DNA of 46,128 nucleotides from a virus: positions 1-46,128 of the IMG/VR virus record IMGVR_UViG_3300044492_000139. One strand, written 5' to 3'. The notes under the pieces are model-generated. The model saw only the letters and a list, made by a program, of their open reading frames with translations, searched no databases and was not told the origin of the DNA. Shown here piece after piece: positions 1 through 46,128 of the stretch (the first letter of the stretch is position 1; each line of letters opens with the position of its first letter). A program made the translations under genes and the position numbers.

Positions 1-161
1 ATGGTCTCGTCCTGTTCACCAACCCATTCGCGGTACATGGCGGCACCGGCAATCTCCTTCTTGGCCCAATCAGATGCCGTGTGATGGGACATCTCCCCGA
101 CGTTTAACGGGTGGACCTGAAACTGCACCGGACCCCATTGAAACAATACCCAGTTGGACAT
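1..161 (-). CDS. gpU-like tail protein (partial, 3' end outside window)
   Basis: Only the first 53 codons lie in the window; the gene continues past base 1. The start ATG at 161-159 shares its A with the TAA stop of the tape measure gene (TAATG), so it is translationally coupled. The visible N-terminus (MSNWVLFQWGPVQF, then HPLNVGEMSHHTASDWAKKE) resembles P2 gpU-type tail proteins, whose N-terminus forms a beta-strand with hydrophobic and aromatic residues. In P2 the order is FI, FII, E, T, U, and this gene sits exactly where U is expected, directly after the tape measure. gpU-type proteins act at the tail end in assembly of contractile tails. The assignment rests mainly on position and a short N-terminal match. 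Confidence 0.7.
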   Translation of the reverse strand, partial: MSNWVLFQWGPVQFQVHPLNVGEMSHHTASDWAKKEIAGAAMYREWVGEQDET

Positions 162-3100
162 TACGCCGCTCCAATATCACTGTAAGAGTTCCAGCGGGCC
201 TCCCGCACCTCGCGGTCGGCGGCCCGTCGCATTGACGACCGGGCAAACTGCACCTCGTTGTCGTTGACCTTGAGATTGACCTGCATCTGTTGGTCTCTGG
301 AGGATCGCGACGGCAATGGTTGGTCTTCTGTCGGTGCCGGCTGCCGCAATGGTTGAACATTACGTGCCGCACTCCCGGCGTAAATATCCTCTGCCGACAC
401 CGCACCTTGACCCTTTGGCTGGTCATCAACGGCCCCCGCTGGTTTTTCCCTTGGAATGGCACGGCGGTATTCGTACTCTCCGTCATAGCGATTTTGATTG
501 ACGATACCCTTACCCTGATTGCCGCCGACCCGTTGCACCGTCTTGTCGCCAACCTTGCCAACCAAGGCGACGTGACTACCCGTCTGCCCCGGCACAGCCG
601 GACCACCGTAGCGGCTGCGCGTCCTCACCATGACGTCGCCCTCTTGGACGTCTTTAGGATCGACGTGCCGTCCATACTTCAACCAGTTGGAAGCAACGGC
701 CGCATCTTTTGGAGGCACACCACCCCCTTGCTTGACCACCGAGGCCGTGAACTCTCCACACCACGCGCCGGCTTTGGGATAACCCTTCGACCGCATGAAG
801 TTCTGTACGTCAGCAGACCCACCACCCTGCAACGCCAACGCCCGAGCTTGATCCATTACATTGGAGGGTACCCGGCCAGTGTCGGCCATTGAACCAGTGG
901 CTTGCTCTCCGCCAGGAATTTTAACGTTGGGGTCAGTACTGGCGACCTGCGGATTGGCAGCGTCCTGCTGCTTCATGCGGTTCATCCACGCCGCATGCTT
1001 ATTGACGTTGCCTTGACCGCTTACACGACCGGGACGGAAGAACGATTCCCCATTAAATTCCTTAGTGAACTCCATCTCGTTATTGGCTTTGCGCTTACGC
1101 GCCAAACCTTGTGAAGCATTGTCAGTGGCATAATCCGTGGTGTTGCTACCGGCCAGTGCACCTTCAAGAGATTTGTTCAATACAGCGGCGTGCTCTTTGT
1201 TCTCCAGAGCACCTTTGCCCATATTGCCTTGTTCGTAATACCCGCCTTCCCCGGTCCATTTTGCCTGCGCTGCCAGCGACGTGCCTTTCATCGAAGCACG
1301 GTTCATCATACTTTCAATAACAGCCTGCGTACCGCCGGCATTTTTGCCCTGTTCGTTGGCGGCTATGCGCAAGACCTTTTCTTTCAATGCCGGGTTAGCA
1401 TCCATCTCGGCTTTGAATTTGGCGCGGTCAGTAGCCAGCGCCCCGGTGCCCTGAGCGTTGGACACGGTTTGATTAGACGTCTCGGCGGGCGGAGTCTCTG
1501 TGCCACCGCCACCACCGCCCCCTCCTCCTCCGCCACCGCCACCGCCACCGCCACCGCCACCGCTGGCATTAGGCGACGGTCCCATGCCTTGACCGCCACC
1601 GTAGCCGGTGCCACCACCGTAGCCACCGGGTCCGGCTGTCTGGTTGCCACCACCGCCACCACCGGGTCCGTTAGCGGCATAACTACCGTTGCCCAGCGAC
1701 GCATTCCAGACACGGGCCTCGGTGCTGTCCTCGAGGGTCAGCGACATCTTTTTAATGTTGCCGTTCAATTCCTCGTAACGCTGCAGACCCTTGCGCATCA
1801 ACTCTTCTTGGGTTTTCCTCTGACCCTTTTCCGTCTCCGATTCCTTGACCCGGTTCTGACCGGTCTCGCGTAACGCTTCGGCGTCCTTCAACGCTTTCTC
1901 GAATTGTTCCGGTGTTAGTTCCGGCTTGCGGTCGCCCTTAAACCTGTCGCCAAAATCCGGCGTACCAATACGCAAGGAGGATTCACCCTTCTTGCCCCAC
2001 ATCATATCGTCCAGCTCGTCGAGAGTGTGCGGTATAGCGTCCGGCTTCTTGCCCTTGTTGAACAGAAAATTCCACAACTCGGTCGCGGTTTTAATCTCCT
2101 TAATCAACATCTGAATTTGCGTGGTCACCCACTGGATGGCGGTCGTCGCCCCAATCTCGTGCAGCAGCTGCCCGAACTCATGGCCCAATAGGTCAAGACT
2201 GATAAGCATCTTGTCAATCTTGGCCTGCGGTCCATCCATGATGTTTTTGAAAGCATCAGCCGCACGTCCTTGTGAATGGGAAATGTCGTCAATACGCTTA
2301 TGCATCTTGTCATAGTCGGCCAGCAGGACGCGGATAGCGGCCCGCTCCTTCAGTCCGATCTTGTTCAAGATGGCGTCACGGTTTTTACTTTGGGCAATCA
2401 GTCCAATATAAACACCGAGCACGTCCTCGCCGGCCGCCTGTGCTCCACGTAAATGTTTCTGCAAACCCTCGACCGTCTCGAAACCCAACTGGGTCGACAT
2501 TTCTCCAGACGACATGGTCTCGAAGATACGACTCAACACCTCGGCCGACTTGCCGGTGTTGCCTGTCACCTTCTGCAACGAACCCATAAAAGCGACGGTA
2601 CGGTTGATGGCGTCGGCCCCGGTGTAACCCCACTCCGCCATCGACTCGGTGAGTTTCGGGGCGGACTTGGACAGCTCATCCGCGCTCAGTCGCAACTCTT
2701 GAACACCATAGGTCATGGCCTCGAGAGCCTTGTCGACATCCTCTGCCGGCATTTTCAGGTTGCGCATCATGTCGCCAACACCGCGACTGAGCGCAACGAT
2801 GTCCATGTGGGAACCCTTGGCGGCCTTCGCTATCTTGGGAAACACCTTTTCGGTGTCGGCCATGGACAACCCAGCGGCGTCCTTCAATTCGTTGAACCCT
2901 TCAATCAACGGGTCCATCGCTGTCGCTGTTTCCAACGACAGTCTCTTCAGGGAATCCGTTACCCCGTCAATCTCCTTGCTGGTTGCCCCGGTGTCGTTCT
3001 GTAGGTACCGCATCCGCTGGTTGGTGGCGGCGAACCCAAGGAAAGATCTTCGGGCGGCCTCGGCGGCGGCGGCGACACTCAGATAGCGACCGGCCATGGA

Positions 3101-3430
3101 GGCCAGCGCCGAGGTACCACTATCAATGCCGCTAGTAAGCTTGCCAAAGGACGAGGCGCCCTTGCTACCCATATCGACAATGTTCTGGGTGACACCTTTG
3201 GTGCCCTTGGAAAAATCAAGTTGTCGCCGGGCGTACTCATCCAGGCTTATGCCGAGGCGCTTGGCACTGGCCGTGGCACTGCGTTCCCAATCGGTACCGG
3301 CCGCTTTCATCGCCCCATACGACTTCACAGCCTGATCAGACATTTTCTTAACGTTACCGGCAGCGGACCTCAGCCCTGCCGGCGTGTTGTCTTCTACCGT
3401 TAAACGGATTTTACTTTCTTGGTCAGGCAT
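161..3430 (-). CDS. Tail tape measure protein with two cell-wall hydrolase domains
   Basis: This 1089-residue protein sets tail length and probably opens the cell wall during DNA entry. Residues about 90-470 are the helical tape-measure core, with alanine-rich helices and a TP901-type segment. A low-complexity stretch about residues 575-650 includes 20 consecutive glycines (codons at 1502-1561). Residues about 665-825 look like a lysozyme/SleB-like hydrolase, with a candidate catalytic Glu in ANEQG and the motif ESMMNRA. Residues about 850-995 look like a CHAP/NlpC-type amidase (TIGR02594-like), with Cys about 891 in AWCGEF and His about 953 in GSHVALV. A short polar tail follows. The start overlaps the preceding stop (TAATG at 3428-3432). 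The tape-measure role is secure from size and position; the two enzyme families are my reading of short motifs. Confidence 0.92.
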   Translation of the reverse strand: MPDQESKIRLTVEDNTPAGLRSAAGNVKKMSDQAVKSYGAMKAAGTDWERSATASAKRLGISLDEYARRQLDFSKGTKGVTQNIVDMGSKGASSFGKLTSGIDSGTSALASMAGRYLSVAAAAEAARRSFLGFAATNQRMRYLQNDTGATSKEIDGVTDSLKRLSLETATAMDPLIEGFNELKDAAGLSMADTEKVFPKIAKAAKGSHMDIVALSRGVGDMMRNLKMPAEDVDKALEAMTYGVQELRLSADELSKSAPKLTESMAEWGYTGADAINRTVAFMGSLQKVTGNTGKSAEVLSRIFETMSSGEMSTQLGFETVEGLQKHLRGAQAAGEDVLGVYIGLIAQSKNRDAILNKIGLKERAAIRVLLADYDKMHKRIDDISHSQGRAADAFKNIMDGPQAKIDKMLISLDLLGHEFGQLLHEIGATTAIQWVTTQIQMLIKEIKTATELWNFLFNKGKKPDAIPHTLDELDDMMWGKKGESSLRIGTPDFGDRFKGDRKPELTPEQFEKALKDAEALRETGQNRVKESETEKGQRKTQEELMRKGLQRYEELNGNIKKMSLTLEDSTEARVWNASLGNGSYAANGPGGGGGGNQTAGPGGYGGGTGYGGGQGMGPSPNASGGGGGGGGGGGGGGGGGGGGTETPPAETSNQTVSNAQGTGALATDRAKFKAEMDANPALKEKVLRIAANEQGKNAGGTQAVIESMMNRASMKGTSLAAQAKWTGEGGYYEQGNMGKGALENKEHAAVLNKSLEGALAGSNTTDYATDNASQGLARKRKANNEMEFTKEFNGESFFRPGRVSGQGNVNKHAAWMNRMKQQDAANPQVASTDPNVKIPGGEQATGSMADTGRVPSNVMDQARALALQGGGSADVQNFMRSKGYPKAGAWCGEFTASVVKQGGGVPPKDAAVASNWLKYGRHVDPKDVQEGDVMVRTRSRYGGPAVPGQTGSHVALVGKVGDKTVQRVGGNQGKGIVNQNRYDGEYEYRRAIPREKPAGAVDDQPKGQGAVSAEDIYAGSAARNVQPLRQPAPTEDQPLPSRSSRDQQMQVNLKVNDNEVQFARSSMRRAADREVREARWNSYSDIGAA

Positions 3431-3897
3431 TACGGTTCTTCACCCATGTCAAAACCAGTTTCGATAGAGGGAGGCAACGGTACACCCGGCCCAGTCATTC
3501 CCGAACCGTCTCCACCGTCAATTGTTTGCAGCACCCGTTGGGTGGCTTCGAAAGCGTCATTGGCACCCTGTTGCGCTTCCGCCTTGTCTTTCTCGGTTTG
3601 TTTTTGTGGTACACGTCCAACTTCAATGTCGTTGCGGAGTTCCTGCGTCAGCAATGACATGAAGGCTTCCGTGACACGGTCAGCGTCCGGGTATCTCAAC
3701 TCACGGATGACGGCCTCTTCCACACCGGCCAACTCGGTCATGAACTCGATCATGTTTTTCCAGTGGCCTTCATTCCACAGGAGCACATGACCGAGCTTGA
3801 GAGGACTGAACGTGATTGTCGCAATCGTCTGCTTCTTAAATTCAAACGGGATGTAAAGGTCGACAGCCCGTCCGCCGTTTTTGTCGTTCTTAATCAT
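3430..3897 (-). CDS. Tail assembly chaperone (gpE / Mu gp41-like)
   Basis: The protein has 155 residues. Its N-terminus (DLYIPFEFKKQTIATITFSP) and following helical segment fit the small tail assembly chaperones of P2/Mu-type phages (E/gp41/gp14 family), which coat the tape measure before tube polymerisation. The last 40 residues are Gly/Pro-rich and disordered. It lies between the tube gene and the tape measure, the canonical place. In many phages a second product is made by frameshifting, but here the tape measure start overlaps this gene's stop, so there is no room for the usual extension. The ATG at 3897 overlaps the stop of the upstream small gene (ATGA). Confidence 0.75.
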   Translation of the reverse strand: MIKNDKNGGRAVDLYIPFEFKKQTIATITFSPLKLGHVLLWNEGHWKNMIEFMTELAGVEEAVIRELRYPDADRVTEAFMSLLTQELRNDIEVGRVPQKQTEKDKAEAQQGANDAFEATQRVLQTIDGGDGSGMTGPGVPLPPSIETGFDMGEEP

Positions 3898-4055
3898 TTG
3901 TGATACCAGATGGCGATTACATGTTCCCCCTTTTCCACCCTCTGGTCGACATTCTCAATGTCTTCGGCGTCGCCGGCCCCGTCTTGGTCGGCGACGACCA
4001 CACGTTTGTTCTGGTCATGGTGCATCAAAACCTTAACCAACTCCTCCACCGTCAT
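3894..4055 (-). CDS. Small acidic protein of unknown function between tube and chaperone
   Basis: This gene encodes 53 residues, starting MTVEELVKVLMHHDQNKRVV and ending HVIAIWYHK. It is linked by ATGA overlaps on both sides: its ATG at 4055-4053 overlaps the tube stop, and its TGA overlaps the chaperone start at 3897. A short N-terminal helix is followed by an acidic middle (DQDGAGDAEDIENVDQ) and a hydrophobic end. The pattern of helix, then VVVADQDG, then VIAI is common in small phage proteins of unknown role. Tight coupling on both sides makes it very likely to be expressed with the tail genes. No function can be assigned. Confidence 0.7.
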   Translation of the reverse strand: MTVEELVKVLMHHDQNKRVVVADQDGAGDAEDIENVDQRVEKGEHVIAIWYHK

Positions 4056-4633
4056 ACCAAGACACCCGGAATGTGGAGCAGGTCAACCATCTCTTTGTTC
4101 TGGTCAACCTTGTCGACGCGACGCTCCGAGGTGAAGAAATCCCAGAAGTAGATTTCCCGCATCTGGGTACCCGACTTTTCCTGCATCCACAGTTCGTAAT
4201 GCACGATGGACTTGATGGAGTACTCGTGCGCCATCAAGTTGCCTTTGCTGAAGGCCGTTGGGTTGACGCGACCAAGTCGACCCTGAAACTTGGCGTAAGC
4301 GCCGAGGGCGCTGCCCAAGCGACGGTCGCGAATCAAACCGTACGCCGTGAACTGATGGTAGCGAAATTCTTCGCGACCAAAGTACACCATCACGTCCGGG
4401 TCCCAACCCGCCAAGTTAAAGGTGGCCTCGAGCTTGTTGATGTGGGTATTGATCTCGATACCCACCGAGGCACCGGCGGCGTTGTGGTCGACGTAACTTT
4501 CTTCAAGTCCCGGCAACTTGAGTTCCTGCAACACCAGATGCGTGGTAATACCGGGAGCGGTCTTGTTCCCGGAATTGCCACAAATCATGTTGGCACTTTC
4601 CATCGTATAAATATTGCTAGCACTTGCGACCAT
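4052..4633 (-). CDS. Major tail tube protein (P2 FII-like)
   Basis: The protein has 193 residues and follows the sheath gene, as in P2 (FI then FII). The N-terminus (NIYTMESANMICGNS) and the following LVLQELKLPGLEE segment match the P2 FII tube family, where the ELKLP segment is characteristic. Subunits stack as hexameric rings to form the inner tube through which DNA passes and which the contracting sheath drives into the cell. A good ribosome binding site (AAAAGGA) lies upstream of ATG 4633. Length is close to the family's usual 170 residues. Confidence 0.9.
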   Translation of the reverse strand: MVASASNIYTMESANMICGNSGNKTAPGITTHLVLQELKLPGLEESYVDHNAAGASVGIEINTHINKLEATFNLAGWDPDVMVYFGREEFRYHQFTAYGLIRDRRLGSALGAYAKFQGRLGRVNPTAFSKGNLMAHEYSIKSIVHYELWMQEKSGTQMREIYFWDFFTSERRVDKVDQNKEMVDLLHIPGVLV

Positions 4634-4739
4634 GTTCTAAATCCTTTTCTCGTGTGCGTTGAATAGGTTTGAATGGTGGACGCTTACAGTCGTCCCGACA
4701 GTTTGAAGCACGTCAGTTCGTGCTACCACCCAAAGGGTT
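4634..4739 (-). other. Gap between sheath and tube with a small hairpin
   Basis: This 106-bp gap in an otherwise tightly packed operon holds an inverted repeat at 4707-4724 (6-bp arms AGCACG/CGTGCT, 6-nt loop). It has no T-tract after it on the minus strand, so a classical terminator is unlikely. It could be an RNA processing or stability element that adjusts the ratio of sheath to tube. The tube ribosome binding site is at the low-coordinate end. Confidence 0.35.
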
Positions 4740-6503
4740 TTAGACCGACGACAGGTTAAGTTGGGATGCGAGGTCGGAGACCATGGCGTCGATGGCCTCG
4801 CGGTAACGAGCCGACTCAATGGTCAGGTGCTTGAGGACCGGCGGTTCTTCCGCCTTGAATCCAACGGTCAGATGACCAAGCCGAATCTGTTCGGGGGAAT
4901 TACCGTCCGAACGGAAGGTGCAGGCATAACCGAGGATGTGCTGGTCGGCGTGCAAGTCGCGCAGGAAGTATTCCATCGTCTGCACGATGGCCACCACCGT
5001 ATGACCGATGATGTTGTAGCGACCCAGATACCAACGCAGTGTCTTGAGCATTCCGAGATGAATGTAATCTCGTCCACGCATGACGTTGTACATCTGCCAA
5101 ATCGGATCTTCACCGGCGTTGTCGGTAGAGATCAAGACGAACCCTCCCGACGCAATGGCGAAGTCGTCACCAACCTCGCCACGTACCAGCACACCAATGT
5201 TGGCGCCCAAAAGTTCTTGCGCCTCGTTGGCCGAATCGGTCAGACTGAAACCAATTTCCCGGTTCGGGGAAATGATTCCCTGCACCGGTTGGTTGGCCGC
5301 CGAGTGGAACGGTGCTCCCTTCTCGTGGTCACGACGCACCAAGATGCCGGCCATGCGAGACGCCAACGGGCGAATCACAATGTACGACGTCACCGGGTCC
5401 ATCACCCGGCAACCACCGCTGATCGGAATCAGACGCTGCGACTGCATCGTCTCACGCCAGTCAATGTCGTTTTGCATCGACGAACCCGCCGACTCGACAA
5501 TCATGTGACCCATCAGCTGGTTGAGAATCGACGTCGCGCCGGCAACAATGGGGTTGGCCCCGGTAACGAGGGCGCAAGTATAAGTCGCCGTCGTACCGAC
5601 GTCTTCCCATGTCACGGTGAACGTCGCCCCAACGCCGGCACCGGACGTGCGGATAACGTCCTGCGGTGTCGTCGGCGCTACCTCGGTGCCGACGATGAAG
5701 CCGGCAGTCGTAACGTTGGCGGCTGTGATACCACCCCCGGCATCCACGGTAACCACAATGGCAACAATGCCATTGTCGAGAATAATTTCTTCCGACGCTT
5801 GGTAACCGGTACCGGGAGCCACAGGGACCAAAGACGCGGCACTGTAACCCGGCGGCGGGGCCTCGATGGTCGGAGGCGTGTCGTACCACGCCCCCGGCAT
5901 TTCCAGCTCGACCGGACCGAGCATGCCGTTGCTCTGTCCATAAGCGTGACCCGTAGCCTGCACGGCGTTGGGACCACCGCCGGAGAACTCCACCGGGTAA
6001 AGATGGTCAACCACATAACCCACACCCGGCACAACGCGGGTAACCGCCCCGCACCCGTTGGCCATCTGGGAAGTGTAACCCGGCGCAATAATGATGCGTG
6101 GCGTAAACCCGAGTTTCTGAGCCGACTTGAGGAACGCCCACATGCCAGTGCCAGCGATGCTGTCGCCGGCAATGTGGGAGATGGTCTGCTGTAGTTTGAT
6201 CGTCGGGTCGACGTCGGTACCTTCCGGCGTACGGATGATGACGACACGGGCGGCAAACTGGGTCTCACCCAGTTGGTCGTTGATACCCCGAATGGCATCC
6301 GACAGGTAACCGGCCTCGCCAAGCTTCTTGGTCTTGCTGGAGTCGTTCGAATTGATAAACACCGGCGTATCATACGGAAAGACCGTGGCATCGGCGAGGG
6401 GTGCCGGACCAATGAGGCCGATGGTGGAGAGGTCGGCGCCAATTACGGGACGGGCTTCCTCGTCGACTCTACGAATACTAATGCCAAAGACTGGATCAGA
6501 CAT
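4740..6503 (-). CDS. Contractile tail sheath protein with inserted beta domain
   Basis: This protein has 587 residues; P2 FI has about 396. Residues 1-145 (from MSDPVFGISIRRVDEEARPV through IIIAPGYTSQ) and about 330-587 (with IVIRPLASRMAGILVRRDHE and SPNREIGFSL) are the conserved sheath core. It forms the outer contractile cylinder. Residues about 147-325 are an insertion with Gly/Pro-rich beta motifs, including the repeated PGVGY and PGTGY, typical of surface beta-domain insertions in phage sheaths. The C-terminal strand (LKHLTIESARYREA) is the conserved part that meshes with neighbours. It has a strong AAGGAG site before ATG 6503. This is the first of the FI-FII-E-T-U series. Confidence 0.93.
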   Translation of the reverse strand: MSDPVFGISIRRVDEEARPVIGADLSTIGLIGPAPLADATVFPYDTPVFINSNDSSKTKKLGEAGYLSDAIRGINDQLGETQFAARVVIIRTPEGTDVDPTIKLQQTISHIAGDSIAGTGMWAFLKSAQKLGFTPRIIIAPGYTSQMANGCGAVTRVVPGVGYVVDHLYPVEFSGGGPNAVQATGHAYGQSNGMLGPVELEMPGAWYDTPPTIEAPPPGYSAASLVPVAPGTGYQASEEIILDNGIVAIVVTVDAGGGITAANVTTAGFIVGTEVAPTTPQDVIRTSGAGVGATFTVTWEDVGTTATYTCALVTGANPIVAGATSILNQLMGHMIVESAGSSMQNDIDWRETMQSQRLIPISGGCRVMDPVTSYIVIRPLASRMAGILVRRDHEKGAPFHSAANQPVQGIISPNREIGFSLTDSANEAQELLGANIGVLVRGEVGDDFAIASGGFVLISTDNAGEDPIWQMYNVMRGRDYIHLGMLKTLRWYLGRYNIIGHTVVAIVQTMEYFLRDLHADQHILGYACTFRSDGNSPEQIRLGHLTVGFKAEEPPVLKHLTIESARYREAIDAMVSDLASQLNLSSV

Positions 6504-6537
6504 CTTGTTCTCCTTGTTTGAAGGGGTGAAGGGGTTT

Positions 6538-6834
6538 TCAGATCACGTGGGCAGGCGTCATTATCTCAAGGGCCTTTATTGTCAGTGCGTGCATTCTCAC
6601 TGACATTAACAACACGGGTTCAGCGACCGCCGCTGATGGCGCCGAGAAAATGCGGAACTCCCGGACGTAATCTCCGATGAGTTGGTCTTGCACGATGGGA
6701 GTAATCACGACCGATCCGACCGGGTTGCACTCCATCGCCGTCGTCAGCATTTGCAATGGCGACTGCGGGTTGACGGAATGGGCCGGCGGAATTGGTGTGG
6801 TCTGTCTTCCTTCGAAGAACGCTACGTCTGCCAT
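6538..6834 (-). CDS. Small structural-type protein upstream of sheath, unknown
   Basis: The protein has 98 residues with no recognisable domain. The sequence is a mix of predicted strands (VGSVVITPIVQD, VLLMSVRMHALTIKALEI) and no transmembrane segment is obvious. It has a ribosome binding site (GGAGAAAAC) before ATG 6834. It lies between a fibre-like gene and the sheath, so a baseplate or tail accessory role is possible, but that is inference from position only. Confidence 0.6.
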   Translation of the reverse strand: MADVAFFEGRQTTPIPPAHSVNPQSPLQMLTTAMECNPVGSVVITPIVQDQLIGDYVREFRIFSAPSAAVAEPVLLMSVRMHALTIKALEIMTPAHVI

Positions 6835-6845
6835 GTTTTCTCCTG

Positions 6846-8060
6846 TTACTGTAGTGCCTTGATGACGTATGTTGATATGCCGGCGATGCGCCGGATCGAA
6901 ATGATAAAGATGTGGCCATTGGTCGTGGTCAACAAATCTCCGGTGTTTTGCCCAACCGTAAATCCACTGAACGCGATTGCACCGGCACTGGCCGCATTAA
7001 CGACCATAAGATCAACTGCACAATCCAGCGCGGGTGCTGTGATAGTAAACGTGCCGCTATTGCCAATACTTTGATAATTGCCAAGTAACGCATCAACTCG
7101 AATGTTACCTGCCGGCGGCACAAACACAGTGAAGTTGAATCCGCCCGTTGTAGTTTGTCCGCCAGTGACAGAAAGTTTTGTGGCCCCCATACTGGCTACC
7201 GTATCATCGACGTATTTTTTAGTCGATGCCATTAACGGTTGCGATGGAGGGCCGGCTAGATACAGAGGGCCAGTCATTGCCGCACCAGACGACGACATCG
7301 AGTCCCGCAGGTACTCGTTCATTCTGGCGCGAGCCCATCCCGTGGTGGCTAGCATAGTGTCGTTGGAATTGGGCACCGGGTGAACACCCGGCTGCGCTGC
7401 AGTGAACGGCGTGGTACCATCCTTGCGGACGTAGTTGAAAAGATCGACGCCGGATGCCTGCAGCGCGTCGGCGACAGCGAGAATTTCCGCGTGCTTCGCT
7501 CTGACTTCAATAGTGTCGGCCGCCACCTCGTCCCGCCACGGTCCTACTTCGTCATGGTACAACTTGGTTGAGTCTGCCATGCCGGGCGTCGACGACACCA
7601 CCCAATCGTCGAACGGTCCATAGTTGCCATGCAGTGCGGTGATTGTAACCTCAAGAATGCCGAGCGCCTGATCGTATGACGTCGTGCGCGCAATGGCATA
7701 GTCGTCCGGCGAGTGCTCAATAATCAGATATGGCGACGGCGTGAAGGTATCTTGCTGCACACCTGGCTTGATCGGAAACGTCATGTCCCCCATCACCAAC
7801 GTATACAGGCCGTCGATGGGCGCCAATAGAAATCCCATCTTGGCGACTTCAAGAATGTCTTTGGTCGCCGGGATCAGAATCTCGTTCATCCGCAACAATG
7901 CCGCGGCACGAATTTCCTCGTTGATCCCGGCAAGGATGTCCTGCGTCCCTTCCAGATTCTGAAAGCGACCTTCCAGCGAAGGCAACAACCGCTTCATGTA
8001 CGGAAGCAGCTGCGTGCCGGGCTTTAGCTCGAACTCTTCGTCCAGCCGCTTCAATGCCAT
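6846..8060 (-). CDS. Tail fibre / baseplate-attached fibre protein with duplicated C-terminal domain
   Basis: The protein has 404 residues. The N-terminal 100 residues are predicted alpha/beta without a clear family match. Residues about 165-270 contain a helix and a fibre-type linker (GWARARMNEYLRDSM). A segment typical of tail fibres follows (MTGPLYLAGPPSQPLMASTK, then KYVDDTVAS), as seen in phage fibres just before the receptor-binding tip. Residues about 297-404 are a beta-rich tip almost identical in layout to the C-terminus of the 185-residue fibre gene at 24437-24994, ending in the same ISTYVIKALQ. It probably recognises the host. It is placed after the large baseplate-type protein and before the sheath. 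Confidence 0.75.
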   Translation of the reverse strand: MALKRLDEEFELKPGTQLLPYMKRLLPSLEGRFQNLEGTQDILAGINEEIRAAALLRMNEILIPATKDILEVAKMGFLLAPIDGLYTLVMGDMTFPIKPGVQQDTFTPSPYLIIEHSPDDYAIARTTSYDQALGILEVTITALHGNYGPFDDWVVSSTPGMADSTKLYHDEVGPWRDEVAADTIEVRAKHAEILAVADALQASGVDLFNYVRKDGTTPFTAAQPGVHPVPNSNDTMLATTGWARARMNEYLRDSMSSSGAAMTGPLYLAGPPSQPLMASTKKYVDDTVASMGATKLSVTGGQTTTGGFNFTVFVPPAGNIRVDALLGNYQSIGNSGTFTITAPALDCAVDLMVVNAASAGAIAFSGFTVGQNTGDLLTTTNGHIFIISIRRIAGISTYVIKALQ

Positions 8061-8065
8061 TTGGG

Positions 8066-8554
8066 CTACGCCTTCTTCTTTGCCTTGGTCGCCTCTGACG
8101 CCGCGCCGCTCGGTACCACGTCCGGGTCAACCGGTGTGGCGCCAAGTTCAACAGCGTCAAGGATGCACGGCTGCACCGCTGGGTCGAGGCACGTCTCGCC
8201 GGTCATCTGGTACGACTTTGCCGGAGACAATGCACGACCGGCAAACATACAAGCCTTACCTAGTATGACTTGATAGACCATGCCCGCCGTGAAGGTGGGC
8301 AGTGCCCTACCACCCTTTTTCGGAAGTTCGGGCGGTGAGTCTTTTGACGGTGACGATGGTCCACCAATATTAATGATGCGGTCATCGACCCACTCACCCT
8401 TGCGTACCTCCCGACGCGATCCCTTGCCGTCGTGAGGGGCGAGCGGCATGGGTCCGTTCGGGATTCCCGGGTTAAGCCGGGCACGTGCAGCGGCCACCGC
8501 ACTTTCGTCCATCGGCATATTGACGTTTCGATTCGGGTATTGTTCCGTGGCCAT
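8066..8554 (-). CDS. Unknown protein between fibre genes
   Basis: The protein has 162 residues. The start is the ATG at 8554, which has a strong AAGGAG Shine-Dalgarno; a longer reading would overlap the upstream gene. The sequence is low in hydrophobic core up to residue 85, with basic and proline-rich stretches. A compact domain follows with four cysteines (KACMF, ETCLD, QPCIL) and a lysine-rich end (TKAKKKA). The family is not recognised. The gene sits between the 784-residue tail protein and the 404-residue fibre, so a tail accessory or fibre connector role is likely. Confidence 0.65.
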   Translation of the reverse strand: MATEQYPNRNVNMPMDESAVAAARARLNPGIPNGPMPLAPHDGKGSRREVRKGEWVDDRIINIGGPSSPSKDSPPELPKKGGRALPTFTAGMVYQVILGKACMFAGRALSPAKSYQMTGETCLDPAVQPCILDAVELGATPVDPDVVPSGAASEATKAKKKA

Positions 8555-8577
8555 TGAAGAAATCTCCTTGTGTTGGT

Positions 8578-10932
8578 TTACGCGATAGCAATGTCGACAC
8601 GCTCGCCCACCAAGAAGCAGGCGTTGACGTTGTCGGTAGTGCCCTCCATCCGAATCTTGTACGCCGTGATAGCGGTGCCACCGAGTGCCGCCAGATTCCA
8701 CGTACACGAACGAAGCAGCACTGTCGGATCATCCGGGTCGACTTCGTCCTGAATCAACGACGGCGGCTGCACGTTGACGTAACCGGCTCCGGTCAGCAGT
8801 CGAGGCAGGAAGGTATGGTACGGCGTACCGCGCCACGACTCCAAACGGAAGTCGCAGTAAACGGTCGTCACCGGGCCGGGCGTCGTCCGCGCAATAGAGA
8901 TATGGCGGAAGTCGGAACGTGGTCGATGCGTCAATGAACGCGAATTGGACGCCACACCAAAGCCCGGCATTTCGTCGGTCGTGCCAAGCAGCGTGACACG
9001 GAACGGCAACAGCGGTGGCAGGGCGACCAGCGGGTTGGTGTCGTAATAACCCAGTGGCACCCACGCACCATTGACTTGCACCTCGAAGTTGATTGCCGTG
9101 CCCGGCGGTCGCGTCGAGTCGAAGTTGAGGTCGATGGCCGAGATACCTCCGTTCAATTCCAGCGACAGCAATTGCGTTGTACACTGGGTAGTACGGAATT
9201 TTGCGAAGTACAGGCGGAAGGCCAAGTCCTTTGTGAGATCGCCAACCGACCATGCTCCATCGGAAGACTGGAACATCGAGCCCTGTGCAAACTTGTTGTT
9301 ATGCACAAGCGATACAAAGTGATTGCCGGGTGTCTGCAGAATGAAAGCGTAGCGGCCACCCTTCGCCAGATAGGTTGGCAGGAAATCAAACTTGGTGGCA
9401 TTCGGTGCCGCACGCAGCCGGTCCGCCGTCAAGGTTGAACGGGCAATCGTACGCTGGTAGTTCGGGGCGCCCGCCTCGTTACATTCGCAAATGAGGCAGT
9501 GGACGTCGCCGGTCGTGGCAATACGACTGAAGAAAATATCGACACCCGTAAGCCAGCCACCCTGCGAGTTGAGATAGGTCTGCGAGATGATTGACCCCGA
9601 CAACCCTTCAACAGTAATGACCTGCCGCCAGTAATAGGAATCCACGATCTCGTCGACCCAGAACTGTACCAGCCGCAGCACGGTGTGGTTCGGGTTGTCC
9701 ATGACATCCAGGATCTGAAACGTCTCGGTGCCGCGGGTCAGGATGTTGCGAACCGGGTCGTAAATCAAATCGGTGTTTGGCGTGTAACCACCGACAGCCG
9801 CCGGCGGCATGCCGACGTTGGTGCCGTAGTCATGACCGGCTGGAGCAAACCACCATACGCCGTTGGTGCAGACCACCATTGGCGTGCCCCAACGGATGCG
9901 GGTACGGGTCTTGGCGCACAGCTCCCAAGAGATCGTCTGGTACTGATACTGCGAGATCGACATCTCGGAGTCGTTACCTTCGACCGCGATGCGCACGACT
10001 TGGTCATATACCGGCAGTACGAAATTGGATTGGTTGATAACCGCCGGGTCCATCGGATTAAGCAGGGAGAATTGGGCGTCGCGTTCCGCAGCGTTCGGAA
10101 AGCGTACGCCCTCTTCAACCTTGGCAAGATAATCGACATGCAGGATGTCGCTCTCGTCATTGGTCAGGAAGTGATCTGCGCCCCACATTGAATAGGTGTC
10201 GGGTAGCCCAACCTTCTCCTTCACGCGCGCAACGTCGGCGGCGATCTTCAACACGAACTTCATCGACGCGGTGCCGTTGAGTCGTGCCGCCAGCGCCGCC
10301 ATGTCGGTTGCCAGCGTGTCGAGACGTGATGCGGTCTGCGCCCGCCACGCATCCATCTCGTTGAGACGGTCGTCAAGGTTGGAAACGTTAGGGGCGCGGT
10401 TCTCGTCCACCATGGTAATGGAAACGATTCCAGTGGAATCGAGTAGAATCCACGCCACCACCAACGTATTGGATGCGATGGAGGGGTGCTGGGGATCGGG
10501 ACCTTCGGCGCCGACCACCGTCGAGATGTTGGCCCAGCGACGGGACTCGGTGGAGACCACGCGCGCGACCGTGGCACGGGTAACCGGGTCAGTCAGAAAG
10601 GTTCTCGGCTCGGTGTCGGTCTCAATTTCCTGGCCCCACACCACCACGCCGACATACCGGCGCGTGACCACCGGCAACACACCAAGCAGGTCGAGTGACG
10701 CACCGCCCTCGCTGTCATTGTAGAAGACAAGACCGCCATGGAAAAGACGACCGTTGCCAACCGTCACCACGGCGGGTGCAGACTGCACCGTCGTGAAACC
10801 GGTATAGGCCATGCCGGGGATAATAGTGTCCGCGACAATGTGGTCGAAGGACGCACGAGGAAACAGACCAAAGTTGTTGAAGTCTTCGACCGTGACCTTC
10901 TGCCAATCTTGAATATTTACTTTTCGTTCCAT
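8578..10932 (-). CDS. Large tail/baseplate-associated structural protein (DUF4815-like)
   Basis: The protein has 784 residues. The N-terminal 190 residues (starting MERKVNIQDWQKVTVEDFNN) resemble the start of DUF4815-type phage tail proteins: a beta-rich attachment domain, then a short coiled coil (LDDRLNEMDAWRAQTASRLD) about residues 175-210. The rest is beta-rich, with repeated Trp and Gly and no catalytic motif that I can see. It follows gpI directly, where P2 encodes its tail fibre H, so it is likely the central fibre or baseplate extension protein. Its ribosome binding site is AGGAGAG before ATG 10932. The family call is tentative; the structural role is well supported by size and place. 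Confidence 0.75.
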   Translation of the reverse strand: MERKVNIQDWQKVTVEDFNNFGLFPRASFDHIVADTIIPGMAYTGFTTVQSAPAVVTVGNGRLFHGGLVFYNDSEGGASLDLLGVLPVVTRRYVGVVVWGQEIETDTEPRTFLTDPVTRATVARVVSTESRRWANISTVVGAEGPDPQHPSIASNTLVVAWILLDSTGIVSITMVDENRAPNVSNLDDRLNEMDAWRAQTASRLDTLATDMAALAARLNGTASMKFVLKIAADVARVKEKVGLPDTYSMWGADHFLTNDESDILHVDYLAKVEEGVRFPNAAERDAQFSLLNPMDPAVINQSNFVLPVYDQVVRIAVEGNDSEMSISQYQYQTISWELCAKTRTRIRWGTPMVVCTNGVWWFAPAGHDYGTNVGMPPAAVGGYTPNTDLIYDPVRNILTRGTETFQILDVMDNPNHTVLRLVQFWVDEIVDSYYWRQVITVEGLSGSIISQTYLNSQGGWLTGVDIFFSRIATTGDVHCLICECNEAGAPNYQRTIARSTLTADRLRAAPNATKFDFLPTYLAKGGRYAFILQTPGNHFVSLVHNNKFAQGSMFQSSDGAWSVGDLTKDLAFRLYFAKFRTTQCTTQLLSLELNGGISAIDLNFDSTRPPGTAINFEVQVNGAWVPLGYYDTNPLVALPPLLPFRVTLLGTTDEMPGFGVASNSRSLTHRPRSDFRHISIARTTPGPVTTVYCDFRLESWRGTPYHTFLPRLLTGAGYVNVQPPSLIQDEVDPDDPTVLLRSCTWNLAALGGTAITAYKIRMEGTTDNVNACFLVGERVDIAIA

Positions 10933-10942
10933 GCTGCCTCTC

Positions 10943-12388
10943 CTAGAGCAAGTTGATCACTTGCTGATCCACGGTTGTTTCGGTGTAAGCGCGTTCACGT
11001 AATTCGATCAGGCGCGTCGGGTCATATGCGACGCGCACACGATCTCTCAGTGCCTGCGAAGTAACCACGGCGCGGTTACTGCGGTCAAAGTCCCGCAGGT
11101 CAACAACGCTCGCGAAGTAATTGTCGTCAGTAACAAAGCCCTCGTCGCCGAACCAACTCCAAACCTCGTCCTCGGTGTTCATGTCAATCATCAAGTCGGC
11201 GGTGTAGGACGGCCACGAAACATAATCCACACCGACGTAAGAAATACCGCCCGTGATGGTACCGACGATTGCTGGGTCATACAGGAAGACACGGTCCGCC
11301 AGCATGCGTGCAGCATCGTACCCGGCATCGGCGTAGTAGACGAGAGGCACTGGCGGCACCGGATAAGGGAGAGTGTTCGGCGGTGTCGGCGGAAGAACTA
11401 TTGGATGTTCCGGTCGTGGGATAGTGTCCGGCAGCGTATGGTCCGGGTGCGGCAAATCACTTGGCGATGTGATGTTGCGAGAGTCGCTCCAGTCGCCAAC
11501 AAAGTAAAACGAATTGCCCCAACCGATATCGCTGACACGTTCATACCTGACGTCAATCGGGTCGAGACCCGGCAACACGGTGTCAAGGTGCAACGCCGAT
11601 TGTTCGTGGTCGTATGATCCGTCGATGCGAACCGTTACCAGTTTTGGCACCACGGTCTCGGCACAAACGAATTGCTCGTCGTTGACGAAGTCACCTTGTA
11701 TGAAGGCTGGGCCGGCAAGACCGGGCAAGGAGATCCGTTCAAAGTCTACCGACGTGACACCGTTGATCTCTTTGGTGAACGTGTAAATTTGCAACGGGAT
11801 GTCTTTGCCCCGGATACGGAGAAACGCCTTGCGACCGTGCAATGCCTCGCCGTCGTCGAGCCCGACGAAATCGTTGACGCCACCCTGTCCGACGTACAGG
11901 ACATCGACACCATCCCAGCCGATGCCCTCGTAGAAGGTAATCCTGACCTCTGGCAACAAGTGTATCCAGAAATCGAAAGCCTCCTTCGACATCGACGGCG
12001 AGGCGAAGAACGCCTGCGGCGGACGCAGTGCCTGCGTTACCTCATACCCGCCGGTGAAGTCGCGCCCGGTAAAGTCGAGCGCCATTTCAATTCCGGCCTG
12101 TGTACCTCGCAGGGATTTGTATTCGAACTGACGTGCCGTCCATTCCCGTTGCGTGGATTCCGACCACCCGTCCTCCCACAACAACGCCCCCATGGCGTAG
12201 GCGAGATGAGGCAGGTTGTTGAAACTAATCTTGTACGGGTCCCATTGGTCTTTAATGATCTCGGCATAGGTACCAATCAAACGCTCGCCGTCAACATCGG
12301 CCATCGCTTTCTCGAGGCCGGAAGCAGAACGGTACAGTAACTTGGCGCCTGGCGCTTTGATGATACCTTCTGTAACGATATCATTCAT
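10943..12388 (-). CDS. Baseplate protein gpI-like with long C-terminal extension
   Basis: The protein has 481 residues from the ATG at 12388, which overlaps the gpJ stop (ATGA). Residues 1-200 match the P2 gpI family (including FNNLPHLAYAMGALLWEDGW), which joins baseplate wedge to fibre. P2 gpI is about 176 residues, so here there is an extra 280 residues. The extra part is a second beta-rich domain (about 150-320), a proline-rich hinge at about 313-350 (HPIVLPPTPPNTLPYPVPP), then a charged C-terminal domain to 481. The hinge may give a flexible arm for the 784-residue protein encoded next. The family is clear at the N-terminus only. Confidence 0.8.
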   Translation of the reverse strand: MNDIVTEGIIKAPGAKLLYRSASGLEKAMADVDGERLIGTYAEIIKDQWDPYKISFNNLPHLAYAMGALLWEDGWSESTQREWTARQFEYKSLRGTQAGIEMALDFTGRDFTGGYEVTQALRPPQAFFASPSMSKEAFDFWIHLLPEVRITFYEGIGWDGVDVLYVGQGGVNDFVGLDDGEALHGRKAFLRIRGKDIPLQIYTFTKEINGVTSVDFERISLPGLAGPAFIQGDFVNDEQFVCAETVVPKLVTVRIDGSYDHEQSALHLDTVLPGLDPIDVRYERVSDIGWGNSFYFVGDWSDSRNITSPSDLPHPDHTLPDTIPRPEHPIVLPPTPPNTLPYPVPPVPLVYYADAGYDAARMLADRVFLYDPAIVGTITGGISYVGVDYVSWPSYTADLMIDMNTEDEVWSWFGDEGFVTDDNYFASVVDLRDFDRSNRAVVTSQALRDRVRVAYDPTRLIELRERAYTETTVDQQVINLL

Positions 12389-13314
12389 GTCATGCGGCCC
12401 GACAATGTAACAGTAATGGAGTCGACCACGACAACCCAATCCATTGGGACGAACACGTCTTTCACCGGCTCGAGGATATCGACGTGGTGAACACCGGTCG
12501 TAGAACAGGCGGCGTGAATCGCCATAAGGCTGTGGTCATGTCCAAGCCAGTACTGATCAACCACCAATTTTTCCAAACTGGTTCTGATTTTTGCAAGCGT
12601 CTGGTCACCTAGTGCTCCAGGATATAGCCAGACACCGACGTTATAATTGATGTGCATTACTTTCGGAGGGTTGACGGAGATCACATCCGTCAACCCTTGA
12701 CGGGACAACGAACCAATATAGGCCCGGATACCAATCAGCTGTTCGTCACTGGGTGCCGGTTCCGCCGGTAGGTCCATCAAACAAGTAATTAGAATCGTCG
12801 GGTAGTAGTCATGCATCACGACACGGATGGCTGTTACGTCCCGCAATTCCGGCAGGGCGGTCAAGGCCCAGAACTCGTACGCCTCCGCTGTACCAAACGG
12901 CGATAGTGTATTCGGCGACAACCAAATGCGCCGACGATAACGGTCGTCGCTCTCGTTCGGCAGTCGCGGCACACCACCGGGATATCTTGTCGCGATGGCG
13001 TCCAAGTCGGTACCGATGGCATAAGCCAACGTTACCGAACGGGCCGCCTGATTGACACGGTCTCGCAGGAGCAGTTCGAAAAAAGTACACGCTTCCTGAT
13101 TGATCTTGATGGGATCGAATTCAAGGTTCTCGACGTCGTACTGGGCGGCCGATGGCGGGTCGTACTGCGCCCACAACGTCTTGAGCCGCTGCATACGGTC
13201 GCTTAATATTTGTTCGGAATCGATTGTCTCCAGCACAACCATGCGCTGGAGATAGTCCGGGTTAAGGACCGAAATCCTTTCCGCAAGTCGTTCCGAAAGG
13301 CTGTTGTCCGCCAT
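12385..13314 (-). CDS. Baseplate assembly protein J (gpJ-like)
   Basis: The protein has 309 residues and belongs to the baseplate J family (gp6/J), which forms the wedge ring of contractile tails. Recognisable parts are the AYAIGTDLDAIATRYP segment, the ESDDRYRRRIWL motif and the beta-rich C-terminus (EPVKDVFVPMDWVVVVD). Length matches P2 gpJ. It lies in the P2 order V, W, J, I. Its TGA overlaps the gpI start. Confidence 0.9.
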   Translation of the reverse strand: MADNSLSERLAERISVLNPDYLQRMVVLETIDSEQILSDRMQRLKTLWAQYDPPSAAQYDVENLEFDPIKINQEACTFFELLLRDRVNQAARSVTLAYAIGTDLDAIATRYPGGVPRLPNESDDRYRRRIWLSPNTLSPFGTAEAYEFWALTALPELRDVTAIRVVMHDYYPTILITCLMDLPAEPAPSDEQLIGIRAYIGSLSRQGLTDVISVNPPKVMHINYNVGVWLYPGALGDQTLAKIRTSLEKLVVDQYWLGHDHSLMAIHAACSTTGVHHVDILEPVKDVFVPMDWVVVVDSITVTLSGRMT

Positions 13315-13869
13315 TTATAATCTCCCGCCCGGTGTCACACCTTCACCGTAAGCCGGAGCGCCGGCGACGGTTCCCTGCTGACGTTCCCAAATATTGTAAC
13401 CGCGACTGACCAACCCGAGGGTGCGGCGCTCTTCCGGGGAATCGTTACCAAGGTGAGCCCGTGGGCGATACACGCCATCCGACGCCATCGACAATCGCCC
13501 CGTCCGTAATTCCTCGGCAGAGGTCAACAACGACCCGTCCTCTCGTCTACCGATACGTACCTTCTGAATACGGTAGTTCGGTTCCCAGAGGTCGAGCCCT
13601 GTCGCTATCGCCCAGTAGAACCGGGCGATAGTGTTCGGGGTTGCGTTCTCGCCAATCAAGTGCGGGACAAACGACCCGCACCAACGTCGCAGCACACGCT
13701 CATGGTAGCGCGTGGAAAAAATCAGCAGTATCGATTGAATGACATGATTCCAACCGGTCAGCACTTTGCCGGTAGTACGGTCCATGCCAATACGTACTGG
13801 GTTGAGGACGATGTAGCCGTTCCGAAGATCCGGCCACATGTCCAAGTTGGGATCATATACGTAAGTCAT
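13315..13869 (-). CDS. Baseplate wedge protein gp25/gpW-like
   Basis: The protein has 184 residues and matches the gp25/gpW lysozyme-fold baseplate family. The core about residues 40-100 (TRYHERVLRRWCGSFVPHLI, then FYWAIATGLDLWEPNYRI) contains the family's conserved Arg and E/D positions. The family is usually 110-150 residues; the extra C-terminal 80 residues are Gly/Arg-rich. It is the core wedge component that meets the sheath base. It lies between the spike-side genes and J, in canonical order. Confidence 0.85.
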   Translation of the reverse strand: MTYVYDPNLDMWPDLRNGYIVLNPVRIGMDRTTGKVLTGWNHVIQSILLIFSTRYHERVLRRWCGSFVPHLIGENATPNTIARFYWAIATGLDLWEPNYRIQKVRIGRREDGSLLTSAEELRTGRLSMASDGVYRPRAHLGNDSPEERRTLGLVSRGYNIWERQQGTVAGAPAYGEGVTPGGRL

Positions 13870-13873
13870 TCAA

Positions 13874-14302
13874 TCACATCTTGGGCGGAGGGGGAGGTGT
13901 CGTTGCCGGTGTCGACTGACCGAGTTTTAGTTCCGGCTTTTTCTTGCCGTTCTTCTTACCATCCTGGCGCTTCTTGCGTTGTGCGATCAGGGGTTGAAGG
14001 GCGAAGGCCGGGGCGCCGGACTGTGAAGCCTTGGCGTATTTCGGAAGCCGCGGCAAATCGGTGTTGTTGTTCTCACTGCGTCCGCGAGTGATCTGGGCAA
14101 TCAATTTTTTGCCGGCCCCACTGACGTCGCCGAACGGCTTGTCGCCGAGCAGTCCCTGATCAATCCAGTATTGAACCATGGGGAGCGTCGCAAGTACGAA
14201 CTTGCCCTTGTCGTCTTCCTTGACTTGCAAACCGCCAAGGGTATCGGGAACATTGGGATCATAGATGTAGTAGGGTCGCAAAGCCATTTGGTGGTGTGCC
14301 AT
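13874..14302 (-). CDS. Unknown baseplate-region protein with basic C-terminus
   Basis: The protein has 142 residues. The first 80 residues are mixed alpha/beta (MAHHQMALRPYYIYDPNVPD, then VKEDDKGKFVLATLPMVQYW). The C-terminus is Lys-rich (KKRQDGKKNGKKKPELKLG) and ends in a poly-proline run. It lies between gpV-like and gp25-like genes, with ribosome binding site AAAGGAGAG before ATG 14302. It is probably a baseplate or spike accessory protein; the family is not recognised. Its high Lys content and proline end suggest a disordered tail that could contact DNA or tape measure, which is speculative. Confidence 0.65.
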   Translation of the reverse strand: MAHHQMALRPYYIYDPNVPDTLGGLQVKEDDKGKFVLATLPMVQYWIDQGLLGDKPFGDVSGAGKKLIAQITRGRSENNNTDLPRLPKYAKASQSGAPAFALQPLIAQRKKRQDGKKNGKKKPELKLGQSTPATTPPPPPKM

Positions 14303-14318
14303 ACGTACTCTCCTTTGG

Positions 14319-15008
14319 TTATTTGTCGTCGTTCTTTATTGGGTCCTTACCCAAGATGGGAGGTTGCGAGAAAATGATCTTGCCCTTCTTGACCACTACC
14401 CAGTCGCTTCCGGCACGCAGCTTGGCACCTTCCTTGTGTGCCGCTACGCGGACGTCTTTGCCGACGCGGTGAGTGATACCGCCGTCCTTATTCATCCGGC
14501 TCTTCATCACCGCCTTGTCACCGCCGGTGTGGCCTTCCTTCTTCTGCTGTTGACCACCACCACCGCCGCCACTTTGACCACCGGACGATTCGTTCTTGCT
14601 GTCGTCCGGTTGCAGCCAATGGTCGTGCCCTTCCTTGGTGACCTTGCCGCGGTAGTCTTCTTGTTGATACGACTCTTCGTCCTGTCCGCTGTCGTCGGCG
14701 TGCTCGGGACGTTTGAAATCCTTGTTGGGGGCAAACGGTGTAATCAACCCTTGACGGATATCACCACCGGGACACAGCATAGAAAGCGTCTGACCCTTCT
14801 TGTAGAATCGGGCCTCGGTCGCACCGCCGCGATGGTTGGAGGTGTTAAGCCAAGGCGACAGGATTTCCTTGCCGTCCTCGTCCTTGCCGATGACCATCCG
14901 CAACTTGTCTTTCTTGACTTCGTGAACGGTACCGGTCTGAAACATGTTGGTCATCTGCCGTTTCATTTCCGACACTTGTCTAATCAGACGTTGGTAATCT
15001 TCACTCAT
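14319..15008 (-). CDS. Baseplate spike protein gpV-like
   Basis: The protein has 229 residues and belongs to the P2 gpV family. The N-terminal OB-fold part (MSEDYQRLIRQVSEMKRQMT, then GTVHEVKKDKLRMVIGK, then LCPGGDIRQGLI) matches phage baseplate assembly protein V. A disordered Gln/Gly-rich linker (about residues 140-170, with QSGGGGGGQQQKKEG) joins it to a C-terminal beta segment (NKDGGITHRVGKDVRVAAHK) that likely forms the trimeric beta-helix tip. It pierces the outer membrane during contraction. Length is close to P2 gpV (211). The iron-binding HxH tip of P2 is not visible. Confidence 0.85.
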   Translation of the reverse strand: MSEDYQRLIRQVSEMKRQMTNMFQTGTVHEVKKDKLRMVIGKDEDGKEILSPWLNTSNHRGGATEARFYKKGQTLSMLCPGGDIRQGLITPFAPNKDFKRPEHADDSGQDEESYQQEDYRGKVTKEGHDHWLQPDDSKNESSGGQSGGGGGGQQQKKEGHTGGDKAVMKSRMNKDGGITHRVGKDVRVAAHKEGAKLRAGSDWVVVKKGKIIFSQPPILGKDPIKNDDK

Positions 15009-15011
15009 GGG

Positions 15012-15644
15012 CTACCCCAACTCTATTTTGATATCCCGCGCGGTGCGGTCCAAAATCTTCTGGGCCAGTTGCCGCAGCGTCTGCCGTTCGTCCATTTGAC
15101 CCGTGCCGCCCATACGCTGTTGGGCGCTGGTGCCGCTGGTGCTGGTCATGGTAAGCGGCAGACGTTTACCCTTCTGCACATACGGCATGATGACACAACG
15201 GCAGTGCGGGTGCTTTGGTACGTGTTCCATCGCAACCTCGATTGGCATTGGTCCAGCGGCCGCCAGTTCCTCACAATCCATACAGACCAACTCATCCTGT
15301 CTGGAGACGACGATGACCAATGCGCCGGGTTGGTGTTTGCCAAAGTCCTTACTTTCGCGGCCACCCTCCACGCCACGCGCACCGGTCTTGGTAAGGTTGG
15401 GGTCAATTGAAATTTCGTAATTCGGGTTACCTCGAGTCGCCCGGTGTACAGACATTAACCCGCGCACCTGTTCGATCTCCAACCCGGTATCCTTGGCAAT
15501 GCTGGTCGCCAACACGGCAACCAAGCCGTCACCAACTTCGTTAAGTGATACGGTGATGGCCGCTTGAGTTACCCGTTGGACATTGTTGATGCGTCGAATG
15601 GTGTCCTCTAATGCCGACGTATCAACTTGGACGGTTACAGACAT
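15012..15644 (-). CDS. gpZ/gp10-like neck protein carrying a zinc-knuckle-like motif
   Basis: The protein has 210 residues. The N-terminus (VDTSALEDTIRRINNVQRVT) resembles minor tail/neck proteins of the gpZ/HK97 gp10 type, which act at head-tail joining. Residues 121-150 contain CxDC, 20 intervening residues, then HPHCRC. The same motif with the same spacing ends the SPP1 gp7-like head protein (residues 251-280 of the gene at 33994-34905). A Lys/Arg-rich C-terminus follows. The four Cys/His ligands suggest a metal-binding knuckle, or descent from a gp7-like fusion. The role is probably tail completion. Family assignment at the N-terminus is moderate; the motif is seen directly. Confidence 0.7.
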   Translation of the reverse strand: MSVTVQVDTSALEDTIRRINNVQRVTQAAITVSLNEVGDGLVAVLATSIAKDTGLEIEQVRGLMSVHRATRGNPNYEISIDPNLTKTGARGVEGGRESKDFGKHQPGALVIVVSRQDELVCMDCEELAAAGPMPIEVAMEHVPKHPHCRCVIMPYVQKGKRLPLTMTSTSGTSAQQRMGGTGQMDERQTLRQLAQKILDRTARDIKIELG

Positions 15645-16571
15645 TTAGGTTACGTCACCTTCCGAGACCACCTTGTCTTTCGGTTCTTTGATCTTGGTCG
15701 TGGCGACGTTTGTTTCAACACTGATATCGTCGATCAGCCCGACGTCCGGGTTATGTTCCATGTCTACATCGTCCGCACTAATCTTACGGAGGATCGGCGC
15801 TTCACCTTTGGTGTCGGTCAAGTCGTCGCCGCTTTGTGTGGTCATCGGCACCATACCAAAGGCAAGCGGTGCAAGCCCGATGGCGCGCAAGCCAAGTCTT
15901 CTCACGCCAAGCGTGGCCTGCACCTGCTCCCATTCCGGCGCTATCGTTTCGTTGACTAACGCCGCACAGATTTCACCAATGTGACTCATGTTGGCCTCCG
16001 GGTTGTTCTCGGCCACGGTGATGAATTGTCGAATGGGATGGTCCGCCGGTACGGGAACTCCATAAGGTATGTCGGATATAACGTCGCAAATGATTCCGAG
16101 TTGGCGGGCCGCCCAGCGGCGATCCCGTTCAGCCGACGCACCACGCACACCGTTGACCCGGTTGATGGTGATTATAAAACACTTCAGTAATTCCGCCCAA
16201 TCGGATTGCGGGTCACCAAACAATGCCGCGAGGGCTTGGTTCTCCACCATGTCGAGAGCCAGCTCCATGCCCTCGTCGGTCAATGGTGTTTTAATTTGTG
16301 TGCCACCGGTCGCACCCTCGACCTTGGAGGCAACACCGATCTCCAGCACCAGATTCATTTCCCGCCGCGAAGCGACTAGGTCCGTGCCCTCTATATTGAG
16401 ACGGTTGTCGGCGTCGGTGTACACGACGATATAAGGCTTGGCCCCGGAATCTATCGTCAGTGCCATTGATAGTGGAGTGTTGTCGGAATCGAAAACCCGG
16501 CCGTCCGCCCAAGTCTTTCCCCGCAACGCCGCCACTGCGCACAGTCTGGTCAGCATACGGATAATGCTCAT
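15645..16571 (-). CDS. Probable head-tail connector / tail terminator protein
   Basis: The protein has 308 residues. The N-terminus (MLTRLCAVAALRGKTWADGR, then VFDSDNTPLSMAL) and the segment PYIVVYTDADNRLN resemble tail-terminator or neck proteins of related phages. A helix-rich middle follows (NRVNGVRGASAERDRRWAAR), then an acidic disordered C-terminus. It lies between the head closure proteins and baseplate genes, where terminator proteins are found. It is coupled by ATGA overlap to the 79-residue gene upstream. The family call is by resemblance and place, not by a strong motif. Confidence 0.6.
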   Translation of the reverse strand: MSIIRMLTRLCAVAALRGKTWADGRVFDSDNTPLSMALTIDSGAKPYIVVYTDADNRLNIEGTDLVASRREMNLVLEIGVASKVEGATGGTQIKTPLTDEGMELALDMVENQALAALFGDPQSDWAELLKCFIITINRVNGVRGASAERDRRWAARQLGIICDVISDIPYGVPVPADHPIRQFITVAENNPEANMSHIGEICAALVNETIAPEWEQVQATLGVRRLGLRAIGLAPLAFGMVPMTTQSGDDLTDTKGEAPILRKISADDVDMEHNPDVGLIDDISVETNVATTKIKEPKDKVVSEGDVT

Positions 16572-16807
16572 GCGCTCTGGCTTTCAAATATTTCTATTTG
16601 TTTTTTGAACATCTTCACGATGCGCTCGCGGTCCGCGCCATTGGACACGTAATTGCACAGCCCTGATTTATCGTCGTACGGATACAGCAATAAAACAAAA
16701 CCACTCTTGCGCGGTACCTCGTTATCGGTCCCATTAAGAACTTGGTCGAGTGACTCCGCCAGAGTCCTCAACGCATCCTTCATGGTCATCCCGTTTTCAG
16801 TCGTCAT
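16568..16807 (-). CDS. Small protein in the neck module, unknown
   Basis: The protein has 79 residues, with a helix at the N-terminus (MKDALRTLAESLDQVLNGTD), a hydrophobic strand (FVLLLYPYDD) and a basic helix at the end (RIVKMFKKQIEIFESQ). Its ATG overlaps the upstream gene by 11 bp and its TGA overlaps the downstream start, so it is tightly coupled. No known family is evident. It could be a chaperone or regulatory accessory for neck assembly. Confidence 0.6.
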   Translation of the reverse strand: MTTENGMTMKDALRTLAESLDQVLNGTDNEVPRKSGFVLLLYPYDDKSGLCNYVSNGADRERIVKMFKKQIEIFESQSA

Positions 16808-17183
16808 CCAACACCCTCAAAAGGTTTATGTCGGGACGGCCGCCGGGGTCGGCGTAAACGTGACTTACTTCATAGACCTCATCGCGTTCCGTGAACGTGA
16901 CCCTGTCACCCTTACGCAAGTCGCATTGGTCGACCGGCTCACAACGAATGGACAACGTGGTGCCCACGGTGGATTGCTTGTGCGAGAAACCGGCGCCGGA
17001 CTCCTGTGCCGCCCCTCGGGTCTGATCGTAGATACCAACCGCTATAATCGTCGGGCGGGAATCATCGACGACACTTTCGCGGGTACCTGCACCAACCGGC
17101 TTCATGGGTTGCAACACCACCTGCTCGCCGAAGACGGCGTCACAGCGAAGGTCGATCGGTTTGGTGTCGGTGACAATCGCCAT
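16797..17183 (-). CDS. Probable head-tail joining / head closure protein
   Basis: The protein has 128 residues. It is beta-rich, with a pattern of short strands (VVLQPMKPVG, LSIRCEPVDQ, DRVTFTERDEVYEVSHVY) like the small neck proteins of SPP1 gp16 type. A final acidic tail LLRVLDDD overlaps the next gene. It lies downstream of the DUF4054 connector and is followed by the terminator-like gene, which is the usual order. A head closure role is inferred from length, strand pattern and order. Confidence 0.55.
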   Translation of the reverse strand: MAIVTDTKPIDLRCDAVFGEQVVLQPMKPVGAGTRESVVDDSRPTIIAVGIYDQTRGAAQESGAGFSHKQSTVGTTLSIRCEPVDQCDLRKGDRVTFTERDEVYEVSHVYADPGGRPDINLLRVLDDD

Positions 17184-17186
17184 GTC

Positions 17187-17570
17187 TTATCCGTGTTCGA
17201 TAGTGGCGTTTACGATGGTGACCTGTTTGCCCACATCGAGAATGGTGGTGTCCAAAACAATTTCGTAATCGTGGACTCCGTCCTCTGTCATGTCAACACC
17301 AACCGACAAATCGTCTATGACAATATTGCCGGTGCCGTCCGTGATCGTGCCAATGGTCGCCTGCCCGGCAATAACAACGAACGACGTTGTCGGTGCGGCC
17401 AACTGCAAGTCAGCTCCGACTAGGTAGAACGAGGGGCGGGTCAACAACAACGTGGTGAGGATGGCCCGGTTGGTGTCCCGTAGTTCGATCCTCCCCGGAC
17501 CATTGCCACCGTCAATGGCCTGAAGTACTTGCGTCATGCGCGCACGTTTTACCGGCTGTGAATAATCCAT
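17187..17570 (-). CDS. Neck-module structural protein, unknown family
   Basis: The protein has 127 residues, with a short N-terminal helix and then a beta-rich body (FYLVGADLQLAAP, then TIGTITDGTGNIVIDDLSV). It ends with DVGKQVTIVNATIEHG. It lies between the DUF4054 head-tail connector and the head closure protein, so it is likely a structural neck component or a small capsid-associated protein. No diagnostic motif is seen. Confidence 0.55.
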   Translation of the reverse strand: MDYSQPVKRARMTQVLQAIDGGNGPGRIELRDTNRAILTTLLLTRPSFYLVGADLQLAAPTTSFVVIAGQATIGTITDGTGNIVIDDLSVGVDMTEDGVHDYEIVLDTTILDVGKQVTIVNATIEHG

Positions 17571-17571
17571 T

Positions 17572-18042
17572 TCAAATCACCGCTATGTGTGGCACGTTGC
17601 GCCGCTGGAAAGACAGGTACAATACACCATAAGGCGACGACTCCCAAAACTCGCTGGCAGACGTCGTAAACTTTTCTCCGCTACTACTCGAGCCACCGTC
17701 CGCTGACCCGGACACTCTTTCGTAAGTCACCTGCCGGTCACGAAACCGAACCGACTTGACCCAAATCAAACCGGCCTCGGAATCGATAACCGGCGGTGTC
17801 CCTCCCCCGGAACCACCGCCACCGGTTATCATACCGCCGCTGGCCTTGTCGTGAAGGTACAGGTAATGCGCGGCGGCATACATGACTGACATTTTGGCGT
17901 CAGGCATGAACCACCAAACATCCACCCACACCATCCCGGTGTCGAGGGCCATTTGTATTTGGCCATCGGTCGCCGAGGCGAACTCCGGGAAAGCGTCCCG
18001 AAATTCCTGTACGGTTGGCGGCATCGTCGGGGAAAGTGTCAT
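17572..18042 (-). CDS. Head-tail connector protein (DUF4054-like)
   Basis: The protein has 156 residues. The N-terminus (TVQEFRDAFPEFASATDGQI, then helices including MYAAAHYLYLHD) matches DUF4054, a head-tail connector family that sits under the portal. The rest is a Gly/Ser-rich loop and a final beta part (SPYGVLYLSFQRRN). The family is found next to DUF2184 capsid genes, as here. It follows the 115-residue protein and precedes the closure proteins. Confidence 0.75.
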   Translation of the reverse strand: MTLSPTMPPTVQEFRDAFPEFASATDGQIQMALDTGMVWVDVWWFMPDAKMSVMYAAAHYLYLHDKASGGMITGGGGSGGGTPPVIDSEAGLIWVKSVRFRDRQVTYERVSGSADGGSSSSGEKFTTSASEFWESSPYGVLYLSFQRRNVPHIAVI

Positions 18043-18046
18043 AGGC

Positions 18047-18394
18047 TTACTTCTTTTCCGGAGCCTTCGGAGCAGGTGCCGGTTGTCCCTTCGGAGCCGG
18101 TGTCGCTACCGGTGCGACCGTCTGACCTGACGAAGCCGGCGGTTCCGATGACTGGGCGGGCATCTCTACCTCGTCACCGTCCTTCTTTTCCTTCTTGTTT
18201 TTCACACCGCCATGACTGCCGCTGACTTCGAACGGCTTCGGTTCGTCATGGTCCTCGAGGGTCTTCTGCAGATGTTTGAAATCTGCCTCGGTCATGTTGA
18301 ACTCTTTCTCCTCGCCCGGTCCGACGACAACGTGACCGCCATCCTCGGTATTGAATCCACGCGGTTGCCCGCCAGTGTTCTTAATCTTCGCCAT
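18047..18394 (-). CDS. Small Lys/Pro-rich protein after the major capsid gene
   Basis: The protein has 115 residues. The first half has a small fold (starting MAKIKNTGGQPRGFNTEDGG). The second half is disordered and rich in Ala, Pro and Lys (APKGQPAPAPKAPEKK). It lies immediately downstream of the capsid-adjacent 80-residue gene and starts after GGAG. It may be a head-associated accessory or a scaffold-like protein. Family unknown. Confidence 0.6.
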   Translation of the reverse strand: MAKIKNTGGQPRGFNTEDGGHVVVGPGEEKEFNMTEADFKHLQKTLEDHDEPKPFEVSGSHGGVKNKKEKKDGDEVEMPAQSSEPPASSGQTVAPVATPAPKGQPAPAPKAPEKK

Positions 18395-18395
18395 T

Positions 18396-18638
18396 TTATT
18401 CTCCAGTCAATTTGAGGTGTGGTTCTCGGAACGCTCTGACACGCTTGATAGCAACCCGCAAATCCTTGCGGGCTTCCTTCAACTTCCAGATGCTGTACTC
18501 ATGGGCCGATGGGATTGGGTTTCGTTCGCGGGCTAAGTTTAAGTATATCCAGCAGACGCGAACGTTCCTGCGGCAATAATCTAGTGCCGCAAGAGCTTCG
18601 TGAAACTCAAACCCATCAATGCGCCATGAGTACAGCAT
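18396..18638 (-). CDS. Small basic helical protein after major capsid, unknown
   Basis: The protein has 80 residues from the ATG at 18638, five bases after the capsid stop. It is rich in aromatics and arginines (CRRNVRVCWIYLNLARERNP, then KLKEARKDLRVAIKRVRAFR). The C-terminal helix is strongly basic, so DNA contact or head interior location is possible. Family unknown. The position between capsid and neck proteins suggests a minor head protein. Confidence 0.6.
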   Translation of the reverse strand: MLYSWRIDGFEFHEALAALDYCRRNVRVCWIYLNLARERNPIPSAHEYSIWKLKEARKDLRVAIKRVRAFREPHLKLTGE

Positions 18639-18643
18639 GGCAC

Positions 18644-19603
18644 TTACACGCCGTCGAGGTACCGCATTGCGGCCGGCATACGGATTTCGATGCCACCCAG
18701 ACGGAAGATGCCGGGCACGTCGAACACCAGCGGACCACGCTGCCAGACCGGCAGGAAGCGGTGCGGCATCGGTATCCACATCTTCAGCACGGACGGATCG
18801 CGACGATAGGCGACCATGCGGGAGATGCCACCGAGGCCAGCGGTCTCCAGACCACGCACGCCCATAAGCGTGATGGGCCGTCCGGTCTGAACCGTCAGCA
18901 CGTTGTACTGTTTGATCCAATCGAGCAGCGTCATTGACGAGTACTCAATGATGCGTCCCGCCAGACCGACAATCACGTTCGGAGGAAGCAGGATGGTGTC
19001 GGCGTAGTAAAGCCAGTTGGTGCCGGTCGCGATGCCCATCATGGCAGAGTTGATGTCGCGAATGACCTGCTGGTTCGTCTTGCTGGCAAACGTGGTGGCG
19101 CCGGCCGCACCGTCTGCGGGTGCCGTCGTGGCCGTAATCAGCGACGAGTTGATCAGTCCCTGCATGTTCTTCGGGACCGAACCGCGCAGTGCAATGTTGT
19201 CGACGAACTCCTCGTAAGCACGACGACACGCAACGGCCTTGTCGGCCGTCAGACTGAGACCGGGCGTGTTCATTGACTGTGCGACTTCTTCCAGCGTCCA
19301 CCGGTAACCGATGGCGGCCAGTTCCATCCCACGTTCAAACTTCTCGCGGGACAGTTCGGCCAGCGGCACGTCAAGTGCCGTGTGATGGAACCAATCGGCC
19401 CGGCCCATCATATCCGAACTGAAGTAGGTGATGGACTTCACCCACTCGTTGCCGGTGTTGGTGTCTACCGGGACGAGGTCCGGATACTGTACCTCTGGGT
19501 ACTGCATCTTGACCACCTGCGATTCGATCGCAGTAGTCTGGTTGACTACATAGTTATACGCGACCTGCTGCGCGTCTTTGTTAAACATGTTTTGGTAATT
19601 CAT
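18644..19603 (-). CDS. Major capsid protein (DUF2184 type)
   Basis: The protein has 319 residues and matches the DUF2184 major capsid family, an HK97-fold group. The N-terminal helix (NKDAQQVAYNYVVNQTTAIE) is followed by QYPDLVPVDTNTGNEWVKSI and the SSDMMGRADWFHHTALDVPL segment. The C-terminus has the conserved RRDPSVLKMWIPMPHRFLP. It has the strongest ribosome binding site in the region (AGGAGG at 19608-19613), as expected for a highly expressed capsid gene. It follows the cement protein and protease, the usual order in this phage group. Confidence 0.93.
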   Translation of the reverse strand: MNYQNMFNKDAQQVAYNYVVNQTTAIESQVVKMQYPEVQYPDLVPVDTNTGNEWVKSITYFSSDMMGRADWFHHTALDVPLAELSREKFERGMELAAIGYRWTLEEVAQSMNTPGLSLTADKAVACRRAYEEFVDNIALRGSVPKNMQGLINSSLITATTAPADGAAGATTFASKTNQQVIRDINSAMMGIATGTNWLYYADTILLPPNVIVGLAGRIIEYSSMTLLDWIKQYNVLTVQTGRPITLMGVRGLETAGLGGISRMVAYRRDPSVLKMWIPMPHRFLPVWQRGPLVFDVPGIFRLGGIEIRMPAAMRYLDGV

Positions 19604-19656
19604 CTTCCGCCTCCTAGACGGTTTGAGTGTATTGGAAAAAACGTCTGGGATGCTGC

Positions 19657-20211
19657 TTAACGCTGGATGCCCAGTTGAACGACGTTCAGTTCATTGGCCG
19701 GTCGCGCGTACTTCCACCGGCCTCCGGGTACGACGACGCCACCGGTATTGAGCAGCGTGCCGTCAACGGCGGTGAAACTAAGCGGGTCACCCGCCAGTGT
19801 CGCCGTTGTGCAGATAGCGAAGATTTCGCCCTTGGTCAGCACGCCCATGTTGGCATACTGGGGATAGGTCTCGGGCGCCAGACCCGATCCGACCGGCTGC
19901 ACGATGGTCGGATCGAGGATGGTGATGCCGATGAAACCATTGGCACTACCGCCGATGAGCGCCCCAATGTCGGACGCCGTCGACTGTGACACCGCACGAC
20001 ACGCCGGAATCGGAGTGCCCTCTGCCGAACGGGTAACCGCATTGTAGTCCACCATCCGGTTAATCATACCCGGCAGACCCTGTCGCATCTGCTCCGGGAA
20101 CGTCGACTGCGGCACGCCATGCGGACTGACCACCGCTTGGTTCTGGGCAACGAGTTCGCCCTTGGTCTTGGCGACCTCCTGCTTGGTGTCTTCTTTCTGT
20201 GCTTCTACCAT
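19657..20211 (-). CDS. Capsid structural cement / decoration protein
   Basis: The protein has 184 residues and lies between protease and major capsid genes. The C-terminus (ANMGVLTKGEIFAICTTATL, then GGRWKYARPANELNVVQLGI) is typical of the structural cement proteins (Gp24-type) that bind capsid at vertices or threefold points. The N-terminal 45 residues are charged and likely helical. Ribosome binding site GGAG lies before ATG 20211. The family is recognised by its pattern, and the placement agrees. Confidence 0.75.
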   Translation of the reverse strand: MVEAQKEDTKQEVAKTKGELVAQNQAVVSPHGVPQSTFPEQMRQGLPGMINRMVDYNAVTRSAEGTPIPACRAVSQSTASDIGALIGGSANGFIGITILDPTIVQPVGSGLAPETYPQYANMGVLTKGEIFAICTTATLAGDPLSFTAVDGTLLNTGGVVVPGGRWKYARPANELNVVQLGIQR

Positions 20212-20264
20212 TGTCGTAAACTCCTATTGAATTGTATTGGTTTAACGGAAACGGAAACGATGCG

Positions 20265-20882
20265 TTACGCGGTTTGGCGATGGCCAGCCGTCTTCCAACG
20301 GTTGGCGATGGCTTCCTCATATTCGGTGTACGCCTTGATCCGGGGATCGCCGTTGGCGTTATGCTGGGTCTGCAGCACGTCATTGACCTGCCGCGTGCCG
20401 TTGTTGGTGCCGTCGTTGACCGGTACGACCGACAACGTATTGAACGACGCCGTCACCATGTCGTCATTCCAATCCTTGGCAACGTCGCCAAGCTTGGCCA
20501 GCACCACCTGCTTGCGCATGTCGGCATCGGTCTTGCCGTCGACCACGAGGGCGTCACCGATAAGAGACTTGGCCCGCTGCACGGTGGCGACACGGTCCGT
20601 CACCAACTTGTCGAGTGCCTGCGGCGACAGTTTGGAATCGTCGAGCTGTTTCTTCAGCGTGACGATCTCCGCATCCTTGGTCTGTCCCGCGGCCACGGCA
20701 TTGGCGGTCTCGGTCTGCGCCTTGGCGAGGTCCGCCTGCGACGTTGTCCGCAGCGTGGTCACCTCGGCCTTGGCGGCTTCAAGTTCCCCACCCAGCTTTT
20801 GCAAGTGGCGCTCGACCACCTGCACGTCACGCTCTTCCATGTCGACGGTGATGCCGTCAATAACAAAACTACGAGTAGCCAT
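20265..20882 (-). CDS. Internal-start scaffold protein nested in the protease gene
   Basis: The same frame contains an ATG at 20882-20880 preceded by AGGAGAG and a suitable spacer, which would give a 205-residue scaffolding protein (starting MATRSFVIDGITVDMEERDV) identical to the C-terminal half of the protease fusion. The part before it is a charged linker (GDKSKTQERK). The arrangement mirrors lambda C/Nu3. It is not proven; the site could be coincidental, but the strength and spacing are better than chance would give. Confidence 0.55.
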   Translation of the reverse strand: MATRSFVIDGITVDMEERDVQVVERHLQKLGGELEAAKAEVTTLRTTSQADLAKAQTETANAVAAGQTKDAEIVTLKKQLDDSKLSPQALDKLVTDRVATVQRAKSLIGDALVVDGKTDADMRKQVVLAKLGDVAKDWNDDMVTASFNTLSVVPVNDGTNNGTRQVNDVLQTQHNANGDPRIKAYTEYEEAIANRWKTAGHRQTA

Positions 20883-21443
20883 TTTTCTCTCCTGTGTTTT
20901 GGATTTATCACCCATGCGCAACTTGGGTCCACCACGTGCTGCACGGGTAATGGCAACATGGTTGGCTCGAATTTCAGTTTGAATCGCGTCGTACTTTTCA
21001 CCTGCCGGTGTGGTCCCGTCGCCCCATTTGAGCAGGGCCGAATAACCAACGGACAGTTGAGTCTTGCCGTCACGCACCTCCTTGATGGCATCAGCATCCA
21101 TAAGTACAAGCGGCACGCGAACGAATTCACCGTCACGCAACACCTCGCCACCGAGATGCCCCACGGAAATATCCCGCCAGTTGTTGGCGTTCACCGGCTC
21201 GTCCGGGTGTTCATTGGTCACCGGTTTATGGGCGAGCGACATAATCGCGTCAGCGTGAAACACCTCGGACTCCGGGCGATACACCCGGACGTCTTTCAGT
21301 TCCGGTCTGCCGACTTCGAAGCCTTGGTAAATCTGAATACCGGTGCGGGCGATGCGAGGACTACAGACGAGGTAACCGTCGGAAGTCTCTCGTACCTTGG
21401 CGGCAGCGTCCAATGCCACCATCTCTACAAAGTCTTGTGCCAT
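20265..21443 (-). CDS. Prohead protease (DUF2213-like) fused to scaffold
   Basis: The protein has 392 residues. Residues 1-185 match DUF2213, including YLVCSPRIARTGIQIYQGFE, a conserved HADAIMSLAHKPVTNEHP segment and IRANHVAITRAARGGPKLRM. DUF2213 is thought to process the prohead. Residues 188-392 are a coiled-coil scaffold (VVERHLQKLGGELEAAKAEV onward). An internal ATG at residue 188 has a strong AGGAGA site, so the scaffold may also be made alone, as lambda Nu3 is made within gene C. It lies upstream of cement and capsid. The maturation protease call rests on family knowledge; a catalytic set cannot be confirmed by eye. Confidence 0.8.
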   Translation of the reverse strand: MAQDFVEMVALDAAAKVRETSDGYLVCSPRIARTGIQIYQGFEVGRPELKDVRVYRPESEVFHADAIMSLAHKPVTNEHPDEPVNANNWRDISVGHLGGEVLRDGEFVRVPLVLMDADAIKEVRDGKTQLSVGYSALLKWGDGTTPAGEKYDAIQTEIRANHVAITRAARGGPKLRMGDKSKTQERKMATRSFVIDGITVDMEERDVQVVERHLQKLGGELEAAKAEVTTLRTTSQADLAKAQTETANAVAAGQTKDAEIVTLKKQLDDSKLSPQALDKLVTDRVATVQRAKSLIGDALVVDGKTDADMRKQVVLAKLGDVAKDWNDDMVTASFNTLSVVPVNDGTNNGTRQVNDVLQTQHNANGDPRIKAYTEYEEAIANRWKTAGHRQTA

Positions 21444-21452
21444 GATTTTTCC

Positions 21453-21767
21453 CTACTGCCTCGACGGTGGATTGCTTTTTAAATACTGTTCGACAAGTCG
21501 TTGGATCGATTGTTCGTTCTTTTCGATCTGCTGTTCCAGTACGGCGATCTTCAATTTCATCTCGTCCATGCGTGACACGGTGTAAGCCGCGCCGCGCTCC
21601 TCCATGGTCGAAACTCTGGTTTCGAGCTTGGTGAAATAGGCAAGCATGCTGGCACCGCCCGCCCCGATCGCGACCATTTGCGCGATCAGGAAATAGATCA
21701 GGGTAGAGTTCTCCCTGATCCACGACGGACGTTTGCGCGGTGGCTCGGTCCATCCATCCGGGCTCAT
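21453..21767 (-). CDS. Small membrane protein with C-terminal coiled coil, unknown
   Basis: The protein has 104 residues from ATG 21767. Residues about 22-46 form one transmembrane helix (LIYFLIAQMVAIGAGGASML), preceded by a basic N-terminus (PPRKRPSWIRENS). Residues about 50-100 are a coiled coil (EMKLKIAVLEQQIEKNEQSI). This layout occurs in holin-like and other phage membrane proteins. It lies at the start of the head module next to the 60-residue helical gene, so a lysis or membrane-linked head role are both possible. No endolysin gene is recognisable beside it. Confidence 0.6.
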   Translation of the reverse strand: MSPDGWTEPPRKRPSWIRENSTLIYFLIAQMVAIGAGGASMLAYFTKLETRVSTMEERGAAYTVSRMDEMKLKIAVLEQQIEKNEQSIQRLVEQYLKSNPPSRQ

Positions 21768-21777
21768 TGGCCTACCC

Positions 21778-21960
21778 CTACCCGTGCAACGTCGACGTTT
21801 TTCCGTTACGCTTTTCCGGTGTCGACTCGACGGCAGCGGCCTCTTGCTTGGCCTCCAGCGCCGCACGCAACACAATAATCTGCACCGCCTGATCGCCGAT
21901 CAGTTGTCGGATGTCGTGTTCAATCCGCTGGGCCATCTTGTCGGTTACTTCATTGGCCAT
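21778..21960 (-). CDS. Small helical protein, unknown
   Basis: The protein has 60 residues from ATG 21960, immediately after the stop of the glycine-rich gene. It is largely one amphipathic helix (starting MANEVTDKMAQRIEHDIRQL, then VQIIVLRAALEAKQEAAAVE) with a polar C-terminus. Family unknown. It is paired with the membrane coiled-coil gene just downstream and may form a complex with it. Confidence 0.55.
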   Translation of the reverse strand: MANEVTDKMAQRIEHDIRQLIGDQAVQIIVLRAALEAKQEAAAVESTPEKRNGKTSTLHG

Positions 21961-21962
21961 AT

Positions 21963-23990
21963 TCAAATTCCCATCATCGGCATATTGAAGCCACTCGCCG
22001 GCAGCAGGTATGTAAAGCAATTCGCCAGCGTGGCCGTACCGTAACCATTGGTCGCCGTAATGCTGACCACACCTTTAGCGTGAGGCGGTGTTCTGCATGT
22101 AATCGTGTTGGCGTTGACGACGACAAGGTTGGTCGCCGCAACGCCACCAATCATCACACTGGTAGTGCCCGCAAGGTTCGCGCCCGTCAGAGTAATTGCA
22201 GTGCCACCGAAAATCAGACCTATTGCCGGGACCGGCGAAGCAACCGCGCTCAGGGATGGCGGCGTGACGTAAGTAAAGATGTTTCCGTTGGCCGAGCCAT
22301 AGGCGTTGCTAATAACGACGTTGACCAAGCCGGCGGCATGCACGGGTGCCCAACAGTAAAGCAGGTTCGGGTTGCTACTATCGATGCCTGTGACTACCGG
22401 CGAACCACCGAACGTCACCGAATTGACGCCGCCCATATTGGACCCGGTGATAGCCACCAATGTCTCGACGTTAGTCGGGCCGGACGATGGTGCAGCAGAG
22501 CTAAGGGATGGCGGTACGACGTAAGTGTAAACCGTCGCTGCGCCGCCGCCATAGCCGTTATAAACCGCGACACTGGCAGCGCCCGCACCTCCAGCCGGCG
22601 GATAACACTGAACCCTGTTCGCGTCGATGACGGAGACACTTGTTGCGTCGACACCATTAAAGCGAACAACGGAAACGCCGCCCATGTTCGCGCCGTTGAC
22701 GATAACGTAATTGCCGCCGCCCGTTGGTCCTGACGCCGGTGAGCAACTGGAGACCGATGGCGGGCTAACGTAGTAATAGAGATTGTAGCCGATGCCGGCC
22801 GCAACACCGCCAGAGACGTTGACGGTGACGTGGTAGGGACCGCCGGCACCTCCTGCGGACGTGTATCCCGTTATGGCGCCCTGATGCGGCACGCCGATGT
22901 TCGTGATCGGAGCGCCGCCGATGTTGGCAGCAGTGACGTTGTAGAAACCGCTGCCGGAGATGGTGACCGCTTGACCGCCCGCTGTCGGACCTGAGTTTGG
23001 CGAGATCGACGACACCACTGGCGTTGGCAGCGCATTGTAGACGATGATGATTACGCCTTGATAACCACTGCCTCCTTGATAAGGCGCATTGGACCCTTGG
23101 CCACCACCACCGCCACCATAGTTTCCGCCGTTGCCGGGACCTCCAGGATTGCTGCCACCACCGCCGCCGGAGCCGCTACCTACACCATTACCGTATTCAT
23201 TGGCACCACCACCGCCAGCGCCCGCCCCGCCACCGCCGGCACCGCCATTACTGGTACCGCCAGTGCCGCCAGAATATCCGGATGAGGCACCACCACCATA
23301 GCCGTTGCCACTGGGTCCAGCGGCACCACCACCGCCACCGCCAACACCATAGTTGGAACCAGTGCCACCGGTGCCGCCCGTGTATCCTACAGAACCGGCA
23401 TTACCGACACCGCCACCGCCACCGGCAATCGCGCCGGGCATACCACCGTAAGCACCGGGACCACCCCCGGTTACATTTGTCGTCCCATTGAAATTGGTCG
23501 AGCCGCCAGCGCCATTGCTTCCACCACCACCGCCAACGGTAAAACCAACTGTTGCGGGTAAGTCTGGATGGTTGGTGTAGCGCACCCAACCACCACCGCC
23601 GCCACCGCCGCCACCGTAGCCATACGCGCCAGCACCACCACCGCCGCCACCGCCACCAATGGCGTCAACATAATTACTGGAAGGGTTCCAACCCGGAAGC
23701 GTTGCATCGCGATTGAGTGAACCGCTGGATGTCAGGTAGACGGTGACGGTGAGAATAACATCCGGTCTCTTGCTTGGCTTATTCTTGGTGATCTCGCTGA
23801 CATAGGACATCCGCCGCTGCTGACCAGCGGCAAGCTGTTCTTCTTTCTGGAATAGTCCAAACGACAACTGCCCGATTAGAATCGTACCGAGCATCAACAA
23901 CTTGATCTTCTTGCCGCGCATCCGCAGATAGTCGTGCGGGCCGCGCTGACGCGACAAGACCACCTGTTTCGGTTTGCTGTCCATCGCCAT
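21963..23990 (-). CDS. Glycine-rich and IPT/TIG-domain adhesin/fibre protein
   Basis: The protein has 675 residues. Residues about 28-46 are hydrophobic (KLLMLGTILIGQLSFGLF), possibly a virion or membrane anchor. Residues about 108-325 are a glycine-rich domain (GGGGGGGGAGAYGYGGG and similar) ending in a GVIIIVY motif, a pattern known from glycine-rich phage adhesin domains that fold as polyglycine-type helices. Residues about 330-665 are four tandem IPT/TIG (Ig-like) domains, each beginning with PxxSSxSPxSGPTxGG-like sequence and ending with FTYV or similar. It has no enzyme motif. It lies in the head module between a 138-residue gene and small membrane-type genes. The role is probably surface adhesion. 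Confidence 0.8.
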   Translation of the reverse strand: MAMDSKPKQVVLSRQRGPHDYLRMRGKKIKLLMLGTILIGQLSFGLFQKEEQLAAGQQRRMSYVSEITKNKPSKRPDVILTVTVYLTSSGSLNRDATLPGWNPSSNYVDAIGGGGGGGGAGAYGYGGGGGGGGGWVRYTNHPDLPATVGFTVGGGGGSNGAGGSTNFNGTTNVTGGGPGAYGGMPGAIAGGGGGVGNAGSVGYTGGTGGTGSNYGVGGGGGGAAGPSGNGYGGGASSGYSGGTGGTSNGGAGGGGAGAGGGGANEYGNGVGSGSGGGGGSNPGGPGNGGNYGGGGGGQGSNAPYQGGSGYQGVIIIVYNALPTPVVSSISPNSGPTAGGQAVTISGSGFYNVTAANIGGAPITNIGVPHQGAITGYTSAGGAGGPYHVTVNVSGGVAAGIGYNLYYYVSPPSVSSCSPASGPTGGGNYVIVNGANMGGVSVVRFNGVDATSVSVIDANRVQCYPPAGGAGAASVAVYNGYGGGAATVYTYVVPPSLSSAAPSSGPTNVETLVAITGSNMGGVNSVTFGGSPVVTGIDSSNPNLLYCWAPVHAAGLVNVVISNAYGSANGNIFTYVTPPSLSAVASPVPAIGLIFGGTAITLTGANLAGTTSVMIGGVAATNLVVVNANTITCRTPPHAKGVVSITATNGYGTATLANCFTYLLPASGFNMPMMGI

Positions 23991-23998
23991 TGCTACGC

Positions 23999-24415
23999 CT
24001 ATTCCTCGGGCGGCAACATCTGTGGCGGCGGCGGAAGAGACGCCAACACTAATGGTTCAGGAGGTTTGTTGGCGTCCTCGACGCGCCACTTGTCGAAGAA
24101 CGCTGCGAACGCTTCCTGCACCGTCTTGAAATCGATGGTGGTGCCGTTGACGTCAACGGTCTCGTTAGCCACCTCGGCGGTGGTACGCATGACCTGCGAC
24201 CCCGGCATTGTCCCGTAGGTGCGTCTCCCGTCGCCACTTGCGACCGACATGATGGGTGTTCGAACATGCAAAATCTCGGCCCCTTCACTGGGCTTGGAAG
24301 GCTCCTGAAGCAGTACCTCACCATAGGCAAACACCACGCTGTTCCCGCCAATCGGCGACGAGAATTCAAGACGCGATACCCGATGGGTGACGTCAACGCT
24401 TACGGTCACGGTCAT
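23999..24415 (-). CDS. Unknown small structural protein after fibre gene
   Basis: The protein has 138 residues. The N-terminal half is beta-rich (MTVTVSVDVTHRVSRLEFSS, then SVVFAYGEVLLQEP). Then follow a helix (VQEAFAAFFDKWRVEDA) and a proline-rich C-terminus. A strong AGGAGG site precedes the ATG 24415. It sits between the 185-residue fibre and the IPT/TIG protein, so it may be a connector or adaptor for fibres. No family match. Confidence 0.6.
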   Translation of the reverse strand: MTVTVSVDVTHRVSRLEFSSPIGGNSVVFAYGEVLLQEPSKPSEGAEILHVRTPIMSVASGDGRRTYGTMPGSQVMRTTAEVANETVDVNGTTIDFKTVQEAFAAFFDKWRVEDANKPPEPLVLASLPPPPQMLPPEE

Positions 24416-24436
24416 AACTTAAAACCTCCTGCTGTA

Positions 24437-24994
24437 TTACTGTAGTGCCTTGATGACGTAGGTTGAGATGGCGTTGATGCGACGAATTGAAAGGATAAAG
24501 ATGTGACCATTCGTCGTCGTCAACAAGTCTCCGGTGTTGGTCCCTACCACGAATCCCACAAATGTAATGGCTCCCGCGGTCGCAGTGTTGGTGACCAGAA
24601 TATCTACCGCACTATCTTTTGCCGGCGCAGTAATCGAAAAGGCGGCGTTGTTGCTGACGTACTGATAATTTCCGAGCAACGCATTGATTGTCAAATTGCC
24701 GGCGGTCAGGCCGACCGGCGTAAAATTGAAACCACCGGTAAGCGTTTGCCCGCCACCCACCGCCAGCCGCGACGTGTCGATTGGATGGACGTGGTCCTCG
24801 CGCGAATACGGAATCGCAATACCGGGTGCTGCGACACCGTCCATTTTTGGATTTACATTGCTGCCCGGTGCCGCAACGATGTCCGGTCCTGCGACCACCC
24901 ACTTCTCACCATCCCACGTATAGACCGGCACGCCGTCGATTGGTGGCGCTGGGTACTTCTGCCCGGTGCTTGGGGAGGAAGGAAAGTCAAGCAT
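24437..24994 (-). CDS. Short modular fibre with duplicated tip domain
   Basis: The protein has 185 residues. The N-terminus (MLDFPSSPSTGQKYP and then YTWDGEKW) is the same adaptor motif that starts three other fibres here. A middle Gly/Pro segment (GVAAPGIAIPYSREDHVHPI) ends in an HxHP-type motif common in phage fibre tips. Residues about 77-185 are a beta-rich tip nearly identical to the tip of the 404-residue fibre at 6846-8060, including the ending ISTYVIKALQ. It overlaps the upstream fibre by TAATG and probably encodes a virion adhesin. Confidence 0.75.
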   Translation of the reverse strand: MLDFPSSPSTGQKYPAPPIDGVPVYTWDGEKWVVAGPDIVAAPGSNVNPKMDGVAAPGIAIPYSREDHVHPIDTSRLAVGGGQTLTGGFNFTPVGLTAGNLTINALLGNYQYVSNNAAFSITAPAKDSAVDILVTNTATAGAITFVGFVVGTNTGDLLTTTNGHIFILSIRRINAISTYVIKALQ

Positions 24995-26520
24995 TACGGT
25001 CTCGCGTTAGCTTTGATTGAATTGATGTAGACATATCCAGAGTTGGTTGGCGTGACGTCACCGTTCAATTCGCAATTCTTTGTTGTGATCTGATTAGCGA
25101 CGACAGTAGCGGTACCATTGCTGATGCTACTTATCGTCATGTCAGGCGGTCTGCACATTTCCGGATTGAACTGATACCATCGGCGACGATAGCCAGCGGT
25201 CCAATCAATTGGATGAAGCCACATCGCGCTACTCGATGTCTCGTACTGAAAATATCGCTTGCACAATATTTGCTCGACGGGCGGGTCTGGCACAACGTAT
25301 TCGCTCGGCGCAGAATTACCCATGTACATTGCGACATCGAACAATTCGAAGACGTTGTTGACAGTACCAAAAAGGTTGAACTGGTTTGGCGATCCAACCG
25401 TATTCATCGTGCCCCACGTGCCAGCGGCCTGCTGGTAATTTGACCCGCATCGCACACACCAACGCAGGGTAAAGCCTCTCGTGTTGTCGATAGCCCAGAC
25501 ACCGGCCAGATCTCCCGGTACGGTGATCATACGAACAACATCCGTATTCGCTTCACCCGGCAAGATCACAAACTCGGTGACGAAAGCACGATTGATCGAC
25601 CCGTTCAACACCACCATGCTGTAAGTGCCGGCCGGTCCACGACATCCCCATCGAAGCGTAATGGGTTTGGCCGACACCGAACCAAACCGGAGATCGAAAG
25701 CCCGCGAGCCTTCTATGATTTGCGTGATGGCGCCGTAATCTCCAACAGCCAATGCCGCGGCGGCTGTCACCGTAAGGCGTATGCGTTTTAGTGACCCTCC
25801 CGGTGTTGGTGATGCCACTTGCGCGATCGAGAATGTGCCACCGCCACCAATCTCGGACCACCACATATCAGCCGGATAATAACTGGCCGCCGTACCAGCT
25901 GCCGCACCATTCTCTATCGACGACATCATGCTGCCGTTGACGATGTATTGCTTTTGCCAAAAGTTCGAGGCAGCGTTGATATTACTACGCGCCTGCGCTT
26001 GTTGCGGCACCGTCAGTGCCTGCGGACTATACAGGACCGTTTTGCCGATAATGGAATTGAGTGTGGCGTCGCCAGCATCGGTATAGGTCTTGGCCGCGGC
26101 GTCGGCCGCATCGACGTAATTCTTCAACGTCGAGTCGGCATTATCGACATAGGCTTTTGCCGCAGCGTCAGCCGCATCGACGTAGGTCTTTAACGCCGCA
26201 TCTCCCTCATCGGTATGGGTCTTGGCCGCGGCGTCGGCCGCATCTACATAGGTCTTGGTAACCAGCGTGGTAATGTCCGGGACCGCCGTCGCCACCACCC
26301 ATTGGCTTGACGACCCGTCATTGAACCTGAAAAACAAAACGCCGGTCTTTGAATTCCACCAGAACTGACCGTCCCTTGCATTGACCGGCGGCGTGTCGCT
26401 GACCGTTACCAGCGCATCTCCCTTGCCGGGCTTGACCTGCAAGAACCACTTCTCGCCGTCCCATTCGTATGGCGGAAATACCTGACCGACTGTCGGTGCG
26501 TCTGGGAAGTCGAACCCCAT
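24994..26520 (-). CDS. Modular fibre with hendecad repeats
   Basis: The protein has 508 residues. Residues 1-25 carry the FPDAPTVGQVFPP adaptor and WDGEKW motif. Residues about 40-75 contain the recurring mini-domain (SDTPPVNARDG, then FNDGSSSQWV). Residues 89-154 are six 11-residue repeats with KTYVDAADAAA and KTHTDEGDAAL type units, a right-handed coiled coil. The rest (about 170-508) is a beta-rich receptor or carbohydrate-binding part similar in layout to that of the 578-residue fibre. It is a typical trimeric fibre: attachment, coiled-coil shaft, tip. It starts after the 99-residue gene with a short gap. Confidence 0.8.
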   Translation of the reverse strand: MGFDFPDAPTVGQVFPPYEWDGEKWFLQVKPGKGDALVTVSDTPPVNARDGQFWWNSKTGVLFFRFNDGSSSQWVVATAVPDITTLVTKTYVDAADAAAKTHTDEGDAALKTYVDAADAAAKAYVDNADSTLKNYVDAADAAAKTYTDAGDATLNSIIGKTVLYSPQALTVPQQAQARSNINAASNFWQKQYIVNGSMMSSIENGAAAGTAASYYPADMWWSEIGGGGTFSIAQVASPTPGGSLKRIRLTVTAAAALAVGDYGAITQIIEGSRAFDLRFGSVSAKPITLRWGCRGPAGTYSMVVLNGSINRAFVTEFVILPGEANTDVVRMITVPGDLAGVWAIDNTRGFTLRWCVRCGSNYQQAAGTWGTMNTVGSPNQFNLFGTVNNVFELFDVAMYMGNSAPSEYVVPDPPVEQILCKRYFQYETSSSAMWLHPIDWTAGYRRRWYQFNPEMCRPPDMTISSISNGTATVVANQITTKNCELNGDVTPTNSGYVYINSIKANARP

Positions 26521-26523
26521 CGG

Positions 26524-26823
26524 TCAACCCTTGAAGTTTAAAGGCGGTACATCTGGCGGAACAGGTGGGTTGGCCAGGAAATCGGCATGTCGATCTGCAG
26601 CACTTTTAATATTGGCTGCACGCACCACCGCATCTTTATCGGCGGGAATGCTTTTGATTTCCGGGTCAGCCATCATCCGCGCCAACTCGTTGTCGTATAT
26701 CTCTTGCGTGGCAGCAGCGGCGCGGCTCTTCGTGAGGTTTGTAATCCATTCCACAGGGTCCACCGCGGCATACGCCAGCGCCTTCATTTCCTCATCTGTA
26801 ATTGTAATCGTGATATCAACCAT
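26524..26823 (-). CDS. Small fibre-region protein, possibly fibre-associated
   Basis: The protein has 99 residues: a short beta start (MVDITITITDEE) followed by helices (DPVEWITNLTKSRAAAATQE, then AVVRAANIKSAADRHADFLA). It ends in a proline-rich tail (NPPVPPDVPPLNFKG). Small proteins of this kind recur beside phage fibre genes. They may be fibre assembly or attachment proteins, but the role is not established. It lies between the third C1q-like protein and the 508-residue fibre. Confidence 0.65.
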   Translation of the reverse strand: MVDITITITDEEMKALAYAAVDPVEWITNLTKSRAAAATQEIYDNELARMMADPEIKSIPADKDAVVRAANIKSAADRHADFLANPPVPPDVPPLNFKG

Positions 26824-26829
26824 CGTTCT

Positions 26830-27393
26830 TTATCCCAGTAAGAATCCGGTGAACCGACATTGCGGGCCATAGTACCGGTTGCCGTTAGCATCACCTGATG
26901 AATAGACAAAATGTTCGACGTAATCGCCGGCCGCCAATTGGTAGATCTGTCTGACGTCGCTATCGAGATAGGTGCCGATGTTTTGACCGTAGCCACGCAA
27001 GCGATAGTTGCCATAAGCGGGATTGACAGTGCCACCACCTAAAGCGTTATTGACCGCAAACAGAGGATGAAAATAATATCCGTTGTTCGCGCCATCCTTC
27101 AAAAGATAGCAACACGCTTGAAAGAAATATGCCCCTGCGACCGGCGCGGTGAAGCGTGAAAGGCTGGCATTGTAACAAGCGTTAACGTTTATCTGCGCAC
27201 CAGCAAACGGCATCTTGTTCCAGTTACCATTGGGAAGTAGATAGGTCCAATCCCCAGTACCATACGCAATGAACTGCGGCTGTTGGGGACGCACCACACC
27301 ACCGGCAGACAGCAACCGCATGCTGGCACCAGTGTTGATGGTGAGCACTGAGCTGGATTGCGTGATCTGGTTGCCGCCTATGTCTAAACCCAT
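26830..27393 (-). CDS. C1q-like fibre head protein (copy 3)
   Basis: The protein has 187 residues. The C1q/TNF-like beta-sandwich spans residues about 50-187, with the motif RFTAPVAGAYFF and the ending RFTGFLLG. The N-terminus (MGLDIGGNQITQ) is the same as in the two copies upstream (MGVDLGG, MGIDLAGM). C1q domains trimerise and bind surface ligands. The start ATG at 27393 shares its first base with the preceding TGA (TGATG). It probably arose by tandem duplication. Confidence 0.8.
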   Translation of the reverse strand: MGLDIGGNQITQSSSVLTINTGASMRLLSAGGVVRPQQPQFIAYGTGDWTYLLPNGNWNKMPFAGAQINVNACYNASLSRFTAPVAGAYFFQACCYLLKDGANNGYYFHPLFAVNNALGGGTVNPAYGNYRLRGYGQNIGTYLDSDVRQIYQLAAGDYVEHFVYSSGDANGNRYYGPQCRFTGFLLG

Positions 27394-27947
27394 CAGCCCA
27401 ACAGATACCCTTCGAACCGACAATACTGTGCCAAATATTGAGTATTCCCGCCGCTGAAATTATAGAATTGAACGTAGTCACCTGCATACAAAAAGATAAT
27501 CTCCATGGCGTCCGTGTCTTCTTCATAACCATTCGCATTACCGTGACCGCGCATTCGATGCAGCGCGCCAGCGGATGGTCGGCGAGCATTAGAAGCACCA
27601 TTGACCCAGAACATGGGGTGGATGTACCAGCCGTCAGAATTACCATGGCAATAGGTACTGGCTGCAAACAGATAGACGCCGGTGACCGGTGCGGTGTAAG
27701 CGCCATTGGCTGGATTGTAGCAAGATCCAACATTGACATTGGTCGCATTGCAAACGAGCGCATTCCAATTATTGGCTACCCAAAGAGTCCAAGCCGGATC
27801 ACCACTAAAGCCCGCACGAAACATTGGCTGGTTGATGTGACGTTGAAGAATGCCGGTCACACCCATTTTGAAATAATTGACGCCACCGGAGGTCGCCACC
27901 AACCCAGTGTTGTTCGCCAATGTCATGCCGGCGAGATCGATGCCCAT
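27393..27947 (-). CDS. C1q-like fibre head protein (copy 2)
   Basis: The protein has 184 residues from the ATG at 27947; a TTG at 27950 is also in frame but the TGATG overlap favours the ATG. It has an N-terminal MGIDLAGMTLANNTG and then a C1q-like domain with YTAPVTGVYLFAAS, ending in CRFEGYLLG. Its tandem relatives are 26830-27393 and 27947-28501. The ligand is unknown, and the sequence between shared motifs differs strongly, consistent with diversification. Confidence 0.8.
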   Translation of the reverse strand: MGIDLAGMTLANNTGLVATSGGVNYFKMGVTGILQRHINQPMFRAGFSGDPAWTLWVANNWNALVCNATNVNVGSCYNPANGAYTAPVTGVYLFAASTYCHGNSDGWYIHPMFWVNGASNARRPSAGALHRMRGHGNANGYEEDTDAMEIIFLYAGDYVQFYNFSGGNTQYLAQYCRFEGYLLG

Positions 27948-28501
27948 CAACCTACCAAGAAGCCAGAGAACAACGTGTATGCCCGAAAAATACTAATGCC
28001 GGTTCCAGCGAGGTAGACATACATCTCGACGTAGTCACCAGCGTTCAAATAGAAGATGTCTGCAATCTCGCTGTCGAATGAATAACCCGTTGGCGTGTAG
28101 TAAGCCTTCAGACGATACGAGGTTGGCACGCCACCGCCATTAATCCAAAACATTGGGTGGAGATAGTTGCCTTGCGGCGCAGACGGTTTGTAATGGTACG
28201 CCGTCCAGTGCAGCAGATAAGCACCAGCGACCGGTGCGGTGAATCGTCCATTGCCCGGATTGTAACCATTGCCTTTATTGTAGGAGGTCGCATTATGGTA
28301 GTTCTGAAGATTCCAGACGTTCGGAGTCAGCGCCACCCAATCCGTTCCCGTATTGTCTCCGGCAATGAACCCGATCTGGTTCGGATAATAGGTGCGGGCG
28401 GTGGTATCGATATTGAAGGCATCGGCAGCACCGGCCATCTTGAAGGCCTGCGCGCCCGAAACACCAGCGATTGTAAATGCACCACCGAGGTCGACGCCCA
28501 T
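27947..28501 (-). CDS. C1q-like fibre head protein (copy 1)
   Basis: The protein has 184 residues from the ATG at 28501 (a GTG at 28504 is the alternative start). The N-terminus MGVDLGGAFTIAGVSGAQAF is like its neighbours. The C1q-like fold follows, with RFTAPVAGAYLLHW and the ending LFSGFLVG. It is coupled by TGATG to the 171-residue fibre upstream. It may form heterotrimers or alternative tips with copies 2 and 3. Confidence 0.8.
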   Translation of the reverse strand: MGVDLGGAFTIAGVSGAQAFKMAGAADAFNIDTTARTYYPNQIGFIAGDNTGTDWVALTPNVWNLQNYHNATSYNKGNGYNPGNGRFTAPVAGAYLLHWTAYHYKPSAPQGNYLHPMFWINGGGVPTSYRLKAYYTPTGYSFDSEIADIFYLNAGDYVEMYVYLAGTGISIFRAYTLFSGFLVG

Positions 28502-29016
28502 CACGCAACCTTCTTGGGCGGCACTTTTGACGAAGGCATTTCCATCAGGAAGAATTTGTAGGTCTTGCCCTTCTTGTTGTTGTAGATGAAGAGGTCATCT
28601 TCCCCCTCGACGATTGTCCAGTCACCGATGCCGTTGTTGAGATCGAGATCGGACGTGAACACCGTACCCCATCGTTGTGCGGCAGCGCCAAGGTTAAGGG
28701 TACCATTGGCGGCGGGCAACACACCGGTATCATTAATGTACATTCTACCGGCGTTCCCGGTATAAAAAATAATTGTGTGACCCGCAGCATTTCCCATTAT
28801 CGCCGTGTTCTGATCAGCGTCCCATGCCAGCCCGACGTTGTTATCGAATACGAGCCGGCCAGTCATACGGTCGCCAGACTTCAACACATAGCTCGAGGTG
28901 TCGACGTTGGTGGCTTTCCATGTCGTCCCGTTCCACGTCCACTGCGGCACACCGGGCAATGCCGGTGTCGGGTAGGTTTCACCAACGGCTGGTGCGGATG
29001 GAAAATTCAGGCCCAT
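28501..29016 (-). CDS. Short modular fibre (adaptor + beta tip)
   Basis: The protein has 171 residues. It starts with the adaptor motif (MGLNFPSAPAVGETYP, then WTWNGTTW). A helical linker and GDRMTGRLVFDNNVGLAWDA follow, a common fibre segment, and then a beta tip (NGTLNLGAAAQRWGTVFTSD). It ends SSKVPPKKVA. It shares its start arrangement with the larger fibre upstream, overlapping it by TAATG. It is probably a short fibre or adaptor for the C1q-like proteins encoded next. Confidence 0.75.
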   Translation of the reverse strand: MGLNFPSAPAVGETYPTPALPGVPQWTWNGTTWKATNVDTSSYVLKSGDRMTGRLVFDNNVGLAWDADQNTAIMGNAAGHTIIFYTGNAGRMYINDTGVLPAANGTLNLGAAAQRWGTVFTSDLDLNNGIGDWTIVEGEDDLFIYNNKKGKTYKFFLMEMPSSKVPPKKVA

Positions 29017-30752
29017 TAAAAAAGCCTCGCGTTCAGAATGCAGAAGCCGCCAGCATTAGGATACACAACTGCCGGGAGATTTCCCGTTATCGCTATCGAC
29101 GCATCCGTGTTGACGTGCCATGCTGACGGTGTGCAGTTGTTGACTGTGACGGCCCCGGTCGTGAACGCTTGAGTTGCCGTGGTCCAAGCGATACCTGGCG
29201 TTATTGACGCCGCTGGTGCGGCCCGCATTACAGTCGGGAGCGGGAAACTCCACCCATACACCCCGGCCGAACCGTTCGTGATGCCACCGCCACCGGCGCT
29301 GACTTTCTGGTAGAGACGTTGGAGCGTTACCAATTCCTGATCATACGGTCGCATAATAAAAGGCGACCGCACGGCGGACGGCGCTTCGATGCCGGGTAGG
29401 ACGACAACGCCGGTAATGCGGATCGCGTTGTTGGCGGCGGCTATGCCGTTCAATTGTCCCGGTCCTGCGACGTAGTTTCCCGCCAGCCATGTATTCAGCG
29501 AAGGTGCAATAACCCCCGAGCCGCAAGCCAGCGCGAAGATAAGTTGCAACCCTACTCCGTTGTTAGCCAGCCACGTCCCCGCTGTGTCGCCGGGGATCGT
29601 AACCGTATTGAATTGAGGAGTGTTGGCCACCGCTTGCGTGTATTGGAAAGCATAGGAGCGAGTGGCATCCGCGTTTCGAACAACCCCTGTGTAGATGCCT
29701 GCCGGTGTATTGGCTGACCAGAACCCTATAGTTATTGGCTGTGCACTCGCCGTACCCCATGCCACCCGTCTAACGCGATAGCCCTCAATAGCGTTGATCA
29801 ATAGGGCGTAATCACTGGCCCCGAGCGCAGGCGCATTGGTGTTCGTCATATAAATGAAGTTTGAAAAACCGGGGAATGTCCCTGTTGCTTGCGCCGCAAG
29901 CATTGTCACCGTACCCGTAAAAGTCATCAGCCAGTTGTCGCAGATATAACTGCCACTGGCGGATGCTTGCGCAGTGCCCAGCTCTTGGGCGATCTCCATC
30001 CCGCCGTTCACCTGCATTCCGCTGTATGCGAGCGCATCTAACGGAGCAGCGAAAATATTTTGTCGCGCCTGTGTCTGTTGTCCGATCGTCAGACCTTGTG
30101 GCGCATCGTGACGAACGCGGGTCGAAAGATCGACGGTGGACGGCGCCGCCTGAACCCACGCCACGCTGTCAACGTCGCGATACCGAATATAGAGAACACC
30201 GTCAGCCCCACTCCACCATAGCGTCCTGTCTCCAGCGGTGGCGGGCGCTACGTCATCGGTGGCAACCGTCATGTCGCCGACCGGGCCTTGGATACCTTGG
30301 ATGCCCTGAATGCCCTGCGGACCTACCAGCGAGGCACCGGCCGGCCAAGCGCCGGCGACCTTGGGACCGAACATAAAATGTGTTGCGGTGTTGATGTAGA
30401 AATTTCCGTCTACGCCCTGACCGTCATCCGGATCGCTTGTGCCGTATAGAATAGTGTTGCCCGGAATACCCTGTATGCCCTGAATACCTTGGGCTCCCGT
30501 GATCGGCACGATTGGATTTGTCACCGCCCATTGCAATGACGTCCCGTCATCAACCAACACGAACACGAAACCGGTATCGGTCTCCAGCCAAAGGTCACCG
30601 GGAATGGCGTCGACCGGTGGCGTGTCCGACATCTTGACGTTGGCGGTGCCGGGCATGCCGGGCGACCCGCTATAATCCCACTTCTCACCATCCCAGACGT
30701 AAGGAGGGAAAACTTGGCCGACTGTCGGTGCGTCTGGAAAATTCAAACCCAT
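29016..30752 (-). CDS. Modular fibre with collagen-like segments
   Basis: The protein has 578 residues. Residues 1-25 are the shared adaptor. Two copies of the W-rich mini-domain occur, about residues 40-75 (SDTPPVDAIPGDLW) and 160-195 (DDVAPATAGDRTLWW). Short collagen-like GxQGIQGIQG runs lie between them (about 80-90 and 130-150). Residues about 215-578 are a beta-rich receptor-binding part beginning with MQVNGGMEIAQELGTAQ, the usual signature of phage fibre tips. It likely forms a trimeric fibre with short collagen-like shaft. It is homologous in layout to the 508-residue fibre. Confidence 0.8.
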   Translation of the reverse strand: MGLNFPDAPTVGQVFPPYVWDGEKWDYSGSPGMPGTANVKMSDTPPVDAIPGDLWLETDTGFVFVLVDDGTSLQWAVTNPIVPITGAQGIQGIQGIPGNTILYGTSDPDDGQGVDGNFYINTATHFMFGPKVAGAWPAGASLVGPQGIQGIQGIQGPVGDMTVATDDVAPATAGDRTLWWSGADGVLYIRYRDVDSVAWVQAAPSTVDLSTRVRHDAPQGLTIGQQTQARQNIFAAPLDALAYSGMQVNGGMEIAQELGTAQASASGSYICDNWLMTFTGTVTMLAAQATGTFPGFSNFIYMTNTNAPALGASDYALLINAIEGYRVRRVAWGTASAQPITIGFWSANTPAGIYTGVVRNADATRSYAFQYTQAVANTPQFNTVTIPGDTAGTWLANNGVGLQLIFALACGSGVIAPSLNTWLAGNYVAGPGQLNGIAAANNAIRITGVVVLPGIEAPSAVRSPFIMRPYDQELVTLQRLYQKVSAGGGGITNGSAGVYGWSFPLPTVMRAAPAASITPGIAWTTATQAFTTGAVTVNNCTPSAWHVNTDASIAITGNLPAVVYPNAGGFCILNARLF

Positions 30753-30755
30753 CGA

Positions 30756-32222
30756 TCACACCTTGTTCAATGGTGGTGCGTTCTTGTACGGATGATCTGC
30801 GGGCAGCAACGGAGACAGTCCCCACTTGTGCGCGACATAACCCTCCAGCCGTTGCCGTTCACTGTCGAGACCATACGGCACGTAGATGACTTCCTTGACC
30901 AAGCCAAAACCCTGTGTCGGTGGCGCGCCCATATAGCAACCGAACATCGTCGTTGCGGCACTGGTTGCTGGCAGCACTGAACCGGTAGATGTCAACACAC
31001 CGCCATCCCGAGACATTACAAGTGTTGCATTCGGCGCAACCCGTGCAAAGCACATCCCGTCGACCGCAGGCCATGTCAGACCACCAGCGGGGAAGAAACC
31101 CGCATTGTAAACGCCGAGGCGATTTGATCCCATCTCAAGAATAATCTCGTGCGCACCGACACTCCGTAGCATCGTCCGCCAATTAACAGGGTCCGGAGCA
31201 AATGGATTAGGTTTGGCAACAACGATAACATCAAAGGCCGCCGGCCCATTGGAAGCGTTCATGCCTTTGTTCAATGTGAAGTTCACACCACCGGAACCAA
31301 GATACGGTGGCCTATAAGTATCATCAACAGCTTGCGTCACCTCCATAACGCCAGCTTTAGTCCACCAACGATGTACGCCAGAGCCAACAGTAATCACAGT
31401 TCCAAAATCCGAACTGTCAAACCAAGCCGTGAGGTTGCCGCCCAGATTGGACGGCGTCCACCACGGTGCCATCCACTTCTCACGCAGGTATCGCTCTATC
31501 TGTCCGCGCTCAACGTCGGAGAGTTTGCGGTTGAACTGCACCAGCTCGGCGATCTCGCAATCGCATTCCTGGGCGACGTTGATATCAGGATCGTCAACGT
31601 AACCACTGATGTTCAGCGTGCCGCCCCATCCGCTTGCCGGTGTGGCTGTGCCGCTGGCCTGCAACCAGCCGTCTTTGAAGAACCGCGCTACGCCCGTCGA
31701 TGTCGAGTCGGCCGAATACAATTTCCACAACGTGGTCGCTGGTGGTCCCGATGGATTGGTCAGCCAGCCTTCGACGTAGCAAACGTCGCCTTCCTGCATG
31801 TGATAGCCAATTAGGATATTGGCCGCCGATCCATGCGCAGTGACGATGCGACCGTATGTAGACGCCAGACTCCACTTCCGGCCGACATAGATAATCGTGT
31901 AGTCCTTATCGACACCCGTGCCGGCCATCCGGAGTTTGCCGCTGCCACGGTTGAACCGCACCACCGGCATCACCGTGTTGACTGCATTGGTCCGATACTT
32001 CGGCGTGCCGGTAATCACCGGCTGCGGTCCACCGCCGAGGTTTGTCCACGCCGTGACGTTGGCGCCATCCGCCAGATTCAGTTTCGATGCGTCGAGCCAG
32101 ACGCGGCACCCGGCAATGTCGGTGGGCTTGAACACCGGCCAGACCCTGTTGCCGCCGATGTAGACGGCACTGGCCTGTTGTCCACCGATGGCGATCTTGT
32201 CGGCGTAGTTGAGCGCGCTCAT
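30756..32222 (-). CDS. Tandem LamG/concanavalin-like domain protein
   Basis: The protein has 488 residues. Two concanavalin/LamG-like units can be traced. The first runs about residues 35-245, starting [19 protein letters not shown] and ending IERYLREKW. The second runs about 255-475, starting [14 protein letters not shown] and ending [20 protein letters not shown]. Such domains bind glycans and occur in phage and bacterial surface proteins. It is coupled to the collagen gene by an ATGA overlap. It is probably a virion adhesin; the ligand is unknown. Confidence 0.8.
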
Positions 32223-33832
32223 CCGATAATCACATACAACGTTGCCGGGTTAGGTGGTGCCAACGCATTGTATTGCGCTTGCGTGAGTTGCGTCCAGACG
32301 CCCTGCGGGCCTTGCGGTCCCGGTACGATGGAGGCTGCACCTGTCGGTCCCGCGGGACCGGTCAGGCCCATATTTCCGCGCGGACCCTGTAGACCGATAT
32401 CACCCTGCGGTCCCTGCGGACCGGGGTCACCGTCCTTGCCATCCGTACCCGCGGCACCCGCTGGTCCCTGCGGACCGGGAGGACCAACGCCGGTGTTCTG
32501 CCTGACCCATTGCTGTGACGAACCATCGTCGAAGAAAATAAACGTGTTGCCTGACGTCGACTCGAACCACATATCGCCATGCGCTGGATCGGGTGGCGGA
32601 TCGTCGGCAATGGCAATACTGGCACCGGCCGCTGCGACCTCACTCCATGTCGCGTCCTGTCTGGCGTATTGCTTGCCGTCCATCGGCGCTTCGTTATCGC
32701 CGAAATCACCTGACGGTCCCATCGGGCCGGTGTCGCCCTTATCACCCTTGTCGCCTTGGTCGCCCTTGTCGCCCTGCGGACCGACGTCGCCCTGCGGTCC
32801 CTGCGACCCGGTGTTGCCCTGTAACCCCTGCGGACCCATCGGGCCGGTGTTGCCAACCTGACCCTGATCGCCCTTGTCGCCCTTGACGCCCTGCGGACCG
32901 GTCTGCCCGACGTCGCCACGGTCGCCCTTATCACCCTTGTCGCCCTTGGCACCGGTACTGCCTTGTGGGCCTGTGTTACCTTGGTCACCCTTCAGTCCCT
33001 GCGGACCGACAGGACCCATGCCGCCGACCGGACCCTGCGGACCCGCTGGCCCCATACTGCCGGGCGGTCCCTGTGATCCGACGTCGCCCTTTGGTCCCTG
33101 CGGACCCGGCTCGCCGCGCGTGCGCACGAGAATCGAGCACACAAGGTTGTTGGCTATCGGTCCGCCCGACTGCGACACCCACTGCACTGGAACTTCGAAC
33201 CAATCACCGCCGCCCATCAAAACAGCCGGACCGGTCATCAGATATTTTTGGTAGTGAATAGCTAACGCTTTTTCCTGAACGACGATCTCGTCGTGAAACG
33301 TCGCAGCCTGAAACATTGCTGTCGGATCGAAATTGTCCATCGTCAGACGGTCGATGTAGAGCTTGGTCGCCGTGGGCTGGTCCACGCTATTCCAGCGGAA
33401 ACGCCCGGCGCCCGGATCGTTTGCGGCGATCACCTGCGCATCGGCGCGATACGTGAACGCTGACGACGATGCACCACCGGGACCCTCGGGACCGGGAGGA
33501 CCAACCGGCCCCGGAGGTCCGGGGTCGCCCTTCTCCCCACCGCCTTCGCCAATCAGAACACCATCTTCGACGCGCAGACCGTCACCGATCTCCAGGCGTT
33601 GACCCGGTCCTCGAGCCGGATCGTAACGGCCAACAAGCGTGTTGCTGTCCATCTCAATGACGATGTCGTCATTGTAGTTGCTGAATATTCCTTCCTGTAA
33701 CGCCGACCCTTCTTCGTCAACCTGTAGACGGTTGACCATCCACACAAGCGGATCGGCAGGGTCTACGGGCGGTTGTTCCTGTTGAACCACATAGCCGCGT
33801 GCCTTGACTCTGCCCTGCCCATTACGCGCCAT
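32219..33832 (-). CDS. Collagen-like fibre protein
   Basis: The protein has 537 residues from the ATG at 33832, which overlaps the preceding gene by 11 bp. It has an N-terminal attachment domain (residues 1-90), a short collagen stretch ([17 protein letters not shown]), a globular domain (about 125-235), a long collagen region of GxY triplets (about 235-375), the W-rich mini-domain ([14 protein letters not shown]), and a second collagen stretch. It ends with [20 protein letters not shown], a common C-terminus of phage collagen-like fibres. Collagen triplets form a trimeric shaft. It lies immediately after the head morphogenesis and small proteins, within the head module. Confidence 0.85.
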
Positions 33833-34004
33833 CTGCCGGCACCGGCGGAGTGGTTGGCACATTGGCTATGGCGTACCACGTCATCACACCGGCATTGACC
33901 CACATGGCGGGTGTCGCAATGACAGAGACATCATCCGGGTCTTTCACCGGGTGCTGTCTGTCCTTGCCATCCGGCAAATAACCACGACGCAGATCATTCG
34001 TCAT
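33822..34004 (-). CDS. Small protein coupled to head morphogenesis gene
   Basis: The protein has 60 residues from the ATG at 34004, which overlaps the upstream gene's end by 11 bp (ATGACGAATGA). Sequence: MTNDLRRGYLPDGKDRQHPV, then a hydrophobic centre (PAMWVNAGVMTWYAIANVP). A short membrane-like or core segment is possible. It overlaps the collagen gene start at its own 3' end. Unknown family, but coupling on both sides supports expression. Confidence 0.6.
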   Translation of the reverse strand: MTNDLRRGYLPDGKDRQHPVKDPDDVSVIATPAMWVNAGVMTWYAIANVPTTPPVPADGA

Positions 34005-34905
34005 TTTCTTCCGCTCGCTGTTCTTCAATCTGGGCGTAGCGTCGATCACCGAACGGGACGAAGGCACAACGGCAATTCGGATGGGCTGGAATCAACCCGG
34101 CGGCATCATCCAACGAGTAAGGACCCTCGGCGGCAATGTCTGCACAATCTTCGCAGACGTCGTCATCACCAGCGGTCAGGACGTTGACCAAATCCTCATC
34201 GCGCCATATGCCGAGGTGCCTGTGTCCGTGCTTGTTGACGATGGAATCTTTGGTGGTCCGAGGCAACCATTCCGGTTCAATGCCAACCTTGTCGATGCCG
34301 TTACTACCGTACGCCAGCAACTTGCCGGCATTCAACGCGCCGACCACGGCGGTATTGACCAACAGAATCAGTCGTCGTCGTGTAACCTTTTCCAGCGACG
34401 CTCGCAGGAAGCGCATCAATTCCGCGGGTTGTTGCCGGGTCGATAGCGCGACACTGACGTGCCCCAACAAGCGACGCTTGGTCTCCCAGCCGATTCCCTG
34501 TACCTCGTTGGAGGTTTTCGCGGCATGGAACGCACTGACTTCGGAGGTGTCGGGAGCATTTTCAGGAGTCGACAGTTCCTTGAGAGCTTGGGCGACACCT
34601 CTTTCAACAGCCGCGGTAACGGTCTCGGTCAGCCAATCCGATGGCGACGACAACGTGAGGTCGACCATCTGCTTCAACATCGGCTCGACACGTCCCATCT
34701 TCTGGGAGTTGCTCTCCACCCAAGTCGTAAACACCGGTTTTTTTAATCCGACGATGTCGTTCTCCTGCACCGCCTGGCGCAGGTTCTGGTGCAAATTGAA
34801 TACGCGCTGGTTGACGACCGAGCGACCATGACGCCGTAAGCCGGCACTCTTGGTTGGGTCACGCCGTGAAAGACGTGGTGCCGTGCTGGCATCCGCGAGC
34901 GTCAT
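33994..34905 (-). CDS. Head morphogenesis protein (SPP1 gp7/Mu F-like)
   Basis: The protein has 303 residues and belongs to the SPP1 gp7/Mu gpF minor head protein family. It follows the portal and binds it to aid DNA ejection. The family signature is at the C-terminus: CEDC at 251-254, then 20 residues, then HPNCRC at 275-280 and AFVPFGD. The helical N-terminal half includes FHAAKTSNEVQGIGW. The GTP/ATP-like motifs of enzymes are absent. It overlaps the portal stop by ATGA. The Cys/His residues could bind zinc. Confidence 0.88.
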   Translation of the reverse strand: MTLADASTAPRLSRRDPTKSAGLRRHGRSVVNQRVFNLHQNLRQAVQENDIVGLKKPVFTTWVESNSQKMGRVEPMLKQMVDLTLSSPSDWLTETVTAAVERGVAQALKELSTPENAPDTSEVSAFHAAKTSNEVQGIGWETKRRLLGHVSVALSTRQQPAELMRFLRASLEKVTRRRLILLVNTAVVGALNAGKLLAYGSNGIDKVGIEPEWLPRTTKDSIVNKHGHRHLGIWRDEDLVNVLTAGDDDVCEDCADIAAEGPYSLDDAAGLIPAHPNCRCAFVPFGDRRYAQIEEQRAEENDE

Positions 34906-36314
34906 TCGGCCGGTACCTTCTCCGCCTTGCCATTGGCCTTGGCCGGGTCACCACCGCCATTGGCCTTGGCCAACTCAAGTTGCTGTTGCTGCTGGGCTAC
35001 CTCGGCCGCCGCCGCCTCTTCTTCGCGCGAGGCAAAGTCCTGCTTGGCTAGTTCCTCATCCAGCGCCGCTTCAAAACCGGGATACGTACCATCCTCAATC
35101 AACTGGTTACAACGTCCCTTGGCCAACGCGACAAACGGAATCAGTCCGCAGTCGACGTCGATCTTGGTCACCTCGGCCTTCTTCTTGGCAATGTCCGCCT
35201 TCTCGTTGTCGGACATCTGCCACAACGAATTCCAGTTGTAAAAGATGGCAGGGTCGCTGGTCCCTAACGAGGAACGGATAATCGCCTTGTCGAGTTTCTC
35301 CAGCGCCGGCGACAACCGCAGTTCCTGATCGGAGGCAATGCGGTCGTAATAATTCTGCATGTCGCTGTCGCCGGTCGAGTTGAGACCGGCCGGACTCTGA
35401 CCGAGGAAACGTGTCGCCGGGATGTCGGCTGCACCCGCGGCGATCTGCATGTACATTTGCAGTATCTCGGGCATGCCGGTGAAGTTGGTACCGACACGCT
35501 GCCACTCTTCCTCGCCATCCAGCAGAAGACCATTGACGACCGACTTGGCGACGTTGGCCTCGCTGAACCGCTTAATCATACGGTTGGTGCCATCGGTGGT
35601 CGACAGGATTTCGGTGAGACCCGGAATCTTGATGACGTCGAGCTTGGCTTCGCTAATCATTGTCGCAATGGACTGCGTAACAGTACCAGCACCACTGATG
35701 GCGTCGTGAACGACTTGCATCAACGGGTCGCCCCATCCGAAGTTCGACATCGGGTCAGGCGCATCGAGACCGATCAGTCGCACCATGCGCGATGGGTGTA
35801 TCCTTACAATCTTGTTGCCGTCGTTGGACTGATCCCGCAGCTCGTAGAACTCCGGCTGTCCATAGTACGGCGACGCCAGATCGTAGACCAGATTCGATAT
35901 GCTGAGTTGGTGCGGGGCCAGTACATGGATGTACCGGAGACCGTCTTTCGCAATGGTCTCGGGGTCGAGCTCCATCGACATGTCGCCGTCGACACCAATC
36001 AGAATGCACGCACCACCGTACAAGCGGGCCTTGGTCAATGCCTGCTGTAGTTTCAACTGCACGTGCAGACGACTTTCGGTGGCCTCGAGTAACTCGATCT
36101 GGTCAGCCTTGGCCTGCCATGACCGCCACTCGCGGGTTGCGTCGTGTGCCGGAATCGTGATTGCCTTACGTGCGATCCAGTCGGACTGAAACGCTGCCTC
36201 GAGTTGATGACGTGTCCAGAGTTGGGTCGAGTACTGGAACCCAGTCATCTTGTCGCGGCCCGGCATGCCGAGGCCACTCAACAGATTGTGAAACGTGTCG
36301 GCAATATAACCCAT
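34902..36314 (-). CDS. Portal protein (DUF1073 type)
   Basis: The protein has 470 residues and matches the DUF1073 portal family. The N-terminal half carries the characteristic KAITIPAHDATREWRSWQAK and ARLYGGACILIGVDGDMSME segments, and the middle has GINSTGD-like ASPYYGQPEFYEL. The portal forms the dodecameric ring through which DNA enters and exits the head. The C-terminal 60 residues are rich in Ala, Gln and Glu and probably disordered. It lies between small genes and the gp7-like head protein in the standard order terminase, portal, gp7. Start overlaps preceding stop (TGATG). Confidence 0.92.
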   Translation of the reverse strand: MGYIADTFHNLLSGLGMPGRDKMTGFQYSTQLWTRHQLEAAFQSDWIARKAITIPAHDATREWRSWQAKADQIELLEATESRLHVQLKLQQALTKARLYGGACILIGVDGDMSMELDPETIAKDGLRYIHVLAPHQLSISNLVYDLASPYYGQPEFYELRDQSNDGNKIVRIHPSRMVRLIGLDAPDPMSNFGWGDPLMQVVHDAISGAGTVTQSIATMISEAKLDVIKIPGLTEILSTTDGTNRMIKRFSEANVAKSVVNGLLLDGEEEWQRVGTNFTGMPEILQMYMQIAAGAADIPATRFLGQSPAGLNSTGDSDMQNYYDRIASDQELRLSPALEKLDKAIIRSSLGTSDPAIFYNWNSLWQMSDNEKADIAKKKAEVTKIDVDCGLIPFVALAKGRCNQLIEDGTYPGFEAALDEELAKQDFASREEEAAAAEVAQQQQQLELAKANGGGDPAKANGKAEKVPAE

Positions 36315-36499
36315 CAGTGATTACCCTTCAGGGCGTCGAAGATGGCCATTTCGATTTCGCTGCGGTCGAGTAGGGTCTGCTCACCCTTTAACATCGCCTC
36401 GGCCTCGAAAATGATTTCCCAAAATGCGTGCTGCGGACCGACGCGGGCGGCCCGTGTCCGCATCGTGTTTATCGATTCCTGGATTTCCTCGTCGGTCAT
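36314..36499 (-). CDS. Small acidic helical protein, paralogue of 37601-37783 gene
   Basis: The protein has 61 residues, starting MTDEEIQESINTMRTRAARV. It shares with the 60-residue product of 37601-37783 the start MTDE, a helix with RxRA, a Trp-hydrophobic segment (FWEII / LWDLI) and AExxL, suggesting an old duplication. It overlaps the upstream small gene (ATGA) and the portal. A helical adaptor or regulator between terminase and portal is possible. No known family. Confidence 0.65.
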   Translation of the reverse strand: MTDEEIQESINTMRTRAARVGPQHAFWEIIFEAEAMLKGEQTLLDRSEIEMAIFDALKGNH

Positions 36500-36657
36500 T
36501 TGTCCCAACGCTTCAGGGCGTCCATGAACGACAACGCCGGCACTTCTTCGTCGCTGTAATTGCCTTGCGTCGCGTTGGCGCCAACGCGCACGGCGCACCA
36601 CATTACCAGCGTACGAGGCAGGTGCCATGCGATCCACATCCAGAGTTTCTCAGTCAT
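36496..36657 (-). CDS. Small conserved-type phage protein with N-terminal hydrophobic segment
   Basis: The protein has 53 residues from the ATG at 36657. The first 30 residues are rich in Trp and hydrophobic residues (MTEKLWMWIAWHLPRTLVMW), and the rest reads ANATQGNYSDEEVPALSFMD. Small proteins of this shape appear in many phages of uncertain function. It overlaps the 60-residue gene upstream by 8 bp and the MTDEE gene downstream by ATGA. A membrane or membrane-peripheral location is possible. Confidence 0.65.
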   Translation of the reverse strand: MTEKLWMWIAWHLPRTLVMWCAVRVGANATQGNYSDEEVPALSFMDALKRWDK

Positions 36658-36832
36658 CGGTCATCACCACCGAGATTTGCCAGCGTCGTTCCTTGCAGTA
36701 GCTACGCACACTGTCACGCTTCCACCCCTTCATGTACTTCACGATGGGTGCCGCGTCGATCACCCTGTCATCGCGCAGCACGATGCCTGCGGTGAACCTG
36801 TCGTTCTTGATCTGGGCGAGTACCTCGCTCAC
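36650..36832 (-). CDS. Small basic protein with GTG start
   Basis: The protein has 60 residues, starting at GTG 36832-36830 in a GTGA overlap with the preceding TGA. Sequence begins VSEVLAQIKNDRFTAGIVLR and continues with charged helices (IVKYMKGWKRDSVRSYCKER). The alternation of Lys/Arg and a conserved-looking RYC/WQISVV end could contact nucleic acid. The start could only be chosen by this overlap; no other ATG is in frame near. Function unknown. Confidence 0.55.
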   Translation of the reverse strand: MSEVLAQIKNDRFTAGIVLRDDRVIDAAPIVKYMKGWKRDSVRSYCKERRWQISVVMTDD

Positions 36833-37257
36833 CGCTTCGACTTCTTCTTGACCGCGGACTTCTTCGAAGGGGCCTTCTTCTTTGCAGCCGAACGTGCGGG
36901 CGGTGCTTCGGGTACTGACTCGGTCACCACCGCGATAGCGAACCAAGTCTCCTTCTCCTGCGGCACCGGGTTACCCCGTGTGCCACTGCGGAACTTGATG
37001 TAGTTCATCGCACGTCCGACATCGGCGGGTATGATAACGCCGCTGCCCGGTACGACGACAGGCACGGTCACCTCGAACCCGTCGATGCCGAACATGTCGT
37101 TGAAAAACATTCCGTCGGTGGAGAACTGAAACGTCAGCGGGGCCTCGGTCCATTCACCGGGCATAGTGATACGCACCAACTGCCCCGCCCTGACGTCGAG
37201 GGCTTCCGACAGAGACTCACCGGCCATAATGACCGGACCATTTAGAACCTCGAGCAT
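36829..37257 (-). CDS. Beta-rich protein with Lys-rich tail, unknown
   Basis: The protein has 142 residues. Residues 1-105 form a beta-rich domain (VRITMPGEWTEAPLTFQFST, then FEVTVPVVVPGSGVIIPADV, then MNYIKFRSGTRGNPVPQ). The last 35 residues are Ala/Lys-rich (RSAAKKKAPSKKSAVKKKSK). Similar beta-domain proteins occur near portal genes of related phages and may be head proteins. The basic tail would bind DNA or the capsid interior. It is followed directly by the GTG gene. Confidence 0.6.
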   Translation of the reverse strand: MLEVLNGPVIMAGESLSEALDVRAGQLVRITMPGEWTEAPLTFQFSTDGMFFNDMFGIDGFEVTVPVVVPGSGVIIPADVGRAMNYIKFRSGTRGNPVPQEKETWFAIAVVTESVPEAPPARSAAKKKAPSKKSAVKKKSKR

Positions 37258-37269
37258 TCCGCTCTCCCT

Positions 37270-37425
37270 CTACTCGTGCGGTGTCGGAACGGGATCGGGC
37301 ACGCTGTTACGCGCCAGTCGCAGGGCGTCAGCGAAGTTGTTCCAGTCGTCCTTATCGTTGCCGCTGGCTTTGGCAGCGGTGGCTTCGGCGGCCTTGATAA
37401 CAGTGTCGAGGATTTCTTCAATCAT
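37270..37425 (-). CDS. Small acidic protein, unknown
   Basis: The protein has 51 residues from ATG 37425, sharing ATGA with the previous stop. It has one amphipathic helix (MIEEILDTVIKAAEATAAKA) and a short acidic/Trp segment (NDKDDWNNFADALRLARNSV), then prolines. Like its neighbours it may be a small regulator or accessory in the terminase-portal region. Confidence 0.6.
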   Translation of the reverse strand: MIEEILDTVIKAAEATAAKASGNDKDDWNNFADALRLARNSVPDPVPTPHE

Positions 37426-37604
37426 TTTGGTTTCTCCATCAGTTTAAAACTGTCTTTCATCTTTTCCCAATGCGACTGGCGTACGTACATACGCAGGCTG
37501 TCATGGGACATCAGCACGTTGTCTTGACCCAGCATGGACAAGATGCCGGGCGGGTAGTGTGCTCCGGCCTCGACGTCGTCATCCGGTACGACTTCGACTC
37601 TCAT
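37422..37604 (-). CDS. Small protein downstream of terminase, unknown
   Basis: The protein has 60 residues with ATGA overlaps on both sides. Sequence begins MRVEVVPDDDVEAGAHYPPG and ends KLMEKPK. Mixed, no transmembrane helix, no motif. It is very likely translated, given perfect coupling. Confidence 0.55.
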   Translation of the reverse strand: MRVEVVPDDDVEAGAHYPPGILSMLGQDNVLMSHDSLRMYVRQSHWEKMKDSFKLMEKPK

Positions 37605-37783
37605 CTCACCAACAACTCACGTTCGATATTGCGTTCGACCGCGGTACGTTCCATCGGTCCGAGCTTGTCTTGCAGGCATTGCTCGGCGTCGTCTATCAAA
37701 TCCCACAACGTCGACATCTCGCCTTCGCGCCTGGCGCGCTGCCGCAATACGATCAGGGCTTCTTCCATGTCTTCGTCTGTCAT
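37601..37783 (-). CDS. Small acidic helical protein (MTDED type), paralogue of 36314-36499 gene
   Basis: The protein has 60 residues from ATG 37783, one base after the terminase stop. It begins MTDEDMEEALIVLRQRARRE, then EGEMSTLWDLIDDAEQCL. It shares layout with the 61-residue gene near the portal. It could be a terminase or portal helper. The function is not known. Confidence 0.65.
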   Translation of the reverse strand: MTDEDMEEALIVLRQRARREGEMSTLWDLIDDAEQCLQDKLGPMERTAVERNIERELLVR

Positions 37784-37784
37784 T

Positions 37785-39281
37785 TCAGCCAACCCATGAC
37801 AACGTGCGATCATATCCTGTGAGCGATTCCGCCAGTTTGTTAAAGGCGCCGGCGGTCGCATCGACTTGGTCTTTGTACTTGCCCATCGGGAACTGTTCGT
37901 GCTCGTCGAGGAACTCGCGATTCCACCCAGCGGCCAGCAGTGACACGTTTCCGGATTCGACCTGCGCTGCGTAAGGTAACGCGCGCACCTCTTTCGAACC
38001 CGTGACCCTGTCGGCGTGGACATCGAATCCCTTGAATCGACGGATGCTGTTCTCTGCCGATTCCTTGCCGCCGCTGCCGGGTTCCTGTTCGAACCACAAT
38101 GAATAGCGTGGGCATGTCGCCTTGTCGGTGGTGGCACATTGCAGAATTCGTTGTTCGCGTTCCAGCGCCGACCACTGACCCCGCAACATATCCTCGACGA
38201 CGGTGGTGCCGTCCTTCATGTGGTGTACGAGTGATGCCGCCGTGTAGGCGCCACCGTCCACGGTCGCCGCCTTGTCGACATAACGAACGGACTTCTTGAT
38301 GTCCTTGCGATCGAACGATGCGATGATCTTGAAGCGATCGACCGGGAAAATCTCGCCGCCGACAACGATGGGGTTCTGCTGGTACAGCGATTCCCATGAT
38401 GCGGTAGTCAACACCTGACGACGCGCTTGCAGAAACTCCAGCGGCTTCAGTTGCGGGAACAACGGGTCTCCGGCCTTGCGGAACTTTCCGTCCTTCTCGG
38501 CGAGAGCTGGATATCGCAACACCTTGGTCTGCGGAAAATATTCGATCCATTTTCCGACAGGGTCTTCCATGTGCCAGCGCGTCATTATCATAACGAGGCC
38601 AGCGTGATCGGAGAACCGTCCGAAGAAGTCGTCGGTGAACCACTGCCACGTTTTATCGCGTATGGTTTTTGATTGGGCCTCGGCGCGTCCCTTCACAGGG
38701 TCATCAATAAATCCGAGGTCGAGACCTTGACCGTTGATTTGTCCGCCGACCGTCGTATTTCGAAACGACCCCTCGCTGCCGACATACTCCAGGATGGATG
38801 AGTTACGCAGCCATCTCCCGGCCAACGTACTGACATTCGTATCACTCAGCTTGGTCTTGCCAAACAACATCCGATAATTTTCGTTGTCGGCGATGATGCG
38901 CTGCAGTGCTAGGTTGACGCGCACACCTAAATCATCCGAGTACGAAGCGAAGATGGTTCTGAGGTCAGGGTTGCGACCGGCGCAATACGCGATGAAGTCG
39001 ATGATCTGTTCGGTCTTGCCGTGCTGCGGTGGTGCTTGCAACACCAACACCGGACGTTTGCCGGCAACGTAGTCCTCCCAGAATTGATTCAGGTGATGGG
39101 CGACCGAACGCTGCCACCACGCATCGAGCAACTTGGGGCGAATGATTTGGCGGAAGGTGTAGAAGTCTCGTCGACCTACTTCGTTCAACGACCGCTTGAC
39201 GGATTCCAGCGTGGTGGTCGTCCATCGTTGCTTGGCAGTAGCCAGCAGACAATCCATTTCGTCTGCTGTGTCGAAGTCCAT
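37785..39281 (-). CDS. Terminase large subunit
   Basis: The protein has 498 residues and is a phage terminase large subunit (ATPase and nuclease). Walker A is at residues 83-90 (APPQHGKT), Walker B about 188-194 (DLGFIDD), and coupling motif MTRWHMEDP at about 238-246. The nuclease domain follows, with an Asp in YVDKAATVDGGAYTAASLV about residue 335. The enzyme packages DNA into the prohead at the portal. It starts four bases after the small-subunit stop. Length is typical. Confidence 0.93.
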   Translation of the reverse strand: MDFDTADEMDCLLATAKQRWTTTTLESVKRSLNEVGRRDFYTFRQIIRPKLLDAWWQRSVAHHLNQFWEDYVAGKRPVLVLQAPPQHGKTEQIIDFIAYCAGRNPDLRTIFASYSDDLGVRVNLALQRIIADNENYRMLFGKTKLSDTNVSTLAGRWLRNSSILEYVGSEGSFRNTTVGGQINGQGLDLGFIDDPVKGRAEAQSKTIRDKTWQWFTDDFFGRFSDHAGLVMIMTRWHMEDPVGKWIEYFPQTKVLRYPALAEKDGKFRKAGDPLFPQLKPLEFLQARRQVLTTASWESLYQQNPIVVGGEIFPVDRFKIIASFDRKDIKKSVRYVDKAATVDGGAYTAASLVHHMKDGTTVVEDMLRGQWSALEREQRILQCATTDKATCPRYSLWFEQEPGSGGKESAENSIRRFKGFDVHADRVTGSKEVRALPYAAQVESGNVSLLAAGWNREFLDEHEQFPMGKYKDQVDATAGAFNKLAESLTGYDRTLSWVG

Positions 39282-39284
39282 TGG

Positions 39285-39707
39285 TCACTCTGTTTCGTCG
39301 GCAAACGGATCGTCGAGTGGCACGTGCAGCGCCTTCTTCAACATCTCGAGGTTGATGCCTTGGGCTTCCAGCTCCTGCCGCACTTGGTCGATGGTGTCGT
39401 AAGTAATCTCAACGCGCATGTCGCCCTTGTTCTCGACCTGCAGCGGAATCACACGACCCAGTAGAGCCGCAAACGACCGGATGTCCTCGTTGGCAAGACG
39501 TCTAAGGAATCCGACCAACTCACCTGACCCGTGACCGTCTCGACCTTCCTCGACGGCCGCAACGATCAGTGCCTCCTTGAGAATGCGGGTGACCTTGTTG
39601 GTGGCACCGGGCGGTCGACCGCCACCCTCGACAACGTGGCCCTTCTTGAACCACGACGGGTTGCGACCCTCCTCGGGTCCCAGAATCTCTATGTCCGGTG
39701 TGCCCAT
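39285..39707 (-). CDS. Probable small terminase subunit (DUF5681-like)
   Basis: The protein has 140 residues. The N-terminus (NPSWFKKGHVVEGGGRPPGA) matches DUF5681, a small DNA-binding family found upstream of large terminases. A helical rest follows (VTRILKEALIVAAVEEGRDG) and an acidic C-terminus. It lies directly upstream of the large subunit, where the DNA-recognition subunit is expected. DUF5681 as the small terminase is inference from gene order. Confidence 0.78.
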   Translation of the reverse strand: MGTPDIEILGPEEGRNPSWFKKGHVVEGGGRPPGATNKVTRILKEALIVAAVEEGRDGHGSGELVGFLRRLANEDIRSFAALLGRVIPLQVENKGDMRVEITYDTIDQVRQELEAQGINLEMLKKALHVPLDDPFADETE

Positions 39708-39814
39708 TGCCCGTTTATTCCTGTATTAAACCGGAAACCCAATTCGAAGCGGGCTACCGCTAATCCATGGAAAACGCACCGCGTTCCCAATCAGCCGCGA
39801 CAAGGTCAATCTAT
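39708..39814 (-). other. Gap between NusG-like gene and small terminase
   Basis: This 107-bp stretch separates the regulator from the packaging genes. I see no clear hairpin with T-tract, no tRNA and no ORF. It may carry a promoter or a control site for the terminase operon. Confidence 0.3.
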
Positions 39815-40285
39815 TTAGTCCAGATTGCCTGACGCTAATTCAACCCGTCCCAACGTGCCCAGTAAAACCACTTCGCGTTGTCGAGACGTCATCCCTTGAT
39901 ACAAACCAAACCGCCCTTGAAACAACCCACTGGTGACTTCAACCCGCTCGCCAATCTTGAATCTATCCTTTGGCAACGTGATCACACCGTTGCGTTCTTT
40001 CGACTTCATTACATCAACCCACGACATCGGCAGCTGCGACGGTACTTCACCGTTCATCAGTATCTTCGACACGCCAAAAGTTCCCAGCAGCGCGTGCCAC
40101 TGGTCTATGATCCAGACAAACAAATAACGGGGAAATAGAAAACGAATATCTTCGACCTTGCGACCACGTCGTACACGAATGATCTTTTCTTTCGGGGCGT
40201 AACATTGAAATCCTTGCCACTCGAGATGTCGCAGGGCACGACGTTCACATTGAGGGTGAGTGGTGATAACAGCCCAGAAAGCCAA
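39815..40285 (-). CDS. NusG/RfaH-like transcription elongation factor
   Basis: The protein has 156 residues with TTG start at 40285-40283, which has a GGGAGGG Shine-Dalgarno five bases upstream. The NGN domain is at residues about 3-105 (FWAVITTHPQCERRALRHLE, then QGFQCYAPKEKIIRVRRGRK, then LFPRYLFVWI). A KOW-type domain runs about 108-150 (FKIGERVEVTSGLFQGRFGL). NusG family members bind RNA polymerase and suppress pausing; specialised paralogues (RfaH, LoaP) let it read through long operons. It heads about 40 kb of co-directional late genes, suggesting a phage antiterminator. The family match is clear; the role is inference. Confidence 0.88.
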   Translation of the reverse strand: MAFWAVITTHPQCERRALRHLEWQGFQCYAPKEKIIRVRRGRKVEDIRFLFPRYLFVWIIDQWHALLGTFGVSKILMNGEVPSQLPMSWVDVMKSKERNGVITLPKDRFKIGERVEVTSGLFQGRFGLYQGMTSRQREVVLLGTLGRVELASGNLD

Positions 40286-40730
40286 CCGTCCCTCCCGTGA
40301 CGCAAACCCGGTTGGGAACCCTCCCTAAACGTCATTTGTAAAAATTACAAGCCTGTCCGCTAGGACAATGCGACCACCGGTCAGCCGGCTCCATCATCAC
40401 AATGACGACCAATGACCAGCATTTTCCCAACTCAGAGCAAAACTCAATTCACACTTTTCACCTCCTCCCAGTGTAGGACAGTGTAGGGTAAGTTCCCAAC
40501 TTGGTCCGATTCTACAAACGCAGTGTTGGGAGTGTAGCGCAGTGTAGGGCACCATACCCCTACTCACCTCTATATATACACCCCTATTACATATTTACGT
40601 TCCATTTTATATTATTACCTAATTTCTTCCGTGTACCAATAGAGGTCAAATGCCCTACACTGTCCTACACTGGGAACACTTTGGCGTTTGCGCTTAACTC
40701 GGTATATGCCCTACACTGCCCTACACCGCC
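40286..40730. promoter_or_regulatory. Gene-free control region: repeats and AT-rich core
   Basis: This 445-bp region between the replication gene and the NusG gene has no gene. It holds two small palindromes at the NusG side (40336-40350, ttgtaa/ttacaa with 3-nt loop; 40353-40366, tgtcc/ggaca with 4-nt loop), which lie in the mRNA leader of the NusG gene. It also holds the 10-bp repeat array described separately and an AT-rich segment at about 40560-40650. Late promoters may lie in it. A minus-strand TTGACC at 40649-40644 has no convincing -10, so no promoter is claimed. Confidence 0.55.
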
Positions 40731-40738
40731 CTAAAACG
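40466..40738. repeat. Iteron-like 10-bp repeat array, symmetric around AT-rich core
   Basis: At least nine copies of CAGTGTAGGG (with 0-2 changes) occur. On the plus strand they are at 40469-40488 (two) and 40521-40549 (three, one of 9 bp). In reverse orientation they are at 40653-40672 (two) and 40709-40728 (two, plus a degenerate third to 40738 over the primase stop). Bases 40466-40488 and 40653-40675 are a perfect 23-bp inverted repeat. The repeats are spaced by one helical turn and face each other across about 100 bp of AT-rich sequence. This is the expected shape of an initiator-binding origin or an operator. Confidence 0.75.
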
Positions 40739-43073
40739 GTATGTCGCCGGGCGCTGGCTGACCAACCGGACGAAGCGCGATTCCAATATAAAACAGGCCC
40801 TCGACCCCTTGCGGACCGAGTCGCCTTGTCGTGACACCCGGCAAAGCACTGGCAAGAGACTTGCCGAAGAACGTCTTCGAGGTGGGGCGACCCGCGCCTT
40901 CACGGTCGTTCCACAATTTCCAGCGGTCAAACAACACGTCGGAATGGATCTGAAGTCCGGGTCTGACGTCGCATTCGTCTTTGATAAACGCCTTAATGGG
41001 CGCACCCAGTATTTCAATCTCCTCGATCTTGTCGAGCGCATTACGTGGCTGCACGAAACGACCACGGGCACGCAACCGCACGTAACCCTCGATCGCCCAG
41101 TTCAAAATCCCCGACAACACTTCCGGCTGCGTCAGCTTCTTCGTCAGTTCCATATCCTCCCTGCCATAAAAACTGACCTGAAAAATTAACCCAAGCAACC
41201 TCCCCGCCAGCGCCCCTGACCCTTCCATCAACGCCGGCGCCTCGTTGGTCATAATAATAAACCGCGTCGGCAACGTCCCGTTCCAGTGCTGCTTGTTCTT
41301 GCGGTTGACCGACATGGTGTCCTCGCCGGAAATCGACAGCAGACGTTCCACCACCGAGGATTTATTGGTGTGCGCCCCGATGCGGGCATCTGAAATAATC
41401 GCCACCGGCTTGGTAAGCAGCGGTTCCAGACCAAACGATTCCGCCAGCGAGTTCATTGTCGGTCCGCCGACCGAGTCCTTACCAAGCAGGGCGGTGATGA
41501 CACGGGCGAAGGTACCCTTGCCGGATCGCTTCGGTCCCTCGCAGTACAGTATCTTTTGCTGGGAGGTGTCGGGTACCAGCAGATAACCGGTCCACTCCTG
41601 CGCCAGCTGAATGGCCTCGGCGTCGCCGAGTACCTCGTCGAGATAGGCCAGCCACTTGTCCGGTGTCGGGGCCTCTTCGTCGTACACCACCTTTGAGGCC
41701 GAGACGCAAAAGTAATCCGGTGTTGATTGGTACAGCGTCCTCGTCGGGACGTGCAACAGACCGTTGGCGCACACCAAGAATTCGTTGGCCGGTGGCATGT
41801 CCTTTTCCTTTAACCACGTCGGCAGTTCAATAAACGGGTCGACGGCGCAGACCGCCCCCAACGAGGCGACACAGTCGCCAACGTGGCTGCGTTTTGGTCC
41901 GAACGGTCGAGCGCCCTTCTTGCCTTTGCGCAGGGCGGTTTCCAGGAACCGCCACAACGATTGCTCCATGGTCTCGTCACCGATGATATTATAATAATTG
42001 TCCTTCCATATCCAAAACGTTTCACGGTGACGGTGCAGGATGGGCAACCCGCCCTCGGTGGTGAACCGGGATTTCATAAGCGCCCGGGAGGACGTCATTG
42101 GGAATTCTGGGTCGAGTAGAATACCGGGTTTACTGACGCCCAGCCACTTGCACAACCACGCCACCGCCTCGTCGTGCGTGGTCTCGGTCTCGCTGTGTTC
42201 CATCACCAGCCCGATTGGCGTGCGACGGCCCTCGCGTTCGTCGCCCATGTCGTGAACACCAAAATCCACAATACCGTCGACGGTGATGGAGATGTCTTCC
42301 TCGGTGTCGCGACCCAGTTCCTTTGACGGCACCCGGTAACCGCCCCTTGCGGAAGGCTTCGCCTTGTCGCCAAACAACTCCGGGACCCACGCTTTCAAAT
42401 CCTGTAACGCCGCTGTATTCAACTTATCAAAGGCATCCTCGACGTGAACGTGTCCGTTGCCTGACCCGTTGGCATGTCCGTTGGCGTGTCCATTGCCGTT
42501 ACTCAGCACGGCGGCACGGGCCAGTAGCGCGTCTCGTGTCCGTGGGGCGGGGAGGATTTCGTCGGGACAGTTCGGTAACCGATCGCCGGTGATGGTCAGG
42601 TAGCGCCCCTCGCCATATATCTCGACCTGCTGACGGTCGTTTTTGACGGCGGACTCCGGCTTGCCGATCCACAACAACCGCAACCCGGTACCGGACGGCG
42701 ACACCTCTATATAGGTCTCGGCCATGTCGACGATGGCTTGCGCCCAATCAACCAGCACACCGTTGACCGGGTTGCGGACGTGGTCGAGGTCGCCGCCCGC
42801 CAGGCGATCGTCGACGGTCAGCACGTAACCGACACCGGCGAGGTTATCCAGCGCCCGCCTGGCCTCGGCCTGTTCGTAAGTGCCCCATGTCGTCGAGTCC
42901 GACACCTTGGCGGTCTTGCCGTTGTGGGGATTGATTGGTGGTTTGGTGGGCTTGCCGCCCTTGCTACGTTGCTTGTATTTCCATGCGACCCATTGGGGAC
43001 GTGACCGCAAATATTCCAATGCTGTCATGGGTTCGCGGCCCGGCCCGTCGCCGGTTCCAGTTTCCAATGTCAT
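40731..43073 (-). CDS. Primase-polymerase / SF3 helicase (phage replication protein)
   Basis: The protein has 780 residues. Residues about 15-175 look like an archaeo-eukaryotic-type PrimPol: PQWVAWKYKQRS, the acidic GGDLDH (D95, D97), the SPSGTGLRLLW segment and EIYGEGRYLTITG. Residues about 300-480 are a linker or D5_N-type part. Residues about 490-650 are an SF3 helicase: Walker A GPKRSGKGT about 513-521, Walker B PVAIISDA about 553-560, and the sensor IIMTNE. The C-terminus is a winged-helix-like domain. It is similar in plan to the NrS-1-type phage primase-polymerases. It primes, unwinds and maybe synthesises DNA at the phage origin, possibly the repeats just downstream. Confidence 0.88.
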   Translation of the reverse strand: MTLETGTGDGPGREPMTALEYLRSRPQWVAWKYKQRSKGGKPTKPPINPHNGKTAKVSDSTTWGTYEQAEARRALDNLAGVGYVLTVDDRLAGGDLDHVRNPVNGVLVDWAQAIVDMAETYIEVSPSGTGLRLLWIGKPESAVKNDRQQVEIYGEGRYLTITGDRLPNCPDEILPAPRTRDALLARAAVLSNGNGHANGHANGSGNGHVHVEDAFDKLNTAALQDLKAWVPELFGDKAKPSARGGYRVPSKELGRDTEEDISITVDGIVDFGVHDMGDEREGRRTPIGLVMEHSETETTHDEAVAWLCKWLGVSKPGILLDPEFPMTSSRALMKSRFTTEGGLPILHRHRETFWIWKDNYYNIIGDETMEQSLWRFLETALRKGKKGARPFGPKRSHVGDCVASLGAVCAVDPFIELPTWLKEKDMPPANEFLVCANGLLHVPTRTLYQSTPDYFCVSASKVVYDEEAPTPDKWLAYLDEVLGDAEAIQLAQEWTGYLLVPDTSQQKILYCEGPKRSGKGTFARVITALLGKDSVGGPTMNSLAESFGLEPLLTKPVAIISDARIGAHTNKSSVVERLLSISGEDTMSVNRKNKQHWNGTLPTRFIIMTNEAPALMEGSGALAGRLLGLIFQVSFYGREDMELTKKLTQPEVLSGILNWAIEGYVRLRARGRFVQPRNALDKIEEIEILGAPIKAFIKDECDVRPGLQIHSDVLFDRWKLWNDREGAGRPTSKTFFGKSLASALPGVTTRRLGPQGVEGLFYIGIALRPVGQPAPGDIPF

Positions 43074-43078
43074 AGCGT

Positions 43079-43300
43079 TTACGCCCTTTGCTTGATTCTT
43101 GGTTTGACCTTGTCACCTTTTAGCGGGGCAATGGGCCGACTTAAAATCCATTGATCAATCTCGGACTCGACCCAAAAGATTTCACGTCCGACGACACGCG
43201 AGCGGGGGAATTTGCCTTGCTGCATCCAACCCCAGAGGGTTACATAGGCGACCCCGCAGCGGTCCAATACTTCCGGCTTGCAAACTAGTTTCGGTTTCAC
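43079..43300 (-). CDS. Small helix-turn-helix DNA-binding protein (excisionase/AlpA-like)
   Basis: The protein has 73 residues and a GTG start at 43300 with GGAG upstream. The fold CGVAYVTLWGWMQQGKFPRS, then REIFWVESEIDQWILSRP, matches the MerR/AlpA excisionase-like HTH family. It lies upstream of the primase and next to a divergent promoter region with a palindrome and repeated half sites, so it could be the phage's early-late switch or repressor. It might also be an Xis-like factor, but no integrase is in the window. Confidence 0.8.
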   Translation of the reverse strand: MKPKLVCKPEVLDRCGVAYVTLWGWMQQGKFPRSRVVGREIFWVESEIDQWILSRPIAPLKGDKVKPRIKQRA

Positions 43301-43559
43301 AGAACAGGACTCCGGTTTTTATAGGGGCACCGAATAGGTCCTGTTACTTTGATAATGTCAAGGGTCAAAATTAGGTCCATACCGCTTTATTGCCCCTTGA
43401 CCTATGTCAAGGTCCGGGTACCCTGCCGGGAATAATTTTCCCTTTCTTTCAAATCAACGGGCTAAAATATCCCTCTTTTTACTTTCTTTTTCTTTTGTGG
43501 AGGTCTATACCAACCAAGTCGGCCGGGACAACCCACGGCCCCCACAAACGGACTGCACC
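43301..43559. promoter_or_regulatory. Divergent intergenic control region with palindrome
   Basis: This 259-bp region separates the minus-strand HTH gene from the plus-strand amidoligase. It holds a perfect palindrome at 43395-43412 (CCTTGAC, 4-nt spacer, GTCAAGG) and another GTCAAGG half site at 43357-43363. AGGTCC occurs three times, 37 bp apart, at 43336, 43373 and 43410. Minus-strand TTGACA hexamers lie at 43410-43405 and 43361-43356, resembling -35 boxes, but I find no well-spaced -10, so exact promoters are uncertain. The palindrome is a candidate operator for the HTH protein. Confidence 0.55.
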
Positions 43560-44585
43560 ATGTCACGCCTTCGCCAACTGCAAATCGAGTGGAACGCCCT
43601 TATCGCTGACGCACAGGCCCGTGGCCTTAACGTCAACCCGGTTCGCTTGTACCCGGAAGGTCTGCACGAACGTATCACGCACCGCCAGTCTCGTTTGAAC
43701 TGGTTGCGGTCGCAACTCGGCATGACCACGGTACTCACCCAGACGGTCGCAGCCAACGTCGACGGCGTCCTGACCTTTGGTGTCGAGCTGGAATTCATTC
43801 ACCCGCGTCAGTTTCGTTCGGCTGTCGTCACAGCCTTGCAAGCCGCTGGTATCAACATTCTGGAGGAGGGTTACAACCACCGCTTGGCCAACCATTGGAA
43901 AGTCACCACGGACGGTTCGTTGATGAACCGCACGTACGGTTCGGAAATCGTTTCCCCGGTCCTGTCGGGCGACGAAGGCTTCAGCCAACTGACCAAGGTC
44001 TGTGAAGTACTGACCGCCCTCGGTTGCAAAATCAACAAGAAATGCGGCATGCACGTCCACGTTGGCGCTCGCAACGAAAACGTCGACTTCTTCAAGTCGC
44101 TGGTTCGTCTGTACAGCAAGGCCGAGCCCGTCGTCGAGTCGTTCCTGGCGCCGTCGCGTCGTGGTCACGCCAACCCGTTCTGCGGTCCGGTCCGCATCAA
44201 CCAAGCCAAGTTGGATGCGGCGACCACGGTCGAACAGGTTGCCGAGGCGACGTCGCAGAATCACAGTCCCAACCCGCGGGACAGCATTTTGCGGTCCGCC
44301 AACCGCTACCGCAAGTTGAACCTGCAATCGTTCTGGCAGCACGGCACTGTTGAGTTCCGTCAGCACCACGGTACGATTGAGGCGACCAAGGTCTGTAACT
44401 GGGTCCGGTTCTGCCTGCGCATGGTCCTTGCCGCTCGCAAGGGCGTGGTCCTGACCGACGTTACGCTGGAATCACTGTTGTCGGTAGTGGAGGCCACCGA
44501 GTCCGAAAAGACATACTTTAACGGACGCAAGACGTTCTTCGACCGTGCGGCTAACCGCCGCCTCACCGCTAACGCAAGGTTGTAA
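43560..44585 (+). CDS. Amidoligase-family ATP-dependent COOH-NH2 ligase
   Basis: The protein has 341 residues from ATG 43560 and belongs to the amidoligase_2 (glutamine-synthetase-like COOH-NH2 ligase) family. Diagnostic motifs: GVELEF (74-79), TTDGSL (116-121), YGSEIVSP (126-133), CGMHVHVGA (162-170) and GTVEFRQHHGT (262-272), forming the ATP- and metal-binding beta sheet. Such enzymes join a carboxyl to an amine, often glutamate-type side chains or peptides. A gamma-glutamylcyclotransferase-like gene follows three genes later. Its substrate is not predictable here. The Shine-Dalgarno is weak; longer upstream readings lack a better start. Confidence 0.9.
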   Translation: MSRLRQLQIEWNALIADAQARGLNVNPVRLYPEGLHERITHRQSRLNWLRSQLGMTTVLTQTVAANVDGVLTFGVELEFIHPRQFRSAVVTALQAAGINILEEGYNHRLANHWKVTTDGSLMNRTYGSEIVSPVLSGDEGFSQLTKVCEVLTALGCKINKKCGMHVHVGARNENVDFFKSLVRLYSKAEPVVESFLAPSRRGHANPFCGPVRINQAKLDAATTVEQVAEATSQNHSPNPRDSILRSANRYRKLNLQSFWQHGTVEFRQHHGTIEATKVCNWVRFCLRMVLAARKGVVLTDVTLESLLSVVEATESEKTYFNGRKTFFDRAANRRLTANARL

Positions 44586-44589
44586 TAAA

Positions 44590-44814
44590 ATGAAAACCTA
44601 CAATATAAACGGACTGCACGGTTCGGCGGCACAAGTCGTCGCCGAACTTCACAAGACCTCGCGCGCACCGGCACCCGATGACAGGACATGGATGCAGCAG
44701 ACCGCCGACCGGGCGCACCTGATGAACGGGTCAATCATCCGGGCCGACACCGCCGAGCATTTCCTGGATGATTTGGTCGAGGCCAATCTGCTGAACACCG
44801 TAATGGAGAAATGA
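44590..44814 (+). CDS. Small protein next to amidoligase, unknown
   Basis: The protein has 74 residues from ATG 44590, four bases after the amidoligase stop. It begins MKTYNINGLHGSAAQVVAEL and continues TWMQQTADRAHLMNGSIIRA. It ends with LLNTVMEK. Helical, no transmembrane segment. The close coupling suggests a partner or substrate of the amidoligase. No family is recognised. Confidence 0.65.
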   Translation: MKTYNINGLHGSAAQVVAELHKTSRAPAPDDRTWMQQTADRAHLMNGSIIRADTAEHFLDDLVEANLLNTVMEK

Positions 44815-44815
44815 A

Positions 44816-44938
44816 GTGACTCACTGGCGAAAACCCCGCGTCAATCATTGGGTTGGTATTTCAATTTTTGGCTGGCATATCTTTTGGCGTGCTGGTAAGT
44901 TGAATATCACTCGTAACTACCCGCACACGGAATACTGA
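44816..44938 (+). CDS. Short W-rich ORF with GTG start
   Basis: This 40-codon ORF starts at GTG 44816, preceded by GGAGA at a good spacing, and ends at TGA just before the next ATG (TGATATG). The peptide begins VTHWRKPRVNHWVGISIFGW and ends NITRNYPHTEY. It has five Trp and several Arg/Lys/His and is likely a small basic amphipathic or membrane-active peptide. It fills the only gap between the two neighbours exactly. No known family; it may be the modified peptide of the operon, which is speculation. Confidence 0.55.
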   Translation: MTHWRKPRVNHWVGISIFGWHIFWRAGKLNITRNYPHTEY

Positions 44939-44939
44939 T

Positions 44940-45473
44940 ATGCCCCTCGTCTTTGCTTTTGGTTCAAACCTGAACCGCCAACAAATGAAGCGACGTTGCC
45001 CGACTGCCGTCAAGGTTGGTCCGTTGTACTTGCCGAACGGTCGACTGACCTTTCGCAGCGTGGCCGACGTCACCGTTGACCCGGACGGGAAAATTCCTGG
45101 CGGTGTCTGGCGCATCTCCAGCGCCGACGAGGTCGCACTTGACAACTTCGAGGGCGTCGGTCGTGCCTACCGAAAAAAGAATATCAAATTGTCAATCAAA
45201 GGTGGTGCGTCGGAACGTTGTGTGGTTTACCAAATGCTGCACCGTGACGGGGTCGCCCCGCCATCGCAGGAGTACTTCGACCTTATCCTGGAGGGTTACA
45301 AGTTTTTCGGACTCGACACTGCACCGCTTTACGAGGCGCTGTCGGATTCGTGGGCTAACAAAAACATGACCCGCGACATCCGGCGACGTCGTCACAACAA
45401 GAATCATCCGCCATTGGCCTCTCGTGTTGCCGCCGGTCGCTCGAGACCCGCCATCAAATCACAAACCGGCTAG
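44940..45473 (+). CDS. Gamma-glutamylcyclotransferase-like (AIG2/GGCT) protein
   Basis: The protein has 177 residues from ATG 44940. The N-terminal FAFGSNLNRQQMKRRCP (residues 5-21) is the family's YGSNL-type nucleotide or substrate loop. The likely catalytic Glu is E71 in DNFEGVGRAYRK, with GGVWRIS (54-60) before it. GGCT-type enzymes cleave gamma-glutamyl amides to pyroglutamate. The last 35 residues are a basic tail (RDIRRRRHNKNHPP). It sits three genes after an amidoligase, so it could reverse or edit a gamma-glutamyl bond made by it. Domain is clear; substrate unknown. Confidence 0.88.
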   Translation: MPLVFAFGSNLNRQQMKRRCPTAVKVGPLYLPNGRLTFRSVADVTVDPDGKIPGGVWRISSADEVALDNFEGVGRAYRKKNIKLSIKGGASERCVVYQMLHRDGVAPPSQEYFDLILEGYKFFGLDTAPLYEALSDSWANKNMTRDIRRRRHNKNHPPLASRVAAGRSRPAIKSQTG

Positions 45474-45482
45474 GAGACTACA

Positions 45483-45752
45483 ATGCTTGTTCAACTCACA
45501 ATGGTCGTTCGCGCCCGCTTCGAGGAAGTCGAAAATGACGGGGAGGACGATGGTATCACCGTCACCCAGCCGGTGGAGAGGACGACCCCGGTGATGGTCG
45601 AGACCGCCCATGTGCGGTCATTCTACCCGCGCCACAAGCGCCCCGATGGCACCCAGCCGGTTGGCACCCGTCTCACCTTCAGCAACTCGGCCGGCATGCC
45701 GGTGACCGAGACGTTCGAAGAGGTCGCAGCCAAGTTCGGTCGCGCCAACTAA
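45483..45752 (+). CDS. Small protein in the early operon, unknown
   Basis: The protein has 89 residues with a good AGGAG ribosome binding site before ATG 45483. It is beta-rich at the start (MLVQLTMVVRARFEEVENDG), then acidic, with a conserved-looking VETAHVRSFYPRHKRPDGTQ. It ends in a short helix. Family not recognised. It may act with the ligase and cyclotransferase, but only co-location supports that. Confidence 0.65.
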   Translation: MLVQLTMVVRARFEEVENDGEDDGITVTQPVERTTPVMVETAHVRSFYPRHKRPDGTQPVGTRLTFSNSAGMPVTETFEEVAAKFGRAN

Positions 45753-45765
45753 TCACACCAAACCC

Positions 45766-45787
45766 GGGAGGGGTCACGGCCCCTCCC
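45766..45787 (+). other. GC-rich hairpin between two small genes
   Basis: An 8-bp perfect stem (GGGAGGGG/CCCCTCCC) with a 6-nt loop lies in the 53-bp gap between two small genes, 19 bases before the next start. No T-tract follows, so a typical terminator is unlikely. It could block read-through, protect the mRNA end, or control the next gene's translation. Confidence 0.5.
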
Positions 45788-45805
45788 ACCACTTTGGAGG
45801 ACGAC

Positions 45806-46021
45806 ATGGATTTTACCAGAGACGAACTTTTGGTTATTGCGGCTGCACTCACTGTAGTAACATCGGCGGACGTTGACTACACCGACATCCTTAGACAGAG
45901 AATTTTTAGTGCCCTCGGCATTGACAGTGACGACGAGAATCATACTAGAATTTTTAGCCGCTTCGCCGACAACGTTAAAAAGACATTGATCTTTTATGGG
46001 GAGGTCAAGGAGGTCGCTTGA
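45806..46021 (+). CDS. Small acidic helical protein, unknown
   Basis: The protein has 71 residues from ATG 45806, which has GGAGG five bases upstream. It begins MDFTRDELLVIAAALTVVTS, with a hydrophobic helix, then DYTDILRQRIFSALGIDSDD. Its end, KKTLIFYGEVKEVA, overlaps the next short ORF. Family not known. Confidence 0.6.
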   Translation: MDFTRDELLVIAAALTVVTSADVDYTDILRQRIFSALGIDSDDENHTRIFSRFADNVKKTLIFYGEVKEVA

Positions 46022-46110
46022 CTTTCTTTTACTACTGCACTAACCACGACCGGCGTCCGGCATGGACGCTTTCAACGCGGGCATGGCGTCCTGCAAGAAA
46101 GGTTATCTAA
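46018..46110 (+). CDS. Short basic ORF with TTG start, possibly real
   Basis: A 30-codon ORF starts at TTG 46018 in a TTGA overlap with the upstream stop, preceded by a perfect AAGGAGG site. It encodes TFFYYCTNHDRRPAWTLSTR and WRPARKVI, then TAA. The strong Shine-Dalgarno and exact coupling support translation. Too short to identify. The next gene's ATG shares its A with the TAA. Confidence 0.45.
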   Translation: MTFFYYCTNHDRRPAWTLSTRAWRPARKVI

Positions 46111-46128
46111 TGGCTAACAACAAAGTCA
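46110..46128 (+). CDS. Partial gene at right edge
   Basis: An ATG at 46110 overlaps the TAA of the short ORF (TAATG) with GAAAGG upstream. Only MANNKV is visible before the window ends, so the product is unknown. Confidence 0.5.

Follow-up and report, generated by a model that had tools for sequence, protein, structure and literature searches.

The question raised by this locus is what a phage might do with one enzyme predicted to form an amide bond and a second predicted to break one, when both are encoded in tandem with two very small ORFs. The locus lies in an IMG/VR virus record of 46,128 bases, the whole of which was analysed and is here called the window; the record is classed as linear and is perhaps a fragment. 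Tailed-phage genes (portal, terminase, capsid/head, tail sheath and tape-measure) are found on its minus strand, the portal sharing at most 44% identity with its counterparts in Xanthomonas, Stenotrophomonas and Rhizobium phages. A phage-encoded NusG-like transcription antiterminator is specified at 39815–40285. A sequence-only reading had picked out a block of four genes containing an amidoligase and a protein resembling gamma-glutamyl cyclotransferase (GGCT), and this observation is confirmed: both are present with the motifs quoted for them, and the four tandem ORFs (Table 1) are separated by 4, 1 and 1 bases. The amidoligase frame is open from 43404, the start at 43560 being favoured by L007, the nearest relative, and by other homologs. 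Since the pair was found again in most of the sampled relatives, the block represents more than chance.

Table 1. Features of the amidoligase/GGCT block and of the ORF 3' of it, in window coordinates.
Feature	Coordinates	Strand	Basis
Amidoligase (Amidoligase_2, COOH-NH2 ligase), 341 aa, predicted ATP-dependent gamma-glutamyl ligase	43560..44585	+	PF12224 profile match
74-aa amidoligase-associated small protein, ATG start	44590..44814	+	Homologs beside amidoligases
40-aa ORF, GTG start	44816..44938	+	Three homologs sharing a C-terminal motif
Gamma-glutamyl cyclotransferase-like protein (GGCT/AIG2), 177 aa	44940..45473	+	PF06094 profile match
FlbD-like ORF, 89 aa, 3' of the block	45483..45752	+	Sub-cut-off PF06289 matches of members

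Judged from its sequence and its model, the amidoligase is predicted to have a fold of the glutamine-synthetase/YbdK type, and the residues of its putative active site are conserved. Residues 71–289 align with positions 3–245 of the 245 in PF12224 [2.2e-40, 139.5 bits against a curated cut-off of 22, Pfam search], and among the PHROGs it matches phrog_2443 [amidoligase]. The best PDB matches retrieved by Foldseek with its AF2 model (pLDDT 88.5) are YbdK [1r8g/1tt4], glutamine synthetase, gamma-glutamylmethylamide synthetase [9qur] and a bifunctional glutathione synthetase; these matches have E values of 4e-5 to 2e-4, identities of 11–15% and a low TM-score of about 0.4, and a PDB sequence search with the protein gave no match at all. 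The residues invariant in 52 relatives include G74, E76, E78, D118, E129, H165, H167, R200, R249, N254, E265, R267 and H269. The products of YbdK, glutamine synthetase and gamma-glutamylmethylamide synthetase are gamma-glutamyl amides or close relatives of these. The substrate carboxylate of the phage enzyme could be other than glutamate.

The last gene of the block specifies a predicted cyclotransferase which, on alignment, retains the catalytic Glu. It possesses a PF06094 [GGACT] motif [1.2e-9, 39.2 bits against a cut-off of 22.8, Pfam search], and it matches both phrog_2520 [gamma-glutamyl cyclotransferase] and human GGCT [1.3e-5, 2pn7]. The catalytic residue, E71 of the window protein, aligns with a residue which is Q in the 3cry sequence; the Glu is present in 90 of the 91 GGCTs of the sampled loci, and D68 in all 91. 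A second, different GGCT-like gene occurs in the same region of L016, L020, L021, L026, L040, L043, L046 and L053.

The suggestion that the two enzymes form a make-and-break pair held up as a prediction conserved across phages. A GGCT accompanies 59 of the 82 viral amidoligases picked as such (80 loci plus the window and L007), and an amidoligase was found in 69 of the 80 loci picked by GGCT alone; the loci having been ranked by similarity to the window's proteins, both fractions describe that biased neighbourhood and not all phages. The 11 GGCT loci lacking an amidoligase include many short contigs or matches close to a contig end. In a phage collection of 50,697 records just 43 match the window GGCT and 125 the amidoligase (E 1e-5), so that the co-occurrence is far above chance.

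As sequence comparison shows, the 74-aa protein is conserved as a partner of the amidoligase. Neither the window ORF nor the tested relatives gave a significant match in Pfam, PHROGs, NCBIfam or PADLOC. Of 174 amidoligase loci, 107 were found by iterated HMM searches to contain a member of the family, and the claim that the small ORFs belong to the block stands in the case of this one. All 107 copies lie on the strand of the amidoligase and downstream of it. L007 has the amidoligase, a homologous 74-aa ORF and the GGCT in the window's order; the homolog is directly 3' of the amidoligase in Porphyromonas phages and fecal contigs, while the order in a marine lineage is GGCT, amidoligase, small protein. 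That the small protein tracks the amidoligase is indicated by L236, where these two are found together and the GGCT is on the other strand. The final profile, run over about 60,700 ORFs, gave 139 matches below E 1e-3 and, among the matches listed, none between 1e-6 and 1e-2; on that empty range the family appears sharply bounded. By comparison of coordinates, 44 of the 48 copies in 50 whole genomes, which had been picked for holding an amidoligase, have a PF12224 match no more than about 1 kb away. Four solo copies occur in bacterial genomes (L179, L180, L181 and L182); around each of them, to a distance of about 6 kb, there is neither an amidoligase nor a GGCT or GATase.

All counts of the small protein are lower bounds, because there are diverged candidates for membership. 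An 87-aa ORF of Arthrobacter Ottawa, missed by the iterated HMM, aligns with the family by hhalign [7e-5]; gp42 of Bacillus phage 035JT001 [0.02–0.06] and a candidate in L036 match weakly. Phages, prophages that carry terminase genes, and elements possessing a TraA-like gene all harbour the block. In Bacteroides-type conjugative elements (L008, L010, L131, L141, L142 and L151) the TraA-like gene is a few kb at most from the amidoligase and small protein.

Taken on conservation and modelling, the 74-aa protein looks like a folded interaction domain. Its AF2 model, built with 41 family members, has a pLDDT of 90.9 and a pTM of 0.80 and predicts a beta-hairpin and three helices. A PDB fold search with this model gave no match (best E 3.9), and a search of BFVD gave uncharacterised viral proteins [best 7e-4]; Staphylococcus phage 6ec, the source of a weak match, has no match to the amidoligase, GGCT, GATase or small-protein families. 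Kinship with the small proteins of the Escherichia phage 172-1 cassette was considered and rejected, the hhalign probabilities being below 2%. The conserved positions ([YFW]M, Ala, R41, Gly, F58, D61, L62 and Gly) are mainly of core type plus R41, the C-terminus is variable, and in 93 distinct sequences no Lys, Ser or Cys is invariant. These features make the protein unlike a tag or carrier of the Pup or ACP kind. We therefore consider it unlikely that it is the modified substrate or carrier, glutamylated by the amidoligase and stripped by the GGCT. Such a role would suit a small, folded protein whose linkage to the amidoligase is tight and directional; the family, however, lacks any conserved C-terminal residue, tail or Lys/Ser/Cys on which the group might be placed, and it goes undetected beside 42 of 123 non-redundant amidoligases.

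The 40-aa ORF is, from its distribution, lineage-specific. Homologs were found in L017 (9243–9392), L041 (10125–10361) and L020 (12167–12379) [phmmer 8e-13, 3e-11 and 4e-8, respectively], all with the C-terminal motif G[RK]LN[IV][ST]...PHTE, and patterns drawn from the alignment recovered only these three from the viral collection. All three phages possess the amidoligase/GGCT block, with the homolog away from the amidoligase, and we have rejected this ORF as a conserved substrate or part of the block. The proposal that both small ORFs serve as substrates or carriers thus fails for the 40-aa ORF on its distribution and is disfavoured for the 74-aa protein on its features. The 89-aa FlbD-like ORF, from profile searches, recurs near amidoligase/GGCT blocks, which does not imply membership of the module: iterated HMM searches gave 24 matches in the sampled loci, that in L140 being apparently spurious, and its relatives match FlbD [PF06289] below the cut-off [4e-4 and 8e-3]. 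In certain loci without the 74-aa protein (L030, L042, L048, L050, L054, L055 and L077) a small XRE-type HTH ORF is present 3' of the amidoligase or GGCT.

Some of the viral loci are near-duplicates, and at 70% identity they form 65 clusters, in which the amidoligase is accompanied by GGCT and the small protein (23), the small protein (19), GGCT (16), GATase (3), GATase and GGCT (2) or none of these (2). On a tree of the 123 non-redundant amidoligases the corresponding arrangements are amidoligase with small protein (55), with small protein and GGCT in any order (26), with GGCT (21), with a class-II GATase (17, of which 2 also have GGCT) and with none (4). The small protein requires at least 13 changes on the tree, GGCT 14 and GATase 4; an independent-pairs test of co-occurrence found only 5 usable pairs and had no power. 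Reversal is evidently not universal, since the 55 loci with amidoligase and small protein have no remover enzyme within 2.5 kb, nor is the small protein indispensable, since it was not detected in the 21 loci with amidoligase and GGCT. When the neighbours in 60 viral loci were clustered, no family other than amidoligase, GGCT and small protein occurred in more than 11, which argues that these three travel as a unit. In a Bacteroidota clade a class-II GATase occupies the same place, with GATase_4 above its cut-off.

The small protein and GATase are never seen together among the 123 loci (hypergeometric 9e-10); most GATase loci belong to one clade, so this does not represent many independent events, and the exclusivity would be broken if the Arthrobacter Ottawa candidate is a member of the family. 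One might read such a distribution as that of a harmful amidoligase with interchangeable neutralisers, the small protein binding it and GGCT or GATase reversing what it does. Of the 123 amidoligases 119 have one or more of these three partners beside them, the solo chromosomal copies of the small protein could be immunity genes, and modules of this kind are found in prophages and conjugative elements. We nevertheless regard this explanation as improbable. The small protein and GGCT occur together in 26 loci and are consequently not simple substitutes, the exclusivity of small protein and GATase is confounded by the single clade, and the small protein is encoded downstream, unlike most antitoxins. 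Nor was there any PADLOC match, and membership of a known defence system was likewise rejected on that result. Counter-defence or host takeover, which the sequence-only reading had put forward, is one possible role among others.

The reading we prefer, tentatively and with somewhat less than even confidence, is that the block serves phages as a mobile module by which a gamma-glutamyl group would be reversibly attached, and in which the small protein would be a subunit or adaptor of the amidoligase; gene content and structural models are consistent with it. The amidoligase would activate glutamate at its gamma-carboxyl with ATP before coupling it to an amine, and the GGCT would strip off the gamma-glutamyl group, releasing 5-oxoproline. 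In certain other elements the remover is probably instead a class-II glutamine amidotransferase (Ntn type, EgtC-like). The 74-aa protein might bind the amidoligase as a subunit or adaptor, and not as a substrate, and so determine how active it is or what it acts on. The amine acceptor would most likely be a cell-envelope precursor or a small host amine, the envelope precursor being a fair guess.

If the acceptor is of the former kind, the module might modify peptidoglycan or the envelope for superinfection exclusion, unusual amide links being added to and trimmed from cell-wall precursors. Such a role picks out one target within the preferred explanation and does not imply a different chemistry; it is a possibility to be kept in mind, if on the doubtful side. 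A peptidoglycan role has been proposed in print for related amidoligase and GGCT cassettes, and surface exclusion would be of benefit in two of the settings in which the block is found, namely prophages and elements carrying a TraA-like gene. On the other side, the window has no detectable GATase or RimK-type ATP-grasp partner such as accompanies the enzymes in the large cassettes, clustering of the neighbours revealed no envelope or transport gene recurring beside the block, and the published proposal is itself based on genomics. It is rather improbable that the 74-aa protein acts as a targeting adaptor (or acceptor) through which the amidoligase would glutamylate a host or defence protein, with reversal by GGCT, in phages and conjugative elements alike; with a host protein as target, the module would represent a reversible modification system of a kind not described before. 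An auxiliary metabolic role, with the enzymes supplying glutathione or nitrogen metabolism, has been proposed for Phage-ZRK32 with its amidoligase, GATase, glutathione synthase and GGCT, and seems very unlikely here. Apart from its own genes the block has no recurrent neighbour near enough to point to such a pathway, it spans phages of very different hosts, and a net cycle of making and breaking would merely burn ATP.

Reversible gamma-glutamylation, as preferred above, would bear on cassettes which have been annotated in phages for more than a decade and for which we found no tested function in the literature. A small protein which accompanies the amidoligase in phages, prophages and conjugative elements offers a concrete experimental handle, and makes the question of what these widespread phage ligases modify a testable one.

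The enzyme pair itself is already known, whereas the 74-aa family appears to be undescribed. Amidoligase and GGCT have been published together in Arthrobacter cluster AL phages, Terrisporobacter phage TPDSL_ph1, LUZ24-type and PSA-HP1 podoviruses, Clostridium clostridioforme prophages and a Clostridium difficile island. The expectation that the chemistry in phages had not been described is borne out to the extent that the literature searched held no enzymatic test of it, nor experimental support for a peptidoglycan role; the cassettes and the peptidoglycan hypothesis are in print. Several papers, often with reference to Iyer et al. 2009, treat the cassette as a putative peptidoglycan-modification module, a proposal which rests on genomics, and nitrogen metabolism was proposed instead for Phage-ZRK32, in which the four enzymes are found in one phage.

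Like the window, phages phiEco32, LUZ24, tf, UFV-P2 and PSA-HP1 possess the pair, with Amidoligase_2 and GGCT in one early-region cluster. These podoviruses have three further enzymes in the cassette, namely a COOH-NH2 ligase together with a GATase of class II and an enzyme of the ATP-grasp type. The two models tried for the last two, GATase_6 and RimK, gave no match in the window record, with positive controls, and PF14395 for the COOH-NH2 ligase gave none there or in the control genomes; as the record is perhaps a fragment, the missing genes are weak evidence. Terrisporobacter phage TPDSL_ph1 and Bacillus phage 035JT001 have an amidoligase next to or near a GGCT as does the window, but the former has two amidoligases and the latter only a weak small-protein match. 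Arthrobacter Laroyevirus shares the pair, but possesses a GATase and has the reversed order. In Geobacillus phage GR1 amidoligase, GGCT and a member of the 74-aa family are all adjacent, the small gene there following GGCT.

Outside phages, a gamma-glutamyl group is put on and later removed in the BtrJ/BtrG and EgtA/EgtC systems, the remover being a GGCT (BtrG) or a class-II GATase (EgtC). Both pathways are biosynthetic, and the small molecules on which they act are known; BtrJ is an ATP-grasp enzyme and EgtA a glutamate-cysteine ligase, and neither belongs to Amidoligase_2. A gamma-glutamyl product for the phage amidoligases is nonetheless supported by the presence beside them of two unrelated remover folds, each of which has its precedent in one of these pathways.
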